NCBI GenBank assembly: GCA_002840095.1
Contig: PGZL01000003.1
Location: 223,664-274,176, forward strand
From: Gammaproteobacteria bacterium HGW-Gammaproteobacteria-1
GTDB taxonomy: Bacteria > Pseudomonadota > Gammaproteobacteria > Thiohalomonadales > Thiohalomonadaceae
Reading direction: 5' to 3'
Length of the DNA: 50,513 bases
The translations under genes were made by a program, and so were the position numbers. Each line of letters begins with the position of its first letter. Position 1 is the stretch's first letter. Below, piece by piece: positions 1-50,513 of the stretch. Under the pieces are notes generated by a model that ran no database searches, was not told where the DNA came from, and saw only the letters and a list, made by a program, of their open reading frames with translations.

Positions 1-14
1 CGAAGACACGTCGC

Positions 15-125
15 TCGCGAATGCGATTCGCTCCTACAGGGGGCACGGGCCGTAGGAGCGGATCGTATCCGCGATGCGGACCCGGACGAAGGCACGCCGG
101 TCGCGAATGCGATTCGCTCCTACAG
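15..125. repeat. REP palindrome cluster (family A), three units
   Basis: Three units of an imperfect palindrome of about 24 bp alternate in orientation: TCGCGAATGCGATTCGCTCC at 15, GTAGGAGCGGATCGTATCCG at 52 and the first form again at 101. Each folds on itself and neighbouring units can pair, as in REP/BIME elements. The cluster lies just beyond the dksA terminator. Confidence 0.85.
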
Positions 126-128
126 GTC

Positions 129-166
129 GACAACAAAAAAGGGCCTTGCGGCCCTTTTTTGTTGTC
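129..166. terminator. Bidirectional intrinsic terminator after dksA
   Basis: A perfect inverted repeat with 17-base arms (AACAAAAAAGGGCC core) encloses the four-base loop TTGC. The GC-rich inner stem is flanked by A and T runs, so it reads as a terminator on either strand. It lies 16 bases past the dksA stop codon and also insulates that gene from the REP cluster. Confidence 0.9.
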
Positions 167-181
167 GTCGCAAGGACGGCC

Positions 182-934
182 TCAGCCCATCTGCTTTTCG
201 CGGATTTCGTCCAGCGTCTTGCAGTCGATGCAGAGGGTGGCGGTGGGACGGGCCTCCAGGCGGCGGATACCGATTTCCACGCCGCAGGAATCGCAGTAGC
301 CGTATTCGTCCTTGTCCAGCTTGTCCAGCGCCTCGTCGATCTTCTTGATCAACTTGCGCTCGCGGTCGCGGGTACGCAGTTCCATGGTGAATTCGGATTC
401 CTGCGTGGCGCGATCGTTGGGGTCGGGGAAGTTGGCGGCTTCGTCCTGCATGTGATGCACGGTGCGATCCACTTCTTCCATCAGTTCGCGCTTCCAGGCG
501 CGCAGGATGTCGCGGAAGTGATCCTTCATCGCATCGCTCATGTACTCCTCGCCCTTCTTCTCCTTGTAGGGGACGAAGGCGCCGAAGCCTTCCAGCGAGG
601 AACCGGCTTTCTTGGCCGCAGAGGCGGCGGGGGTCTTTTTGCTAGCTGCGCTGCTCTTCATGGGTGGAGTGCTTTTCTTGCTCGTCGATTTGGGTTCGGG
701 TGCTTTCGGGGTCGCCGCAGCCTTTTTCGCCGCGACGGGCTTCTTCTCAGGAGCCGCCTTTTTTGCCGGGGCCGGCTTCTTTTCCGGGGCCGCTTTCTTG
801 GCCGCCACGGGTTTCTTTTCCGGCGCAGCCTTCTTAGGTGCAGGCGCCTTCTTGGCCGGGGCCGCCTTCTTGGCAGGCGTTGTTTTCTTCACAGGTGCGG
901 TGGCCTTTTTGGCCGGCGCTTTCTTTGTGGGCAT
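182..934 (-). CDS. dksA: RNA polymerase-binding transcription factor DksA with long Lys/Ala/Pro-rich N-terminal tail
   Basis: DksA binds the RNA polymerase secondary channel and, with ppGpp, controls rRNA and amino-acid promoters. Residues from about 130 to 250 match the whole coiled-coil and zinc-finger part of E. coli DksA nearly end to end, including coiled-coil tip acids D171 and D174 and zinc cysteines 214, 217, 235 and 238. Residues 1-115 are a low-complexity tail of AAPEKKP and PAKKA repeats resembling histone H1 or AlgP tails, making the protein 250 aa against about 151 in E. coli. The start ATG at 934 follows an AGGAG site; the frame stays open upstream to 1132 without a better start. 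It is transcribed alone, with its own promoter and terminator. Confidence 0.95.
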
Positions 935-972
935 ACGCCTGTCTCCTGACTGAGCGCAAAAACAAGCCGGCA

Positions 973-1001
973 TAAATACCAGAAAGGGTGCATACCTGCA
1001 A
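973..1001 (-). promoter_or_regulatory. Candidate sigma-70 promoter of dksA
   Basis: On the minus strand a TTGCAG -35 element (996-1001) and a TATTTA -10 element (973-978) are separated by exactly 17 bases, placing transcription start roughly 30 bases before the dksA ATG. Found by eye only. The rest of the 935-1264 gap holds a REP pair and nothing else recognisable. Confidence 0.5.
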
Positions 1002-1084
1002 CCAAAGAGCAGGGGGACGGAGGCCATGGCGTGGGGGGCCGGTTCGGCCTCGCGGCCAATCGGCCAATGAGTCGGGGCATGGCC

Positions 1085-1156
1085 GTAGGAGCGGATCGCA
1101 TCCGCGATATACCGCCGGCCGGAGCCACCCATCGCGAATACGATTCGCTCCTACAG
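1085..1156. repeat. REP palindrome pair (family A)
   Basis: GTAGGAGCGGATCGCATCCG is followed after about 23 bases by the converging unit TCGCGAATACGATTCGCTCC. The pair lies between the divergently transcribed dksA and HAD phosphatase genes. Confidence 0.85.
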
Positions 1157-1264
1157 GAAGGACGCGGGCTGCAGGCGATATCCCATGCGGCAAGTCGGGT
1201 TTACTTTGCCGATCTCTCAGGTAAGCTATGCCCCCTTCATGACCAATGACACCACGGTAAGCCC

Positions 1265-2026
1265 ATGACCGAGTTGCAAGCACTGCTGTTCGATGTGGAC
1301 GGCACCCTGGCCGACACCGAGCGCGACGGCCATCGCCCGGCCTTCAACCGCGCCTTTGCCGATGCCGGACTGGACTGGGACTGGTCGCCGGAGCTGTACG
1401 GCGAGCTGCTGGCCGTCACCGGCGGCAAGGAACGCATCCGCTACTACCTGGACAAGTACAACACCGGCTTTCGTCACGACGGCGATCTCGATGCGCTGAT
1501 CGCCTCGCTGCACAAGGCCAAGACCGCCCATTACACCCGCCTGCTGGCCGAAGGCGCCATCCCGCTGCGGCCGGGCGTGAAGCGCCTGATCACCGAGGCG
1601 CGCGCCGCCGGCCTGCGCCTGGCCGTGGCCACCACCACCACGCCGGAGAACGTCACCGCCCTGCTCAGGCATGCCCTGCACCCGGACGCCGAGTCCTGGT
1701 TCGAAGTCATTGCCGCCGGCGACGTGGTGCCGGCGAAGAAGCCCGATCCGGGCATCTATCTGTACGCCATGGAGAAAATGGGCCTGACCCCGGCCCAGTG
1801 CATCGCCTTCGAGGACTCCCGCAACGGCATCCTGTCGTCCCGGGGAGCGGGCCTGGCCACCATCATCGCCGTCAACGGCTACACCCGGGACGACGACTTC
1901 ACCGGCGCCGCCATCGTGCTGGACCACTGGGGCGAGCCGGGGCAGCCGTTCAGCGTGTTGCAGGGGGATGCCGGCGGTCGTGACCACCTGGACCTGGAAT
2001 TGGTGCGGCGGCTGCATTCCATGTAG
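1265..2026 (+). CDS. HAD-superfamily phosphatase, CbbY-like
   Basis: This 253-residue protein has the full HAD pattern: motif I LLFDVDGTLAD with nucleophile D10 and acid D12, a helical cap after residue 18, Thr-rich motif II near residue 122, the KPDPGIYLYA lysine segment and the FEDSRNG acidic motif. The cap segment VTGGKERIRYYLDKY is close to CbbY, the xylulose-1,5-bisphosphate phosphatase of Calvin-cycle bacteria, so CbbY or a close sugar-phosphate phosphatase is the best guess. No cbb genes are adjacent, so the pathway is not confirmed. The TAG stop codon lies inside a GTAGGAGCC repeat half-unit. Confidence 0.85.
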   Translation: MTELQALLFDVDGTLADTERDGHRPAFNRAFADAGLDWDWSPELYGELLAVTGGKERIRYYLDKYNTGFRHDGDLDALIASLHKAKTAHYTRLLAEGAIPLRPGVKRLITEARAAGLRLAVATTTTPENVTALLRHALHPDAESWFEVIAAGDVVPAKKPDPGIYLYAMEKMGLTPAQCIAFEDSRNGILSSRGAGLATIIAVNGYTRDDDFTGAAIVLDHWGEPGQPFSVLQGDAGGRDHLDLELVRRLHSM

Positions 2027-2047
2027 GAGCCGAGTCCGCCCATGGCC

Positions 2048-2255
2048 GTAGGTGCGGATGGTGTCCGCGATACGGTGCCAGGCGGAGCCGCCGCCCTCGC
2101 GAATACGATTCGCTCCTACAGGGGGCACGGCCGTAGGAGCGGATGGCGCGAATACGATTCGCTCCTACAGGGGGCACGGCCGTAGGAGCGGATGGTATCC
2201 GCGATACAGCGCCGGACGAAGACATGCCGGTCGCGAATACGATTCGCTCCTACAG
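2048..2255. repeat. REP palindrome cluster (family A), at least five units
   Basis: Repeated GTAGGAGCGGAT and TCGCGAATACGATTCGCTCC units alternate, linked by the short spacer AGGGGGCACGGCC, which itself recurs. One internal unit (near 2133-2171) is fused, as if two units had recombined. The cluster fills the gap between the phosphatase and the aminotransferase. Confidence 0.85.
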
Positions 2256-2307
2256 GTAACGGCGGATCCCGTGATATGGTTTGCGGACCAAACACTCTGC
2301 CTCCACC

Positions 2308-3552
2308 ATGACCGACACCCGCCCACCCCGTATCGCCCGCCGCATGGCGGATATCGATTCCTTCCAGGTGATGGACCTGCTGGCCCGTGCCCGCGAGCTG
2401 GAGGGGCAGGGGCGCGACATCGTCCACATGGAGATCGGCGAGCCCGATTTTCCCACCCCGGCGCCGGTGCTTGCCGCCGCCCAGCGGGCGCTGGCGGAGG
2501 GCCGCACCCACTACACGCCCGCCCTGGGCCTGCCGGCCCTGCGCGAGGCCATCGCCGGGTTTTACCGTGACCGCTACCGGGTGGATGTCGCCCCCGAGCG
2601 CATCATCGTCACCCCCGGCGCGTCCGGCGCCCTGCTGCTGGCCCTGGGCGTCCTGCTCAACCCCGGCGAGCGAATCCTGCTGGCCGATCCCGGCTACCCC
2701 TGCAACCGCCACTTCGTGCGCTTTCTCAACGGCGCGGCGACCGCCGTGCCGGTGGAGGCGGATACTGCCTGGCAGCTGACGCCGCGGCACGTCGAGCAGT
2801 ACTGGGACGATCGCACCATCGGCGCCATGGTCGCCAGCCCGTCCAATCCCACCGGCACCCTGCTGGGCCGCGAGGAACTGGCCGCCCTGGCCGGAGCAGT
2901 CGCCGCCCGCGGCGGCACCCTCATCGCCGACGAGATCTACCACGGCCTGATCTACCCCAAAGTCATGGGAGAGGAGCGCCCCCTCCCGGCCTCCCCCACG
3001 AACGTGGGGGAGGGTCGGGGAGGGGGGAGCCGCGCCACCTCCGCCCTGGAAGTGGCCCCGGATTCCTTCGTCATCAACAGCTTCTCCAAATACTTCCAGA
3101 TGACCGGCTGGCGCCTGGGCTGGCTGGTGGTGCCGCCGGCCTACGTGCGCGAAGTGGAGAAGCTGGCGCAAAACCTGTTCATCGCCCCCTCCACCCCGGC
3201 GCAATACGCCGCCCTGGCCGCCTTCAGCGACGACACCCTCGCCGTCCTCGAACAACGTCGCGCCGAGTTCCAGCGTCGCCGCGACTTCCTGCTGCCCGCC
3301 CTGCGCGAGCTGGGTTTCGGCATCCCGGTCACGCCGGAAGGCGCTTTCTATATATATGCCGACTGCAGCGCCCTGGCCGCCGACAGCGCGCAATTCAGCC
3401 GCGACCTGCTGGAACAGGCCGGAGTCGCCGTCACCCCCGGCACCGATTTCGGCAGCCACCACCCCGAGTGCTACCTGCGTTTCGCCTACACCACCGACAT
3501 GGCCCGGCTGGAGGAGGGTGTGGCGCGTATCCGTCGTTTCCTGGGCCGCTGA
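2308..3552 (+). CDS. Class I/II pyridoxal-phosphate aminotransferase with an in-frame repeat insertion
   Basis: A 414-residue fold-type I aminotransferase. It shows the substrate-side motif GEPDFPTP (44-51), the SNPTGT turn near 179, the cofactor aspartate and tyrosine in ADEIYHGLIY (D208, Y211), Schiff-base lysine K261 in SFSKYFQMTGWRLGW, and a C-terminal arginine region (CYLRFAY). Substrate cannot be read from sequence; alanine/aspartate-type enzymes are closest. Residues about 219-245, between the Y211 strand and the lysine segment, are extra compared with the family and are encoded by a GC-rich palindrome that also occurs between genes near 26.2 kb. The ATG at 2308 is preferred over an upstream TTG at 2281. 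Confidence 0.9.
   Translation: MTDTRPPRIARRMADIDSFQVMDLLARARELEGQGRDIVHMEIGEPDFPTPAPVLAAAQRALAEGRTHYTPALGLPALREAIAGFYRDRYRVDVAPERIIVTPGASGALLLALGVLLNPGERILLADPGYPCNRHFVRFLNGAATAVPVEADTAWQLTPRHVEQYWDDRTIGAMVASPSNPTGTLLGREELAALAGAVAARGGTLIADEIYHGLIYPKVMGEERPLPASPTNVGEGRGGGSRATSALEVAPDSFVINSFSKYFQMTGWRLGWLVVPPAYVREVEKLAQNLFIAPSTPAQYAALAAFSDDTLAVLEQRRAEFQRRRDFLLPALRELGFGIPVTPEGAFYIYADCSALAADSAQFSRDLLEQAGVAVTPGTDFGSHHPECYLRFAYTTDMARLEEGVARIRRFLGR
2970..3035. repeat. Palindromic C/G-rich element inserted in the aminotransferase gene
   Basis: CCCTCCCGGCCTCCCCCACG faces its near-complement CGTGGGGGAGGGTCGGGGAG across a short AA-centred loop. The 20-base left arm recurs exactly at about 26254-26273 in an intergenic region. 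Here the length keeps the reading frame open and codes for Pro/Gly-rich residues. Confidence 0.85.
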
Positions 3553-3578
3553 ATCGCGGCCTACAGGGGGCGCGGGCC

Positions 3579-3687
3579 GTAGGAGCGGATCGTATCCGCG
3601 ATAAGGCGTTGGGCGGAGCCGGCAGGTCGCGAATACGATTCGCTCCTACAGGGGGGGGCGGCCGTAGGGGCGGATGGTATCCGCGAT
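3579..3687. repeat. REP palindrome cluster (family A), three units
   Basis: Units at 3579 (GTAGGAGCGGATCGTATCCG), about 3627 (inverted) and 3664 (a variant GTAGGGGCGGATGG) sit between the aminotransferase and the MarR-type regulator, just upstream of that gene's promoter. Confidence 0.85.
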
Positions 3688-3705
3688 AAACGCCCCGGCA
3701 ATCAC

Positions 3706-3759
3706 TTGACCTGTTCACCCTTGAACGCTCTAATACCCCATCTGTTCAACGGCTGAACA
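3706..3759 (+). promoter_or_regulatory. Promoter with two palindromic operators upstream of the EPS MarR regulator
   Basis: A -35 TTGACC (3706-3711) and a -10 TCTAAT (3729-3734) are 17 bases apart, each 5 of 6 to consensus. An inverted repeat TGTTCA-N4-TGAACG (3712-3727) fills the spacer, and a perfect one, TGTTCA-N5-TGAACA (3743-3759), covers the likely start of transcription. Two like operators placed this way suggest repression, most simply autoregulation by the adjacent winged-helix protein. The binding partner is inferred. Confidence 0.6.
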
Positions 3760-3763
3760 TGGA

Positions 3764-4147
3764 ATGCTCGACGAAGCCACCCACTACCGGCTCCTCAAAC
3801 TTCTGCAGGACAACCCGGAGCTGACCCAGCGTGCGCTGGCCGAGGCCGCGGGCATCAGCCTGGGCAAGGTCAATTACTGCCTCAAGGCGCTGATCGAGAA
3901 AGGCCTGATCAAGGCCGCCAATTTCCGCAACAACCCCAACAAGAAGGCCTACGCCTACCTCCTCACGCCCAAGGGCATCGAGGAAAAGGCGCGCATTGCC
4001 GTGCGCTTCCTGCGCCGCAAGCAGCAGGAGTACGAAGCGCTCAAGTCCGAGATTGAAGGACTGCGCCGTGAAGTGTCGCGGCTCGTCGCCGACACGCCCC
4101 CCGGATTTGAAAAGGAAACCGATGAAGCCGGAAAGCAACCAGCGTGA
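3764..4147 (+). CDS. EPS-associated MarR-family transcriptional regulator
   Basis: A small (127 aa) winged-helix DNA-binding protein. Residues 5-60 give the HTH core ([20 protein letters not shown] as helix-turn-helix), followed by a basic wing ([19 protein letters not shown]) and a C-terminal helix rich in Lys/Glu that probably dimerises. The sequence matches the MarR-like family found at the head of exopolysaccharide loci. Its gene overlaps cysC by 26 bp, so the two are co-transcribed. The start at 3764 lies only about 20 bases from the predicted transcription start and has a weak ribosome site (GGA). Confidence 0.85.
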
Positions 4148-4739
4148 AATCGTGTGGCACTACGCCACCGTCACGCGGCAGCGGCGCGAGCAGCTCAACA
4201 GCCACAAAGCCGCGGCCGTGTGGTTCACCGGACTGTCCGGCGCCGGCAAGTCGACCCTGGCCCACGCAGTGGAAGAGGAACTGCACCGGCTCGGCTGCCG
4301 CACCTTCGTATTCGACGGCGACAACGTGCGTCACGGCCTGTGCTCGGATTTGTCGTTCTCCGTGGACGACCGCAGCGAAAACATCCGCCGCATCGGCGAG
4401 ATGGCCAAGCTCTTCGTCGAGGCCGGCGTCATAGCCCTCACGGCGTTCATCTCGCCGCTGCGTGCCGATCGCGCACGGGTGCGCCGGCTCATAGGCGATG
4501 CCGATTTCATCGAGGTCCACGTCAAGTGCCCGGTTGCCGTGTGCGAAAGCCGTGATGTAAAGGGCGTGTATCAAAAGGCGCGGGCCGGGCTGATCAAGGA
4601 ATTCACCGGCATCTCGTCGCCCTACGAGGAGCCCGAGCATCCGGACCTCGTGGTGGATACCGCACAGGAAACCCTGGCGGAAAGCGTGGACAAGGTGCTG
4701 GCATTGCTGCGCCGGCGCGCGGTGATTGAGAAGCCGTAG
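4122..4739 (+). CDS. cysC: Adenylyl-sulfate kinase
   Basis: CysC phosphorylates adenosine-5'-phosphosulfate to PAPS, the sulfate donor for sulfotransferases and for assimilatory reduction. The 205-residue protein has the P-loop GLSGAGKS (37-44), [10 protein letters not shown] (64-73), and the family C-terminal segment with [18 protein letters not shown]. It begins with its own ATG behind AAGGA inside the regulator gene. Being coupled to an EPS regulator rather than to cysD/cysN suggests it supplies activated sulfate for a glycan, but no sulfotransferase was recognised in the window. The TAG stop is formed by a GTAGGAGCC repeat. Confidence 0.93.
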
Positions 4740-4808
4740 GAGCCCACTCCGTGGGCGAACGGAATGCCGGGGCCAAGGCACTGTTCGCCGAGAGGAGTCG
4801 GCTCCTGC
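4736..4808. repeat. REP-like element (family C)
   Basis: GTAGGAGCCCACTCCGTGGG ... GTTCGCCGAGAGGAGTCGGC form two facing palindromic halves. The same pair, often in opposite order, recurs near 7.85, 26.4, 26.6, 33.8 and 43.5 kb. Its first bases supply the cysC stop codon. Confidence 0.75.
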
Positions 4809-4821
4809 AAAAGGCAGCAGC

Positions 4822-4846
4822 TGTAGGAGCGAATCGTATTCGCGAT
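4822..4846. repeat. Single REP palindrome (family A)
   Basis: TGTAGGAGCGAATCGTATTC followed by GCGAT, a lone unit between cysC and the phosphomannomutase gene. Confidence 0.8.
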
Positions 4847-4933
4847 GGAATTGTACGAGCGGCTCCGCCGCGATAATCAACACACAACGACACACGTATA
4901 TGGACATCAGCACACCACACCACCGGGGAACCC

Positions 4934-6301
4934 ATGCCTGACATGAGCAAGCTTGCCTGCTTCAAGGCCTACGACATCCGCGGCCGCATCCCGGACGAAC
5001 TGAACGAGGACGTCGCCTACCGCATCGGCTGCGGCTATGCCGCCGTGATCCAGCCCCAGGGGCCGGTAGCGGTAGGCTGGGACATCCGCCTGACCAGCCC
5101 GGCCTATGCCGCCGCCGTCATCCGCGGCCTCAACGACAGCGGCATCGACACCCGTGAAATCGGCCTGTGCGGCACCGAAACGATCTATCACGCAGCCGCC
5201 CAGCCCGGCATGGGCGGCGGCATCATGGTCACCGCCAGCCACAATCCCATCGACTACAACGGCATGAAGCTGGTGCGCGAACAGGCCATCCCGGTCAGCG
5301 GCGACAGCGGCCTGAACGATATCGAACGTTTTGCCCGCGAATTCAGCGGCAGCCCGTCGGCCGCCCGCCGCGGCGTGAACCAGCAACAGGACATCACCGC
5401 CGGCTACGTGGCCAAGGTGCTGTCCTTCGTCGATCACAAAAAGCTCAAGCCGCTGCACCTCGTGGTCAATGCCGGCAACGGCGCCGCCGGCCCCACCTTC
5501 GACGCCCTCGCTGCGCACCTGCCGTTCAAGGTCACCCGCATCCACCATGAGCCGGACGGCAGCTTCCCCCACGGCATCCCCAATCCTCTATTGCCGGAAA
5601 ACCGCGCCGCCACCACCGCAGCGGTGCTCGCTGCCGGCGCCGACATGGGCATCGCCTGGGACGGCGACTTTGATCGCTGCTTCCTGTTTGACGAACGGGG
5701 CAACTTCATCGAGGGCTACTACATCGTCGGCATGCTCGCCGCCCAGCTGCTGCAACACAATCCCGGCGCCAACATCATTCACGACCCGCGCCTGACCTGG
5801 AACACCATCGACATGGTGCAGCAGGCTGGCGGCGTACCCGTGATGAGCAAGACCGGCCATGCCTTCATCAAGGAACGCATGCGCAGCGAAGACGCCGTCT
5901 ACGGCGGCGAAATGTCGGCCCATCATTACTTCCGCGACTTTGCCTACTGCGACAGCGGCATGATCCCCTGGCTGCTGGCGGCCGAATACATCTCCACTTC
6001 CGGCAAGCCGCTCTCCGCCCTGGTGGAGGAGCGTATCGAGGCCTATCCATGCAGCGGCGAGATCAATTACCGCGTGGCCGATGCCCCGGCGACCGTTGCC
6101 CGCATCGAGGCGCACTACGGTACGGCAGAACACACCGTTGATCGCACCGACGGCCTCAGCATGGACTTCGGTGCCTGGCGCTTCAACCTGCGCTCGTCCA
6201 ACACCGAACCCCTGCTGCGCTTAAACGTAGAGTCGCGCGGAGATGAAAGGCTGATGCAACAGAAAACGGCGGAATTGGCCGCGCTGATAAATGATCGGTG
6301 A
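4934..6301 (+). CDS. cpsG: Phosphomannomutase / phosphoglucomutase
   Basis: It interconverts mannose-6-phosphate and mannose-1-phosphate, the step before GDP-mannose. The 455-residue protein aligns with E. coli CpsG over its whole length: N-terminal CFKAYDIRG, active serine loop VTASHNPIDYNGMK, the magnesium loop DGDFDRC, the sugar-recognition loop GGEMSAHHYF, and the phosphate-binding RSSNTEP near the C-terminus. ATG 4934 follows GGGGAA; a second ATG nine bases later is also possible. Together with manC, gmd and fcl it completes the GDP-mannose to GDP-fucose path within this window. Confidence 0.95.
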   Translation: MPDMSKLACFKAYDIRGRIPDELNEDVAYRIGCGYAAVIQPQGPVAVGWDIRLTSPAYAAAVIRGLNDSGIDTREIGLCGTETIYHAAAQPGMGGGIMVTASHNPIDYNGMKLVREQAIPVSGDSGLNDIERFAREFSGSPSAARRGVNQQQDITAGYVAKVLSFVDHKKLKPLHLVVNAGNGAAGPTFDALAAHLPFKVTRIHHEPDGSFPHGIPNPLLPENRAATTAAVLAAGADMGIAWDGDFDRCFLFDERGNFIEGYYIVGMLAAQLLQHNPGANIIHDPRLTWNTIDMVQQAGGVPVMSKTGHAFIKERMRSEDAVYGGEMSAHHYFRDFAYCDSGMIPWLLAAEYISTSGKPLSALVEERIEAYPCSGEINYRVADAPATVARIEAHYGTAEHTVDRTDGLSMDFGAWRFNLRSSNTEPLLRLNVESRGDERLMQQKTAELAALINDR

Positions 6302-6774
6302 AATGCGGAGTTGGGCCATGCCGGGCGATGCGGCCTGTCCGGCGCCGCGGCATGCAATAGATGTAGGAGCGAATCGTATTCGCGACCGGGTGGACGTACC
6401 GATGCGCCAAAAGGTGGCAGGAAGAGCAGTGATGATCAATGACGGGGCATCGTGTCGGCGGGGTATGGACCTCCTGGGGTTGTAGTCTATTTCCTACAAC
6501 GCCCACAACAGCCGAGGAACGGCATTGCCACATGTTGTGGGAGCCGTTAAAGTGCTGCCTGCCATAAGCAGTGCGCTTAAAACGGAAGCCGGTACCGAAA
6601 TGGATGATTTCGAATTTGCCCAATAAAAACAACGATTTCGTGATTGTTATCAATTTATAAATATTGCACTCCGGTAAAGATGCAAGGTGTCGCAATCCCA
6701 GGCGATGCCACCCGCTCAGTGACGAGCATGAATCTTGCAGGATGCAGCCCATCTTTGAAGGGTGTTTTGAGGGA
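6302..6774. other. Intergenic region before wzz-like gene
   Basis: This 473-base gap holds one family A REP unit (6362-6385) and an AT-rich stretch at about 6600-6665 that could contain a promoter for the chain-length gene, though no convincing -35/-10 pair was found. A JUMPstart/ops element was looked for and not seen. Overlapping frames here show no gene-like composition. Confidence 0.5.
6362..6385. repeat. Single REP palindrome (family A)
   Basis: TGTAGGAGCGAATCGTATTC then GCGA, 60 bases after the phosphomannomutase stop codon. Confidence 0.8.
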
Positions 6775-7839
6775 ATGATGGCAGAGAACCTTGAAATGAA
6801 CACCCCAGACATTTCCCGTTATCAGGATGATGAGATCAGCCTGATCGACCTGTGGCTCACGCTGGTAAAGCGCAAGTCGCTGGTTCTTGGCATCACTGCC
6901 TTTATGCTGGTTGCCGGAACGGTTCTCGCTTTCCTCAAACCGCCCAAGTACGAATACCGCACCTCCGTCGAAATCGGCTCCCGCATCGTGGCCGATAAAT
7001 CGGTCGCGATCGAACAGCCGGAAAATACCCTCGCCAAGGTTCAGGAGAGCTATGTACCCGCGGTCTTGCTGGCATATGGCCGTGCCAACGGGGACGAGGT
7101 GCTTGAAATCAAATCGCGAATTCCGAAGAACAGCGAAATCGTCATCCTTACAGCAAAGGGTACGGAAGAAGAGGGTGTGACACTTACCACGCTGCTGAAT
7201 GAAATCATCGAGCGGCTGAAGAACGATCACCAACGCATCATCAGTACGCTGAAGGCCGAGCTGGATATCCGGCGCAGGAATCTGGAGAACCAGTTGGCAT
7301 CCTTGGACGACCAGGCGGAACTGATTGAAGCGGACAAGGTCCGCCTCAAAGAGCGCGCCGAACTCATCAAAGCGCAAATCGCCGACCTCCAGCGTCTTGT
7401 CGATTCCACTGAGGCGCAATACAAGCGTGCCGTAGCCAAGCCTGGCAACGAGGCCAACGCCATGACCCTGCTGCTGCTGGACAGCGAGGCGAGGGCGACG
7501 CGCTCCAAACTCGCTGACCTGCAAGAGAGGCTGCAGATCGTCCTGGCGCGGGACGCCGATCAACTGGCCAAACAGACGGCAGACATCCAGCGCAAGCAAT
7601 CGGAAATCAAGGACCACATCGCCAAGGTGGAGTTGGAAATGACGAATTTCCACGAGACCCGTGCCGTGGTGCAGCCCATGCAATCGCTGGAACCCGTGGG
7701 GGTTGGCAAGAAGGCCATTCTGGCCCTGGCGCTCTTCGGCGGGTTGTTCATGGGCGTTTTTGCCGCGTTCATCGCCGACTTTCTCGCCAAGGCGAAAGAA
7801 CAATTGGCGGTAACGCAGAATGCAGGAGCGGAACCCTGA
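6775..7839 (+). CDS. Wzz-type polysaccharide chain-length determinant
   Basis: An inner-membrane polysaccharide co-polymerase of about 354 aa that would set glycan chain length with a Wzy polymerase. It has the Wzz plan: short cytoplasmic N-terminus with DDEISLIDLWLTLVKR, a first membrane helix (VLGITAFMLVAGTVLAFL), a long periplasmic part that is strongly coiled-coil between about residues 145 and 300, and a second helix (AILALALFGGLFMGVFAAFI) near the C-terminus. There is no C-terminal tyrosine-kinase domain. The start is uncertain: 6775, 6778 and 6796 are in frame, and the GAGGGA just before 6775 favours one of the first two. Confidence 0.85.
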   Translation: MMAENLEMNTPDISRYQDDEISLIDLWLTLVKRKSLVLGITAFMLVAGTVLAFLKPPKYEYRTSVEIGSRIVADKSVAIEQPENTLAKVQESYVPAVLLAYGRANGDEVLEIKSRIPKNSEIVILTAKGTEEEGVTLTTLLNEIIERLKNDHQRIISTLKAELDIRRRNLENQLASLDDQAELIEADKVRLKERAELIKAQIADLQRLVDSTEAQYKRAVAKPGNEANAMTLLLLDSEARATRSKLADLQERLQIVLARDADQLAKQTADIQRKQSEIKDHIAKVELEMTNFHETRAVVQPMQSLEPVGVGKKAILALALFGGLFMGVFAAFIADFLAKAKEQLAVTQNAGAEP

Positions 7840-7842
7840 TTT

Positions 7843-7915
7843 TGTAGGAGCCGAGTCCTCTCGGCGAACAGGAGCCGTGCTGGGCAGGACCTTCGCCCAT
7901 GGAATGGGCTCCTAC
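7843..7915. repeat. REP-like element (family C)
   Basis: TGTAGGAGCCGAGTCCTCTC ... CGCCCATGGAATGGGCTCCT. With the family A pair directly after it, this makes a composite that is repeated, with small changes, at 26394-26574. Confidence 0.75.
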
Positions 7916-7929
7916 GGCGATATTGCACA

Positions 7930-8006
7930 TGTAGGAGCGAATCGTATTCGCGATGAATTGCCTTTGTTTCGGCGCTGAATCTTCGCGAATACGATTCGCT
8001 CCTACA
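7930..8006. repeat. REP palindrome pair (family A)
   Basis: A forward unit at 7930 and a converging unit ending at 8006 are separated by about 30 bases containing TTTGTTTCGGCG. Both units and the spacer are nearly identical to those at 26498-26574. Confidence 0.85.
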
Positions 8007-8025
8007 ATTGTGCGGCGGTTGTTGT

Positions 8026-8100
8026 TGTGGGAGCCAGGCTATGCCGGGCGATGCGGCCTCACCGGGCGCCGCCATCGCCCGATGAATCGGGCTCCCACAG
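8026..8100. repeat. REP-like element (family B)
   Basis: TGTGGGAGCCAGGCTATGCC ... CATCGCCCGATGAATCGGGC TCCCACA: a facing pair of short palindromes with GGGCGATGCGGCC in the middle. The same element is seen near 9.6 and 33.7 kb. Families C, A and B together fill the 304-base gap between the Wzz-like gene and manC. Confidence 0.75.
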
Positions 8101-8143
8101 AAACGAGATGACATAACGGAACCCGAACATTACGACGCAAGAC

Positions 8144-9550
8144 ATGGAAACCCAACCCGACATCCAGGCCGTCATCCTCGCCGGCGGCAGCGGCACCCGC
8201 CTGTGGCCGCTCTCCCGCGAACAGCTGCCGAAGCAATTCCTCTCCATCGACGGCGGCCACACCCTGCTTGAAGCCACCATCAACCGCCTGCACCCCCTGG
8301 TCACGCGCGACCACGTCCTCATCGTCACCAAAAAGGATTACGCCCAGGGCGAGGCCTACCATGCCCTCAGCCCCTACCAGACCCTGCTCGAACCGGAAGG
8401 CCGCAACACCGCGCCGGCCATCGCCCTGGCCGCCGCCTGGCTGACCCGCAACGGCGACGACCCCGTCATGCTCGTCCTGCCGGCGGACCACGTCATCAAG
8501 GAGCCGGCACTGTTCCAGGCCGCCCTGCGCCAGGCCGTGGCGGCGGCGCAAAGCGGCCAGCTGGTCACCTTCGGCATAACCCCCTCGCGTCCGGACACCG
8601 GCTTCGGCTACATCCAGGCGGGCGCCGACCTCGGCGGCAACGTGCATGCGGTGCAGCGCTTTGCCGAAAAGCCGGATCTCGCCACCGCAGAATCCTTTAT
8701 CCGCGACGGCGGCTATTACTGGAACTCCGGCATGTTCGTCTGGAAGGCCTCGACCATCCTGAAGGAGATCGCCCGCCATCTCCCTGAGGTAACCGCCGTC
8801 CTGGACGATATCACCGCCGCCTGGCAGACCGGCAACGCCGCCGAAGTCGTCGCCCGGCACTTCCCGCGCATGCCGAGCATCTCCATTGACTACGGCGTAC
8901 TTGAAAAAACCGCCAACGTCGCATTGATTCCCTGCGACATCGGCTGGTCCGACGTCGGCAGCTGGGACGCGGTACATGAAGTCTCCGACAAGGATGCCGC
9001 CGGCAACGCCACCCAGGGCAACGTCATCGCCGTGGACTGCCGCAATGCCCTGATCCAGAGCAACAAGCGCCTGGTCGCCGCCATCGGCGTGGAAGACCTG
9101 AACATCGTCGAAACGGCGGATGCCGTATTGATCACCAAGCGCGGCGAAAGCCAGCGCGTGCGCGAAGTGGTCGACGTCCTCAAGCGCAACAACGCCCAGG
9201 AACATGTCGCCCACCTCACTGTGCAGCGCCCCTGGGGCAGCTACACCGTGCTGGAAAGTGCCGACGACTTCAAAATGAAGCGCATCACCGTCAAGCCCGG
9301 CCAAAGCCTCAGCCTCCAGCGCCACAGCCATCGCTCCGAACACTGGATCGTCGTCGCCGGCACCGCCACCGTAACCTGCGACGACGAAGTGATCACCGTT
9401 GCCAAGAACCAGAGCACCTATATCCCTATCGGCGCCAAACACCGCCTGGAGAATCGCGGCGAAGTGTTGCTTGAAATGATCGAGGTACAGGTAGGGGAGT
9501 ACCTGGGAGAGGACGATATCGAACGGTTCGACGACTGCTATGGCCGCTAA
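8144..9550 (+). CDS. manC: Mannose-1-phosphate guanylyltransferase / mannose-6-phosphate isomerase
   Basis: A bifunctional type II enzyme (468 aa) making GDP-mannose. Residues 8-270 form the nucleotidyltransferase with the signature GGSGTRLWPLSR (14-25) and PKQFL; FVEKP-like FAEKPD and GYYWNSGMF follow. The C-terminal cupin (about 350-465) has the isomerase signature QRPWGSY and the metal-binding QRHSHRSEHW. It stands alone between two REP-filled gaps. Such enzymes serve alginate, colanic acid and O-antigen loci; here gmd and fcl downstream point to GDP-fucose as one end product. Confidence 0.95.
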   Translation: METQPDIQAVILAGGSGTRLWPLSREQLPKQFLSIDGGHTLLEATINRLHPLVTRDHVLIVTKKDYAQGEAYHALSPYQTLLEPEGRNTAPAIALAAAWLTRNGDDPVMLVLPADHVIKEPALFQAALRQAVAAAQSGQLVTFGITPSRPDTGFGYIQAGADLGGNVHAVQRFAEKPDLATAESFIRDGGYYWNSGMFVWKASTILKEIARHLPEVTAVLDDITAAWQTGNAAEVVARHFPRMPSISIDYGVLEKTANVALIPCDIGWSDVGSWDAVHEVSDKDAAGNATQGNVIAVDCRNALIQSNKRLVAAIGVEDLNIVETADAVLITKRGESQRVREVVDVLKRNNAQEHVAHLTVQRPWGSYTVLESADDFKMKRITVKPGQSLSLQRHSHRSEHWIVVAGTATVTCDDEVITVAKNQSTYIPIGAKHRLENRGEVLLEMIEVQVGEYLGEDDIERFDDCYGR

Positions 9551-9596
9551 TGAGGCCGATGTGTGGAACAGAAGTAGGGAGTAGCGAAGGTATTGA

Positions 9597-9806
9597 TGTG
9601 GGAGCCCGGCTTGCCGGGCGATGCGGCCTAACCGGCGCCGCATCGCCCAATGGTGGCTGCGGACTTCCTGTCCTTATGTCCAAGGACGGACGGTATGTAG
9701 CGAGCGCAGGACGCGCAGGAGCGACCTCGCCACATAATGCCTTCCGTGGCAAAAAATCGTGCTCCTACATCAGGCAGCACCTGTAGGAGCGAATCGTATT
9801 CGCGAT
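9597..9806. repeat. REP-like elements (families B and A)
   Basis: A family B unit (TGTGGGAGCCCGGCTTGCCG, 9597-9655) is followed by a partly degenerate stretch containing GGTGGCTGCGGACTTCCTGT, which recurs near 26.72 kb as GGTGGTTACGGACTTCCTGT, and then a lone family A unit at 9782-9806. This accounts for most of the 320-base gap; no gene was seen in it. Confidence 0.7.
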
Positions 9807-9870
9807 AGAGACTATTACATAAACCCATGAACACAAAACAATCAGTCAAAACTCGTGTCGTAGAGCGCCC

Positions 9871-11436
9871 ATGCCGGGGATGATCTCCAGGATTATGCCC
9901 CGCGGCGACTCAATCACGCGCAGCGAGCTTGCCAAGGTGTCGGCGCTCGTGTTCCTGTGCGTCGCTCTTATGGCGGTGCTCTGGAATGGGCTGTATCCGT
10001 ACATGATCGTGGACGATGCTTACATCCACTTCCGTATCGCGGAACAGTACGCGAGCACCGGGCAACCATACTTCAATACCGGCGAAGCCGTGATGGCGAC
10101 TTCGTCGCCGCTGTGGACCGTACTCCTGACCTTACTTGCATTCCTGCCGGGTGAAATGGCGTTCAAGGTGTTCGCGTTGGTCGAGGTCCCCGTGCTTGCC
10201 GGAGTGGTCGTGTTGTCGTTCCTCGCATTCCGGGCGTTCGGAGTAGCTGCCAACTGGGCGCTGGGTTATGCCGCAGGCGTGTTCATCCTGCTGTACGGCG
10301 TCAGCCTGAACCTTATGGAAACGCCTCTGGCGGTTCTGATGGTTCTTCTGGCTCTGCTGGCCTTTGTGGCCCGCCATCCCGTGTGGCCGGTATTCGCCGT
10401 CGTAGCGAGTTTCATCCGTTACGAAATGTCCGTGGTATTCCTGGCTCTGGCGGCATACCAGGTATTCGTGCTTCGTGATGCGCTGAAACCGGCATTATTC
10501 GCCTTGATTACCGGCGGAGTGGTCGTCGTATGGCTGTACGCCACCTTTGGAACGGTGATCCCAAACGCCATCGGGATCAAGTCGGTAGTGTACGACGTAC
10601 CCTGGGACGCATTCATTAATTCGACGCTCCCCGGCGGCAGAAGGACGCTGCGACTGTTTCTCCTTTTGGTGCTTGCGCTCTTGGGATATTTATTTTTTAG
10701 AGCCAGGCGACGCAATAGTATCCGCGGGACGGCAATGCCCCTGGTACTGTTGATGGCGGGAGCGCTGATATTTTCCGTTTACGCTTTCCGCCGGGCCTTT
10801 CTGCATGAATGGTACGTGCCGAATTACACGGTGCTTGTTTTCATGGGGGGGGCCGCACTGTACTGGGCATGCGCGAATGCATACGAAGGCAGAAACGCGG
10901 TACGAATCCTGGCAAGTCTGGTACCGCTTTTGTTCATCGCGCCCTATGCGGCATTGGTCATGTCGGACGTTAATGCCGCCGTAGTCGATTTGGGCAGCTA
11001 TCGATCGCTGGAAGCCGGCGGCCGGGTTGAACGCTATGCCGAAATCGGCCGCAAACTCTACCACGAGAACCCACGAGGTATTTTGCTCACCAGCGAAATC
11101 GGCGGTCTCGGGTATGGCTACCGTGGCCATATCGCAGATGGCGTGGGCCTGGCTACGCCGGGTGCGAGGAAATATCACCCATTGAAGGTGCCGGAGCAAA
11201 GGCAGAACGGGATGATCGGCGCCATTCCTCCCGCATACGTGAAAGACACAATGCCTGACTTTATTGTGTCCTATCCCATCTTTTCAAAAGCCCTGCTCGA
11301 CGATGCTGTGTTGCAGCAGTATCGGTGCGACGTTGAGCCGCCTCTCTCGGCACGGGTCATTGCAGCGAAGCCAGCTGCAGGCGTGTGGGGTGATGATCGG
11401 ATTCTTGTGTGCAGAAAACTGGCAGCGGCTAAGTAG
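9871..11436 (+). CDS. Multi-spanning membrane protein, probable GT-C-fold glycosyltransferase
   Basis: A 521-residue integral membrane protein with about ten hydrophobic helices. After the first helix comes VDDAYIHFRIAEQYASTG, then ATSSPLWT; this acidic loop and the SPLW motif are typical of GT-C enzymes that use polyprenyl-phosphate sugars and act on the periplasmic side. Helices continue to about residue 360, followed by a soluble C-terminal part of about 140 residues (TSEIGGLGYGYRGHIADGVG) that may bind the acceptor. Substrate and linkage are unknown. The start is uncertain among ATGs at 9871, 9880 and 9895. It stands at the left edge of the AT-richer block but has intermediate composition. 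Confidence 0.65.
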   Translation: MPGMISRIMPRGDSITRSELAKVSALVFLCVALMAVLWNGLYPYMIVDDAYIHFRIAEQYASTGQPYFNTGEAVMATSSPLWTVLLTLLAFLPGEMAFKVFALVEVPVLAGVVVLSFLAFRAFGVAANWALGYAAGVFILLYGVSLNLMETPLAVLMVLLALLAFVARHPVWPVFAVVASFIRYEMSVVFLALAAYQVFVLRDALKPALFALITGGVVVVWLYATFGTVIPNAIGIKSVVYDVPWDAFINSTLPGGRRTLRLFLLLVLALLGYLFFRARRRNSIRGTAMPLVLLMAGALIFSVYAFRRAFLHEWYVPNYTVLVFMGGAALYWACANAYEGRNAVRILASLVPLLFIAPYAALVMSDVNAAVVDLGSYRSLEAGGRVERYAEIGRKLYHENPRGILLTSEIGGLGYGYRGHIADGVGLATPGARKYHPLKVPEQRQNGMIGAIPPAYVKDTMPDFIVSYPIFSKALLDDAVLQQYRCDVEPPLSARVIAAKPAAGVWGDDRILVCRKLAAAK

Positions 11437-11496
11437 CGGTAAATAGTTGGGTATAGGTAAAAGAATATCTATTCAAACTTTGTAAGAGGCTGAACA

Positions 11497-12681
11497 ATGA
11501 GAGTATTGGTATTAGGTGGTGATGGGTTCTGTGGTTGGCCGACGTCTCTTCATCTGTCCGCGCAGGGACATGATGTGGTGATCGTGGACAACCTGTCGAG
11601 AAGAAATATCGACATAGAATTGGAGTGCGATTCTCTCACGCCTATTCGTCCCATGGGCGAGCGACTTCGTGCATGGAAAGAAGTGTCGGGCAAGGATGTT
11701 GCCTTCTACAACTTCAATGTGGCGAAGAACTACCAGCGGCTCCTTGATCTTCTGAAAGAATGGAAGCCTGATGCAGTTGTTCATTTTGCGGAACAGCGTG
11801 CCGCGCCCTATTCGATGAAAGGGTCGCATGGCAAACGATATACCGTAGACAATAACCTGAATGCCACGCATAACCTGCTCGCCGCCATAGTTGAATCTGG
11901 TCTCGATATTCATGTGGCACATCTTGGGACTATGGGCGTCTATGGCTACGGCACTGCAGGGATGAAAATTCCTGAGGGGTATTTGACCGTCAAAGTCGAG
12001 ACGGAATCAGGAAACGTAGTTGAGCGCGAGATTTTATACCCTGCTGATCCGGGAAGCGTCTATCACATGACGAAAACCCAGGATCAACTCATGTTTTATT
12101 TTTACAATAAGAACGACGGGATACGTGTGACTGATCTGCATCAGGGGATCGTGTGGGGGACGCAGACAGAACAGACACGATTGGATGAACGCCTGATTAA
12201 TAGGTTCGATTACGATGGCGACTATGGCACTGTTCTCAATCGGTTCCTTATGCAAGCCGCCATCAATTATCCATTAACAGTCCACGGTACCGGTGGGCAA
12301 ACTCGTGCCTTTATTCATATTCAGGATACGGTCCGCTGTATACAGCTTGCATTGGAGAATCCGCCAGATCGGGGTGATCGTGTGCATATACTGAACCAGA
12401 TGACGGAGACCTATCGTGTCCGGGACTTGGCGAAACTGATTTCAGAAATGACCAATGTGCCGATGGAGTTCATTGCAAATCCACGCAACGAAGCCGATGA
12501 GAATGATCTTTACGTGGCAAATGAGCGATTCATCGGTATGGGCTTGGAGCCAATTACCCTGGATAAAGGATTGCTCGATGAAGTAAAGGATATAGCAAGA
12601 AAGTACGCTAATCGATGCGATCACGGAAAAATCCGCTGTGTTTCATATTGGAATGTTTGTCACGGTCCTTTGAAAAGTTAG
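11497..12681 (+). CDS. sqdB: UDP-sulfoquinovose synthase
   Basis: SqdB/Sqd1 joins sulfite to UDP-glucose to make UDP-sulfoquinovose, the head-group donor for sulfolipid or for sulfonated glycans. The 394-residue protein has the family's variant NAD-binding motif LGGDGFCGWPTSLHL (6-20), FAEQRAAPYSM near residue 98, and catalytic T145 (HLGTMGVYGYG), Y189 and K193 (VYHMTK); the order and spacing match the plant and cyanobacterial enzymes. An AGAGG site precedes the ATG. No sqdC/sqdD sulfolipid transferase gene is nearby; the neighbours are glycosyltransferases and flippase/polymerase genes, so use in a cell-surface glycan is more likely than in sulfolipid. Confidence 0.92.
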   Translation: MRVLVLGGDGFCGWPTSLHLSAQGHDVVIVDNLSRRNIDIELECDSLTPIRPMGERLRAWKEVSGKDVAFYNFNVAKNYQRLLDLLKEWKPDAVVHFAEQRAAPYSMKGSHGKRYTVDNNLNATHNLLAAIVESGLDIHVAHLGTMGVYGYGTAGMKIPEGYLTVKVETESGNVVEREILYPADPGSVYHMTKTQDQLMFYFYNKNDGIRVTDLHQGIVWGTQTEQTRLDERLINRFDYDGDYGTVLNRFLMQAAINYPLTVHGTGGQTRAFIHIQDTVRCIQLALENPPDRGDRVHILNQMTETYRVRDLAKLISEMTNVPMEFIANPRNEADENDLYVANERFIGMGLEPITLDKGLLDEVKDIARKYANRCDHGKIRCVSYWNVCHGPLKS

Positions 12682-12882
12682 AAATACTGTCTTTCTGGTT
12701 CTTGGTTGACACCAAATAGCTGGAGATATGTAAAAGTATGTTTCTTGTAATTGATGATGCGGATATTTCCGTATCGGCATTGTGTTCTATGAAATATGTG
12801 CCAAACCAAGATTGATTGGTTTACGCTGCGAAATTGGAACATGAATATTCCATGAAGATTTACCTAGATCTAAATCGATAAT

Positions 12883-13608
12883 ATGAGATCGAAGAAACAG
12901 GCGATGATTGAGCAGATCAAGTTCTTGCCGCGTCCGTGGCATATATTTTTTAATCCATACTATTTAGTAAGGCGTGCTTTATATCTAGAAATTGATAGAT
13001 TGGCGCGACGAATGAATGGAATCCTTGTCGATATTGGTTGCGGAACTAAACCATATGAATGCCTTTTTGATGTCGAACTGTATGTTGGTATAGAGGTGCG
13101 TTCGAGTGGGCATAGTGAAGAACGAAAGAAAGCGTCACTGATATATGATGGCGTTGCTCTCCCGTTTAAAGAAGATAGCATTGATTCGGTGTTCGCAAGC
13201 GAGGTATTGGAACATGTGGCGGAACTTGATGAGTTATTAACAGAAGTACATAGGGTACTGAAGCCTGATGGAATGATTTTGATAACCGTTCCGATGTGTT
13301 GGAATGAACATGAATTGCCATATGATTATCGAAGGCTAACGCTGCCTGGTGTTGTGCGAATTTTGTCGAATAATGGATTCGTTGTTATCGACGCCAAGAA
13401 AACAAACAATTTTGTTCTTACGCTTACCCAAGGGCTGTGTGCTTATCTTTATCAAAATATTTCCACGAAGTTCTATATCAGACGTGTAGCTATACCGATA
13501 CTAATAGCGCCAATTTCGATAACGGGTTTGTTGTTATCGTATCTTCTTCCCGCGGATACTTCTTTATATTCAAATAATGTGGTGCTTGCGAGAAAGGGGG
13601 CGATATGA
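12883..13608 (+). CDS. Class I SAM-dependent methyltransferase
   Basis: A 241-residue methyltransferase-11-type protein. The SAM site is visible as VDIGCGTKPYE (about 49-59), followed by YVGIEV, the acidic loop and SEVLEHVAELDELLTEVHRVLKPDG (quoted in parts: post-I and motif III). A hydrophobic C-terminal stretch (PILIAPISITGLLLSYLLP) could tether it to the membrane. The stop overlaps the next gene by four bases (ATGA), the first of three such overlaps, so genes from here to 16605 form one tightly coupled operon. Target sugar unknown. Codon use is AT-rich. ATG at 12904 is an alternative start. Confidence 0.8.
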   Translation: MRSKKQAMIEQIKFLPRPWHIFFNPYYLVRRALYLEIDRLARRMNGILVDIGCGTKPYECLFDVELYVGIEVRSSGHSEERKKASLIYDGVALPFKEDSIDSVFASEVLEHVAELDELLTEVHRVLKPDGMILITVPMCWNEHELPYDYRRLTLPGVVRILSNNGFVVIDAKKTNNFVLTLTQGLCAYLYQNISTKFYIRRVAIPILIAPISITGLLLSYLLPADTSLYSNNVVLARKGAI

Positions 13609-14786
13609 GACTGGTATGGTTTACGGATAGTAATATGAGAGAGTGGGGTGGGGATTATTATCCAGTTATCGATGAGTCAGTGCATTTTATCCCTCGGATA
13701 TCTGAACGTCTGGATAGCTTTACAATGTTGTCGCGGTGCCTGATCGATGCTCAGCCACAAACAGGTTCGCAGCCAATCGTATTTAAGGATAATGCGAATT
13801 TCGTGGCATTACCGTTTTACAATAATACTATCGACTACTATAAGCGGCTCCCACTGCTTCTTCTTCGTACATTTCCGATTGCAAATCGCTACATCAAAAA
13901 CTCGGACGTTGTCGTTATACGACATCATAATTGTTTTTCTTGGTTGTATTACATTCTATCAAAATGGCATGGCAAACCTGTCGTATCGAAATGGGCGTCT
14001 GCCATAGACGATTTTGTTCAGGCAAATTTTCCATCGTCTTCGCTGGTCGACAGAATGGCAAATGTCGTTGCGAAATTCGAGATGTGGTATGGAAAGAAAA
14101 TTGCCCATGGCTCGAGCCTCAACCTTATGTTAGATGATCGTACATACGACAAGTTGGGGCGACCATTGCATGTGCATAAATCGGTAATTTCATTTGTGTC
14201 AGATGTAGACCTAACATCTAGTCTTGAGCGAGATCGGTGGATGTTGGTCTATGCAGGGCGTTTAACAAGGTCAAAGGGGGTTCATGATCTTCTGGAAGTA
14301 TTCTCGACGCTCATTCCAGATTTTCCTCTGGCTCGCCTTAGTATCGCAGGTGTTGGTGATTACGAAGATAAGCTCAAAGAGTTGTGTAGAGAAAAAAACA
14401 TGGAAGATAGGGTGCTGTTTTTGGGGCGTTTGACTCGTTCAGAATTGCGCAAGCTATTCCAGACGTCAGGAGTGTTTGTTTCGCCTTCCTATGCTGAAGG
14501 GTTGCCAAAAATTATGTGGGAGGCATGGGCGTCACGAATCGCGGTAGTCATGTCTGATGTTGGAGGTGTTCCGGAGTATTTGCGCGATGGTGTAAATGGA
14601 AAATTGGTGCAGCCTGGCGATCATGATGGGCTATCTCGTGCGATACGTGATTTGCTAAGCAACCCAGAGCATTTAAAAATGATTTCAGATGAAGGATGGA
14701 TGACTGCAAAGCAGCATACATGGGAAATGGAGATCGATAAAATGTATGAAGCTATATATGAATCTACGAAAGGGGCTCAGTCATGA
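13605..14786 (+). CDS. Glycosyltransferase, GT4 family
   Basis: A GT-B-fold retaining glycosyltransferase of 393 aa. The C-terminal half carries the GT4 hallmarks: LVYAGRLTRSKGVHDLL near residue 213, the loop ending GRLTRSELRKLFQ, and the E-x7-E motif in YAEGLPKIMWEAW. The N-terminal acceptor half is divergent, as is usual. It would add one sugar on the cytoplasmic face of the membrane. Coupled by ATGA overlaps to methyltransferases on both sides, which suggests the product sugar is methylated. Donor and acceptor cannot be read. Confidence 0.85.
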   Translation: MRLVWFTDSNMREWGGDYYPVIDESVHFIPRISERLDSFTMLSRCLIDAQPQTGSQPIVFKDNANFVALPFYNNTIDYYKRLPLLLLRTFPIANRYIKNSDVVVIRHHNCFSWLYYILSKWHGKPVVSKWASAIDDFVQANFPSSSLVDRMANVVAKFEMWYGKKIAHGSSLNLMLDDRTYDKLGRPLHVHKSVISFVSDVDLTSSLERDRWMLVYAGRLTRSKGVHDLLEVFSTLIPDFPLARLSIAGVGDYEDKLKELCREKNMEDRVLFLGRLTRSELRKLFQTSGVFVSPSYAEGLPKIMWEAWASRIAVVMSDVGGVPEYLRDGVNGKLVQPGDHDGLSRAIRDLLSNPEHLKMISDEGWMTAKQHTWEMEIDKMYEAIYESTKGAQS

Positions 14787-15460
14787 AGCAGGATGTATCC
14801 GAAATATATACGAAGGGAGGTGGTGAAGAATATCATACGGCGTCTCCTCGCCAGCGGTTGCTGAATGATAATAATAGAGAGGTCGCGGCGACCTATACAA
14901 AATGCCTATTGCAACAATATTCAATATCAAAAATTGGTTCAGTATTAGAGTTTGGAGCCGGCTTCGGTCAGAATCTCCTAAAAATTTGCGCAAACAAAAA
15001 AATAGCATATGAACCGGCTGCGTTTGCACGAGAGATTGCTAAAACTTACCCTGAACTGGAAGTTATAGACTCGCTGGATAGTCAAAAAGAGCAGGTGGAT
15101 ATGGTTCTGAGTATCCATTCGTTAGAGCACGTTCTAGAGCCATTTAGAGAGCTTGGTCGAATCCATGAGCTTATTCGTCCCGGAGGGACTTTGTTTATTG
15201 TGTTGCCGACGGAAAAAATTGGTACGTACGTTCCTCGCGATGAAAATAATCATCTGTACTCATGGACACCGCAAACTATAGGTAATCTTCTAGTAGCCTC
15301 CGGATTTGAGCTTGTTTGTGTGGACGTTGTCGGGCGTAGTTTGGAGTATAGGCTCGCAAAAATTATTGATTTGAATACGCGACTATGGTTTGCGATGACA
15401 AAGCTGTCAGGGCGCATCCTAGGGAATGTTGACATAGTTGCGGTAGCAAAGAAGATATGA
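14783..15460 (+). CDS. Class I SAM-dependent methyltransferase
   Basis: A 225-residue methyltransferase. The SAM-binding motif I is VLEFGAGFGQNLL (about 54-66); SIHSLEHVLEPFRELGRIH matches the post-III region of the methyltransferase-23 type. It overlaps the upstream GT4 and the downstream GT2 gene by four bases each. Probably O-methylates a glycan residue or chain end; in some systems terminal methylation stops chain growth, but nothing here shows that directly. Confidence 0.8.
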   Translation: MKQDVSEIYTKGGGEEYHTASPRQRLLNDNNREVAATYTKCLLQQYSISKIGSVLEFGAGFGQNLLKICANKKIAYEPAAFAREIAKTYPELEVIDSLDSQKEQVDMVLSIHSLEHVLEPFRELGRIHELIRPGGTLFIVLPTEKIGTYVPRDENNHLYSWTPQTIGNLLVASGFELVCVDVVGRSLEYRLAKIIDLNTRLWFAMTKLSGRILGNVDIVAVAKKI

Positions 15461-16605
15461 AGATATTGTTTTTTGTATCGATTGCTTTACTGCTTGGCAC
15501 GTGGGTAATTTATCCTCTGATAATGATTGTTTTGCGTCAAGTATATGTCGAGTCCCGGAGGAAGAAGAACGGGAAGATAGGTGGCATTGAAGAATTTGCG
15601 ATAACTATCGTTCTGCCAATTCGTAATGGTGAAAAGGAAATAGAGCGAAAGTTGCATGAATTGTTGTCGATGACGTCGTTTGATAAAGAAATAGTTGTCG
15701 TGTCGGACGGCTCGACGGATCGTACTGTAGCGATAGCAAATGAATTCGCAAAGAAATACTCTGATATCAGTGTGTTTTCTACTGACAAGAGTGGAGGGAA
15801 AAGTGCTGCTCAAAATTTAGCTTTGGTGAATTCCAAAAATCCGCTTGTTCTATTCACGGATGTTGGCGCAAGCCTTGATGAGGACTCTGTGCGCTTGATG
15901 GCTGACGAGTTTAAGGATGAATTGGTTGGGTGCGTTGGTGCTAATGTTAAATTTCGGTGGAATGAGTCCAGTGAGCACAAAAGTCCTGGTATTTATTGGA
16001 GCATAGAACAAAGGGTGCGCAGGGCGGAGTCGATGTTTGGATGTTTGCTGTCGCTAGTTGGATCGGCGTTTATGTTACGTAGAGAAATATTTGCAGCGTT
16101 AGATGAAGATACTGGTGATGACCTCGTGTTGCCGATTGAGTCGGCTCTGAAGGGGTATAAAAGTGTGTTTGTTGAAGATGCGATTGTTTTCGATACATGG
16201 CCCGCGAAATCAATTATTAACGAATTTCATGTTAGGCGAAGAATAACATTGCGTAACGCTTTGGCGTTGTATCGACGGCGAAAGATACTTAATCCCTTCT
16301 TATATCCAAAATATTCTATAACTCTGTTTATGCATAAAGTGCTGAGATGGGTTAGCCCCCTGCTGTTGATATCGATTTTCGCGGTTTCGTTATATTTGGC
16401 GACTAAAGATGACTTTTATATCTGGGCGGTTGTGATTGAGGTGTGTGTCCTGCTTATTGCGATCTTAGGAGCAACTTTTGGCACTGGGAAAAGCAGATTT
16501 GTTTCTCTGTGCACGAGTTTTTTGGTGGCAAATGCCGGAATGGCGGCGGGACTATACTCTCTCGCCATTGGGGATAGAATTACGCGATATCGACGTACTA
16601 ATTAA
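15457..16605 (+). CDS. Membrane-anchored glycosyltransferase, GT2 family
   Basis: A 382-residue GT-A-fold enzyme. An N-terminal membrane helix (ILFFVSIALLLGTWVIYPLI) is followed by the catalytic domain: ITIVLPIRNGEKEIERKL, VVVSDGSTDRT (nucleotide-binding acid), VLFTDVGASLDED in the DxD position, DTGDDLVLPIES as acceptor-side acid and a HVRRRITLRN segment like the Q/RxxRW motif of processive GT2 enzymes. Two or three helices close the protein. The layout resembles processive or polyprenol-sugar GT2 synthases, so this could extend a backbone rather than add a single sugar. Last gene of the ATGA-linked run. Confidence 0.82.
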   Translation: MKILFFVSIALLLGTWVIYPLIMIVLRQVYVESRRKKNGKIGGIEEFAITIVLPIRNGEKEIERKLHELLSMTSFDKEIVVVSDGSTDRTVAIANEFAKKYSDISVFSTDKSGGKSAAQNLALVNSKNPLVLFTDVGASLDEDSVRLMADEFKDELVGCVGANVKFRWNESSEHKSPGIYWSIEQRVRRAESMFGCLLSLVGSAFMLRREIFAALDEDTGDDLVLPIESALKGYKSVFVEDAIVFDTWPAKSIINEFHVRRRITLRNALALYRRRKILNPFLYPKYSITLFMHKVLRWVSPLLLISIFAVSLYLATKDDFYIWAVVIEVCVLLIAILGATFGTGKSRFVSLCTSFLVANAGMAAGLYSLAIGDRITRYRRTN

Positions 16606-16852
16606 GTTCGGTCGTAGCATTGGTGTGCGGTGTATTGTATATGGCTGAAAATTCACGAAATGGAACTCGTAACGCGTGACTATGTGCTGGTATTTCTTCA
16701 ATCAGTAAACAATCGAACGATCTTCGTGTCGGTGGTAGACGTCGCGGTGATCTGCGCGTCTTGCGTGCTCTTTTTGGTTGCTATTATGGCGCGATTAGTT
16801 TTTTAGATCGTTCCATCCGCATCCTTTCGTCCGCTAGGGTCTTCTATTTTAA

Positions 16853-18061
16853 ATGATTAGGGTTGCAATACTTTTGATCGGTATAAGGGGTCTCACTGCA
16901 TTAGTGGTGTTTGTGGCGGATTTCTTGTCTGGACGATTGCTTGGGGTTGACGGGAAAGGCGTGCTTAACACGTTAATGATGCTGCCCGCGATGCTGGGGC
17001 TAGTGGCTGCTCTTGGGATGGATTTTATAGTAAATACGAGAGGGAAATCTGTGCCAGAAAAGGCGGCGAGTACCGCTATAGCGTCATTGCCAATAGCCTT
17101 CGCAGCAGCGATGTTTATTGTATTGCTCATATTGATGGTGGAGCCACTAAATAACCGTATAGTATCAATTCTTGATGACTGGGTGTCGGTAGGGATGTTT
17201 TTAGCCCTGGTTCCTTTGGAGGCATTCTTTTTGATCTTGGGGTTTTGGTTGCTTACTAAAGGCAAAGCCATTTTGTATTCAAGTCTTGTTGCACTAAGAA
17301 GAATATCAATATTGCCAATACTGTTACTTGGATATTTTGTGTATGACCGATTTGCAGAGGTTGAAATATTGGCGTTTTCTTTTACGTTAATGACAGTGAT
17401 TTTAGTTGGATTTATGCTTAGTCGAACACTGGCAGAAACGCGCAGTCCACTCGATGCGCACGATGTATGGCTTATGTTAAAGGAGGGGCTTGTCGCCTTT
17501 CCAGGGCGGGTTGCGGAACGCATAATACCTAGAGCGTCAATTGTCGTTCTTTTGTTTGTTGGGACTGCGGAAGATATAGGCATATTTGCGGCAGCACTGT
17601 TTTTGTCTGAAACTGTTTGGTTTGTATCTTCATCGGTCGCGTGGGTTTTGTTTGGTCGGCCAATGCGTGGCCGCGCTGCGCGCGTCGCTGGAAAGGTTCT
17701 TGCGGTAAGCGCGGCATTAGGAGGGCTGGTTCTTTTCTTTAACGAGGAACTGGTTAAATATACCTATGGGAGCGATTTTCTGCAGGTCGTTGAGTTGAAT
17801 GTATGGATAGTGCCAGGGGTTGCGGTGTTCTCTTTGGTGCACGTTATTACCCCATTGCTATTGGAAGCAAAGGTATCAAATCTTATTTCTATAATAAACG
17901 TTACAATTTTGATTGGAATTATTGTGGCAGGGGCGGTAGGCCACTCTATTGCTGGAGTGTGGGGGGTGGCGGTAGTTGTTGGCGTCGCGTACGTCATTTC
18001 ATCGCTATTGTATTTATTCGCCTACATCAATATTTCAAATCGCAAAGCCTTTGTCATTTAA
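16853..18061 (+). CDS. Wzx-type lipid-linked oligosaccharide flippase (MOP superfamily)
   Basis: A 402-residue, highly hydrophobic protein with about eleven to twelve membrane helices, beginning IRGLTALVVFVADFLSGRLL and LGVDGKGVLNTLMMLP, the entry seen in polysaccharide transporters of the MOP superfamily. It would flip undecaprenyl-linked repeat units to the periplasm. The 247-base gap upstream holds no recognised feature and no clear ribosome site. Pairing with the Wzy-like protein just downstream supports the call. AT-rich like its neighbours. Confidence 0.75.
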   Translation: MIRVAILLIGIRGLTALVVFVADFLSGRLLGVDGKGVLNTLMMLPAMLGLVAALGMDFIVNTRGKSVPEKAASTAIASLPIAFAAAMFIVLLILMVEPLNNRIVSILDDWVSVGMFLALVPLEAFFLILGFWLLTKGKAILYSSLVALRRISILPILLLGYFVYDRFAEVEILAFSFTLMTVILVGFMLSRTLAETRSPLDAHDVWLMLKEGLVAFPGRVAERIIPRASIVVLLFVGTAEDIGIFAAALFLSETVWFVSSSVAWVLFGRPMRGRAARVAGKVLAVSAALGGLVLFFNEELVKYTYGSDFLQVVELNVWIVPGVAVFSLVHVITPLLLEAKVSNLISIINVTILIGIIVAGAVGHSIAGVWGVAVVVGVAYVISSLLYLFAYINISNRKAFVI

Positions 18062-18112
18062 TTGGTCAGTGGAACAGCGTGACAAAAATACATTGAACTC
18101 AGAACCTATTTT

Positions 18113-19447
18113 GTGATTATTTTAATTTCTATCATTGCTATTTGCTTTATTGTGGCGTGTGCCGCTGTCGGTGTGCGTCAGGCTATTTTAGCCTTTGTGT
18201 TGTGTATCCCTCTATTTATGTATCAAAAATCGCTCTACATCACTACGACGTTTTTTGGATTTGAGGTGGTTCTGCTGACGCTTACAAAGGATTTTGCGGC
18301 ATTCTGCATTTTGCTAATTGTAATGCTTCGGTGGGTCGGTGATGGGCGGCTTTATCTTGATAAAGGGCAACGAAACTTACTAAGTTACATAGTGGTTATT
18401 ACGATTCTCTCTATGGTCTCATCGTTGTGGAATGATTTGACGCTAATGGAAGGGGTGGCAGGTCTGCGTGCAATGGTGTGGTTTCCACTGGTGGCAATAT
18501 TATTGTCGGGCTATTTGAAAAACAATGATACTGCACTGCGGTACACGCTACTATTTGCATGTGTAGTGATTGCGGTGATTGCGCTGTTACACAGATATGT
18601 GGATGGAGCATTACTTATACATGAAAAGATGAAGTTTATTTGGTTTGGCAAGGTTTTGGACTGGTTTACGGTTATGCCGGATGGGCGATTGCAAAGCATA
18701 ATGGCATCAGCGAATACCCTTGCGTACTTTATGGGGCTGGGGCTGTTGTTGCTATTCAGCTTTTTGCCTCGATTCTGGTATGCACGCACAATTTGGATGG
18801 GTGGGGTTTTGCTTGTTGGCGTCGTGCTAATTTATACGTCGAGTAGATCCGCGTTGCTGGCGTTGCTTGTATCTGTTACTTATTTGGCGGTAAAAACAAG
18901 CCGACGAATGGCTTTTGGGGTGGTCGTCTCGACGGTTGTATTGGCTGCTGTATTTATGTCAAACAACATGGATAGGGTTTATGACGCGTCGGACAATCCC
19001 AGGCTGGAAATTTGGAAAACGATATTGCTGGTGACTCTTCAACCGAGCAACGTAATTTTCGGAAACGGTGTTGGATCAATAGGAAAGTTTGGTTCGGAGC
19101 TGAAATACAGTGACGCCGCCGTTGATAATATCGACGAGCGTTTGGGTGGGCAGGATAGAGTTTTTTTTGTTGATAATTATTTTCTGCGTTTATTGTACGA
19201 GATGGGATTTGTTGGCTTTTCGGTCTGGGGTGTGGTGTTACTAAGGTCGCTTTCGGTGATTCGAGAGTTCTCTGCCGAGCAAGCATGGATGGGGGCGATC
19301 ATGTTGTTTGTCTTATGCGTATCACTATTTGGCGACAGTCTCGGTGCGTTCCCGTGGAATTATATGTTTTGGATATTTTTTGCTATTGGATTAAGGATGC
19401 GTCGTGATGCTGGCGCTAGCGAAACTCCTTTAGTTGTACGTCGTTAG
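18113..19447 (+). CDS. O-antigen/EPS polymerase or ligase family membrane protein (Wzy-like)
   Basis: A 444-residue membrane protein with about twelve helices and a large periplasmic loop late in the sequence. IYTSSRSALLALLVS (about residue 243) and NPRLEIWKTILLVTL (about 298) followed by FGNGVGSIG are typical of the Wzy_C/O-antigen ligase fold, whose loop carries the catalytic residues. In this block, next to Wzx and upstream of the WcaJ-type gene, it is best placed as the repeat-unit polymerase. It starts with GTG at 18113; no ATG fits the first helix better. Confidence 0.75.
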   Translation: MIILISIIAICFIVACAAVGVRQAILAFVLCIPLFMYQKSLYITTTFFGFEVVLLTLTKDFAAFCILLIVMLRWVGDGRLYLDKGQRNLLSYIVVITILSMVSSLWNDLTLMEGVAGLRAMVWFPLVAILLSGYLKNNDTALRYTLLFACVVIAVIALLHRYVDGALLIHEKMKFIWFGKVLDWFTVMPDGRLQSIMASANTLAYFMGLGLLLLFSFLPRFWYARTIWMGGVLLVGVVLIYTSSRSALLALLVSVTYLAVKTSRRMAFGVVVSTVVLAAVFMSNNMDRVYDASDNPRLEIWKTILLVTLQPSNVIFGNGVGSIGKFGSELKYSDAAVDNIDERLGGQDRVFFVDNYFLRLLYEMGFVGFSVWGVVLLRSLSVIREFSAEQAWMGAIMLFVLCVSLFGDSLGAFPWNYMFWIFFAIGLRMRRDAGASETPLVVRR

Positions 19448-19591
19448 TTTGGTCGTCGGCTCGCGTATTGGGCGTAATACTCAATTTTGTAAACAATATG
19501 AAAATCACAAATTGTGGAAGCGCCTTTCCCAGCACGTTCGATGATTTGTCTCGTTGGTGTGCTAAGCGTGCTTATATAGGGTTCGTTCTGA

Positions 19592-20986
19592 ATGAAATCC
19601 CGTGAGCTCCTCCGTGAATATTCGGGGTATCTTAATCTGGTAGCTCGGTTGCTAGATTTGTTGGGAGTATTATTCGGTGGGCTGCTAGCGTATTTGTGGC
19701 GATTCGGCAACCTTGATGTTATGGGTAGTTACCGTCTTGCCATGCTGTTGGGGTTGCTTACCGTTGCTGTCGTTTTTCCAGTCTTTGGTCTGTACAGGTC
19801 CTGGCGAGGCCGTGGACGATGGGTCCACGCGCAGACCATAGTACTAGCTTGGTGCACTGTGCTGGGTATATTGGTGGGGGTTGCCTATCTAACTAAATCA
19901 GGCGATCTCATCTCGCGCAAGTGGACGATAGCCTGGGGGCTTGCTGCCACCGGGGGGTTGCTGGCGATACGGTTTACCGTTTGGGGTATTTTGGGTTACT
20001 TGCGTCGGCATGGCCAAAATTTTCGTCGTATTGTTATTTACGGGGCGGGTGCGTTGGGATGTGATATTCGGCAACGCTTGCAAGAGGCAGCTTGGATTGG
20101 ATTGGAGGTGGTGGGTTTTTTTGATGACAATTCGGATATGCACGGCAAACTGTTGGCAGGGAAAGAGGTTTTAGGTGGGTTAGACCGTTTGGCGGACGTA
20201 GTACAAGCGACGTCAGTTGATGAGGTATGGATTGCCTTGCCGTTGCGAGAGGAAGTTAAGGTGCGGGATATTGTGCATGAATTGCGACACTCTTGCGTCA
20301 CCATCCGCTATGTGCCGGACATTTTTACGTTCCGTTTGCTTAATCACTCAATGACAGATATTGGTGGCTTCGCAGTACTCAATTTGACTGAAACACCTAT
20401 GCGTGGTGGAAATAGGTTCGTGAAGGCTGTTGAGGATAGAGTTCTGGCTGCAGTTATTTTGTTTTTGATTTCACCTCTGATGTTGGTTCTTGCCTTGGGC
20501 GTGAAACTTTCATCACCAGGGCCGGTGTTTTACAGGCAGGAACGTGTGGGCTGGAATGGCACTCCCTTCATGATGTTGAAATTTCGTTCTATGCCTGTGG
20601 ATGTAGAAAATGGCGGTGTGCAATGGGGCGGCTCCCAAGGTAAGACCAATACAAGGTTCGGTGCGTTTATCCGGAAAACAAGCCTCGATGAATTGCCGCA
20701 ATTTTTGAACGTGCTCCGAGGTGACATGTCGATCGTTGGTCCGCGCCCTGAGCGAACGATTTTCGTCGAGAAGTTCAAAGAGGAAATACCGGATTATATG
20801 AAGAAGCATTTGGTAAAGGCGGGGATCACTGGTTGGGCGCAGATTAATGGCTGGCGTGGCGATACAGATTTGAATAAGCGTATTGAGTACGACTTGTACT
20901 ACATCGAGCATTGGTCTCTGGGGTTTGATTTGAAGATCATATTTTTGACGATCTTCAGAGGGTTTGTTAATAAGAACGCGTATTAA
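19592..20986 (+). CDS. Polyprenyl-phosphate sugar-1-phosphate transferase, WcaJ/PssY type
   Basis: The initiating enzyme of a Wzx/Wzy-type polysaccharide: it places a hexose-1-phosphate on undecaprenyl phosphate. The 464-residue protein has the long-form topology: four N-terminal helices, a CoA-binding-like domain (VIYGAGALGCDIRQRL, about 149-164), a fifth hydrophobic segment (AAVILFLISPLMLVLALGVK), and the catalytic domain with FYRQERVGWNG, MLKFRSM, TSLDELPQFLNVLRGDMS and GPRPE, ending GITGWAQINGWRGDT. Glucose is the commonest substrate of the type. Composition is AT-rich but less so than the genes before it. A heptamer array begins five bases after the stop. Confidence 0.9.
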   Translation: MKSRELLREYSGYLNLVARLLDLLGVLFGGLLAYLWRFGNLDVMGSYRLAMLLGLLTVAVVFPVFGLYRSWRGRGRWVHAQTIVLAWCTVLGILVGVAYLTKSGDLISRKWTIAWGLAATGGLLAIRFTVWGILGYLRRHGQNFRRIVIYGAGALGCDIRQRLQEAAWIGLEVVGFFDDNSDMHGKLLAGKEVLGGLDRLADVVQATSVDEVWIALPLREEVKVRDIVHELRHSCVTIRYVPDIFTFRLLNHSMTDIGGFAVLNLTETPMRGGNRFVKAVEDRVLAAVILFLISPLMLVLALGVKLSSPGPVFYRQERVGWNGTPFMMLKFRSMPVDVENGGVQWGGSQGKTNTRFGAFIRKTSLDELPQFLNVLRGDMSIVGPRPERTIFVEKFKEEIPDYMKKHLVKAGITGWAQINGWRGDTDLNKRIEYDLYYIEHWSLGFDLKIIFLTIFRGFVNKNAY

Positions 20987-20990
20987 GAAA

Positions 20991-21129
20991 AGCGGGTTCA
21001 GGGTTCAGGTTAAAAGCGGGTTCAAGGTTCAGGGTTCAGGGAGCAGGTTAAAGGCGGGTTCGGGGTTCAGGTGGAAATCGGGCTTAAGGGTTAGGGTTCA
21101 GGGTTCAGGGTGCAAGTTAAAAGCGGGTA
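20991..21129 (+). repeat. TTCAGGG heptamer array 1
   Basis: Tandem and imperfect GTTCAGG units with interspersed longer words (AGCGGGTTCAGG, CAGGTTAAAAGCGGG) run from just after the WcaJ-type gene to about ten bases before galE. There are no spacers of uniform length. Confidence 0.9.
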
Positions 21130-21138
21130 CGACGTTTG

Positions 21139-22116
21139 ATGAAAATATTGGTTGTCGGCGGCGCAGGGTATATCGGCTCGCATATGGTGAAGATGCTGCT
21201 GGGCGCCGGGCATCAGGTGGTGACGCTGGACAGCCTGATCGGCGGCTATCGGGATGCTGTGTTGGGCGGTGAGTTTGTGTTGGGGGATTTGGCCGACACG
21301 GCTTTGCTGGATGATTTGTTTCGGCGGCATCGCTTTGACGGGGTGATGCACTTCGCCTCATTCATTCAGGTGGGGGAGTCGGTGCGGGAACCCGCCAGGT
21401 ATTATCGTAATAACGTCACTAATACGCAGAATCTGCTGGAAGCCATGGTGGCGCATGGCGTACGTAATTTCATTTTCTCTTCTACGGCGGCCATTTTCGG
21501 CGAGCCGCGTTACACCCCCATCGATGAGAAACATCCTGCGGCCCCCATCAATCCCTATGGGCACAGCAAGTTGATGGTTGAGCAGATGTTGGCCGATTTT
21601 GATTCGGCCTACGGCTTGAAGTCGGTTTGCCTGCGGTATTTCAATGCGGCGGGAGCTGATCCCGACGGCGAACTGGGCGAGCGGCATGAGCCTGAGTCGC
21701 ATCTGATTCCTTTGATTCTGCAGGCCGCATCCGGCCGGCGCGAGGCAATCTCGGTATTCGGTCGTGACTATCCGACGGTGGACGGTACCTGTATTCGCGA
21801 TTACATACACATTGTCGATTTATGCGACGCGCATATGCTGGCACTGGAACAGCTGGCCGCGGGCGGTGAAAGCGCTGCCTTTAACCTGGGCAACGGCAAC
21901 GGATATTCGGTGCAACAGGTGATCGATGTGGCGGAACGGGTCAGTGGACGCTCTATCAAGGTTATCGAGGCGCCACGCCGGGCTGGCGATTCTGCGGTGC
22001 TGGTGGCGGATTCGACGCTGGCGCGCCGGGTATTGGGCTGGCAGCCACGCTTCGGGGATTTGGAGACCATTGTTGGGCACGCCTGGGCATGGGAGTTGAA
22101 AAACGGGTTCAGGTGA
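21139..22116 (+). CDS. galE: UDP-glucose 4-epimerase
   Basis: GalE interconverts UDP-glucose and UDP-galactose. The 325-residue short-chain dehydrogenase has the NAD motif GGAGYIGSH (7-15), the substrate loop SFIQVGESV, catalytic SSTAAIFGEP with S124-type serine region, and Y140/K144 in NPYGHSK; the C-terminal LGWQPRF is typical. The ATG follows closely on heptamer array 1 with no good ribosome site. The last residues (KNGFR) and stop codon are already encoded by heptamer array 2, so the original C-terminus has been replaced. GC content is high again, unlike the block just upstream. Confidence 0.93.
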   Translation: MKILVVGGAGYIGSHMVKMLLGAGHQVVTLDSLIGGYRDAVLGGEFVLGDLADTALLDDLFRRHRFDGVMHFASFIQVGESVREPARYYRNNVTNTQNLLEAMVAHGVRNFIFSSTAAIFGEPRYTPIDEKHPAAPINPYGHSKLMVEQMLADFDSAYGLKSVCLRYFNAAGADPDGELGERHEPESHLIPLILQAASGRREAISVFGRDYPTVDGTCIRDYIHIVDLCDAHMLALEQLAAGGESAAFNLGNGNGYSVQQVIDVAERVSGRSIKVIEAPRRAGDSAVLVADSTLARRVLGWQPRFGDLETIVGHAWAWELKNGFR

Positions 22117-22248
22117 AAGTCGGGTTCAGGGTTCAGGGTTCAAGGGTTCAAGGGTTCAAGGGTTCAAGGGTTCAAGGGTTCAAGGGTCAAGGTTCAAGGG
22201 TCAAGGGTCAAGGGTCAAGGGTCAAGGGTCAAGGTGCAGGTTGCAGGG
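22101..22248 (+). repeat. TTCAGGG heptamer array 2
   Basis: Starts within the galE 3' end. The unit changes along the array from GTTCAGG to GTTCAAG to GTCAAGG, forming blocks of identical units, which suggests recent local expansion. Confidence 0.9.
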
Positions 22249-22251
22249 GGG

Positions 22252-22356
22252 CTGTTACTCGCTTTTTTAACCGATGCTCATGATGTCTATGTTCGAAACC
22301 CTCATTATTTGCTTGAGCTTTCGGATATCGCTGACAGATTTAGGGATAAATTCTAG
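22252..22356 (+). pseudogene. Possible 5'-truncated gene remnant
   Basis: Directly after heptamer array 2 an open frame without a start codon reads LLLAFLTDAHDVYVRNP then HYLLELSDIADRFRDKF before a TAG. The composition is protein-like and the frame ends four bases before the next ATG, as in an operon. It looks like the C-terminal 34 residues of a gene whose front was removed at the array. Family not recognised; it may be chance. Confidence 0.35.
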
Positions 22357-22365
22357 GAGATGAAA

Positions 22366-22638
22366 ATGAGCATTAGTCTTGGCTGGAAAAAGGGTATCCC
22401 AAGTAAGGACGGTCTCTATTTTGTTGCCGTGAAGCTCGGTGAAGCTGCTGGAACATATGACTTCCAGCATTGGAATGGCGAAGCATGGGAATCATTGGAT
22501 TTTGGTCATGTAATCGCATTTGTAAGCATACAAGACCTCAAGAACGCTCTAGACATAAAGTGGCCAGAGGACTCTGATATCGTTTACAAGTCTAAGGAAT
22601 TGTCAGGTGATGATTCCGAGCTCTGGAGTGAAGGTTAA
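22366..22638 (+). CDS. Hypothetical small protein
   Basis: A 90-residue soluble, acidic protein with no signal peptide or membrane helix. Trp and aromatic residues are frequent (SLGWKKGIPSKDGLYFVAVK, FQHWNGEAWESL), faintly like the small phage/accessory proteins that carry W-x-x-G-x-W motifs, but no family is claimed. AGGAG six bases upstream favours ATG 22366 over 22360. It follows the truncated remnant immediately and ends at a degenerate heptamer stretch. AT-richer than galE. Confidence 0.6.
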   Translation: MSISLGWKKGIPSKDGLYFVAVKLGEAAGTYDFQHWNGEAWESLDFGHVIAFVSIQDLKNALDIKWPEDSDIVYKSKELSGDDSELWSEG

Positions 22639-22707
22639 GGGTTTAGGGGCATTCTGCAAGAAAGGGACTATCCGGCGGGAAAGGTTTTCGTCCAGCAGGA
22701 GCTTCAT
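22603..22707 (-). pseudogene. Truncated DUF5615 PIN-like toxin
   Basis: Starting at an ATG that overlaps the antitoxin stop by four bases (ATGA), the frame reads MKLLLDENLSRRIVPFLQ, the typical N-terminus of DUF5615 PIN-like toxins with the first catalytic aspartate (D6). The similarity then ends near position 22650 at a degenerate AAGGGTTTAGGGG stretch, and the frame stops after 34 residues, running antisense into the small hypothetical gene. The remaining catalytic core (about 80 residues) is missing. Confidence 0.8.
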
Positions 22708-22931
22708 ACTGCATGTAATTCGCCGATGTGTCGCTCGCGATCCGTGGCAAATGCCAGGCATGCCTGGATATCTTCCAGTGCAAGTTCTGGGAAGTCGGCG
22801 ACTATTTCTTCCGGTGTTACACCTTCCGCCAGCTGGTCCAGGACATCATATACGGTGATTCGCAGCCCGCGGATACAGGGTTTTCCACCCCGTTTGCCGG
22901 GTTCAACAGTAATGTATTTGCGATAGTCCAT
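22704..22931 (-). CDS. DUF433 family antitoxin
   Basis: A 75-residue protein with the DUF433 core: YRKYITVEPGKRGGKPCIRG, ITVYDVLDQLAEGVTPEEI, then DFPELALEDIQACLAFA, a helix-turn-helix-like fold known as the antitoxin partner of DUF5615 toxins. AGGGAA precedes the ATG at 22931; an upstream ATG at 22961 is less likely. Its toxin partner is reduced to a stub, so the antitoxin is now an orphan, perhaps kept as protection against related toxins or simply not yet lost. Confidence 0.85.
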   Translation of the reverse strand: MDYRKYITVEPGKRGGKPCIRGLRITVYDVLDQLAEGVTPEEIVADFPELALEDIQACLAFATDRERHIGELHAV

Positions 22932-23000
22932 TGGGGTATTCCCTAGGGCGTTGAAATGCAATGAGGCTAGTCTGGTGGGGCTTGGCCGTCAACATTGAAT

Positions 23001-23225
23001 TCGGGTTCAAGGTTCAGGGTTCAGGGTTCAGGGGGCAGGTCAAAAGCGGGTTCAGGGTACAAGGTGCAGGTTAACGGCGGGTATAAAAGCGGGCTCAGGG
23101 TTCAGGGTTCAGGGTTCAGGGGGCAGGTTAAAAACGGGTTCAGGTAAAAGTGGGTTCAAGGGACAGGGTTCAGGTGAAGGCGGGTACAGGGAGTTTTTTT
23201 TACTTGAACCCTGAGCCTTGAGCCC
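23001..23225 (+). repeat. TTCAGGG heptamer array 3 with a terminal inverted piece
   Basis: Array of GGTTCAGG and GGGGCAGGTTAAAAGCGGG words to about 23190, a T7 run, then CTTGAACCCTGAGCCTTGAG at 23203-23222 in the opposite sense. The inverted piece can pair back on the array. It lies immediately upstream of the S23-type gene and fills the 22932-23247 gap. Confidence 0.88.
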
Positions 23226-23247
23226 GATTTTATCCAGGGAGGGAGTT

Positions 23248-23595
23248 ATGGCTCGATTTGAGGAGCTTGATGTTTGGAAGAAGTCGGCGCGGTTGAGTGC
23301 TGATATTTACAAGGCGCTGGTTTCGTTGAAGGACTATGGGTTTCGTGACCAGATAACCCGTTCGGGGTTGTCAATACCATCGAATATCGCCGAGGGGTAT
23401 GAACGGGAGTCGCCCAGGGAGATCGCTAATTTTCTGAATTATGCCAAGGGTTCTGCCGGTGAGTTACGCACCCAGATTTATATCGGGGTTGATATCGGAT
23501 ACATCAGCGTAGAGCACGGTAAGTTGTGGCTTGGGGAGGTCGAGTCCGTTTCCAAGATGCTGCATGCGCTGATCCGTAGTGTTAAAAAACGGTAA
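23248..23595 (+). CDS. Four-helix bundle protein (S23 / rRNA intervening-sequence family)
   Basis: A 115-residue all-helical protein of the family first found inside 23S rRNA intervening sequences (TIGR02436-like). Signatures visible: FEELDVWKKSARLSADIYKA, the GFRDQITRSGLSIPSNIAEG signature and YAKGSAGELRTQI. It forms oligomeric four-helix bundles in structures; its cellular role is unknown. GGAGGGAG just upstream of ATG 23248 sets the start. It is flanked on both sides by heptamer arrays, each with an inverted terminal piece, so it looks like a mobile or passenger cassette rather than part of the glycan operon. Confidence 0.88.
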   Translation: MARFEELDVWKKSARLSADIYKALVSLKDYGFRDQITRSGLSIPSNIAEGYERESPREIANFLNYAKGSAGELRTQIYIGVDIGYISVEHGKLWLGEVESVSKMLHALIRSVKKR

Positions 23596-23596
23596 A

Positions 23597-23908
23597 GCAG
23601 GGTTCAGGGTACAAGGTACAAGGGGCAGGTTAAAAGCGGGTGCAGGGTTCAAGGTACAAGGGGCAGGTGAAAAGCGGGTATAAAGCGGGCTCAAGGTTCA
23701 GGGTACAAGGGGCAGGTTAAAAGCGGGTATAGAAGCGGGTTCAGGGTTCAGGGTTCAAGGGGCAGGTTAAAAGCGGGTATAGAAGCGGGTGCAGGGTTCA
23801 GGGTTCAGGGTTCAGGGTTCAGGGTACATGGGGCAGGTTAAAAGCGGGGCAGGGGTAGGTTGACGGGATGTTTTTTCTTGAACCCTGAACCTTGTGCCCT
23901 GAACCTGC
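23597..23908 (+). repeat. TTCAGGG heptamer array 4 with higher-order units and inverted end
   Basis: Beside the simple heptamer, a longer unit (GGGGCAGGTTAAAAGCGGGT followed by ATAGAAGCGGG and a few heptamers) recurs about five times. After a T6 run the sense flips to CTTGAACCCTGAACCTTGTG at 23878-23908, mirroring the end of array 3. The remainder of the gap to 24106 has a short open frame containing ALFIHIDDLCVDMYG, which vaguely recalls transposase N-termini, but nothing firm. Confidence 0.88.
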
Positions 23909-24106
23909 CTTATATTCCTGAGCCCTTCTCTGCATTATTCATACATATTGACGATTTGTGTGTGGATATGTATGGAACACCCATGTTAGAGCGATTTCTT
24001 TCCCATACTGTGCTGCGGCGGGAATGGGGGGAGGCACTTTGTTTGGTACTTTGGGGTAGACAGGTTATCGTTGATTTGTCTTTCTGCGAAAGATGCTAAT
24101 GTTGCC

Positions 24107-24343
24107 ATGGATTCCCTTCTTGAGCAGATCATTGCCGATTTCCAAAAGCGGCCACTGCCGCAGCTCACTCGTCGTGCGGCCAAATTGCCTGGGCTTTCCG
24201 GCAAGATTGACACTGTTATTGGTATGCGCAGGACACCAGGAAGCGGCCATGTGGTGGTCTTACCAGGCCAAAGAAACCTGCATCTACAGCGTGTAAATAC
24301 ACGCTTGACATCCACTGTCTATTCATACATCTTTAGCCATTAA
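24107..24343 (+). pseudogene. Truncated AAA+ ATPase (AAA_14/DUF4143-type) N-terminus
   Basis: The first 42 residues (MDSLLEQIIADFQKRPLPQL then GKIDTVIGMRR) match the start of the DUF4143/AAA_14 ATPases, where GMRR is followed by the Walker A SGKT. Here it is followed by TPGSGHVVV and the frame ends after 78 residues without Walker A, Walker B or the DUF4143 domain. It is therefore a broken gene, cut or scrambled at the nucleotide-binding loop. Similarity judged by eye. Confidence 0.6.
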
Positions 24344-24344
24344 G

Positions 24345-24500
24345 AAAAAGCGCCACCCGGCGGTGCGGCAAACACCATCCGGGCGGCTAACCCCAAGACT
24401 GACTGAAGCAGAACTTGGGGCTGCGCGAGAGTATATCACCGGGTCCGGCCTTGGCTGGACCCCGGCTCGTCGAGCGGCCCCGTAAATCGGGGCCGTTTTC
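24345..24500 (+). ncRNA. Structured RNA candidate with four hairpins, possibly C4-like
   Basis: Four stems follow each other: CCCGG...CCGGG with inner GGTG/CACC (about 24356-24384), CCCCAAG/CTTGGGG (24391-24420), GGGTCC/GGACCC (24441-24462) and CGGCCCCG/CGGGGCCG with trailing TTTTC (24475-24499), the last an intrinsic terminator. It directly precedes a small gene with a very strong ribosome site. Phage C4 antisense RNAs lie in this position before ash/icd-type genes, so a C4-like element is plausible; this is an impression, not a match that could be tested here. Confidence 0.45.
24475..24499 (+). terminator. Intrinsic terminator
   Basis: Eight-base perfect stem CGGCCCCG/CGGGGCCG with loop TAAAT, followed by TTTTC. 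It ends the structured region upstream of the small gene at 24533. Confidence 0.65.
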
Positions 24501-24532
24501 GTTTGCGGCCCCACATTGAGCCAGGAGGGCTT

Positions 24533-24748
24533 ATGAACGGGACCGCCGATCGTAGTGGAGTTATTTTTTTTGATCCCCTTTCCCTGTGGGGGGGGCAATA
24601 CGCCGGGGAGCGGGGATCTATCCATACCCAGATCCGCAGCCTGCGGCCTTTAGTCCCCACGCCCCCACAGCCATTCCCTCCACCGTTATGCAGTCCTGCC
24701 CGCACGGGGCCTGTCGCCTGTAGATTGCCCATCGGCATTCGCCGTTAA
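24533..24748 (+). CDS. Small hypothetical protein (Ash/Icd-like?)
   Basis: A 71-residue frame preceded by the near-ideal ribosome site CCAGGAGGGC five bases before its ATG. The product is rich in Pro, Gly and Arg (PLVPTPPQPFPPPLC) and ends SPARTGPVACRLPIGIRR, a C-terminal word that recalls small Ash/Icd-type proteins of prophages; no fold is evident. It ends eight bases before the XRE gene and may be translated mainly to control that gene. Confidence 0.4.
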   Translation: MNGTADRSGVIFFDPLSLWGGQYAGERGSIHTQIRSLRPLVPTPPQPFPPPLCSPARTGPVACRLPIGIRR

Positions 24749-24756
24749 CTGCCGTC

Positions 24757-25041
24757 ATGGCTGGGGGAATGGCAAGGAGGCTGTTGGCGCAGAATGTACG
24801 CATTCTGCGGCTGACACGGGGTTGGTCACAGGAGGCGCTGGCCGAGGCGGCGGAGCTGGACCGTTCTTACGTGGGCGACATCGAGCGCGCCCGGCGCAAT
24901 GTCAGCCTGGATAGCGTGGAGCGGCTGGCACAGGCCTTCGGCCTGACGCTGATGGACCTGATACGCGAGCCCGACCCCGCCGAACTGGGGGCGCAGCTGC
25001 TGCGCAAGATATCGAGCGAAATAGCCAAGGAAGAGGACTGA
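24757..25041 (+). CDS. XRE-family HTH transcriptional regulator
   Basis: A 94-residue Cro/CI-type regulator with one helix-turn-helix: LAQNVRILRLTRGWSQEALA, then EAAELDRSYVGDIERARRNV and LDSVERLAQAFGLTLMDLI (residues about 9-67). The short acidic tail shows no sensor or protease domain. It is followed one base later by the diguanylate cyclase, so the two are translationally coupled, and the CsrA-like gene follows in turn. It probably controls its own operon. ATG 24769 is an alternative start. Confidence 0.85.
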   Translation: MAGGMARRLLAQNVRILRLTRGWSQEALAEAAELDRSYVGDIERARRNVSLDSVERLAQAFGLTLMDLIREPDPAELGAQLLRKISSEIAKEED

Positions 25042-25042
25042 C

Positions 25043-25945
25043 ATGGAACTCGTCAAAACCGGACAGGTGGCCCCTGCCGCCTGCGATCTGCCTGCTCTCA
25101 CATCGTATTTCTTCTACGCGGCGCGCCAGGGGATGATCCTCGCCGATGCCCAGTGCCGCATCGTTGCGGCCAACGTCGCGGCACAGCGCCTCACCGGCTA
25201 CCGCGAATCCGAACTGCTGGGACGGACGCCGGAGGTCTTCGACGGCGAGCGCTGCGGCGCGCAGGTCGTCCATCACATTCGATGCATCGTGCAGCGTGCC
25301 GGCCATTGGGAAGGCGAATTGTGGTGCTGCCGCAAGGACGGAACGCGCTATCCGCAGCAGACCAGCGTTACTCCTCTTCCCGGCGGCGGCTACGCGGCGG
25401 TGTTTGGCGACTCAACCGCACACCGGCAACAAGTGGAGACGCTGACCCGGCTGGCCTTTTACGATCCCCTGACCGGCCTGCCCAACCGCGCGTTGCTCAT
25501 GGACCGGCTGGGCCAGGCCCTGGTGCGGGCCGGCCGCCGCCACCGGAAGGCGGCGTTGCTGTTCGTCGATCTCGATGGCTTCAAGGCCATCAACGACGGC
25601 CACGGCCATGCCCTCGGCGACACTCTGCTCCAGGCCGCCGCCGACCGGCTGCGCGCCGTGGTGCGGGCGGAGGACACCGTGGCCCGCTACGGCGGCGATG
25701 AATTCGCCGTGTTGCTCGGCGAGATTGGGTCCGCAGACGATGCCGTCGACATCGCCGCAAAGGTGAGCGCCGTATTCTCCGGCCCCTTCCTGATCGACGG
25801 CAGGGAACATGTCGTGAGCCTCAGCGTAGGCGTCGCGCTGTTTCCCGATCATGCGGCCGGGGTGGCGGAGATGATCGAAATCGCCGATGCCGCCATGTAC
25901 CGCGCCAAGCGCGCCGGCAAGAGCGGCTACCAGATCGCCCGATGA
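25043..25945 (+). CDS. PAS-GGDEF diguanylate cyclase
   Basis: Makes c-di-GMP, the messenger that usually promotes exopolysaccharide production. The 300-residue soluble protein has an N-terminal PAS domain (about 20-128: GMILADAQCRIVAANVAAQR, RKDGTRYP) and a GGDEF domain (about 135-298) with DPLTGLPNR, DLDGFKAIND and the active-site GGDEF at 217-221. The inhibitory I-site RxxD is present as RAED (208-211), so product inhibition is expected. No membrane helix or signal peptide. Situated between two glycan gene sets and directly ahead of a CsrA-like gene. Confidence 0.92.
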   Translation: MELVKTGQVAPAACDLPALTSYFFYAARQGMILADAQCRIVAANVAAQRLTGYRESELLGRTPEVFDGERCGAQVVHHIRCIVQRAGHWEGELWCCRKDGTRYPQQTSVTPLPGGGYAAVFGDSTAHRQQVETLTRLAFYDPLTGLPNRALLMDRLGQALVRAGRRHRKAALLFVDLDGFKAINDGHGHALGDTLLQAAADRLRAVVRAEDTVARYGGDEFAVLLGEIGSADDAVDIAAKVSAVFSGPFLIDGREHVVSLSVGVALFPDHAAGVAEMIEIADAAMYRAKRAGKSGYQIAR

Positions 25946-25960
25946 CGAAAAGGAGTTCGT

Positions 25961-26200
25961 ATGGTGATCCTGACCAGGAAGGTGGGGCAGGCCATCCGCA
26001 TTGTGCCGGATGCAGACCTCGACCCGGCAACGCCCATCGGTGAGCTGTTCGTCGACGGCCCCATCAACGTAATCCTCGCCGGTACGGGCGAGGGACAGGC
26101 ACGCATGGTGGTCTACAGCGACAGCCGCTTCCTCGTGGCCGAGGATGAGCGTTTCAGCGGCCCGGACGACGAAGAGCTGGGCGAGGTGAAACCCGGATAG
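25961..26200 (+). CDS. Divergent CsrA/RsmA-like protein
   Basis: CsrA dimers bind GGA motifs in mRNA leaders. This 79-residue protein opens with MVILTRKVGQAIRI, the CsrA first strand, and residues 35-63 (INVILAGTGEGQARMVVY and on) align without gaps to E. coli CsrA residues from VTVTVLG to the HREE segment, keeping G41, Q46 and R48. About 20 residues (DADLDPATPIGELFVDG) are inserted between the first strands, and the RNA-contacting His43-Arg44 of CsrA are Ala60-Glu61 here. It may therefore bind RNA differently, bind a partner, or not bind RNA. AGGAG precedes the ATG; third gene of the XRE/GGDEF operon. Confidence 0.7.
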   Translation: MVILTRKVGQAIRIVPDADLDPATPIGELFVDGPINVILAGTGEGQARMVVYSDSRFLVAEDERFSGPDDEELGEVKPG

Positions 26201-26290
26201 CTCCCTCCCCATTGGATGGGGAGGGTTGGGGAGGGGGCTTCGGTAAGCACGCTCCCTCCCGGCCTCCCCCACGGTGTGGGGGAGGGGAAG
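26201..26290. repeat. Palindromic C/G-rich elements, two copies
   Basis: CTCCCTCCCCATTGGATGGG at 26201 and CTCCCTCCCGGCCTCCCCCA at 26252, each followed by its G-rich complement, right after the CsrA-like stop codon. The second copy shares 20 exact bases with the element inside the aminotransferase gene. Confidence 0.8.
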
Positions 26291-26393
26291 AGCTAAGCGA
26301 GTGTTCCGAATTCGTAACCAGGCATAGGGCGCCCCATGGGCGCCGCATCGCGCCAGAGGCGCTCCCACGATCCCGCGCCGCATGAGTCTTCGT

Positions 26394-26662
26394 TGTAGGA
26401 GCCGAGTCCTCTCGGCGAACAGGTGCCGGGTTTTGCGCTGCTTTGTTCCCCGGCGAATCGTTCGCCCACGGAGTGGCTTCTACGGGGATATTGCACATGT
26501 AGGAGCGAATCGTATTCGCGATGAATGGCCTTGTTTCGGCGTTCAATCTTCGCGAATACGATTCGCTCCTACAATTGTGCGGCAACAATGGTAGGAGCCA
26601 AGTCCTCTCGGCGAATGGCGGCCGGGATCTGGCGCTGATTCGCCCACGGAGTGGGCTCCTAC
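26394..26662. repeat. Composite of REP families C, A and C
   Basis: Family C at 26394-26483, the A pair at 26498-26574 and a second C at 26591-26662. The C-A part, including the linker GATATTGCACATGTAGGAGC, duplicates 7843-8006. Confidence 0.8.
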
Positions 26663-26752
26663 GAGCGGGGCTTTGTGGGGGTATGGTGCCGGGATTCTGG
26701 GCCGTATCGCCCGATGGTGGTTACGGACTTCCTGTCCTCAACCCCGACCCCG

Positions 26753-26920
26753 CTTTTAACCTGACCCCTGCCCCCTGACCCCTGACCCCTGACCCCTGAC
26801 CCCTGACCCCTGACCCCTGAACCCTGAACCCTGAACCCTGAACCCTGAACCCTGAACCCTGACCCCTGACCCCTGAACCCTGAACCCTGAACCCTGAACC
26901 CTGAACCCTGAACCCGCCTT
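26753..26920 (-). repeat. TTCAGGG heptamer array 5, inverted orientation
   Basis: About 20 head-to-tail CCCTGAA or CCCTGAC heptamers, the reverse complement of arrays 1-4. It begins with CGCTTTTAACCTGACCCCTG, the complement of the AGGTTAAAAGCG word of the other arrays, so the arrays are related and this one faces them across the 21-27 kb region. Confidence 0.9.
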
Positions 26921-26981
26921 CACCTGTTCTTTGCCCTCAGTTCCACAAAAGGGGATGTCTGGCGGGATATAATGCGCCGCT

Positions 26982-28205
26982 ATGAATGCCCGGAATTCCC
27001 TTAAGATTTTCCTCCTTTATCTGGGCCTGCTGGCGGCTGCCGGCGTGGCGATTACGTGGATAGGCCGAATTGAGTTCGATGCCGTGTCCCCCAGGTTTGT
27101 ATCCCGTTCAATCTGGTTGGTTATTGCCGTGGGCCTGGGCTGGGCGGTTTACGATGCCCGTGTCCGGTTGCCGGAGGTGGTAAGGGCCAATCCTTTTTTC
27201 TGGGCGTTGCTCGGGCTGGCGGCGTTGTCCGTGCTCTGGTCAGCGGCGCCCGTGGTCAGCGCCAAGCATGTTGCCGTATTGGCGGTCATGTTCCTGATCG
27301 GCGTGGCCTTGGCACGGACCGTTTCCCTGGAGGCCGGCGTAGGGGTTCTTCAGGCGGCGTTCGCGACCATGGTGTTGGTCAGCGCATTGGTGGCCTGGTA
27401 TGCACCTGAAATTGGAGTTCATCCTCGTTGGCAGGCTGCGCCATGGAAGGGGCTATTTGGCCAGAAGAACTGGCTGGGGAATACCGCTGCCCTTTGGGGC
27501 GTGCTTTGCATGGCCTTGGGGCTATCGGCCCGGCGACTTTCAGGCTGGGTTTTGGCCTCCGCCGGCATTATCATTGCCCTTCTCATTATGTGGAAATCCG
27601 ATTCGGTAACCTCCTATTTCGGCTTTGCGGCGGGTGCCCTGGTTTTGTTCGCCCTTTTTGCGGTACAGCGGAATTGGCTGAAAGCCTGGCAGCTGGCGAT
27701 GTTGTCCGGGCTGGGCTTGCTGGTTGTGGCCGGTTTCTATACCGAGCTGTTCAAACTTTTTGGCCGCAACGAAACCCTGACCGGGCGCTGGTCCATGTGG
27801 CAGACCCTTTGGCCCATCATGCTGGACCGGCCGTTGCTGGGGTATGGCTACGACGCCTATCTGCACGCGGATGGGGTGGCCGAACGGTTGGCGGGGCGCT
27901 GGAAGAACATGCTGGCCGGCGGCGGGAATGTCCATAACGGCTTTATCCGCCTGCAACTGGACGTGGGGCTGGTCGGTGTTCTGCTGGGGGTGGGGATGTT
28001 TGTGCAGCTGTTCTGGCAGCTGGTGGGCTGGATCCGCCGGCGTGAAATCGACCGCCCCCGGTATATCGCAGCGGGGATGTGGACGGTGATCTTCCTGCAC
28101 CAGATTGCCGAGCCATCTATGTTTCTGCCCATTAGCCTCAGCGTGGTCTTGCTGGTGTATACCTCGCTCATCTCCTATTCCCCGTCGGAACCCCTCTCTG
28201 CATGA
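26982..28205 (+). CDS. O-antigen ligase / ExoQ-like polymerase family protein
   Basis: A 407-residue membrane protein with about eleven helices. The segment WKGLFGQKNWLGNTAALWGV (near residue 150) and, later, LTGRWSMWQTLWPIM and LLGYGYDAYLH followed by NVHNGFIRLQLDVGL are the O-antigen ligase/polymerase pattern, with the loop histidine and arginine conserved. It overlaps the downstream Wzx gene by ATGA, so polymerase of that repeat unit is the likelier role. Codon use is GC-rich, unlike the homologue at 18.1 kb. Confidence 0.8.
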   Translation: MNARNSLKIFLLYLGLLAAAGVAITWIGRIEFDAVSPRFVSRSIWLVIAVGLGWAVYDARVRLPEVVRANPFFWALLGLAALSVLWSAAPVVSAKHVAVLAVMFLIGVALARTVSLEAGVGVLQAAFATMVLVSALVAWYAPEIGVHPRWQAAPWKGLFGQKNWLGNTAALWGVLCMALGLSARRLSGWVLASAGIIIALLIMWKSDSVTSYFGFAAGALVLFALFAVQRNWLKAWQLAMLSGLGLLVVAGFYTELFKLFGRNETLTGRWSMWQTLWPIMLDRPLLGYGYDAYLHADGVAERLAGRWKNMLAGGGNVHNGFIRLQLDVGLVGVLLGVGMFVQLFWQLVGWIRRREIDRPRYIAAGMWTVIFLHQIAEPSMFLPISLSVVLLVYTSLISYSPSEPLSA

Positions 28206-29554
28206 AGTCAGCTGCGCCATTCTGGCTGGCTCTCCTTCCTGAGTTCTTGCGGGTGAGGATTGCGCACCGCGCCGGGGTGGTGAAGGCCTTGTCGAATACC
28301 GGCTGGCTGTTCAGTGACCGCGTCCTGCGCATGGGGGTAGGGCTGGTCGTCGGCGTGTGGCTGGCGCGCTATCTCGGGCCGGAACAGTTCGGGCTGCTGA
28401 GTTTTGCCATGGCATTCGTCGCCCTGTTCGGGGCGGTGGCCTCGCTCGGTCTGCAAGGGATCGTGGTCCGCGACATCGTGCGCGACCCGGCTCAGGCGCC
28501 CGAGATCCTGGGTACGGGGTTTGTGCTCCAACTGCTGGGGGGGCTTGCGGCATTCCTCCTGGCGATCGTGGCCATCGCCTATCTGCGTCCGGATGATGCA
28601 ACGGCCCGGCTGATGGTTGCCATCCTGGGGGCCGCCCTGGTGTTCCGGGCGCTCGACGGCGTGCGTTACTGGTTTGAGGCTCAGGTCCAGTCCAAATATG
28701 TGGTTTGGGCGGAGAATGCCGTGTTCCTGGGCATCGCTGCCGTCAAAGTCGGTATGATCCTGGCCGGGGCGCCGCTGGTGGCCTTCGCCTGGGCGGCGTT
28801 CGCCGAGGTGGTGGCGGTGGCCCTGGCCCTGGCCGGTGTTTATCTGAAAAAGGGCGGGCGCTTTGCGGACTGGCGGGTAAAACTGGCGCGGGCTGCGGGC
28901 CTGCTCAAGGACAGCTGGCCGCTGGTGCTCTCCGGCCTGGCCATCATGGTGTACATGCGGATCGATCAGATCATGCTGGGACAGATGCTGGATGACGGCG
29001 CCGTGGGCATCTATACCGCCGCGGTACGCATCAGCGAGGTCTGGTATTTCATCCCCACGGTGATTGTGGCGTCCGTGTTCCCGGCCATCATCGAGTCGAA
29101 GAAGCTGGGGGAGGCCATCTACCTCGCCCGGTTGCAGAAGCTGTACAGCCTGATGGTGGTGATTGCCCTCGTGGTGGCCGTGCCCCTGACGTTCCTGTCC
29201 GACTGGCTGGTAGTGCTCCTGTTCGGAGAAGGGTATGCAGAGGCGGGAAAGGTGTTGGCCGTGCATATTTGGGCGGGGATATTTGTCTTTCTCGGCGTGG
29301 CGAGCGGGCAGTGGTTTTTGGTTGAGAACCTGCAGAAGTACGTGTTTTACCGGACCGTCATGGGGGCGGTGGTCAATGTGGTGCTCAATGCCGTGCTGAT
29401 CCCGGCGTACGGCGTCGTTGGGGCGGCGGTGGCCACGGTCATTTCACAGGCGGCTGCCAGCGTGCTGTTCAATGCGCTGAGCGGGAAGACGCGGGCGGTG
29501 TTTGTCATGCAGTGCAGGAGTTTTTTCGGCGCGGGGCTGTTGCCGGTGCGATAA
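28202..29554 (+). CDS. Wzx-type flippase (MOP superfamily)
   Basis: A 450-residue polytopic protein with twelve to thirteen helices, containing ARYLGPEQFGLLSFAMAFVA near residue 55, the classic start of the polysaccharide-synthesis transporter domain, YMRIDQIMLGQML (about 255) and a C-terminal domain with IPAYGVVGAAVATVISQ. It would flip undecaprenyl-diphosphate repeat units. It is the second flippase of the window and is only distantly like the one at 16.9 kb. Confidence 0.88.
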   Translation: MKSAAPFWLALLPEFLRVRIAHRAGVVKALSNTGWLFSDRVLRMGVGLVVGVWLARYLGPEQFGLLSFAMAFVALFGAVASLGLQGIVVRDIVRDPAQAPEILGTGFVLQLLGGLAAFLLAIVAIAYLRPDDATARLMVAILGAALVFRALDGVRYWFEAQVQSKYVVWAENAVFLGIAAVKVGMILAGAPLVAFAWAAFAEVVAVALALAGVYLKKGGRFADWRVKLARAAGLLKDSWPLVLSGLAIMVYMRIDQIMLGQMLDDGAVGIYTAAVRISEVWYFIPTVIVASVFPAIIESKKLGEAIYLARLQKLYSLMVVIALVVAVPLTFLSDWLVVLLFGEGYAEAGKVLAVHIWAGIFVFLGVASGQWFLVENLQKYVFYRTVMGAVVNVVLNAVLIPAYGVVGAAVATVISQAAASVLFNALSGKTRAVFVMQCRSFFGAGLLPVR

Positions 29555-29614
29555 CTAGCTGTTCCAGATTGGTTGCCAAAATATACAGACGATGAATTTG
29601 AGGTTTGAAGACGC

Positions 29615-30553
29615 ATGATGCGGTCGCCGGTTTTGTTTCTTGTGTTCAATCGCCCCACACCTACCGCCAAGGTGTTTGAGGCGATACGTGCCGCCCGTCC
29701 GCCGCGCCTCTATATCGCCGCCGATGGGCCGAGAGCACATCGCGAGGGCGAGGCCGCGCGATGTGCGGAGGTCCGCGACATCGTGATGCGGGTGGACTGG
29801 CCGTGCGAAGTACGGACCCTGTTCCGGGACGAGAACCTGGGCTGCAAGGCGGCGGTGTCCGGCGGAATTTCCTGGTTCTTCGAACAGGAGGAACAGGGGA
29901 TCATCCTGGAGGACGACTGCCTGCCGCATCCGGACTTCTTTTCTTATTGCGATACGCTGCTGGAGCGCTACCGTGATGATGAGCGCGTTTGGGTCGTCAC
30001 CGGCGACAATTTCCAGCGGGGAACCCGCCGCGGCGACGCCTCGTATTACTTCTCCAAGTACAACCACGTTTGGGGCTGGGCATCCTGGCGGCGGGCTTGG
30101 CAGCATTACCAGGGCGACATCCGGTTCTGGCCGGAGTGGCGCCGGTCTGCTGACTGGAGTGAGCATGCCGCGGACCCGGTTGAGCGGCGTTACTGGACCA
30201 GGATATTCGATCGTATCCACCGCAATGAAATCGATACCTGGGACTATCCCTGGACGGCCAGCATCTGGTATCACGGCGGGCTGACGGCGACGCCTAACGT
30301 GAACCTGGTGACTAATATCGGTTTCGGGCCGGACGCGACGCACACCACGTCGGGCGCGGAAAATCACATTATCGCTGCGACTCCCTTGGGAACCATCGTT
30401 CATCCGGCATCGGTCGTGCGGGATGAGGATGCGGACAAATATGTTTTTGAAACGGCGTTTGGCGGGAGGAACCTGCGTTGGCCGAGGCGCGGTGTCGCGT
30501 TGGCCAAATCGGCCACGCGGCGATTGCGCGGACTCATGGGCTTAGGGGCATGA
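29615..30553 (+). CDS. GT-A-fold glycosyltransferase-like protein
   Basis: A 312-residue protein starting SPVLFLVFNRPTPTAKVFEA and RLYIAADGPR, the pattern of nucleotide-diphospho-sugar transferases, with ILEDDCLPHPDFF (near 93) in the DxD position and WGWASWRRAW further on. The family is common in surface-glycan loci and sometimes misnamed hemolysin-related. The stop overlaps the next gene by ATGA. Donor sugar is not readable; ATG 29618 is an equally good start. Confidence 0.75.
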   Translation: MMRSPVLFLVFNRPTPTAKVFEAIRAARPPRLYIAADGPRAHREGEAARCAEVRDIVMRVDWPCEVRTLFRDENLGCKAAVSGGISWFFEQEEQGIILEDDCLPHPDFFSYCDTLLERYRDDERVWVVTGDNFQRGTRRGDASYYFSKYNHVWGWASWRRAWQHYQGDIRFWPEWRRSADWSEHAADPVERRYWTRIFDRIHRNEIDTWDYPWTASIWYHGGLTATPNVNLVTNIGFGPDATHTTSGAENHIIAATPLGTIVHPASVVRDEDADKYVFETAFGGRNLRWPRRGVALAKSATRRLRGLMGLGA

Positions 30554-31341
30554 GCTATTCCCCGCAGATGTGCCGGGTATGCGGCGCCGTGGCCAATGGC
30601 ATCGGGTCCGGCGAGGTACTGGGTCTGGTGGTGCAATACGCTGAATGTCCGGCGTGCGGATATGTCCAGACGGAACAGCCTCATTGGCTGGAGCAGGCCT
30701 ATGCGGAGGCGATCAATGTCTCCGATACGGGCATATTGGCCCGTAACCAGGTCAATGCGGATATCGTCGTTTCTGCATTGTCATTGCTGGGCGGGTTGGG
30801 CTTGCGTGTGGTTGATGCCGCGGGTGGTTACGGGATACTCGTGAGACTATTGCGTGACCTGGGTGTGGATGCCTATTGGTCAGATCAGTACTGTGCGAAT
30901 CTGGTGGCCCGCGGTTTCGAATATGACGGGGCCGGTGCGGGCCTGGTAACCGCGTTTGAGGCATTCGAGCACTTCGTGGAGCCGGGCGAAGAATTGGACA
31001 GACTCCTGGCCATCGCCCCCAATGTGCTGCTCTCGACCGTGTTGATTCCCGATCCCACGCCGCAACCGGGTGACTGGTGGTATTACGGATCTGAGCACGG
31101 CCAGCATATCGGGTTTTTCAGGGCAAGAACCCTCCAGAAACTGGCGGAGGCGCGGGGGAAGTGTTTTGTGACGGATGGTCGTGCCTATCACCTGATAACG
31201 GATCGGGCTGTAAGCGGTTTGGCCTGGAAAGTATTGCTGAGGTTGCGAAAGGTTGTTTCCCTGGTCGCAGGATGGCAGCTTGAGTCAAAAACCTGGGAAG
31301 ATCATCTGACGCTGTCTGGTTTTAAGGACAAGGCTGAATAA
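30550..31341 (+). CDS. Class I SAM-dependent methyltransferase with N-terminal zinc-binding cysteines
   Basis: A 263-residue protein. Two Cys pairs, CRVCG (8-12) and CPACGYVQ (about 34-41), make a rubredoxin-like knuckle as in sugar C-methyltransferases and their relatives; the SAM domain follows with VVDAAGGYGILVRLLRDLG (about 97) and AFEAFEHFVEPGEEL. The ATG at 30550 overlaps the previous stop; the frame is open further upstream without reason to use it. Probably methylates a nucleotide-sugar or glycan residue. Confidence 0.78.
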   Translation: MSYSPQMCRVCGAVANGIGSGEVLGLVVQYAECPACGYVQTEQPHWLEQAYAEAINVSDTGILARNQVNADIVVSALSLLGGLGLRVVDAAGGYGILVRLLRDLGVDAYWSDQYCANLVARGFEYDGAGAGLVTAFEAFEHFVEPGEELDRLLAIAPNVLLSTVLIPDPTPQPGDWWYYGSEHGQHIGFFRARTLQKLAEARGKCFVTDGRAYHLITDRAVSGLAWKVLLRLRKVVSLVAGWQLESKTWEDHLTLSGFKDKAE

Positions 31342-31344
31342 CTC

Positions 31345-32445
31345 ATGCGGATTGCCTTCGACCATCAAATATTTGCCGCGCAATCCTATGGCGGGATTTC
31401 CCGCTATATTGCCCGGTTGGCGCAACAGTATGTGGCCGGTGGTGAAGAGGTCAGGATTATTGCTCCTCTTCATGTCAATAGGTACATTTCCGGGTTCCAG
31501 GCTGGCGTTGTCTACGGCACTTCTTTCAAGAAGCTTCTCCCCCATACCTACCGGTTTGTCTCAGCATTGAATCACGTGGTGTCAATTCCGGTGTTGCGCT
31601 CGTGGAAACCCGATGTGCTGCATGAAACATATTATACGAGTCGTGATCTTTCATCAGGGAAATGCCCGGTGGTCATTACCGTGCATGACATGATTCATGA
31701 GCTATACGCGGGACAGTTTTCCAGAAGGGATACGACAAGTCGCGATAAGAAGCACGCTGTTGAACGTGCGGACCACGTGATATGTATTTCGGAAAATACG
31801 CGGCGGGATCTGATTCGGTTGCATGGTGTGCCCGAAAGCAAGACATCGGTTATATATCATGGCTTCGAGATGTTTGAGGTTAAAAAAGCTGAGGGGGCTG
31901 GAAGTCCTCATCCCCGGCCATACTTGCTCTATGTCGGATTGAGAGGCGGGTACAAGAACTTTGAAGGACTGCTCCGCGCCGTGGCAGCGTCGCCCATGCT
32001 GCGGGCTGACTATGATGTCATTGCTTTTGGCGGTGGTCCGTTCAGGTCTTCCGAGATTGCCATGATCTCGCAACTTGGCCTTGGGGGTGGTCGTGTTCTG
32101 CAGATGGGGGGAGGCGACAGTCTTCTTGGAGAGCTCTATGCGCATGCCGATGCGTTCATTTATCCGTCGGCGTATGAGGGATTCGGGTTCCCTCCTCTTG
32201 AAGCGATGACGCAGGGGTGTCCGGTTGTTGCCAGTAATACCAGTTCTATGCCGGAAGTTATCGGTGATGCGGGCGAATTTTTTGATCCTGAGTCAGTCGA
32301 GGATACTAGGCGGGCGATTGAAGCCGTAGTCTACTCGCAGGATAGAAGGCAAGAGTTGGTGGGGCTTGGATATGCCCGTATCACGATGTTTTCCTGGGAG
32401 AAATGTGCGTCCGAGACCATGGCTGTGTATCGTTCATTGCAATAG
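31345..32445 (+). CDS. Glycosyltransferase, GT4 family
   Basis: A 366-residue GT-B enzyme. IFAAQSYGGISRYIARLA near the N-terminus is the Gly-rich acceptor-side loop of WbaZ-like mannosyltransferases; HDMIHELY follows near 115; the C-terminal half has LLYVGLRGGYKNFEGLLRA and the E-x7-E motif in YEGFGFPPLEAM, then GCPVVASNTSSMPEV. GDP-mannose is the likely donor given this similarity and the adjacent gmd gene, but this is inference. Starts three bases after the methyltransferase stop. Confidence 0.87.
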   Translation: MRIAFDHQIFAAQSYGGISRYIARLAQQYVAGGEEVRIIAPLHVNRYISGFQAGVVYGTSFKKLLPHTYRFVSALNHVVSIPVLRSWKPDVLHETYYTSRDLSSGKCPVVITVHDMIHELYAGQFSRRDTTSRDKKHAVERADHVICISENTRRDLIRLHGVPESKTSVIYHGFEMFEVKKAEGAGSPHPRPYLLYVGLRGGYKNFEGLLRAVAASPMLRADYDVIAFGGGPFRSSEIAMISQLGLGGGRVLQMGGGDSLLGELYAHADAFIYPSAYEGFGFPPLEAMTQGCPVVASNTSSMPEVIGDAGEFFDPESVEDTRRAIEAVVYSQDRRQELVGLGYARITMFSWEKCASETMAVYRSLQ

Positions 32446-32532
32446 TCAGGCCGGGGACAAGGGCGGCCCATGGTGAGCAATTCGGAGCTGCTAAGCAGGT
32501 TTTGAATAATAAAATTTGACGGGATTTCTTGT

Positions 32533-33654
32533 ATGGCAAAGAAGGCATTTATCACCGGCATTACCGGACAGGACGGTTCCTACCTGGCTGAATTCCTGCT
32601 TGAGAAGGGGTATGAGGTTCATGGCCTGCTGCGCCGTGCTTCGTCGTTCAATACGGATCGTATCGATCACCTGCATGCCGCCATGCAGGGGCCGGGGCGC
32701 CGCCTGTTTCTGCACTACGGCGACCTTTCCGATTCCTCCAACCTGATCCGCCTGCTGCGCGAGATTGAGCCGGACGAGGTGTACAACCTGGCGGCGCAGT
32801 CCCATGTGGCGGTGAGCTTCGAGTCGCCGGAATACACGGCGGATGTGGACGCGCTGGGCACCTTGCGCCTGCTGGAGGGGATACGCGTTCTCGGGCTGGA
32901 GAAGAAGACCCGCTTTTACCAGGCTTCCACTTCGGAGCTGTATGGCCTGGTGCAGGAGGTTCCGCAGCGGGAGACGACGCCGTTCTATCCGCGCAGCCCT
33001 TATGCCGTGGCCAAGCTCTATTCCTACTGGATTACGGTGAACTATCGCGAGTCGTACGGGATGTATGCCTGCAACGGCATTCTGTTCAACCATGAATCGC
33101 CGCGTCGCGGCGAGACCTTTGTGACCCGCAAGATTACGCGCGGCCTGGCCAATATCGCGCTGGGGCTCGATAGCTGTCTGTCCATGGGCAATATGGATGC
33201 GCTGCGCGACTGGGGCCACGCCAAGGACTATGTGCGCATGCAGTGGATGATGCTGCAGCAGGATGTGCCTGATGACTTCGTCATCGCCACGGGTGTGCAG
33301 TATTCGGTGCGCGATTTCATCCGCAAGGCTGCGGCGGAACTGGGTATCGTCCTGCGCTTCGAAGGCCAGGGGCTGGATGAAAAGGGCATCGTCGAGTCCG
33401 TCAGCGGCGACAAGGCGCCCAGCGTCAAGGTTGGTGACGTGGTGGTGACGGTGGACAAGCGCTTCTTCCGTCCGGCGGAAGTGGAGACCCTGCTGGGTGA
33501 TCCCGCCAAGTCCAAGGACAAGCTGGGCTGGGTGCCGGAGATTGCCCTGGATGAAATGGTCAAGGAGATGGTCGCCTCCGACCTGGAGGATGCCCGGCGT
33601 CACGCCTTGCTGAAGCAGCATGGGTTTGATTTGCCGGTTTCAAGGGAAAGCTGA
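32533..33654 (+). CDS. gmd: GDP-mannose 4,6-dehydratase
   Basis: Converts GDP-mannose to GDP-4-keto-6-deoxymannose, the first step to GDP-L-fucose (or GDP-rhamnose/perosamine). 373 residues, full length: [14 protein letters not shown] (9-22), the NADP loop [13 protein letters not shown], catalytic T133 and E135 in STSELYG, Y157/K161 in YAVAK, and [18 protein letters not shown]. The partner fcl is 1.2 kb downstream beyond a toxin-antitoxin pair and repeats, where the two genes are normally adjacent. Confidence 0.96.
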
Positions 33655-33658
33655 ATCT

Positions 33659-33839
33659 TCGCGAATACGATTCGCTCCTACAAAGGCGGACGTGGTTGTT
33701 GTGGGAGCCAGGCTCTGCCGGGCGATGCGGCCTCACCGGGCGCCGCCATCGCCCGATGGGGTGTTTTGTAGGAGCCGGATCCTCTCGGCGAACAGGTGCC
33801 GGGATTCGGCGCCGATTCGCCCACGGAGTGGGCTCCTGC
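33659..33839. repeat. REP elements of families A, B and C in tandem
   Basis: Family A unit at 33659-33682, family B at 33701-33760 and family C at 33767-33839, directly after gmd. With the promoter region of the toxin-antitoxin pair they fill the 367-base gap. Confidence 0.8.
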
Positions 33840-33970
33840 GGGGTGACGGTTGTTTCGTATTTGTAGGGCGAGTTCTTGGTATGGTTAAGTCATTGATTTC
33901 GTGGCATTCAGCTCTCCCCGCGGAAGGACGGACGGGCTTTATTCAGCAACCTGTCGGGGATACTCCTGTG

Positions 33971-33998
33971 TGGACATCATCCGTACAAGTGGTATCCT
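33971..33998 (+). promoter_or_regulatory. Candidate promoter of the toxin-antitoxin operon
   Basis: TGGACA (33971-33976) and TATCCT (33993-33998) are 16 bases apart. ATCCG occurs at 33979 and again just past the -10, in CTGATCCGGA, so an autoregulatory operator for the ribbon-helix-helix antitoxin may lie here. A GGAGG ribosome site follows before ATG 34022. Confidence 0.5.
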
Positions 33999-34021
33999 GA
34001 TCCGGACAGGAGGATAGACCC

Positions 34022-34300
34022 ATGGCAAAGCAAGATCGCATCGATTTTCGGGTGGATGAAACCATCAAGACCCAGTTTACCCAGGCGGCAGAGGCATTCG
34101 GCATGAGCCTCTCGACGTTTATGATTGCCGCTGCCCAGGAGCAGGTGGCCCGGGCGCAGCGCCGCAACCAGGCGGTGATGCTTTCTGATCGCGACCGTGA
34201 CCTGTTTCTTTCTGCCCTCGATCGGACAACGGCCCGCCCTGTGCCGGAGACCATTCATAAGGCCAAGGCGCGTCATGGTGTGCTGATAGCCCGTGACTGA
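34022..34300 (+). CDS. DUF1778 antitoxin (TacA-like)
   Basis: A 92-residue ribbon-helix-helix protein: RIDFRVDETIKTQFTQAAEA, then FGMSLSTFMIAAAQEQVARA (residues 6-45) bind DNA and dimerise; the C-terminal part (LSDRDRDLFLSALD) wraps the toxin. It pairs with the acetyltransferase that overlaps it by eight bases, the usual TacA-TacT order. Expected to neutralise the toxin and repress its own promoter. Confidence 0.92.
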   Translation: MAKQDRIDFRVDETIKTQFTQAAEAFGMSLSTFMIAAAQEQVARAQRRNQAVMLSDRDRDLFLSALDRTTARPVPETIHKAKARHGVLIARD

Positions 34301-34823
34301 GGCTCCCCCATACACCTATCGTATTGAGGCAATCAAGGCCGGGCATGATCGCTCGGTTTTCGATTGCGACCACCCTTTTCTCAACACCTACCTAGCGCAG
34401 TTCGCCCGCCAGAACGACCAGAACGGTCTTGCCAGGGCGTATGTGATGGTGCCTGACGAGGGCGGCAATCCGGTGGTTGGTTATTACACCCTCTCGGCCA
34501 GTGCCGTGGCCTTTGAGCACCTTCCCGCGGCATTGCGCAGGCGCTTTCCCAAGTATCCAGTGCCTGTGGCACGGATTGGTGAACTGGCTGTAGACAACGC
34601 ACATAAAGGGCAGGGTTTGGGTTCTGCCCTACTGCTTGACGCTCTTGATCGCATCACCAGGACCTCAGATGAGGTGGCCGTTTGGGCTGTCGTGGTCGAT
34701 CCGATTGACCAACAAGCCGCCTCCTTTTATCTTCGCCACGGTTTCGAGTCACTGCTGGATTGCGAGACATTATTTCTGACTGTTAGTGATGCCAAGGCAT
34801 GGTTGAGCGAGGGAGAGGCGTAA
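34293..34823 (+). CDS. GNAT acetyltransferase toxin (TacT-like)
   Basis: TacT-type toxins acetylate the amino group of charged tRNAs and stop translation. This 176-residue GNAT protein has [20 protein letters not shown] near the N-terminus, the strand [11 protein letters not shown], the acetyl-CoA loop [15 protein letters not shown] (about 105-119) and the catalytic tyrosine in ASFYLRHGF, all as in TacT. It starts with GTG at 34293, inside the antitoxin gene. All key motifs are present, so it is probably active. Confidence 0.92.
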
Positions 34824-34860
34824 ATCGCTCTCGCAAAATTCAAAGAGTGGAATATACGAT

Positions 34861-35826
34861 ATGACTGAACCGCTAATCTTCGTTGCCGGCCACCGCGGTA
34901 TGGTGGGCGCTGCCATCGTGCGCCGCTTGCGGGCGCTGGGCCACGACAACATCATCACCCGCAGCCGCCAGGAATTGAACCTGCTCGACCAGCAGGCGGT
35001 ATCCCGCTTTTTCGCCGAGCATCGCATTGAGCAGGTGTATGTGGCGGCGGCGAAGGTCGGCGGTATCCATGCCAACAACACCTATCCGGCGGACTTCATC
35101 TACGAAAACCTGATGGTCGAGGCGAACCTTGTCCATGCCGCTCACACGCATGGGGTGCAGAAGCTGCTGTTCCTCGGGTCGTCCTGCATCTATCCCCGCT
35201 TGGCGGAGCAGCCGATGCGCGAAGATGCCCTGCTTACCGGCACGCTGGAACCGACCAACGAGCCCTATGCCGTCGCCAAGATCGCCGGCATCAAGTTGTG
35301 CGAGTCCTATAACCGCCAGCATGGCCGGGATTACCGCAGCGTCATGCCGACCAATCTCTATGGCCCCGGCGACAACTTCCACCCGGAAAACAGCCACGTG
35401 ATCCCGGCCCTGATGCGTCGCTTCCATGAGGCGAAGGAGCGGGGTGATGCGGAGGTGGTGGTTTGGGGCAGCGGCACGCCGCGACGCGAATTCCTGCACG
35501 TCGACGACATGGCGGCGGCCAGCGTGCATGTGATGGATCTGGCGCCGGACGTCTATCAGGCGAATACCCGGCCCATGTGCTCGCATATCAATGTGGGCTG
35601 CGGCGCGGACGTAACCATCCGCGAGCTGGCCGAAACCGTTGCCCGGGTGGTGGGGTTCGAGGGACAGGTCGTGTTTGATGCGACCAAGCCCGACGGTGCC
35701 CCGCGCAAGCTTCTGGATGTATCCCGCCTGTCGGCAATGGGGTGGAATGCCGGAATTACCCTGGAGCAGGGGCTGCGGGATACCTATGACTGGTACCGGG
35801 CTCAGGGGGCTGAGGTGCGGTCCTAA
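34861..35826 (+). CDS. fcl: GDP-L-fucose synthase
   Basis: The bifunctional epimerase/reductase that finishes GDP-L-fucose. 321 residues: [15 protein letters not shown] (9-23), [19 protein letters not shown], catalytic S107 ([10 protein letters not shown]), Y136/K140 ([11 protein letters not shown]), and [11 protein letters not shown]. Normally adjacent to gmd; here separated by the toxin-antitoxin pair and REP elements, yet reading the same way. It can still be transcribed from the toxin-antitoxin promoter, 38 bases downstream of the toxin. Confidence 0.96.
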
Positions 35827-35837
35827 ATATATGTATA

Positions 35838-35888
35838 TAGGGCGCCCCATGGGCGCCGAACTGCGGCGGGCACGGCCCGCCCTATAGG
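35838..35888. repeat. Palindromic element (family D)
   Basis: AGGGCGCCCCATGGGCGCC and GGCGGGCACGGCCCGCCCTA are two neighbouring hairpins. The first word recurs at about 26328-26346. Confidence 0.7.
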
Positions 35889-35960
35889 TGCCGGGGCAAG
35901 CAGCAAGCTTCGTTGCATTTGTGGCGGCGCCTGAACAATTGACTTTAACTACGACATCAC

Positions 35961-36686
35961 ATGAATAACGCAGTGCCTACCATCTCCGTCATTACCGCCA
36001 CCTTCAATGCGGCGAAGGTTCTGCCTGCCTTGATCGAAAGCATGCGTGCGCAGAGCGACAGGAATTTCGAGTGGATCGTCGCGGACGGCGCTTCGAATGA
36101 CGGTACTGTGGATATTCTCAGGAATGCCGGTGATGTTGTCAGTCGCTGGATATCCGAACCTGACTTCGGGATTTATGACGCTCTCAACAAGGCGGTGCGT
36201 CTGGCGAGCGGCGAGTACTATCTGGTGGTGGGCGCCGACGACACCTTGTTCCCCGATACCATACGGAATTTTTTGGCCACCGCTGATACCTCGAAAGCCG
36301 ATATCGTGGCGGCGCGGGTGAAGGCCGGAGGACGCGTCCACCAAGTGCGACGCGGACCGTCTTGGTTGTTTGGCCAGTTTTCCTATGTTGCCGCCCATGC
36401 CGTCGGAACACTGTTTCGGCGGCGGCTGCACGAACGTTTTGGCTATTACTCCCGGCGCTATCCGATAGCGGCGGATGCCTTGTTTATAAAGAAGGCTTGT
36501 CAGGGCGGTGCGACGGTTTATGAGGCTGATTTCGTGGCAGGTCAATTCGGGCAGGGCGGCACAAGTTCCGTCGATGTGGCCGGCAGCCTCTCGGAATTTT
36601 TTCGCGTGCAGCTGGAAACGGAAAGCAAGCTCCCGCAGTTGGCGCTATATGCCTTGCGGCTGATTAAGAACTATCGACGGCTCTAA
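35961..36686 (+). CDS. Glycosyltransferase, GT2 family (WcaA/WcaE-like)
   Basis: A 241-residue single-domain GT-A enzyme: ISVITATFNAAKVLPALIES (8-27), WIVADGASNDGTVDIL with the nucleotide-binding acid, and the DxD region VVGADDTLFPDT. The GIYDALNKAV and ADTLF words are close to WcaE-type fucosyltransferases of colanic acid loci, which would suit GDP-fucose made by the preceding gene, but specificity is not secure. No membrane segment; poor ribosome site. Confidence 0.85.
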   Translation: MNNAVPTISVITATFNAAKVLPALIESMRAQSDRNFEWIVADGASNDGTVDILRNAGDVVSRWISEPDFGIYDALNKAVRLASGEYYLVVGADDTLFPDTIRNFLATADTSKADIVAARVKAGGRVHQVRRGPSWLFGQFSYVAAHAVGTLFRRRLHERFGYYSRRYPIAADALFIKKACQGGATVYEADFVAGQFGQGGTSSVDVAGSLSEFFRVQLETESKLPQLALYALRLIKNYRRL

Positions 36687-36716
36687 AGGCCGAAAGCATT
36701 TTCAGGGGCAGGCATT

Positions 36717-37652
36717 ATGGATTTTAGAAAGAAAATCCGGCAGGGTCTTGATAAAGGGCTGAAGGGGCTCGAATTCGGTCCGTCGTTTAATCCCATCGCG
36801 CCGAAGGTCGAAGGATACAACATTGTGACAGTCGATCACTTGTCCAGAGATGAACTCGTCAACAAGTATCGGGGCGAGCCGGTGGAACTGGATCGCATAG
36901 AGACTGTTGACGTGGTCTGGGCGGGCCAGGATCTGCGCGATGCGTTGGGATGCGGGACTTTCGATTACATAATCGCCAGCCATGTCGTCGAGCATGTTCC
37001 GTGCCTGGTCAGCTTTTTGCGGCTTTGCCAGGACCTGCTGAATGATACGGGGCGGCTGTATCTGTTGGTGCCGGACAAACGATTCTGTTTTGACGTGTTT
37101 CGCCCGCTGGCGTCGACGGGGCTGGTTCTGGATGCGTATTTCGAAAAACGCACGCGACCGGCACCGTACCAGATATTCGATCAACATGGTTATTCCGCGA
37201 AATGTCTTGGGAGCCCTAACTGGAGTGCGGATACACCACGTTCATTTTCCGTGGCGGACGATATCGGTACCGCATTTGAAACATACAACGCGGCACGCAG
37301 CGATGAGACGTATCGTGATGTGCATTGTTGGGTGTTTATTCCGTCCAGTTTCCGGAGGATCGTCGCGGAATTACGGCAGCTGGGATTGATAGCGCTGGGT
37401 GAGTTGTCCTTTGCAGACACCAAGGGCTGCGAGTTCTATCTGTGCCTGTCGAAGAACGCGCCGGCCGATGTCGCTCCCGCCCGGCTTGCGTTGTTGGAAG
37501 GAGAGTTGGCCGAGCTTGGTTGTTATGGGGCCGATAACGGGAATGCCCGAGGGCTTTCGGCGGCCAGACTGGACGCGACGCTGCGCGCCTATCTGTCTCG
37601 TTACCCGCGCCTGAAACTTTTCATAAAGAAAATTCTGCGACGTATCCGTTGA
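36717..37652 (+). CDS. Class I SAM-dependent methyltransferase
   Basis: A 311-residue protein whose SAM motif is LKGLEFGPSFNPIAPK (14-29), with FDYIIASHVVEHVPCLVSFL as the later core strands and LYLLVPDKRFCFD after it. The part beyond about residue 190 has no obvious match and ends in a very basic helix (LKLFIKKILRRIR) that may sit on the membrane. Similar proteins occur singly among glycosyltransferases in O-antigen clusters. Target unknown. Confidence 0.75.
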   Translation: MDFRKKIRQGLDKGLKGLEFGPSFNPIAPKVEGYNIVTVDHLSRDELVNKYRGEPVELDRIETVDVVWAGQDLRDALGCGTFDYIIASHVVEHVPCLVSFLRLCQDLLNDTGRLYLLVPDKRFCFDVFRPLASTGLVLDAYFEKRTRPAPYQIFDQHGYSAKCLGSPNWSADTPRSFSVADDIGTAFETYNAARSDETYRDVHCWVFIPSSFRRIVAELRQLGLIALGELSFADTKGCEFYLCLSKNAPADVAPARLALLEGELAELGCYGADNGNARGLSAARLDATLRAYLSRYPRLKLFIKKILRRIR

Positions 37653-37683
37653 TGAAAGACGTGGAATGGATATGAAGGAACGC

Positions 37684-38559
37684 ATGGCAATCCCGATAGT
37701 CCTGCTTTGTCGCAACAATGCGGAGCAATTGCGCCGGTGCGTCGATTCGATACGTGCGGCTACGCGTTACCCTTATGCCCTGCACATTGTGGACAACGCT
37801 TCGACCGATGCCGCTCTCATGAAGCTGCTGGCGGAATATGAAGCCGTTGGAGACGTGACGGTCTGGCGGGAGGGGCGCAATCGCTGGGTGTTGGGCCTGA
37901 ACCGCTGTTTGTCGGAATTGGAGAAAGGTGCGCCGGCTTATTATGTGGTGTCCGACGCCGACATCGTGTTCCCTGACTTGCTCCCCCGCTGCTGGTTGGA
38001 AACCTTGGTCGGCTGCATGGATGAATATCCGTTTCTCGGCAAGCTCGGGATCGGATTATCGCTGGCCAACATCGAGGACAAGCCGCACATGCAGGGCGTG
38101 CTGGCGCGGGAAAGGCTGTATTCCAGCATAAGCCTGACGCCCGAGGTCTATCTGGCCCTGGTCGATACCACGGCCGCGATTTACCGGCCGGACATCTTCG
38201 CCTGGAATGAATTCAGGTTCTATCCCGGACATGGCAGTGCCATGAAACCTTATTACTATTCCGGCCGGCATAAAGATGTGCTTGGTTATCATCTCGGCTG
38301 GGATACGGACGAGTATGCGCAGAACGTGTCGGCCGCCAGGCAGGACATAGACGAAAAGGTCATTTGTTTCGCCAAGTATGCCGGCTCGGTCGATGCGTTG
38401 ACCCTGCGGTCGGCATCGTCCGGAGCGGCTGCCTTTTACAAAGTTGTAGCGCCGCTGGCGCGGATTTATTGGGGGGTCAGGCTGGCGGCGTACTGGACGG
38501 TGTTTCTGCTGCGCGGACGCCTGATCCGGATAAATCGCGTCATGGGTCGCGTTCGCTAG
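37684..38559 (+). CDS. Glycosyltransferase, GT2-like
   Basis: About 291 residues. IPIVLLCRNNAEQLRRCVDS and HIVDNASTDAALMKLL are the GT2 entry and nucleotide-binding motif; YYVVSDADIVFPDL carries the DxD. A C-terminal hydrophobic segment (RLAAYWTVFLLRG) probably contacts the membrane. In-frame ATGs at 37666, 37672 and 37684 compete; the last has GAAGGA at a proper distance and begins right at the first strand, so it is preferred. The long middle region is unusual and the sugar cannot be predicted. Confidence 0.8.
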   Translation: MAIPIVLLCRNNAEQLRRCVDSIRAATRYPYALHIVDNASTDAALMKLLAEYEAVGDVTVWREGRNRWVLGLNRCLSELEKGAPAYYVVSDADIVFPDLLPRCWLETLVGCMDEYPFLGKLGIGLSLANIEDKPHMQGVLARERLYSSISLTPEVYLALVDTTAAIYRPDIFAWNEFRFYPGHGSAMKPYYYSGRHKDVLGYHLGWDTDEYAQNVSAARQDIDEKVICFAKYAGSVDALTLRSASSGAAAFYKVVAPLARIYWGVRLAAYWTVFLLRGRLIRINRVMGRVR

Positions 38560-38614
38560 GGAAACCAGGGAAATTAACAGACCAATCGACAATCCGCGCC
38601 GGGACAGAGTTGCC

Positions 38615-39517
38615 GTGTGCCTCGCGGCATACAACGGCAAGCCGTGGCTGGAGGAGCAATTGCAATCCATCCTGGCGCAGGAAGATGTGGACGTTACCGT
38701 CTTCATCAGCGTCGATGTTTCCACCGATGGGACGGAAGCGCTCGTCGATGCGTTGGCCGGGAAGGAGCCGCGCCTGTGCGTATTTCCCCATGGCCAGCGA
38801 TTCGGCGGCGCGGCGGGAAATTTCTTCCGGCTTTTGCGCGAGGTGGACGTTTCCGGTTTTGATTATGTGAGCTTTGCCGACCAGGACGATGTCTGGTTTG
38901 CCGACAAGCTGTCGCGCGCCTGCGCCACCCTGCGTTCCCGAGGAGCTGCGGCATATTCCAGCAACGTTACAGCATTCTGGCCCGATGGCCGGGAACTTCT
39001 GGTAAACAAGGCACAGCCGCAAAGGCGCTGGGACTTTCTCTTCGAGTCAGCGGGTCCGGGATGCACCTTTGTCATGGAGGCGGAGTTGATTCGGCGGTTC
39101 AAGGAGGCTTTCGCGACGCGCTGGGACGCGCTGGCGGACGTGGCGCTCCATGACTGGTTTCTGTATGCGTTTGCGCGGGCGCACGGCTACCGCTGGTTTA
39201 TCGACCCCCGCCCAGGCATGCGCTATCGGCAGCATGCCGCCAACCAGTTCGGCGTCAATCGCGGCATGCGCGCGAACCTGGACCGGCTCCATAAGGTTAT
39301 GAAGGGCTGGCTGCTGGGACAGGCCAGACTGATTGCCGGATTGGTCGGCCTGGGCGCCGATCCCTTCGTCAGGCGCTGGAGCGATGGTAATCGTGCGGGC
39401 GTGTTCTGGCTGGCATGCCATGCCATGCAGTGCCGGCGGCGGTTTCGGGACCAGGTGTTCTTTTTTGTGTCATTGATCATTCTCGCGGTCGCCGGGCGTC
39501 CATGCGTAGAGCGCTAG
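38615..39517 (+). CDS. Glycosyltransferase, GT2 family (rhamnosyltransferase-like), start uncertain
   Basis: A GT-A enzyme of about 300 residues. LAAYNGKPWLEEQLQSILAQ, then VDVSTDGTEALVDAL and FADQDDVWFADKL are typical of the rhamnosyltransferase-like GT2 branch; LHDWFLYAFA gives the catalytic-base region. A GTG at 38615 is the only standard start, but it cuts into the first beta strand; in-frame codons upstream (reading NRPIDNPRRDRVAV) look like genuine protein, back to an ATT at 38573 preceded by CAGGGAA. Either a rare ATT start or a small lesion is likely. It overlaps the epimerase gene at its 3' end. Confidence 0.85.
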   Translation: MCLAAYNGKPWLEEQLQSILAQEDVDVTVFISVDVSTDGTEALVDALAGKEPRLCVFPHGQRFGGAAGNFFRLLREVDVSGFDYVSFADQDDVWFADKLSRACATLRSRGAAAYSSNVTAFWPDGRELLVNKAQPQRRWDFLFESAGPGCTFVMEAELIRRFKEAFATRWDALADVALHDWFLYAFARAHGYRWFIDPRPGMRYRQHAANQFGVNRGMRANLDRLHKVMKGWLLGQARLIAGLVGLGADPFVRRWSDGNRAGVFWLACHAMQCRRRFRDQVFFFVSLIILAVAGRPCVER

Positions 39518-40503
39518 TCACCGGGGCCACGGGGTTTGTCGGCCGGGCCTTGCTGCAGAGGCTGCTGTCCGACGGCCGTTTCCTGCCCGTGGCAGCGATG
39601 CGCCATGCCTCCGCCGAGCTTCCTGCCGGTGTCTGCAGTGTGGCCGTAGGCGATATCGGCGCGGACACCGACTGGACAGGGGCGCTCGACGGAGTCGCCG
39701 TGGTGGTTCATGCGGCGGGCCGCGCCCACGTGCTGAAGGAGAGTTCCAGGGATCCCATGGTGGAATTTCGCCGCGTCAATGTGGACGCTACGCTGCGACT
39801 GGCGCGGCAGGCGGCAGCGGCGGGGGTGCAGCGATTTGTTTTTATCAGTTCGATAGGCGTCAACGGCAATCAGACTTCACAGCCGTTTACTGCCGATGAT
39901 CCACCCGGACCGACGGAGCTGTATGCCGTTTCCAAGTGGGAAGCGGAACAGGGCTTGTCGCACATAGCGGTACAGACGGGCATGGAGGTTTGCGTGATCC
40001 GGCCGCCGTTGGTCTATGGCGCGCAGGCGCCCGGAAATTTCGGCAAGCTGATTCGTGCGGTTGCGGCCGGCATTCCCCTGCCTTTGGGAGCGGTGGACAA
40101 CCGACGCAGTTTTGTTGCACTGGATAATCTGGTGGATCTTATTGTGGTGTGTATGGAGCATCCGGCGGCCGCAAACCAGGTTTTTCTCGCCGGGGACGGC
40201 GAGGACCTTTCAACGACGGAGTGGCTGCGGCAGGTTGGTTTTGCGCTGGGCAGGCCGGCGCGCCTGGTGCCTGTGCCGGTGTCTCTCATGTCCCGGGTGG
40301 CTGCATTGTTGGGTAAGGGGGCCGTGGCGCGGCGATTGTTCGCCTCGTTGCAGGTGGATATCAGCAAGGCCGAATCGTTGCTGAATTGGCATCCGCCGCT
40401 GACGGTGGCCGCTGCGCTGGGCAAAATGGCGGATGAAATCCGGCAAACCGGCGGGATGAAAGGCGGGCGGGTGGATTCCAGTTCAGAGGCACGGCGAAGA
40501 TGA
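39502..40503 (+). CDS. NAD-dependent sugar epimerase/reductase, WbpV-like
   Basis: A 333-residue extended short-chain dehydrogenase: ALVTGATGFVGRALLQRLL (4-22), HAAGRAHVLKESS near 74, FISSIGVNGNQT and YAVSKWEAEQGL with the Tyr/Lys pair. The AGRAHVL and SKWEAE words are those of the WbpV/WreQ branch that makes UDP-N-acetylquinovosamine in O-antigen loci, and the following WbpL and WbpM homologues repeat the P. aeruginosa wbpV-wbpL-wbpM order. The start at 39502 lies inside the GT2 gene; its stop overlaps wbpL by ATGA. Confidence 0.82.
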   Translation: MRRALVTGATGFVGRALLQRLLSDGRFLPVAAMRHASAELPAGVCSVAVGDIGADTDWTGALDGVAVVVHAAGRAHVLKESSRDPMVEFRRVNVDATLRLARQAAAAGVQRFVFISSIGVNGNQTSQPFTADDPPGPTELYAVSKWEAEQGLSHIAVQTGMEVCVIRPPLVYGAQAPGNFGKLIRAVAAGIPLPLGAVDNRRSFVALDNLVDLIVVCMEHPAAANQVFLAGDGEDLSTTEWLRQVGFALGRPARLVPVPVSLMSRVAALLGKGAVARRLFASLQVDISKAESLLNWHPPLTVAAALGKMADEIRQTGGMKGGRVDSSSEARRR

Positions 40504-41522
40504 ACCTGATTCTGCTGGTTGTTCTGACGGCCTGCGCGTCATGGCTGCTCACCGGTCTGCTGCGCCGCTATGCGCTGGCGAAGAGCCTGCTCGATATACC
40601 CAACGAACGCAGTTCCCATTCGGTGCCTACGCCGCGAGGTGGCGGCGTGGCGATTGTGGTGAGTTTCCTGGTGGGGCTGGCCCTGGTCGACGGGGTATCG
40701 GTATCAGTGCTCGTTGCGCTGATCGTGGCCGGGGCCTGGGTGGCGCTGGTTGGTTTTCTGGATGACCACGGGCACATCGCGGCGCGTTGGCGTTTGTTGG
40801 CGCATTTTGCCGGCGCAACCTGGGCGCTGGCGTGGCTGGGCGGAATGCCGGCGCTGCCGGTATACGGTGTTGCGCTCGATTTGGGTTGGGCGGGCCACGT
40901 GCTGGGGGCGATCTACCTGGTGTGGCTGCTTAACCTGTATAACTTCATGGATGGCATCGATGGCATCGCCGGCATCGAGGCGCTGACGGTATGCCTCGGT
41001 GCGGTGGTGGTATATACGCTGGCGGTGCCGGGCGTGAGTCCGTCGATCGCGCCGCTGGCATGGCTGCTGGCGGCGGCGGTTCTGGGGTTCTTTGTCTGGA
41101 ACTATCCTCCCGCGAAAATTTTCATGGGTGATGCGGGCAGCGGGTTCCTGGGTCTGATGGTGGGATTGCTCTCGATCCAGGCCGCCTGGACCGCGCCCCG
41201 GCTGTTCTGGTGCTGGGTGATTCTTCTGGGGGTCTTTGTGGTGGACGCCACTGTGACGTTGATGCGCCGGATAATGCGCGGAGACAAGTTCTATCAGGCG
41301 CACCGCAGTCACGCCTACCAGTACGCATCGAGGAAGTTCGGTGCGCACAAACCTGTCAGCCTGGCCGTGGGGGCGATCAATGTCGTCTGGCTGCTGCCCC
41401 TTGCTGTCTTGGTTGGTTTGGAGCGGCTGGAAGGCGTTATTGGGGTTATGATCGCCTATGCGCCGCTGCTGCTGCTGGCTATCGCATACAAGGCCGGTGC
41501 GCGTGAATCGCAGGAAATATAG
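40500..41522 (+). CDS. wbpL: Undecaprenyl-phosphate N-acetylaminosugar-1-phosphate transferase, WbpL-like
   Basis: An MraY/WecA-type initiating enzyme that puts an N-acetylated aminosugar phosphate on undecaprenyl phosphate. 340 residues, about eleven helices: LDIPNERSSHSVPTPRGGGV (34-53), the acidic motifs VGFLDD (84-89), NLYNFMDGIDGIAG and FMGDAGSGFLG, and the cytoplasmic loop with RSHAYQYASRKFG near 264 (the histidine motif). With the neighbouring epimerase and dehydratase this suggests QuiNAc or FucNAc as first sugar. It is the second initiating transferase in the window. Confidence 0.9.
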   Translation: MNLILLVVLTACASWLLTGLLRRYALAKSLLDIPNERSSHSVPTPRGGGVAIVVSFLVGLALVDGVSVSVLVALIVAGAWVALVGFLDDHGHIAARWRLLAHFAGATWALAWLGGMPALPVYGVALDLGWAGHVLGAIYLVWLLNLYNFMDGIDGIAGIEALTVCLGAVVVYTLAVPGVSPSIAPLAWLLAAAVLGFFVWNYPPAKIFMGDAGSGFLGLMVGLLSIQAAWTAPRLFWCWVILLGVFVVDATVTLMRRIMRGDKFYQAHRSHAYQYASRKFGAHKPVSLAVGAINVVWLLPLAVLVGLERLEGVIGVMIAYAPLLLLAIAYKAGARESQEI

Positions 41523-41561
41523 CGGCGCCCTTGGGCCGGTTGTCGACGCGGAGAGAGAGTC

Positions 41562-43466
41562 TTGAAAAGCTATTTGCAACGTACCTCGTGGTCGCTGCTC
41601 CGCAATCGCTGGGCTGCGTTCATCCACGATTTGCTCTGGGTGCCAATTGCGTTGTGGTTGGCGTACTGGACCCGTTTCAACTTCGAGTGGCTGCCGTTCT
41701 CTGCCTATGAAGGCTATTGGCCGAGCGTGATGGTGGCGCTGGTGGTGCAGGGCGCGGTGTTCTTTGTCTTCGGCCTCTATCGGGGCATGTGGCGCTTTGC
41801 CTCGATTCCCGATTTGATGCGCATCTTGCAGGCGGTACTGGTCGGCACGGCCGCCACCTTCATCGCCCTTTTCCTGGTCAACCGCCTGCAGGGCGTGCCG
41901 CGCTCGGTCATGCTGCTTTATCCGCTGTTCCTGGTGGCCGCCCTGAGCGGGCCGCGGCTGCTGTATCGCTGGCTGAAGGATCACAGTTTCCTTGCCGTCC
42001 GCAGCGGCGGCAAGCGGGCGCTGATCGCCGGTGCCGGCCGTGCCGGCGAGATGCTGGTGCGAGACCTGATCAAGGACACCTCCTATCAGCCGGTGGGCTT
42101 CCTGGATGACGACCCTGTCAAATCCGGACGGGACATCCATGGCGTGCGGGTGGTCGGCCCGTTGACGGACCTGGAACGGCAGATGGAGGAGCGGGCGGTG
42201 GACGTGGTGTTGATAGCCATGCCGTCGGCTTCCGCTTCGGTCATGCGGCGGATCGTAAACGCGTGCGTAGCCCGGAATATTCCCTGCGTGACCCTGCCTT
42301 CGCTGACCGAGCTCGCGGACGGTCGGGTCGAGGTGTCACGCCTGCGCGAGGTTCGCATCGACGACCTGCTGGGGCGGGCGCCTATCCGCCTGGACGATGT
42401 GGGCGTCAATGAGTTTGTCGGCGGCCGGCGGGTTCTGGTGACCGGCGCGGGCGGTTCCATCGGCTCCGAATTGTGCCGGCAGGTGCTGGGTTACGCCCCG
42501 GCGCAATTGGTGATGCTGGATAACGGGGAGTTCAATCTCTATCGCATCGAGCAGGAGATGCGCGAGCGCGGCGCCGGCAAGGTCTGTGTCGCATTGCTGG
42601 GGGACGTGCGCGACAGCGGCACCATGCGCAGGATCTTCGAGCAATACAAACCCCAGGTGGTCCTGCATGCGGCGGCGTACAAGCACGTGCCCCTGGTGGA
42701 AGACAATGTCGCCGAAGGGGTCAGGACCAACGTGTTCGGCACCCGGCTGATTGCCGATCTGGCGCAGGAGTTCGGCGTGGAGAAGTTTGTGCTGGTGTCC
42801 ACCGACAAGGCGGTCAACCCGACCAACGTCATGGGGGCGACCAAGCGTACGGCGGAGATCTATTGCCAGTCCCTGGCCGCGGCACGAAAAACGGCATTTA
42901 TCACCACGCGCTTCGGCAATGTGCTTGGGTCCGCCGGTTCGGTGGTGCCCCTGTTTCGGCGCCAGATCGAGGCGGGGGGGCCGGTAACCGTTACCCATCC
43001 CGAGATCAGCCGCTATTTCATGACCATTCCTGAGGCGGTCAGCCTGATCCTCCAGGCCGCGGCCATGGGCGAGGGCGGCGAGATATTCGTCCTCGACATG
43101 GGCGAACCCATACGCATCGTCGATCTCGCCGAGCAGATGATACGGCTTTCCGGCCATGAACCGGGGCGCGATATCGAGATACGTTTCGTCGGTTTGCGGC
43201 CGGGCGAAAAGCTGCATGAAGAACTGTTTCATATGCAGGAGAACCTGGTGGGGACACGGCACCCGAAGATCCTGCTGGCCGAGGCCCGTGGCATAGATCG
43301 CGCGGCCTTGCTGGAACAACTGCAGCAGCTGGCCCATGCCTGTGCCGGTTATGAGGCGGAACCGCTGCGGCATTTGTTGAAGGTGATAGTCCCCGAGTTC
43401 TCCGGACATATTCATGGTGCCGGGGTGGTCGAGGAGCGCGCAGGTCCGGTGGAGCGGTTGCATTGA
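41562..43466 (+). CDS. wbpM: Membrane-bound UDP-N-acetylglucosamine 4,6-dehydratase, WbpM-like
   Basis: A 634-residue CapD-family protein with four N-terminal membrane helices (to about 125), a first Rossmann domain (ALIAGAGRAGEMLVRDLI, 153-170) and the catalytic short-chain dehydrogenase domain from about 288 with TGAGGSIGSE (294-303). The active site is the S-M-K variant of this family: S413, M424 and K428 in STDKAVNPTNVMGATKR. It makes the 4-keto-6-deoxy intermediate for QuiNAc or FucNAc. It uses a TTG start at 41562 after a GAGAGAGAG site; no ATG lies near. Confidence 0.93.
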   Translation: MKSYLQRTSWSLLRNRWAAFIHDLLWVPIALWLAYWTRFNFEWLPFSAYEGYWPSVMVALVVQGAVFFVFGLYRGMWRFASIPDLMRILQAVLVGTAATFIALFLVNRLQGVPRSVMLLYPLFLVAALSGPRLLYRWLKDHSFLAVRSGGKRALIAGAGRAGEMLVRDLIKDTSYQPVGFLDDDPVKSGRDIHGVRVVGPLTDLERQMEERAVDVVLIAMPSASASVMRRIVNACVARNIPCVTLPSLTELADGRVEVSRLREVRIDDLLGRAPIRLDDVGVNEFVGGRRVLVTGAGGSIGSELCRQVLGYAPAQLVMLDNGEFNLYRIEQEMRERGAGKVCVALLGDVRDSGTMRRIFEQYKPQVVLHAAAYKHVPLVEDNVAEGVRTNVFGTRLIADLAQEFGVEKFVLVSTDKAVNPTNVMGATKRTAEIYCQSLAAARKTAFITTRFGNVLGSAGSVVPLFRRQIEAGGPVTVTHPEISRYFMTIPEAVSLILQAAAMGEGGEIFVLDMGEPIRIVDLAEQMIRLSGHEPGRDIEIRFVGLRPGEKLHEELFHMQENLVGTRHPKILLAEARGIDRAALLEQLQQLAHACAGYEAEPLRHLLKVIVPEFSGHIHGAGVVEERAGPVERLH

Positions 43467-43511
43467 TGACCTGTGGATTTCCCACGGGCCGCATCGCCCT
43501 ATGGAGTGTGT

Positions 43512-43570
43512 TGTAGGAGCCGAGTCCTCTCGGCGAATGGGGGCTGATTCGCCCACGGAGCGGACTCCTG
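43512..43570. repeat. REP-like element (family C)
   Basis: TGTAGGAGCCGAGTCCTCTC facing CGCCCACGGAGCGGACTCCT between the WbpM-like and WaaL-like genes. Confidence 0.75.
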
Positions 43571-43594
43571 CGGGTGTTTTTTTGAAGGGGGCTG

Positions 43595-44890
43595 GTGTTG
43601 AGTTCATTGACGACCGGGATGCCTGAATTTTCCTTCCGGCATTGGCCTGCGTGGAGTGTTTGGCTGGCGATCTTTTTGTTCCCCGTGTTTGCTGCCGGGG
43701 CCAAGGGGGGGGCCAGCTATCCCTTTGCCTGGCTGGTATTGATGGGGCTTGTTTACGGCTGGCGCAGCTGGCCCGATCTTGCCGCATGGGAGCGGCGGCT
43801 GTTTGCCGGGTTCGGCATGTTGTTCGCGGCGGTCCTGGTGTCGTTTCTTGTGGGTGACGACATGCGTGAGGGGGCGCGGCGGATGGAGAAGTACGCCACG
43901 TTCCTGTTTGTGCTGCCTGCCTATCTCGCGGTACGACGGTTTGTGAACGAGCCCGGACGGCCGTTTCTGGCCGGGCTGCTGCTGGCGCCCCTGGGGGCGC
44001 TGGGCTTCGGGCTGGGTTGGGATTTCTCCAATATCTTTGCGGTGTTGACCCTGCGGCAGCGTTTGCTGGGGTTTTACGACACCATCATCCTCGGCAATAT
44101 CGCCGGCCTGATGACCATGTTTCTGCTGGCGGCGGTGCTGCTCTTTGCCGATCGTTGGCGCACGTTGCTGGGCGGAAGTGTGTTGGTGCTGCTGGGCTTG
44201 CTGGTGGTGGCCGCCGCCGCCAGCCGCAACGGCCTGTTGTTCGCCCCCCTGGGCATGGCAGTGGTGTTCGGCATGCTGTATCGGCATGTGAATCGCCGTC
44301 ACGGGATCGTATTGGCCGCCGCCTTGCTGTTTCTGGCCGGACTGGTGGCCGTGTCTCCCGACAATGTGGTCGTGGCGCGGGTGGGCGCGGCGATTTCCCA
44401 TCTCACCGATGACAAGGCCAAAGGCGACTTCAATGTCGGCTCCCGTTTCGAGATGTGGCGCGACAGCGTGACCCTGTGGCGCGAAGCCCCTGTTTTCGGG
44501 GTGGGTGTGGGTGATTTCGAGCGGGAGACCGAGCGCCTGATGGCGGAGGGACGCAGCGGCTCGACGGTGGTGTTCGGCCATGCACACAGTATCTATTTCG
44601 ATGCCCTGGCGACCACGGGCGCGGTGGGGCTGGCGGCGATGCTTTGGTTCGCTTTCTGGCGGCCGTTCCGTGTCGGTTGGGAGGCTTGGCGTGCCGCAGC
44701 GACGCCGTGGCAGACATTTTATGCCGTGGGTATGGTGCTGGCGGTCGTGGGGTTTCTGGTCTTTGGTTTGACCGAGGCCTGGTTTTCGCGCAACCCGATG
44801 GTAAGGACCTATCTGATGTGTCTGTTGATCATGATGGCCGGGCTGGCCGGGGAGCAGGGGGCGGCGGAGAGGCCCCATCGCCCGGCGTAG
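43595..44890 (+). CDS. O-antigen ligase (WaaL-like) membrane protein
   Basis: A 431-residue protein with about eleven helices. SRFEMWRDSVTLWREAPVFG, GVGVGDFERETERL and HAHSIYFDALATTGAVGLAA (about residue 328) form the periplasmic loop and following helix of WaaL, which moves finished O-antigen from undecaprenol to lipid A-core. The position after wbpM, at the end of the cluster, supports ligase rather than polymerase. Starts with GTG 43595 behind GAAGGGG (ATG 43619 is possible). Its last residues and TAG stop come from a family B repeat (HRPA then CGTAGCCGGGCTCCC). Confidence 0.82.
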   Translation: MLSSLTTGMPEFSFRHWPAWSVWLAIFLFPVFAAGAKGGASYPFAWLVLMGLVYGWRSWPDLAAWERRLFAGFGMLFAAVLVSFLVGDDMREGARRMEKYATFLFVLPAYLAVRRFVNEPGRPFLAGLLLAPLGALGFGLGWDFSNIFAVLTLRQRLLGFYDTIILGNIAGLMTMFLLAAVLLFADRWRTLLGGSVLVLLGLLVVAAAASRNGLLFAPLGMAVVFGMLYRHVNRRHGIVLAAALLFLAGLVAVSPDNVVVARVGAAISHLTDDKAKGDFNVGSRFEMWRDSVTLWREAPVFGVGVGDFERETERLMAEGRSGSTVVFGHAHSIYFDALATTGAVGLAAMLWFAFWRPFRVGWEAWRAAATPWQTFYAVGMVLAVVGFLVFGLTEAWFSRNPMVRTYLMCLLIMMAGLAGEQGAAERPHRPA

Positions 44891-44994
44891 CCGGGCTCCC
44901 TACGAATTGGTGCACCTGTAGGAGCGAATCGTATTCGCGATGAAGGTTGTGGCTCCGCCCGGCGGCATATCGCGGATGCGATCCGCTCCCACAT
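44868..44994. repeat. REP elements: family B half-unit and family A pair
   Basis: CCCCATCGCCCGGCGTAGCC (family B) overlaps the end of the WaaL-like gene, then TGTAGGAGCGAATCGTATTC (44917) and an inverted unit ending CGATCCGCTCCCACA at 44994. Confidence 0.75.
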
Positions 44995-45065
44995 TAGGTG
45001 CGGTGTATTTCGTCATCCCATTTATGCGAACATTGGGCACCCGGACAACACGTGGGATGGAATTG

Positions 45066-45923
45066 ATGGCAGGTGGACTATTGAAGATCTTGGGAGCACT
45101 CCTGTTGGCAGCGATGCTGACGGGGTGCGCGGGCATGGTGACGCAGCGTCTGGGCAATACCCTGGCCGATGCCGTCGTCAACCAGGACGACCCCGAGACG
45201 GTACGGGCCGGGGCGCCGGCCTATCTGCTGCTGCTCGACGGGCTGATTGCCGACAGCCCCAATGACCGCAATACCCTGCTGGCGGGGGCGCGTCTGTACG
45301 GGGCCTATGCGGCGATCTTCGTGGATGACAAGGCCCGCGCGTTGCAGATGGCGAAGAAGGCGCGGGATTACGCCCGGCGCGGGCTGTGCGCCGACTGGCC
45401 CCAGGTGTGCAAGGTGGAGTCGGCGCCCTATGACCAGTTCGTGCCCTCCCTGCATGAGGTGCAGGCCGATGGGCTGGAGGCCTTGTACGTCTACGGCACC
45501 ACCTGGGCCGGCCGTATCCAGGCGGACAGTTCCGATTGGGGCGCCATTGCCGACCTGCCCAAGGTCGAGGCCGTGATGCGCCGGGTGGTGGCCATGGACG
45601 AGCAGTACGACAACGGCCGGGCGCAGCTGTACCTGGCCGTGCTCAACACCCTGGTACCGCCGTCGGTGGGCGGCCGGCCCGAGGTGGGACGCGGCTTTTT
45701 CGAGAAGGCCATCGAGATTTCGGATGGCAGGGATTTGATGGCCAAGGTGGAGTTTGCCCGCCGTTATGCCCGCATGGTGTTCGACCGCCCCCTGCACGAT
45801 CGGCTGCTGAAGGAAGTGCTGGCGGCGGATACGAAGGTGCCGGGCCTGGTGTTGAGCAATGTGCTGGCGCAACGCGAGGCGGCCAAGCTGCTGGCGTCGT
45901 CCGGCGACTATTTCCTGGAATAA
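45066..45923 (+). CDS. TRAP transporter TatT component lipoprotein
   Basis: A 285-residue protein with a lipoprotein signal peptide (LLKILGALLLAAMLTGC, lipid-attached Cys at residue 21), followed by an all-helical body typical of TatT, a TPR-like trimeric periplasmic protein that associates with the TRAP solute-binding subunit. AYLLLLDGLIADSPNDRNTL, ALQMAKKARDYARRGL and NGRAQLYLAVLNTL fit the family. It starts the transporter operon, four bases ahead of dctP. ATG 45057 is an alternative start; the frame opens at 44940 but that part is REP-derived. Confidence 0.88.
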   Translation: MAGGLLKILGALLLAAMLTGCAGMVTQRLGNTLADAVVNQDDPETVRAGAPAYLLLLDGLIADSPNDRNTLLAGARLYGAYAAIFVDDKARALQMAKKARDYARRGLCADWPQVCKVESAPYDQFVPSLHEVQADGLEALYVYGTTWAGRIQADSSDWGAIADLPKVEAVMRRVVAMDEQYDNGRAQLYLAVLNTLVPPSVGGRPEVGRGFFEKAIEISDGRDLMAKVEFARRYARMVFDRPLHDRLLKEVLAADTKVPGLVLSNVLAQREAAKLLASSGDYFLE

Positions 45924-45927
45924 CGTG

Positions 45928-46923
45928 ATGAAGCGATTTTTGTTGTTGGTGTCGTTATTGGTGGTGCTGCCGGTACCGGCGATGGCGGTGACGTTCAAGA
46001 TCGCGTCGGCGGCCCCGGACGGCACGGCCTGGATGGAGGCCTTCCGCAAGGGCGGCGAAGAGGTCAAGCAGCGTACCGCGGGACGGGTCGAATTCCGCTT
46101 CTATCCCGGCGGGGTCATGGGCAACGACAAGAGCGTCCTGCGCAAAATCCGCGTCGGCCAGCTGCATGGCGGCGCCATCACCGGCGGCGGCCTGGCGGAA
46201 ATTTACCCCGACGCGCAGATCTACAGCCTGCCGTTCATTTTCAATTCCCTCGATGAAGTGGATTACGTGCGGGAAAAAATGGACCCGCTCATCATGCAGG
46301 GGCTGGAAAAGGAGGGGTTCGTAGGCTTCGGTATCAGCGACGGCGGGTTCGCTTATTTGATGTCGAATCAGCCGGTGCAGGCGGTGGACGAGTTGAAGCC
46401 GCTCAAGGTGTGGGTACCGGAGGGGGACGTCATCAGTCACACCGCCTTCCAGGCCGTGGGTGTGCATCCGGTATCGCTGCCGCTGACCGATGTGCTGACC
46501 GGCCTGCAGACCGGCCTCATCGACACGGTGGCGGCGTCGGCGGTGGGGGCGATCGCCCTGCAATGGCATACCCGGGTGAAGTATCTGACGGATACTCCGC
46601 TGATCTACATCTATGGTTCCCTGGTTGTCTCGAACAAGGCCTTCAATCAGCTGCTGCCGCAGGACCAGGCGGTGGTACGCGAGGTTTTCGGCGGAGTGAT
46701 GCAGCGCCTCAATACACAAAGCCGTCAGGACGATATGCGCGCCCGCGAGGTGCTGCAGCAGCAGGGCATCGAACTCGTGGCGCTGAAGCACAACGGCGAC
46801 GGCTGGCACGCGGTGGTGGAAAAAACCACCAAGCAGCTGACCGAGAAGGGGGTGTTCAGCCAGGAAATGCTGGGGATATTGCAGGGGCATATCGACGCCT
46901 ATCGCGCCGGGGTGGGGCGCTGA
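45928..46923 (+). CDS. dctP: TRAP transporter solute-binding subunit, DctP family
   Basis: The periplasmic binding protein of a tripartite ATP-independent transporter. 331 residues with a Sec signal peptide (MKRFLLLVSLLVVLPVPAMA), then the DctP fold: FKIASAAPDGTAWMEAFRKG, FRFYPGGVMGNDKSVLRKIR, the interdomain region with GFVGFGISDGGFAYLMS and the ligand arginine region KVWVPEG. TatT-linked DctP proteins often carry hydrophobic or carboxylate ligands, but this ligand is unknown. A REP pair separates it from dctQ. Confidence 0.92.
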   Translation: MKRFLLLVSLLVVLPVPAMAVTFKIASAAPDGTAWMEAFRKGGEEVKQRTAGRVEFRFYPGGVMGNDKSVLRKIRVGQLHGGAITGGGLAEIYPDAQIYSLPFIFNSLDEVDYVREKMDPLIMQGLEKEGFVGFGISDGGFAYLMSNQPVQAVDELKPLKVWVPEGDVISHTAFQAVGVHPVSLPLTDVLTGLQTGLIDTVAASAVGAIALQWHTRVKYLTDTPLIYIYGSLVVSNKAFNQLLPQDQAVVREVFGGVMQRLNTQSRQDDMRAREVLQQQGIELVALKHNGDGWHAVVEKTTKQLTEKGVFSQEMLGILQGHIDAYRAGVGR

Positions 46924-46984
46924 CGCCGAGGTTCTGGCGGTAGTCCGGCTTTGTCGGGCGGTGGGACGACTGGACAATAGGATA

Positions 46985-47057
46985 TGTAGGAGCGGATCGT
47001 ATCCGCGATTGCTGCCGGGACCGGGTATCGGGTTCGCGAATACGATTCGCTCCTACG
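46985..47057. repeat. REP palindrome pair (family A) inside the TRAP operon
   Basis: TGTAGGAGCGGATCGTATCC and TCGCGAATACGATTCGCTCC, about 25 bases apart, lie between dctP and dctQ. Such a hairpin could lower expression of the membrane subunits or protect the dctP transcript from 3' decay. Confidence 0.85.
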
Positions 47058-47075
47058 GTAGTACGATTCCACCAT

Positions 47076-47585
47076 ATGGGATTTGATGGCCGCATGACGC
47101 ATTGGGAGGACAAACTGAATCGCGTGATCCGCGGCATACGCCTGGTGGAGGATGCGGTCATCGTCCTGCTGGTGCTGGTGATGATCCTGCTGGCCGCCAG
47201 TCAAATCGCTTTGCGCAATTTCTGGGGCGGCGGCGTGGTCTGGATCGATCCGCTGTTGCGGGTGATGGTGCTGTGGGTCGGCCTGCTGGGCGCCATGGCC
47301 GCCACCCGGCGGAACAATCACATCACCGTCGACGTTCTGTCGCGCTTCCTGCCGCCGGCCCTCAAACGTGCCAGTCAGTGGATTACCGGCAGTTTCGCCG
47401 CACTGATCTGCATGGTGCTGACCTGGCACGGCGCGCGCTTCGTCGCCATGGAGTACGAGGCCGGAACGGTGCTGTTTTCCGGTATCCCCGCCTGGTGCTG
47501 CGAGCTGATCATTCCGCTGGGCTTCGGCGTCATGGCGCTGCGTTTCCTGCTGGTGACCATCAATCCGCCGCCGGAGGCCGCATGA
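47076..47585 (+). CDS. dctQ: TRAP transporter small permease, DctQ family
   Basis: 169 residues with four membrane helices (AVIVLLVLVMILLAASQIA, VMVLWVGLLGAMAA, ITGSFAALICMVLTW, LIIPLGFGVMALRFLLV), the DctQ plan. LRNFWGGGVVWIDPLLRVMV and ATRRNNHITVDVL are family words. Start uncertain (47076 or 47094; no good ribosome site for either). Overlaps dctM by ATGA. Confidence 0.9.
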   Translation: MGFDGRMTHWEDKLNRVIRGIRLVEDAVIVLLVLVMILLAASQIALRNFWGGGVVWIDPLLRVMVLWVGLLGAMAATRRNNHITVDVLSRFLPPALKRASQWITGSFAALICMVLTWHGARFVAMEYEAGTVLFSGIPAWCCELIIPLGFGVMALRFLLVTINPPPEAA

Positions 47586-48868
47586 GCGTCGCCATTCCCC
47601 TCCTGCTGCTGGGGCTGGCCCTGCTCGGCGCGCCCTTGTTTGCCGTCATCGCCGCCAGTGCGCTGATCGGTTTTTACACCTCGGAGATTGATTTGTCCGT
47701 GGTGGTCATCGAGTTCTATCGCCTGGCCGAGATGCCCATCCTGCTGGCGATCCCTCTGTTCACCTTTGCCGGTTACCTGCTGAGCGAGAGCAACGCGCCG
47801 CACCGGCTGGTGCGCGTGACCGGCGCCCTGCTGGGCTGGATGCCGGGCGGCCTGGCGGTGGTGGCGCTGACCGCCTGCGCGATCTTCACCGCCTTCACCG
47901 GCGCCTCCGGCGTGACCATCGTCGCCCTCGGCGCCTTGCTCTACCCGGCGCTGGCGCAGGCCGGCTACAACCACCGCTTCAGCCTGGGACTCATCACCAC
48001 CTCCGGCAGCCTCGGCCTGCTGTTTGCGCCGTCGCTGCCGCTGATCCTGTACGGCGTGATCGCGCAGCAGCTGGGGGTAGGGGAGTCCATTACCGTCGAT
48101 GACCTGTTCCTGGCCGGTATATTCCCCGGCCTGCTGATGGTGATTGCGCTGTCGGCCTGGAGCATGTGGGTCAACCGCGGCCAGCCGCTGCACGGTTTTA
48201 CCGGCACCAAGATCGGCCACGCGCTGCGTGAGGCCATGTGGGAGCTGCCGCTGCCGTTCATCGTCCTGGGCGGGATATACAGCGGCTATTTCGCCGTATC
48301 CGAGGCGGCGGCGGTGACGGCACTGTATGTGCTGGTGGTGGAGGTGCTAATCCACCGGGAAGTAAAAATTCGCGATCTGCCGCGCATCATCCGCGAGTCC
48401 ATGGTGCTGGTAGGCGGCATCCTGGTCATCCTCGGCGTTTCGCTGGCCTCCACCAATTACCTCATCGACGCCGAGGTGCCCACCCGGCTGTTCGACACCA
48501 TACGGGAACATATCAAGGATCCCCTGACCTTCCTGATACTGCTCAACGTGTTCCTGCTGGTGCTGGGCATGATGCTGGACATCTTCTCGGCCCTGGTCAT
48601 CATGGTGCCGTTGCTGCTGCCCATCGCACTGGGCTACGGCATCAACCCGATTCATCTGGGGATCATCTTCCTGGCCAACATGCAGCTGGGCTATTTCACG
48701 CCGCCGGTGGGCATGAACCTGTTCATCGCCAGCTATCGCTTCAAGGTCCCGGTGATGCAGATATACCGCGCGACCCTGCCGTTCTTCTTCATTTTGCTGC
48801 TTACCGTGCTGATCATCACCTACGTGCCGGCGCTGAGCCTGTATTTGCCGGGACGGACCGGGCCGTAG
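47582..48868 (+). CDS. dctM: TRAP transporter large permease, DctM family
   Basis: The sodium-coupled transport subunit, 428 residues and about twelve helices. Family words: EMPILLAIPLFTFAGYLLSE, TAFTGASGVTIVALGALLYP, SGSLGLLFAPSLPLILYG and, in the second half, FLANMQLGYFTPPVGMNLFI, the two re-entrant hairpins that form the substrate and sodium sites. Starts inside dctQ (ATGA). The TAG stop is the TAG of a GTAGGAGCGG repeat unit, so the C-terminal end is shaped by REP insertion. Confidence 0.95.
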   Translation: MSVAIPLLLLGLALLGAPLFAVIAASALIGFYTSEIDLSVVVIEFYRLAEMPILLAIPLFTFAGYLLSESNAPHRLVRVTGALLGWMPGGLAVVALTACAIFTAFTGASGVTIVALGALLYPALAQAGYNHRFSLGLITTSGSLGLLFAPSLPLILYGVIAQQLGVGESITVDDLFLAGIFPGLLMVIALSAWSMWVNRGQPLHGFTGTKIGHALREAMWELPLPFIVLGGIYSGYFAVSEAAAVTALYVLVVEVLIHREVKIRDLPRIIRESMVLVGGILVILGVSLASTNYLIDAEVPTRLFDTIREHIKDPLTFLILLNVFLLVLGMMLDIFSALVIMVPLLLPIALGYGINPIHLGIIFLANMQLGYFTPPVGMNLFIASYRFKVPVMQIYRATLPFFFILLLTVLIITYVPALSLYLPGRTGP

Positions 48869-48936
48869 GAGCGGATCGTATCCGCGATACAGCGCACGAC
48901 GGGGCCACACAGGTCGCGAATGCGATTCGCTCCTAC
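48865..48936. repeat. REP palindrome pair (family A)
   Basis: GTAGGAGCGGATCGTATCCG, overlapping the dctM stop codon, and TCGCGAATGCGATTCGCTCC. It likely also ends or stabilises the TRAP transcript. Confidence 0.85.
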
Positions 48937-49025
48937 GATGTGGGTCGAGCAATATTGCAGGTACCTTCGCGTTCTCTGCTGAAGGTGTGGCGTAAAGACG
49001 GAAACCCTGCACAGGGGATGTTGTC

Positions 49026-50114
49026 ATGAGCAAAGAACTGCTGGATGAGAACAAGGATTTGCGTCGCCGGCTGACCGCGGTGATGGCCAATGCTCGCCAC
49101 AACGAGGAACGCCTGCGGCGTTTCCATGAGCAGGAGTTGCGGCTGCTCAGCGCCAGCGGCCTGATCGATCTGCTGCGGCATGCGCTGGTGGGGCATCGCC
49201 AGGTGTTCGGCCTGGAAACGGTGACCATGACGCTCATCGATCCGGAATACGAAATGCAGCGCCTGCTGGCCGATCTGGGCTGCAGCGACGGCTTCCCCGA
49301 ACTGCGCTTTATCGATTCCGGCACCGAGTTGGCGGCCTTCTTCGGCGCGGCGCAGCTGCCCAAGCTGGGCGGTTACCGCGCCGAGCAGCATGGCGCCCTG
49401 TTTCATCTCGGTCCCCCGCCTGCCAGCGTTGCGGTACTGCCGCTGCTGCGCCAGCGACACCTGATCGGCAGCCTCAACCTCGGCAGCATAGAAGAGGGAC
49501 GCTTCATTCCCGGCAGTGCCACCGACTTCCTGGAGCGTCTGGGCGCCGTGGTGGCCATCGGGGTGGAAAACGCCATGAACCACGAGCGGCTCAAGCACAT
49601 CGGCCTGACCGATGCCCTGACCGGTGTGCATAACCGGCGCTATTTCGATCGCCGCCTGATCGAGGAGGTGGAGCGGGTGCAGCGCACGGGGCAGCCGCTG
49701 TCCTGTCTGTTCCTCGACGTGGATCACTTCAAGAAGGTCAACGACACCTATGGCCATCAGGTCGGCGACCGGGTATTGCAGGAGGTCGCCGCCCGCATCA
49801 AGGCACAGCTGCGCCTGTCCGATGCCCTGGGCCGTTATGGCGGCGAGGAGTTCGCCGCCCTGCTGGTGCAGACCGATGCCGAGCAGGCACTGGATATCGC
49901 GGAGCGCATCCGTGCCGGCATCGCCGCCGAGCCCTTCCGCCTGGGCGGCGATCACAATCTGGTGGTGACCATGTCGGTGGGCATGTCCATCCTGGGTGCG
50001 GCGGACTGCGGCGCGGATTTGCAGGCGGCGGCGGAACGCCTGGTGGCCCAGGCCGACGAGGCCGTATACAAGGCGAAGCAGGGCGGACGCAACCGGGTGG
50101 AGCGGACGGAGTAG
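49026..50114 (+). CDS. GAF-like (DUF484-type)/GGDEF diguanylate cyclase
   Basis: 362 residues. An N-terminal helix (MSKELLDENKDLRRRLTAVM) leads into a GAF-like domain (about 45-185) like DUF484 proteins, then a GGDEF domain (about 195-358) with DALTGVHNRRYFD, DVDHFKKVND and the active-site GGEEF at 272-276. The I-site RxxD is RLSD (263-266). Soluble, probably active and product-inhibited. It stands alone after the TRAP operon and is the second c-di-GMP synthase of the window. Confidence 0.93.
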   Translation: MSKELLDENKDLRRRLTAVMANARHNEERLRRFHEQELRLLSASGLIDLLRHALVGHRQVFGLETVTMTLIDPEYEMQRLLADLGCSDGFPELRFIDSGTELAAFFGAAQLPKLGGYRAEQHGALFHLGPPPASVAVLPLLRQRHLIGSLNLGSIEEGRFIPGSATDFLERLGAVVAIGVENAMNHERLKHIGLTDALTGVHNRRYFDRRLIEEVERVQRTGQPLSCLFLDVDHFKKVNDTYGHQVGDRVLQEVAARIKAQLRLSDALGRYGGEEFAALLVQTDAEQALDIAERIRAGIAAEPFRLGGDHNLVVTMSVGMSILGAADCGADLQAAAERLVAQADEAVYKAKQGGRNRVERTE

Positions 50115-50142
50115 GGGAGCGCCCCCTGATGGGGTTGTTTGG

Positions 50143-50513
50143 CCGGTGGCATGGCTGGCTTCGGGAGCGGATTTGCCGGCGTTTGCAAAGCGCGGCAGAC
50201 GCCATCAGATGTAGGATGGGTAGAGCAACGCGAAGCCCATCGCATGGCGGTGGAAGAGCCCGATGGGTTTCGCTGCGCTCTACCCATCCTACATTGGGTT
50301 TTTTGTGACCGGTGGCATGGCTGGCTTCGGGAGCGGATTTGCCGGCGTTTGCAAAGCGCGGCAGACGCCATCAGATGTGGGATGGGTAGAGCAATGCGAA
50401 ACCCATCGCATGGCGGTGCAGGAACCTGATGGGTTTCGCTGCGCTCTACCCATCCTACATGGGGTTTTTTGTGACCGGTGGCATGGCTGGCTTCGGGAGC
50501 GGATTTGCCGGCG
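50143..50513. repeat. 166-bp tandem direct repeat, at least two full copies and a third cut by the window edge
   Basis: The word CCGGTGGCATGGCTGGCTTC begins at 50143, 50309 and 50475, giving two intervals of exactly 166 bp. Each unit contains the inverted pair GTAGGATGGGTAGAGCAACG / CGCTGCGCTCTACCCATCCT, a palindrome of its own, then GGGTTTTTTGTGA. The copies differ by several substitutions, so the duplication is not brand new. No gene is seen here. Confidence 0.9.

Follow-up and report, generated by a model that had tools for sequence, protein, structure and literature searches.

The locus raises the question of what a CsrA-like protein does when the arginine at its RNA-binding site is gone and its gene shares an operon with a DNA-binding regulator and a diguanylate cyclase. 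Proteins with the CsrA fold are familiar as binders of RNA. The operon lies in the window (the whole stretch of 50,513 nucleotides that was analysed) and contained three genes:

24757..25041, plus strand: XRE (Cro/cI-type HTH) regulator, 94 aa (Pfam HTH_3, 51.4 bits)
25043..25945, plus strand: soluble PAS-GGDEF diguanylate cyclase, 300 aa (Pfam GGDEF 154.9 bits, PAS_9 41.7 bits)
25961..26200, plus strand: RsmN/RsmF-type CsrA-like protein, 79 aa, with Glu61 at the RNA-binding Arg site (from profile, fold and alignment)

The layout described in an earlier, sequence-only reading held: the cyclase starts one base after the XRE gene and the CsrA-like gene 15 bases after the cyclase, AAAGGAG precedes the CsrA-like ORF, and the operon lies between glycan genes, with a sugar transferase and an epimerase upstream and a Wzy ligase and a flippase downstream. 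The GGDEF motif was intact (RYGGDEF; RAED-5-GGDEF read in the translation), with RAED as the RxxD that we take to be the inhibitory site, and judged by its intact GGDEF domain the soluble PAS-GGDEF protein is a predicted diguanylate cyclase. Just upstream of the operon, a small ORF at 22704-22961 (minus strand) resembled a DUF433-type antitoxin by eye and another at 23218-23595 (plus strand) a four-helix bundle, while a long palindrome at 26498-26575, GTAGGAGCGAAT..ATTCGCTCCTAC, appeared REP-like by eye.

The CsrA-like protein matched Pfam CsrA (PF02599) with 15.1 bits over residues 1-15 only and did not reach the cut-off of 27. Among its relatives, 19 of 20 matched the same family at E 10 or better (best 4e-14), and hhalign of a profile of the 20 against 17 classical CsrA sequences gave 99.0% probability with 17 residues inserted. 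A PDB profile search matched 11 distinct sequences, all CsrA or Rsm; the two PDB sequences of RsmN/RsmF were the only ones aligned over 2-68, and the best stretch of the others started at column 35. The AlphaFold model, built from the protein and 18 other rows (17 classical), had a pLDDT of 72 and a pTM of 0.50 and contained a short helix at 26-29 between strands 13-16 and 36-43. A single-sequence AlphaFold run was poor and uninformative (pLDDT 50). In Foldseek, RsmN/RsmF occupied the top four rows (E 0.002-0.03, probability 1.00), and in VIA it scored Z 7.0-7.3, values that alone can reflect a common arrangement and here stood well above the remaining entries (next 2.8). Classical CsrA chains were absent from the best 50 of 189 Foldseek rows and from the VIA list, an absence that does not argue for a different fold.

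The CsrA-related fold proposed earlier was supported by hhalign, the PDB profile match, the AlphaFold model and Foldseek. The proposed insertion of about 20 residues after strand 1 proved to be real, with its size corrected to 17 and its position to after the second short strand of the model. As a novelty it did not survive, since it matches the inserted helix of RsmN/RsmF and both profile and predicted fold prefer RsmN/RsmF to classical CsrA. By sequence and model, the 17-residue insertion is RsmN-type; the protein is called RsmN-type and not a member of RsmN because the equivalent of Arg62 is Glu61 (Pro in L025, the nearest other relative).

Matches to the CsrA-like protein were found in 3 of 20 genomes of the order, one of these being an artefact from a helicase gene, and in 16 of 369 genomes of the class, its own included, with two matches there. 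Twenty members aligned nearly gap-free with invariant M1, R6, F30 and P34, after a match inside a Rep-type helicase ORF (G013) and one in an 840-aa frame (G164) were left out. Searching 398 genomes of the phylum with the profile gave matches in 213; most of the matches listed span approximately columns 35-73, as classical CsrA would, and among the matches listed G721, G663, G427, G180 and G752, besides the genome itself, matched from column 2 through the insertion. One ORF of G358 (L203 1255-1866) carried two insertion-type CsrA-like domains, and in L032 (3569-4316) a classical csrA ORF followed an insertion-type CsrA-like gene within 2 bp.

Where CsrA has His43-Arg44 the sequence-only reading had noted Ala-Glu, and Ala60-Glu61 did align there. 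Across 46 distinct insertion-type domains, position 61 was Arg in 42, Glu in 2 (both copies in this genome), Pro in 1 (L025) and Cys in 1, and position 60 was His in only 2 of the 46. From these alignments, the loss of His is ordinary for the insertion type and the loss of Arg is not; of the two traits whose conservation the earlier reading asked about, the insertion was kept in relatives, whereas the missing Arg was found in only a few. L025, which carries the Pro, comes from the same genus as the window. The change extends to a loop, as Ala53-Pro54 is replaced by Ser-Asp in both copies and by Gly-Asp in L025; the equivalent CsrA loop touches RNA. Retained were the fold residues, Thr5, Arg6 and Lys7 of strand 1 and Arg48 (L025 has a changed strand 1, EFIRRE), together with the salt-bridge residues Arg6 and Glu63 at the positions aligned with RsmN Arg8-Glu64 (residues only, from the alignment). 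Gly33-Pro34-Ile35 follows the insert and may correspond to the Gly-Ile of RsmN, with one residue more. The net charge of the protein was -8; its acidic core of -4 is not diagnostic, as two Arg-keeping rows have -5.

With the GGA-binding surface apparently gone and the fold residues kept, the protein most likely acts by protein contact and not by GGA RNA binding. Against this it could be held that the protein still binds RNA with a new specificity, strand 1 (ILTRK) and Arg48 contacting RNA and the Ala-Glu side recognising a different motif, such as one in the transcript of its own operon. The four retained contact residues and the Arg kept in relatives are in line with that, as is the largely backbone-amide reading of GGA by RsmN described in PMC3791407; however, the two most telling contact sites are replaced by Glu61 and Ser-Asp, L025 has altered strand 1 too, and the charge is strongly negative, so that we consider this rather unlikely. 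According to the same paper, the R62A mutant of RsmN keeps its dimer and binds RsmZ-2 more than 1000-fold more weakly, and nine RsmN-like proteins with the insert in Pseudomonas have Arg in each (Morris et al., PMC3791407). The loss of Arg need not abolish function, because the same work found that swarming of an rsmA mutant was still rescued by the R62A protein.

At E 0.001 or better the genome had one Pfam CsrA match, in a frame of 66 aa at another position of the contig that carries the operon. An antagonist of this classical CsrA, acting through mixed dimers or by acidic RNA mimicry, would fit the negative charge and the retained R6 and E63. We judge it improbable, as the operon has no genetic link to csrA and RsmN, according to PMC3791407, is not domain-swapped like RsmA, which makes mixed dimers less likely. 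Protein contact is the preferred mode of action, with XRE as the first candidate partner.

A tree was built from 45 of the 46 insertion-type domains (two L203 domains shared one name) and 7 classical rows; it has few columns, many open forks and a long branch for L025. The window, its second copy and L025 formed one branch (100/98); its neighbours were L184 and L187 (96/86), and all of these fell within a 14-row clade supported at 87/82. An XRE gene lay within 1.2 kb in 13 of the 14 clade rows (L025 being the exception) and in none of the 31 other insertion-type rows, the loci taken from genome searches having 1.5 kb flanks only, some of which stop at contig edges; since the XRE profile was made from seven domains of six XRE-linked loci, 7 of these 13 rows were found independently of it. 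Within the same distance of classical csrA, XRE was found for 4 of 115 distinct ORFs, from three loci. In eight operons the XRE and CsrA-like genes were on the same strand with a gap of -4 to +3 bp. The XRE adjacency pointed out in the sequence-only reading is part of a unit of XRE and altered CsrA-like gene that is conserved in this one clade.

In L028 (6281-6802, minus strand), one ORF combines CsrA (41.5 bits) with a C-terminal HTH_31 (30.0 bits, cut-offs 27) and a divergent XRE gene lies 21 bp away. The L134 protein, from a Candidatus Muproteobacteria MAG, was 65% identical to that of L027. Several Muproteobacteria-type XRE-CsrA operons were preceded by an additional small HTH gene (HTH_17, 29.3 bits), for which no convincing match was found in the window, the second copy (L024) or L025. 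Several of these operons also lay close to genes that resembled purL or lytic transglycosylase by eye. In L130 (1450-2684) a classical csrA-like ORF, an XRE gene and a double CsrA-like ORF were consecutive. Carriage on mobile elements was set aside: the XRE-linked L027 protein had no plasmid or phage match at E 0.01, and of the 16 viral-contig loci matched none had the 17-residue insertion when their sequences were read. RNA binding may still be the rule among the XRE-linked relatives, because most keep the Arg. In the single library searched, no paper dealt with an XRE-CsrA operon and none with a SymR leader before another gene.

All three genes were duplicated on another contig of the same genome, with the CsrA-like protein 95%, the cyclase 96% and the XRE regulator 79% identical. 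The DNA of the two copies was 88.4% identical over 1934 bp, and similarity stopped at the CsrA-like stop codon. Between the copies, dN/dS was 0.128 for the CsrA-like gene (rough, from 5 and 11 changes); the cyclase and XRE genes gave 0.092 and 0.40. From this comparison, with few changes, the two CsrA-like copies are under purifying selection despite the loss of Arg (dN/dS 0.13), and the operon is more than chance because a second three-gene copy exists with low dN/dS between copies. A decaying, functionless paralogue carried along with a repeated XRE element would agree with the XRE ratio and with the loss of the downstream part in 8 of 10 XRE copies; the low ratios of the two other genes, their open reading frames in both copies and the kept fold residues speak against it, and we find it quite improbable.

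The XRE regulator had 11 matches in the genome, 10 of which (this one included) were 79-100% identical, and all ten stood behind one leader. The cyclase was missing from the eight other close XRE copies apart from short remnants: L232 and L236 retain approximately 28 bases of its start, and beyond these only the second copy matched the window. As two further XRE copies keep these remnants, duplication of the whole three-gene unit probably happened repeatedly, with its downstream part disappearing afterwards. The conserved three-part module with c-di-GMP proposed earlier was not upheld, as the two copies of this genome were the only ones with a cyclase separating XRE from the CsrA-like gene, and the XRE-CsrA pairs of other families were without one. 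After its copy, the best cyclase match in the genome was 44% identical, and there were 26 genome matches at E 1e-40 or better. By sequence comparison the cyclase looks like a local addition. As candidate conserved partners, the GGDEF genes near L181 (499 bp), L188 (86 bp) and L028 (946 bp) were set aside, their proximity being weak in GGDEF-rich genomes. The CsrA-like protein might instead be an adaptor that binds the cyclase from the same transcript or the cyclase product, and the 15-base spacing in both copies and the position of the XRE-less relative L188 behind a GGDEF-EAL gene would suit this; it is nevertheless very improbable given the cyclase-free pairs elsewhere and the abundance of GGDEF genes here.

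The leader shared by the ten XRE copies contained four features in the window:

24305..24330, plus strand: TTGACA, then a LexA-like box (24315-24330, CTGT-N8-ACAT, one mismatch to CTGT-N8-ACAG), from the sequence
24349..24422, minus strand: SymR-like antisense RNA with two hairpins and TTTTTC after the second (Rfam symR, 33.2 bits, E 8.6e-4)
24430..24435, minus strand: TATACT, possible -10 of the antisense RNA by its place just upstream of the RNA, in 12 of 12 leaders
24475..24495, plus strand: GC-rich hairpin followed by TTTTCGTTT, terminator-like as read from the sequence

The LexA-like box was present in 10 of 10 leaders of this genome (near-identical copies), and L240 has a perfect version; L239, L243 and L244 lack it. 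Such a box occurred by chance in 2.5% of shuffles of one 91-nt stretch. A promoter scan gave no sigma-70 promoter. The terminator scan gave a terminator-like site on the minus strand at 24370-24351; the hairpin at 24475..24495 was not among its sites and is missing in copy L232. Mean pairwise identity of the ten copies was 0.91 in the promoter and RNA core (24304-24440), 0.84 in the XRE coding region and 0.76 in the spacer ahead of it, and the RNA core (24320-24440, plus strand) was near-invariant in all 10 dispersed leaders of this genome and two of G016. A covariance model of these 12 leaders recovered the 12 and found none in 19 other sources scanned, including XRE-CsrA loci of other families. 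Against the 369 class genomes it gave matches in G000, G159 and G362, and leader counts there are lower bounds (9 candidates scored per genome, strict filters). No match to the leader pattern was found in viral contigs, nor to the leader DNA in plasmids.

The Rfam symR family (RF01809) was run on four of the ten leaders of this genome. Minus-strand matches occurred in 7 of 9 Rfam-scanned sources (the four leaders, one of them twice, one G016 leader and L243), all scores being under the gathering value of 61: 33.2 bits in the window, 33-39 for the four leaders and 47 for L243. L244 and the G016 leader L207 had no symR match at E 0.1. In L243 (from G159, which belongs to another family) the leader match overlaps the start of a SymE_toxin ORF (50.7 bits, cut-off 29), with symR on the minus strand. 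The structure of the leader RNA is supported by its folding energy (z -2.98) and the symR match; covariation was slight (1 of 25 pairs). A known riboswitch was rejected, as the window had no Rfam match at or over gathering and none of the 7 matches to E 1 (24200-26900) was a riboswitch. PMC1891008 describes LexA, SymR RNA and Lon as the repressors of SymE in E. coli and notes that SymE genes often lie beside Cro/cI HTH genes. No SymE gene was found behind the leaders here, where XRE follows instead, and we infer a SymE/SymR-type control region without SymE.

A strict scan of 11 loci for attC-like integron sites found 3 (against 0.08 per 8 kb in shuffles), all by other XRE copies (3 of 9 scanned): L230 -801..-743, L237 3726..3806 and L235 2735..2824 from the XRE start. 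The sites were textbook-like and surrounded by small ORFs, most of which run on the opposite strand, and none was found in the window or L024. The XRE elements may move as integron cassettes.

Our preferred reading, held tentatively at a little under even confidence, is that an RsmN-type protein turned from a GGA-RNA binder into a protein partner of XRE, and that its operon has captured a leader of the SymE/SymR type. The 79-aa protein would be a CsrA relative of the RsmN/RsmF type, belonging to a lineage in which the gene is coupled to an XRE gene; XRE would control the operon promoter, and the CsrA-fold dimer would modulate XRE or the operon transcript. In the genus of the window, the GGA-binding surface would have been lost (Glu or Pro in place of Arg, and Ser-Asp or Gly-Asp in place of Ala-Pro) with the fold residues staying, and the protein would act by contact with XRE as first candidate. 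The soluble PAS cyclase between both genes would add c-di-GMP output in this genome. Transcription would start behind the leader with its LexA-like box and SymR-like antisense RNA, a leader that probably derives from a toxin locus of the SymE/SymR type, the toxin gene having disappeared, and sequence alone suggests damage induction and antisense control. It is possible, though on the doubtful side, that XRE-CsrA pairs form a class of two-part regulators in which a dimer with the CsrA fold gave up RNA binding for the co-regulation of a DNA-binding regulator, and to which a cyclase as well as the SOS promoter and antisense RNA of a lost SymE/SymR locus were added in this genus, giving a damage-triggered c-di-GMP output. 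The XRE-tied lineage, with one fusion and an Arg-less sub-branch under apparent purifying selection, offers a direct test of whether the CsrA fold works by protein contact. From the leader one can picture how the control region of a toxin-antitoxin system may outlive its toxin and be copied before other genes, and its RNA core, a SymR-like element before an XRE gene, is worth separate study.

Compared with known systems, the leader (and the leader only) resembles the SymE/SymR type I toxin-antitoxin in the sequence of its antisense RNA, the two-hairpin form and the LexA-like box; it differs in having no SymE gene, in its symR score under gathering and in the XRE gene that comes next. The csrA paralogues of Legionella ICEs (csrT and lvrC clusters) presumably adjoin small regulators likewise, but would differ in lying on mobile elements and in being without this insertion. 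Classical CsrA, RsmA and RsmE share homologous strands with the CsrA-like protein (hhalign 99.0%), but have His43-Arg44 and no insertion, and the protein here is below the Pfam CsrA cut-off. Closest was RsmN/RsmF of Pseudomonas aeruginosa (4kji, 4krw, 4k59), with the same full-length profile match through the insertion, the best structural matches, approximately 16 inserted residues with a helix between strands 2 and 3 (17 here), what may be a Gly-Ile-like turn after the insert (GPI here) and Arg6 and Glu63 kept; the protein of this operon is set apart from it by Glu for Arg62, the extra Pro in this possible Gly-Ile turn, an acidic 15-residue tail and its place in an XRE-linked operon.
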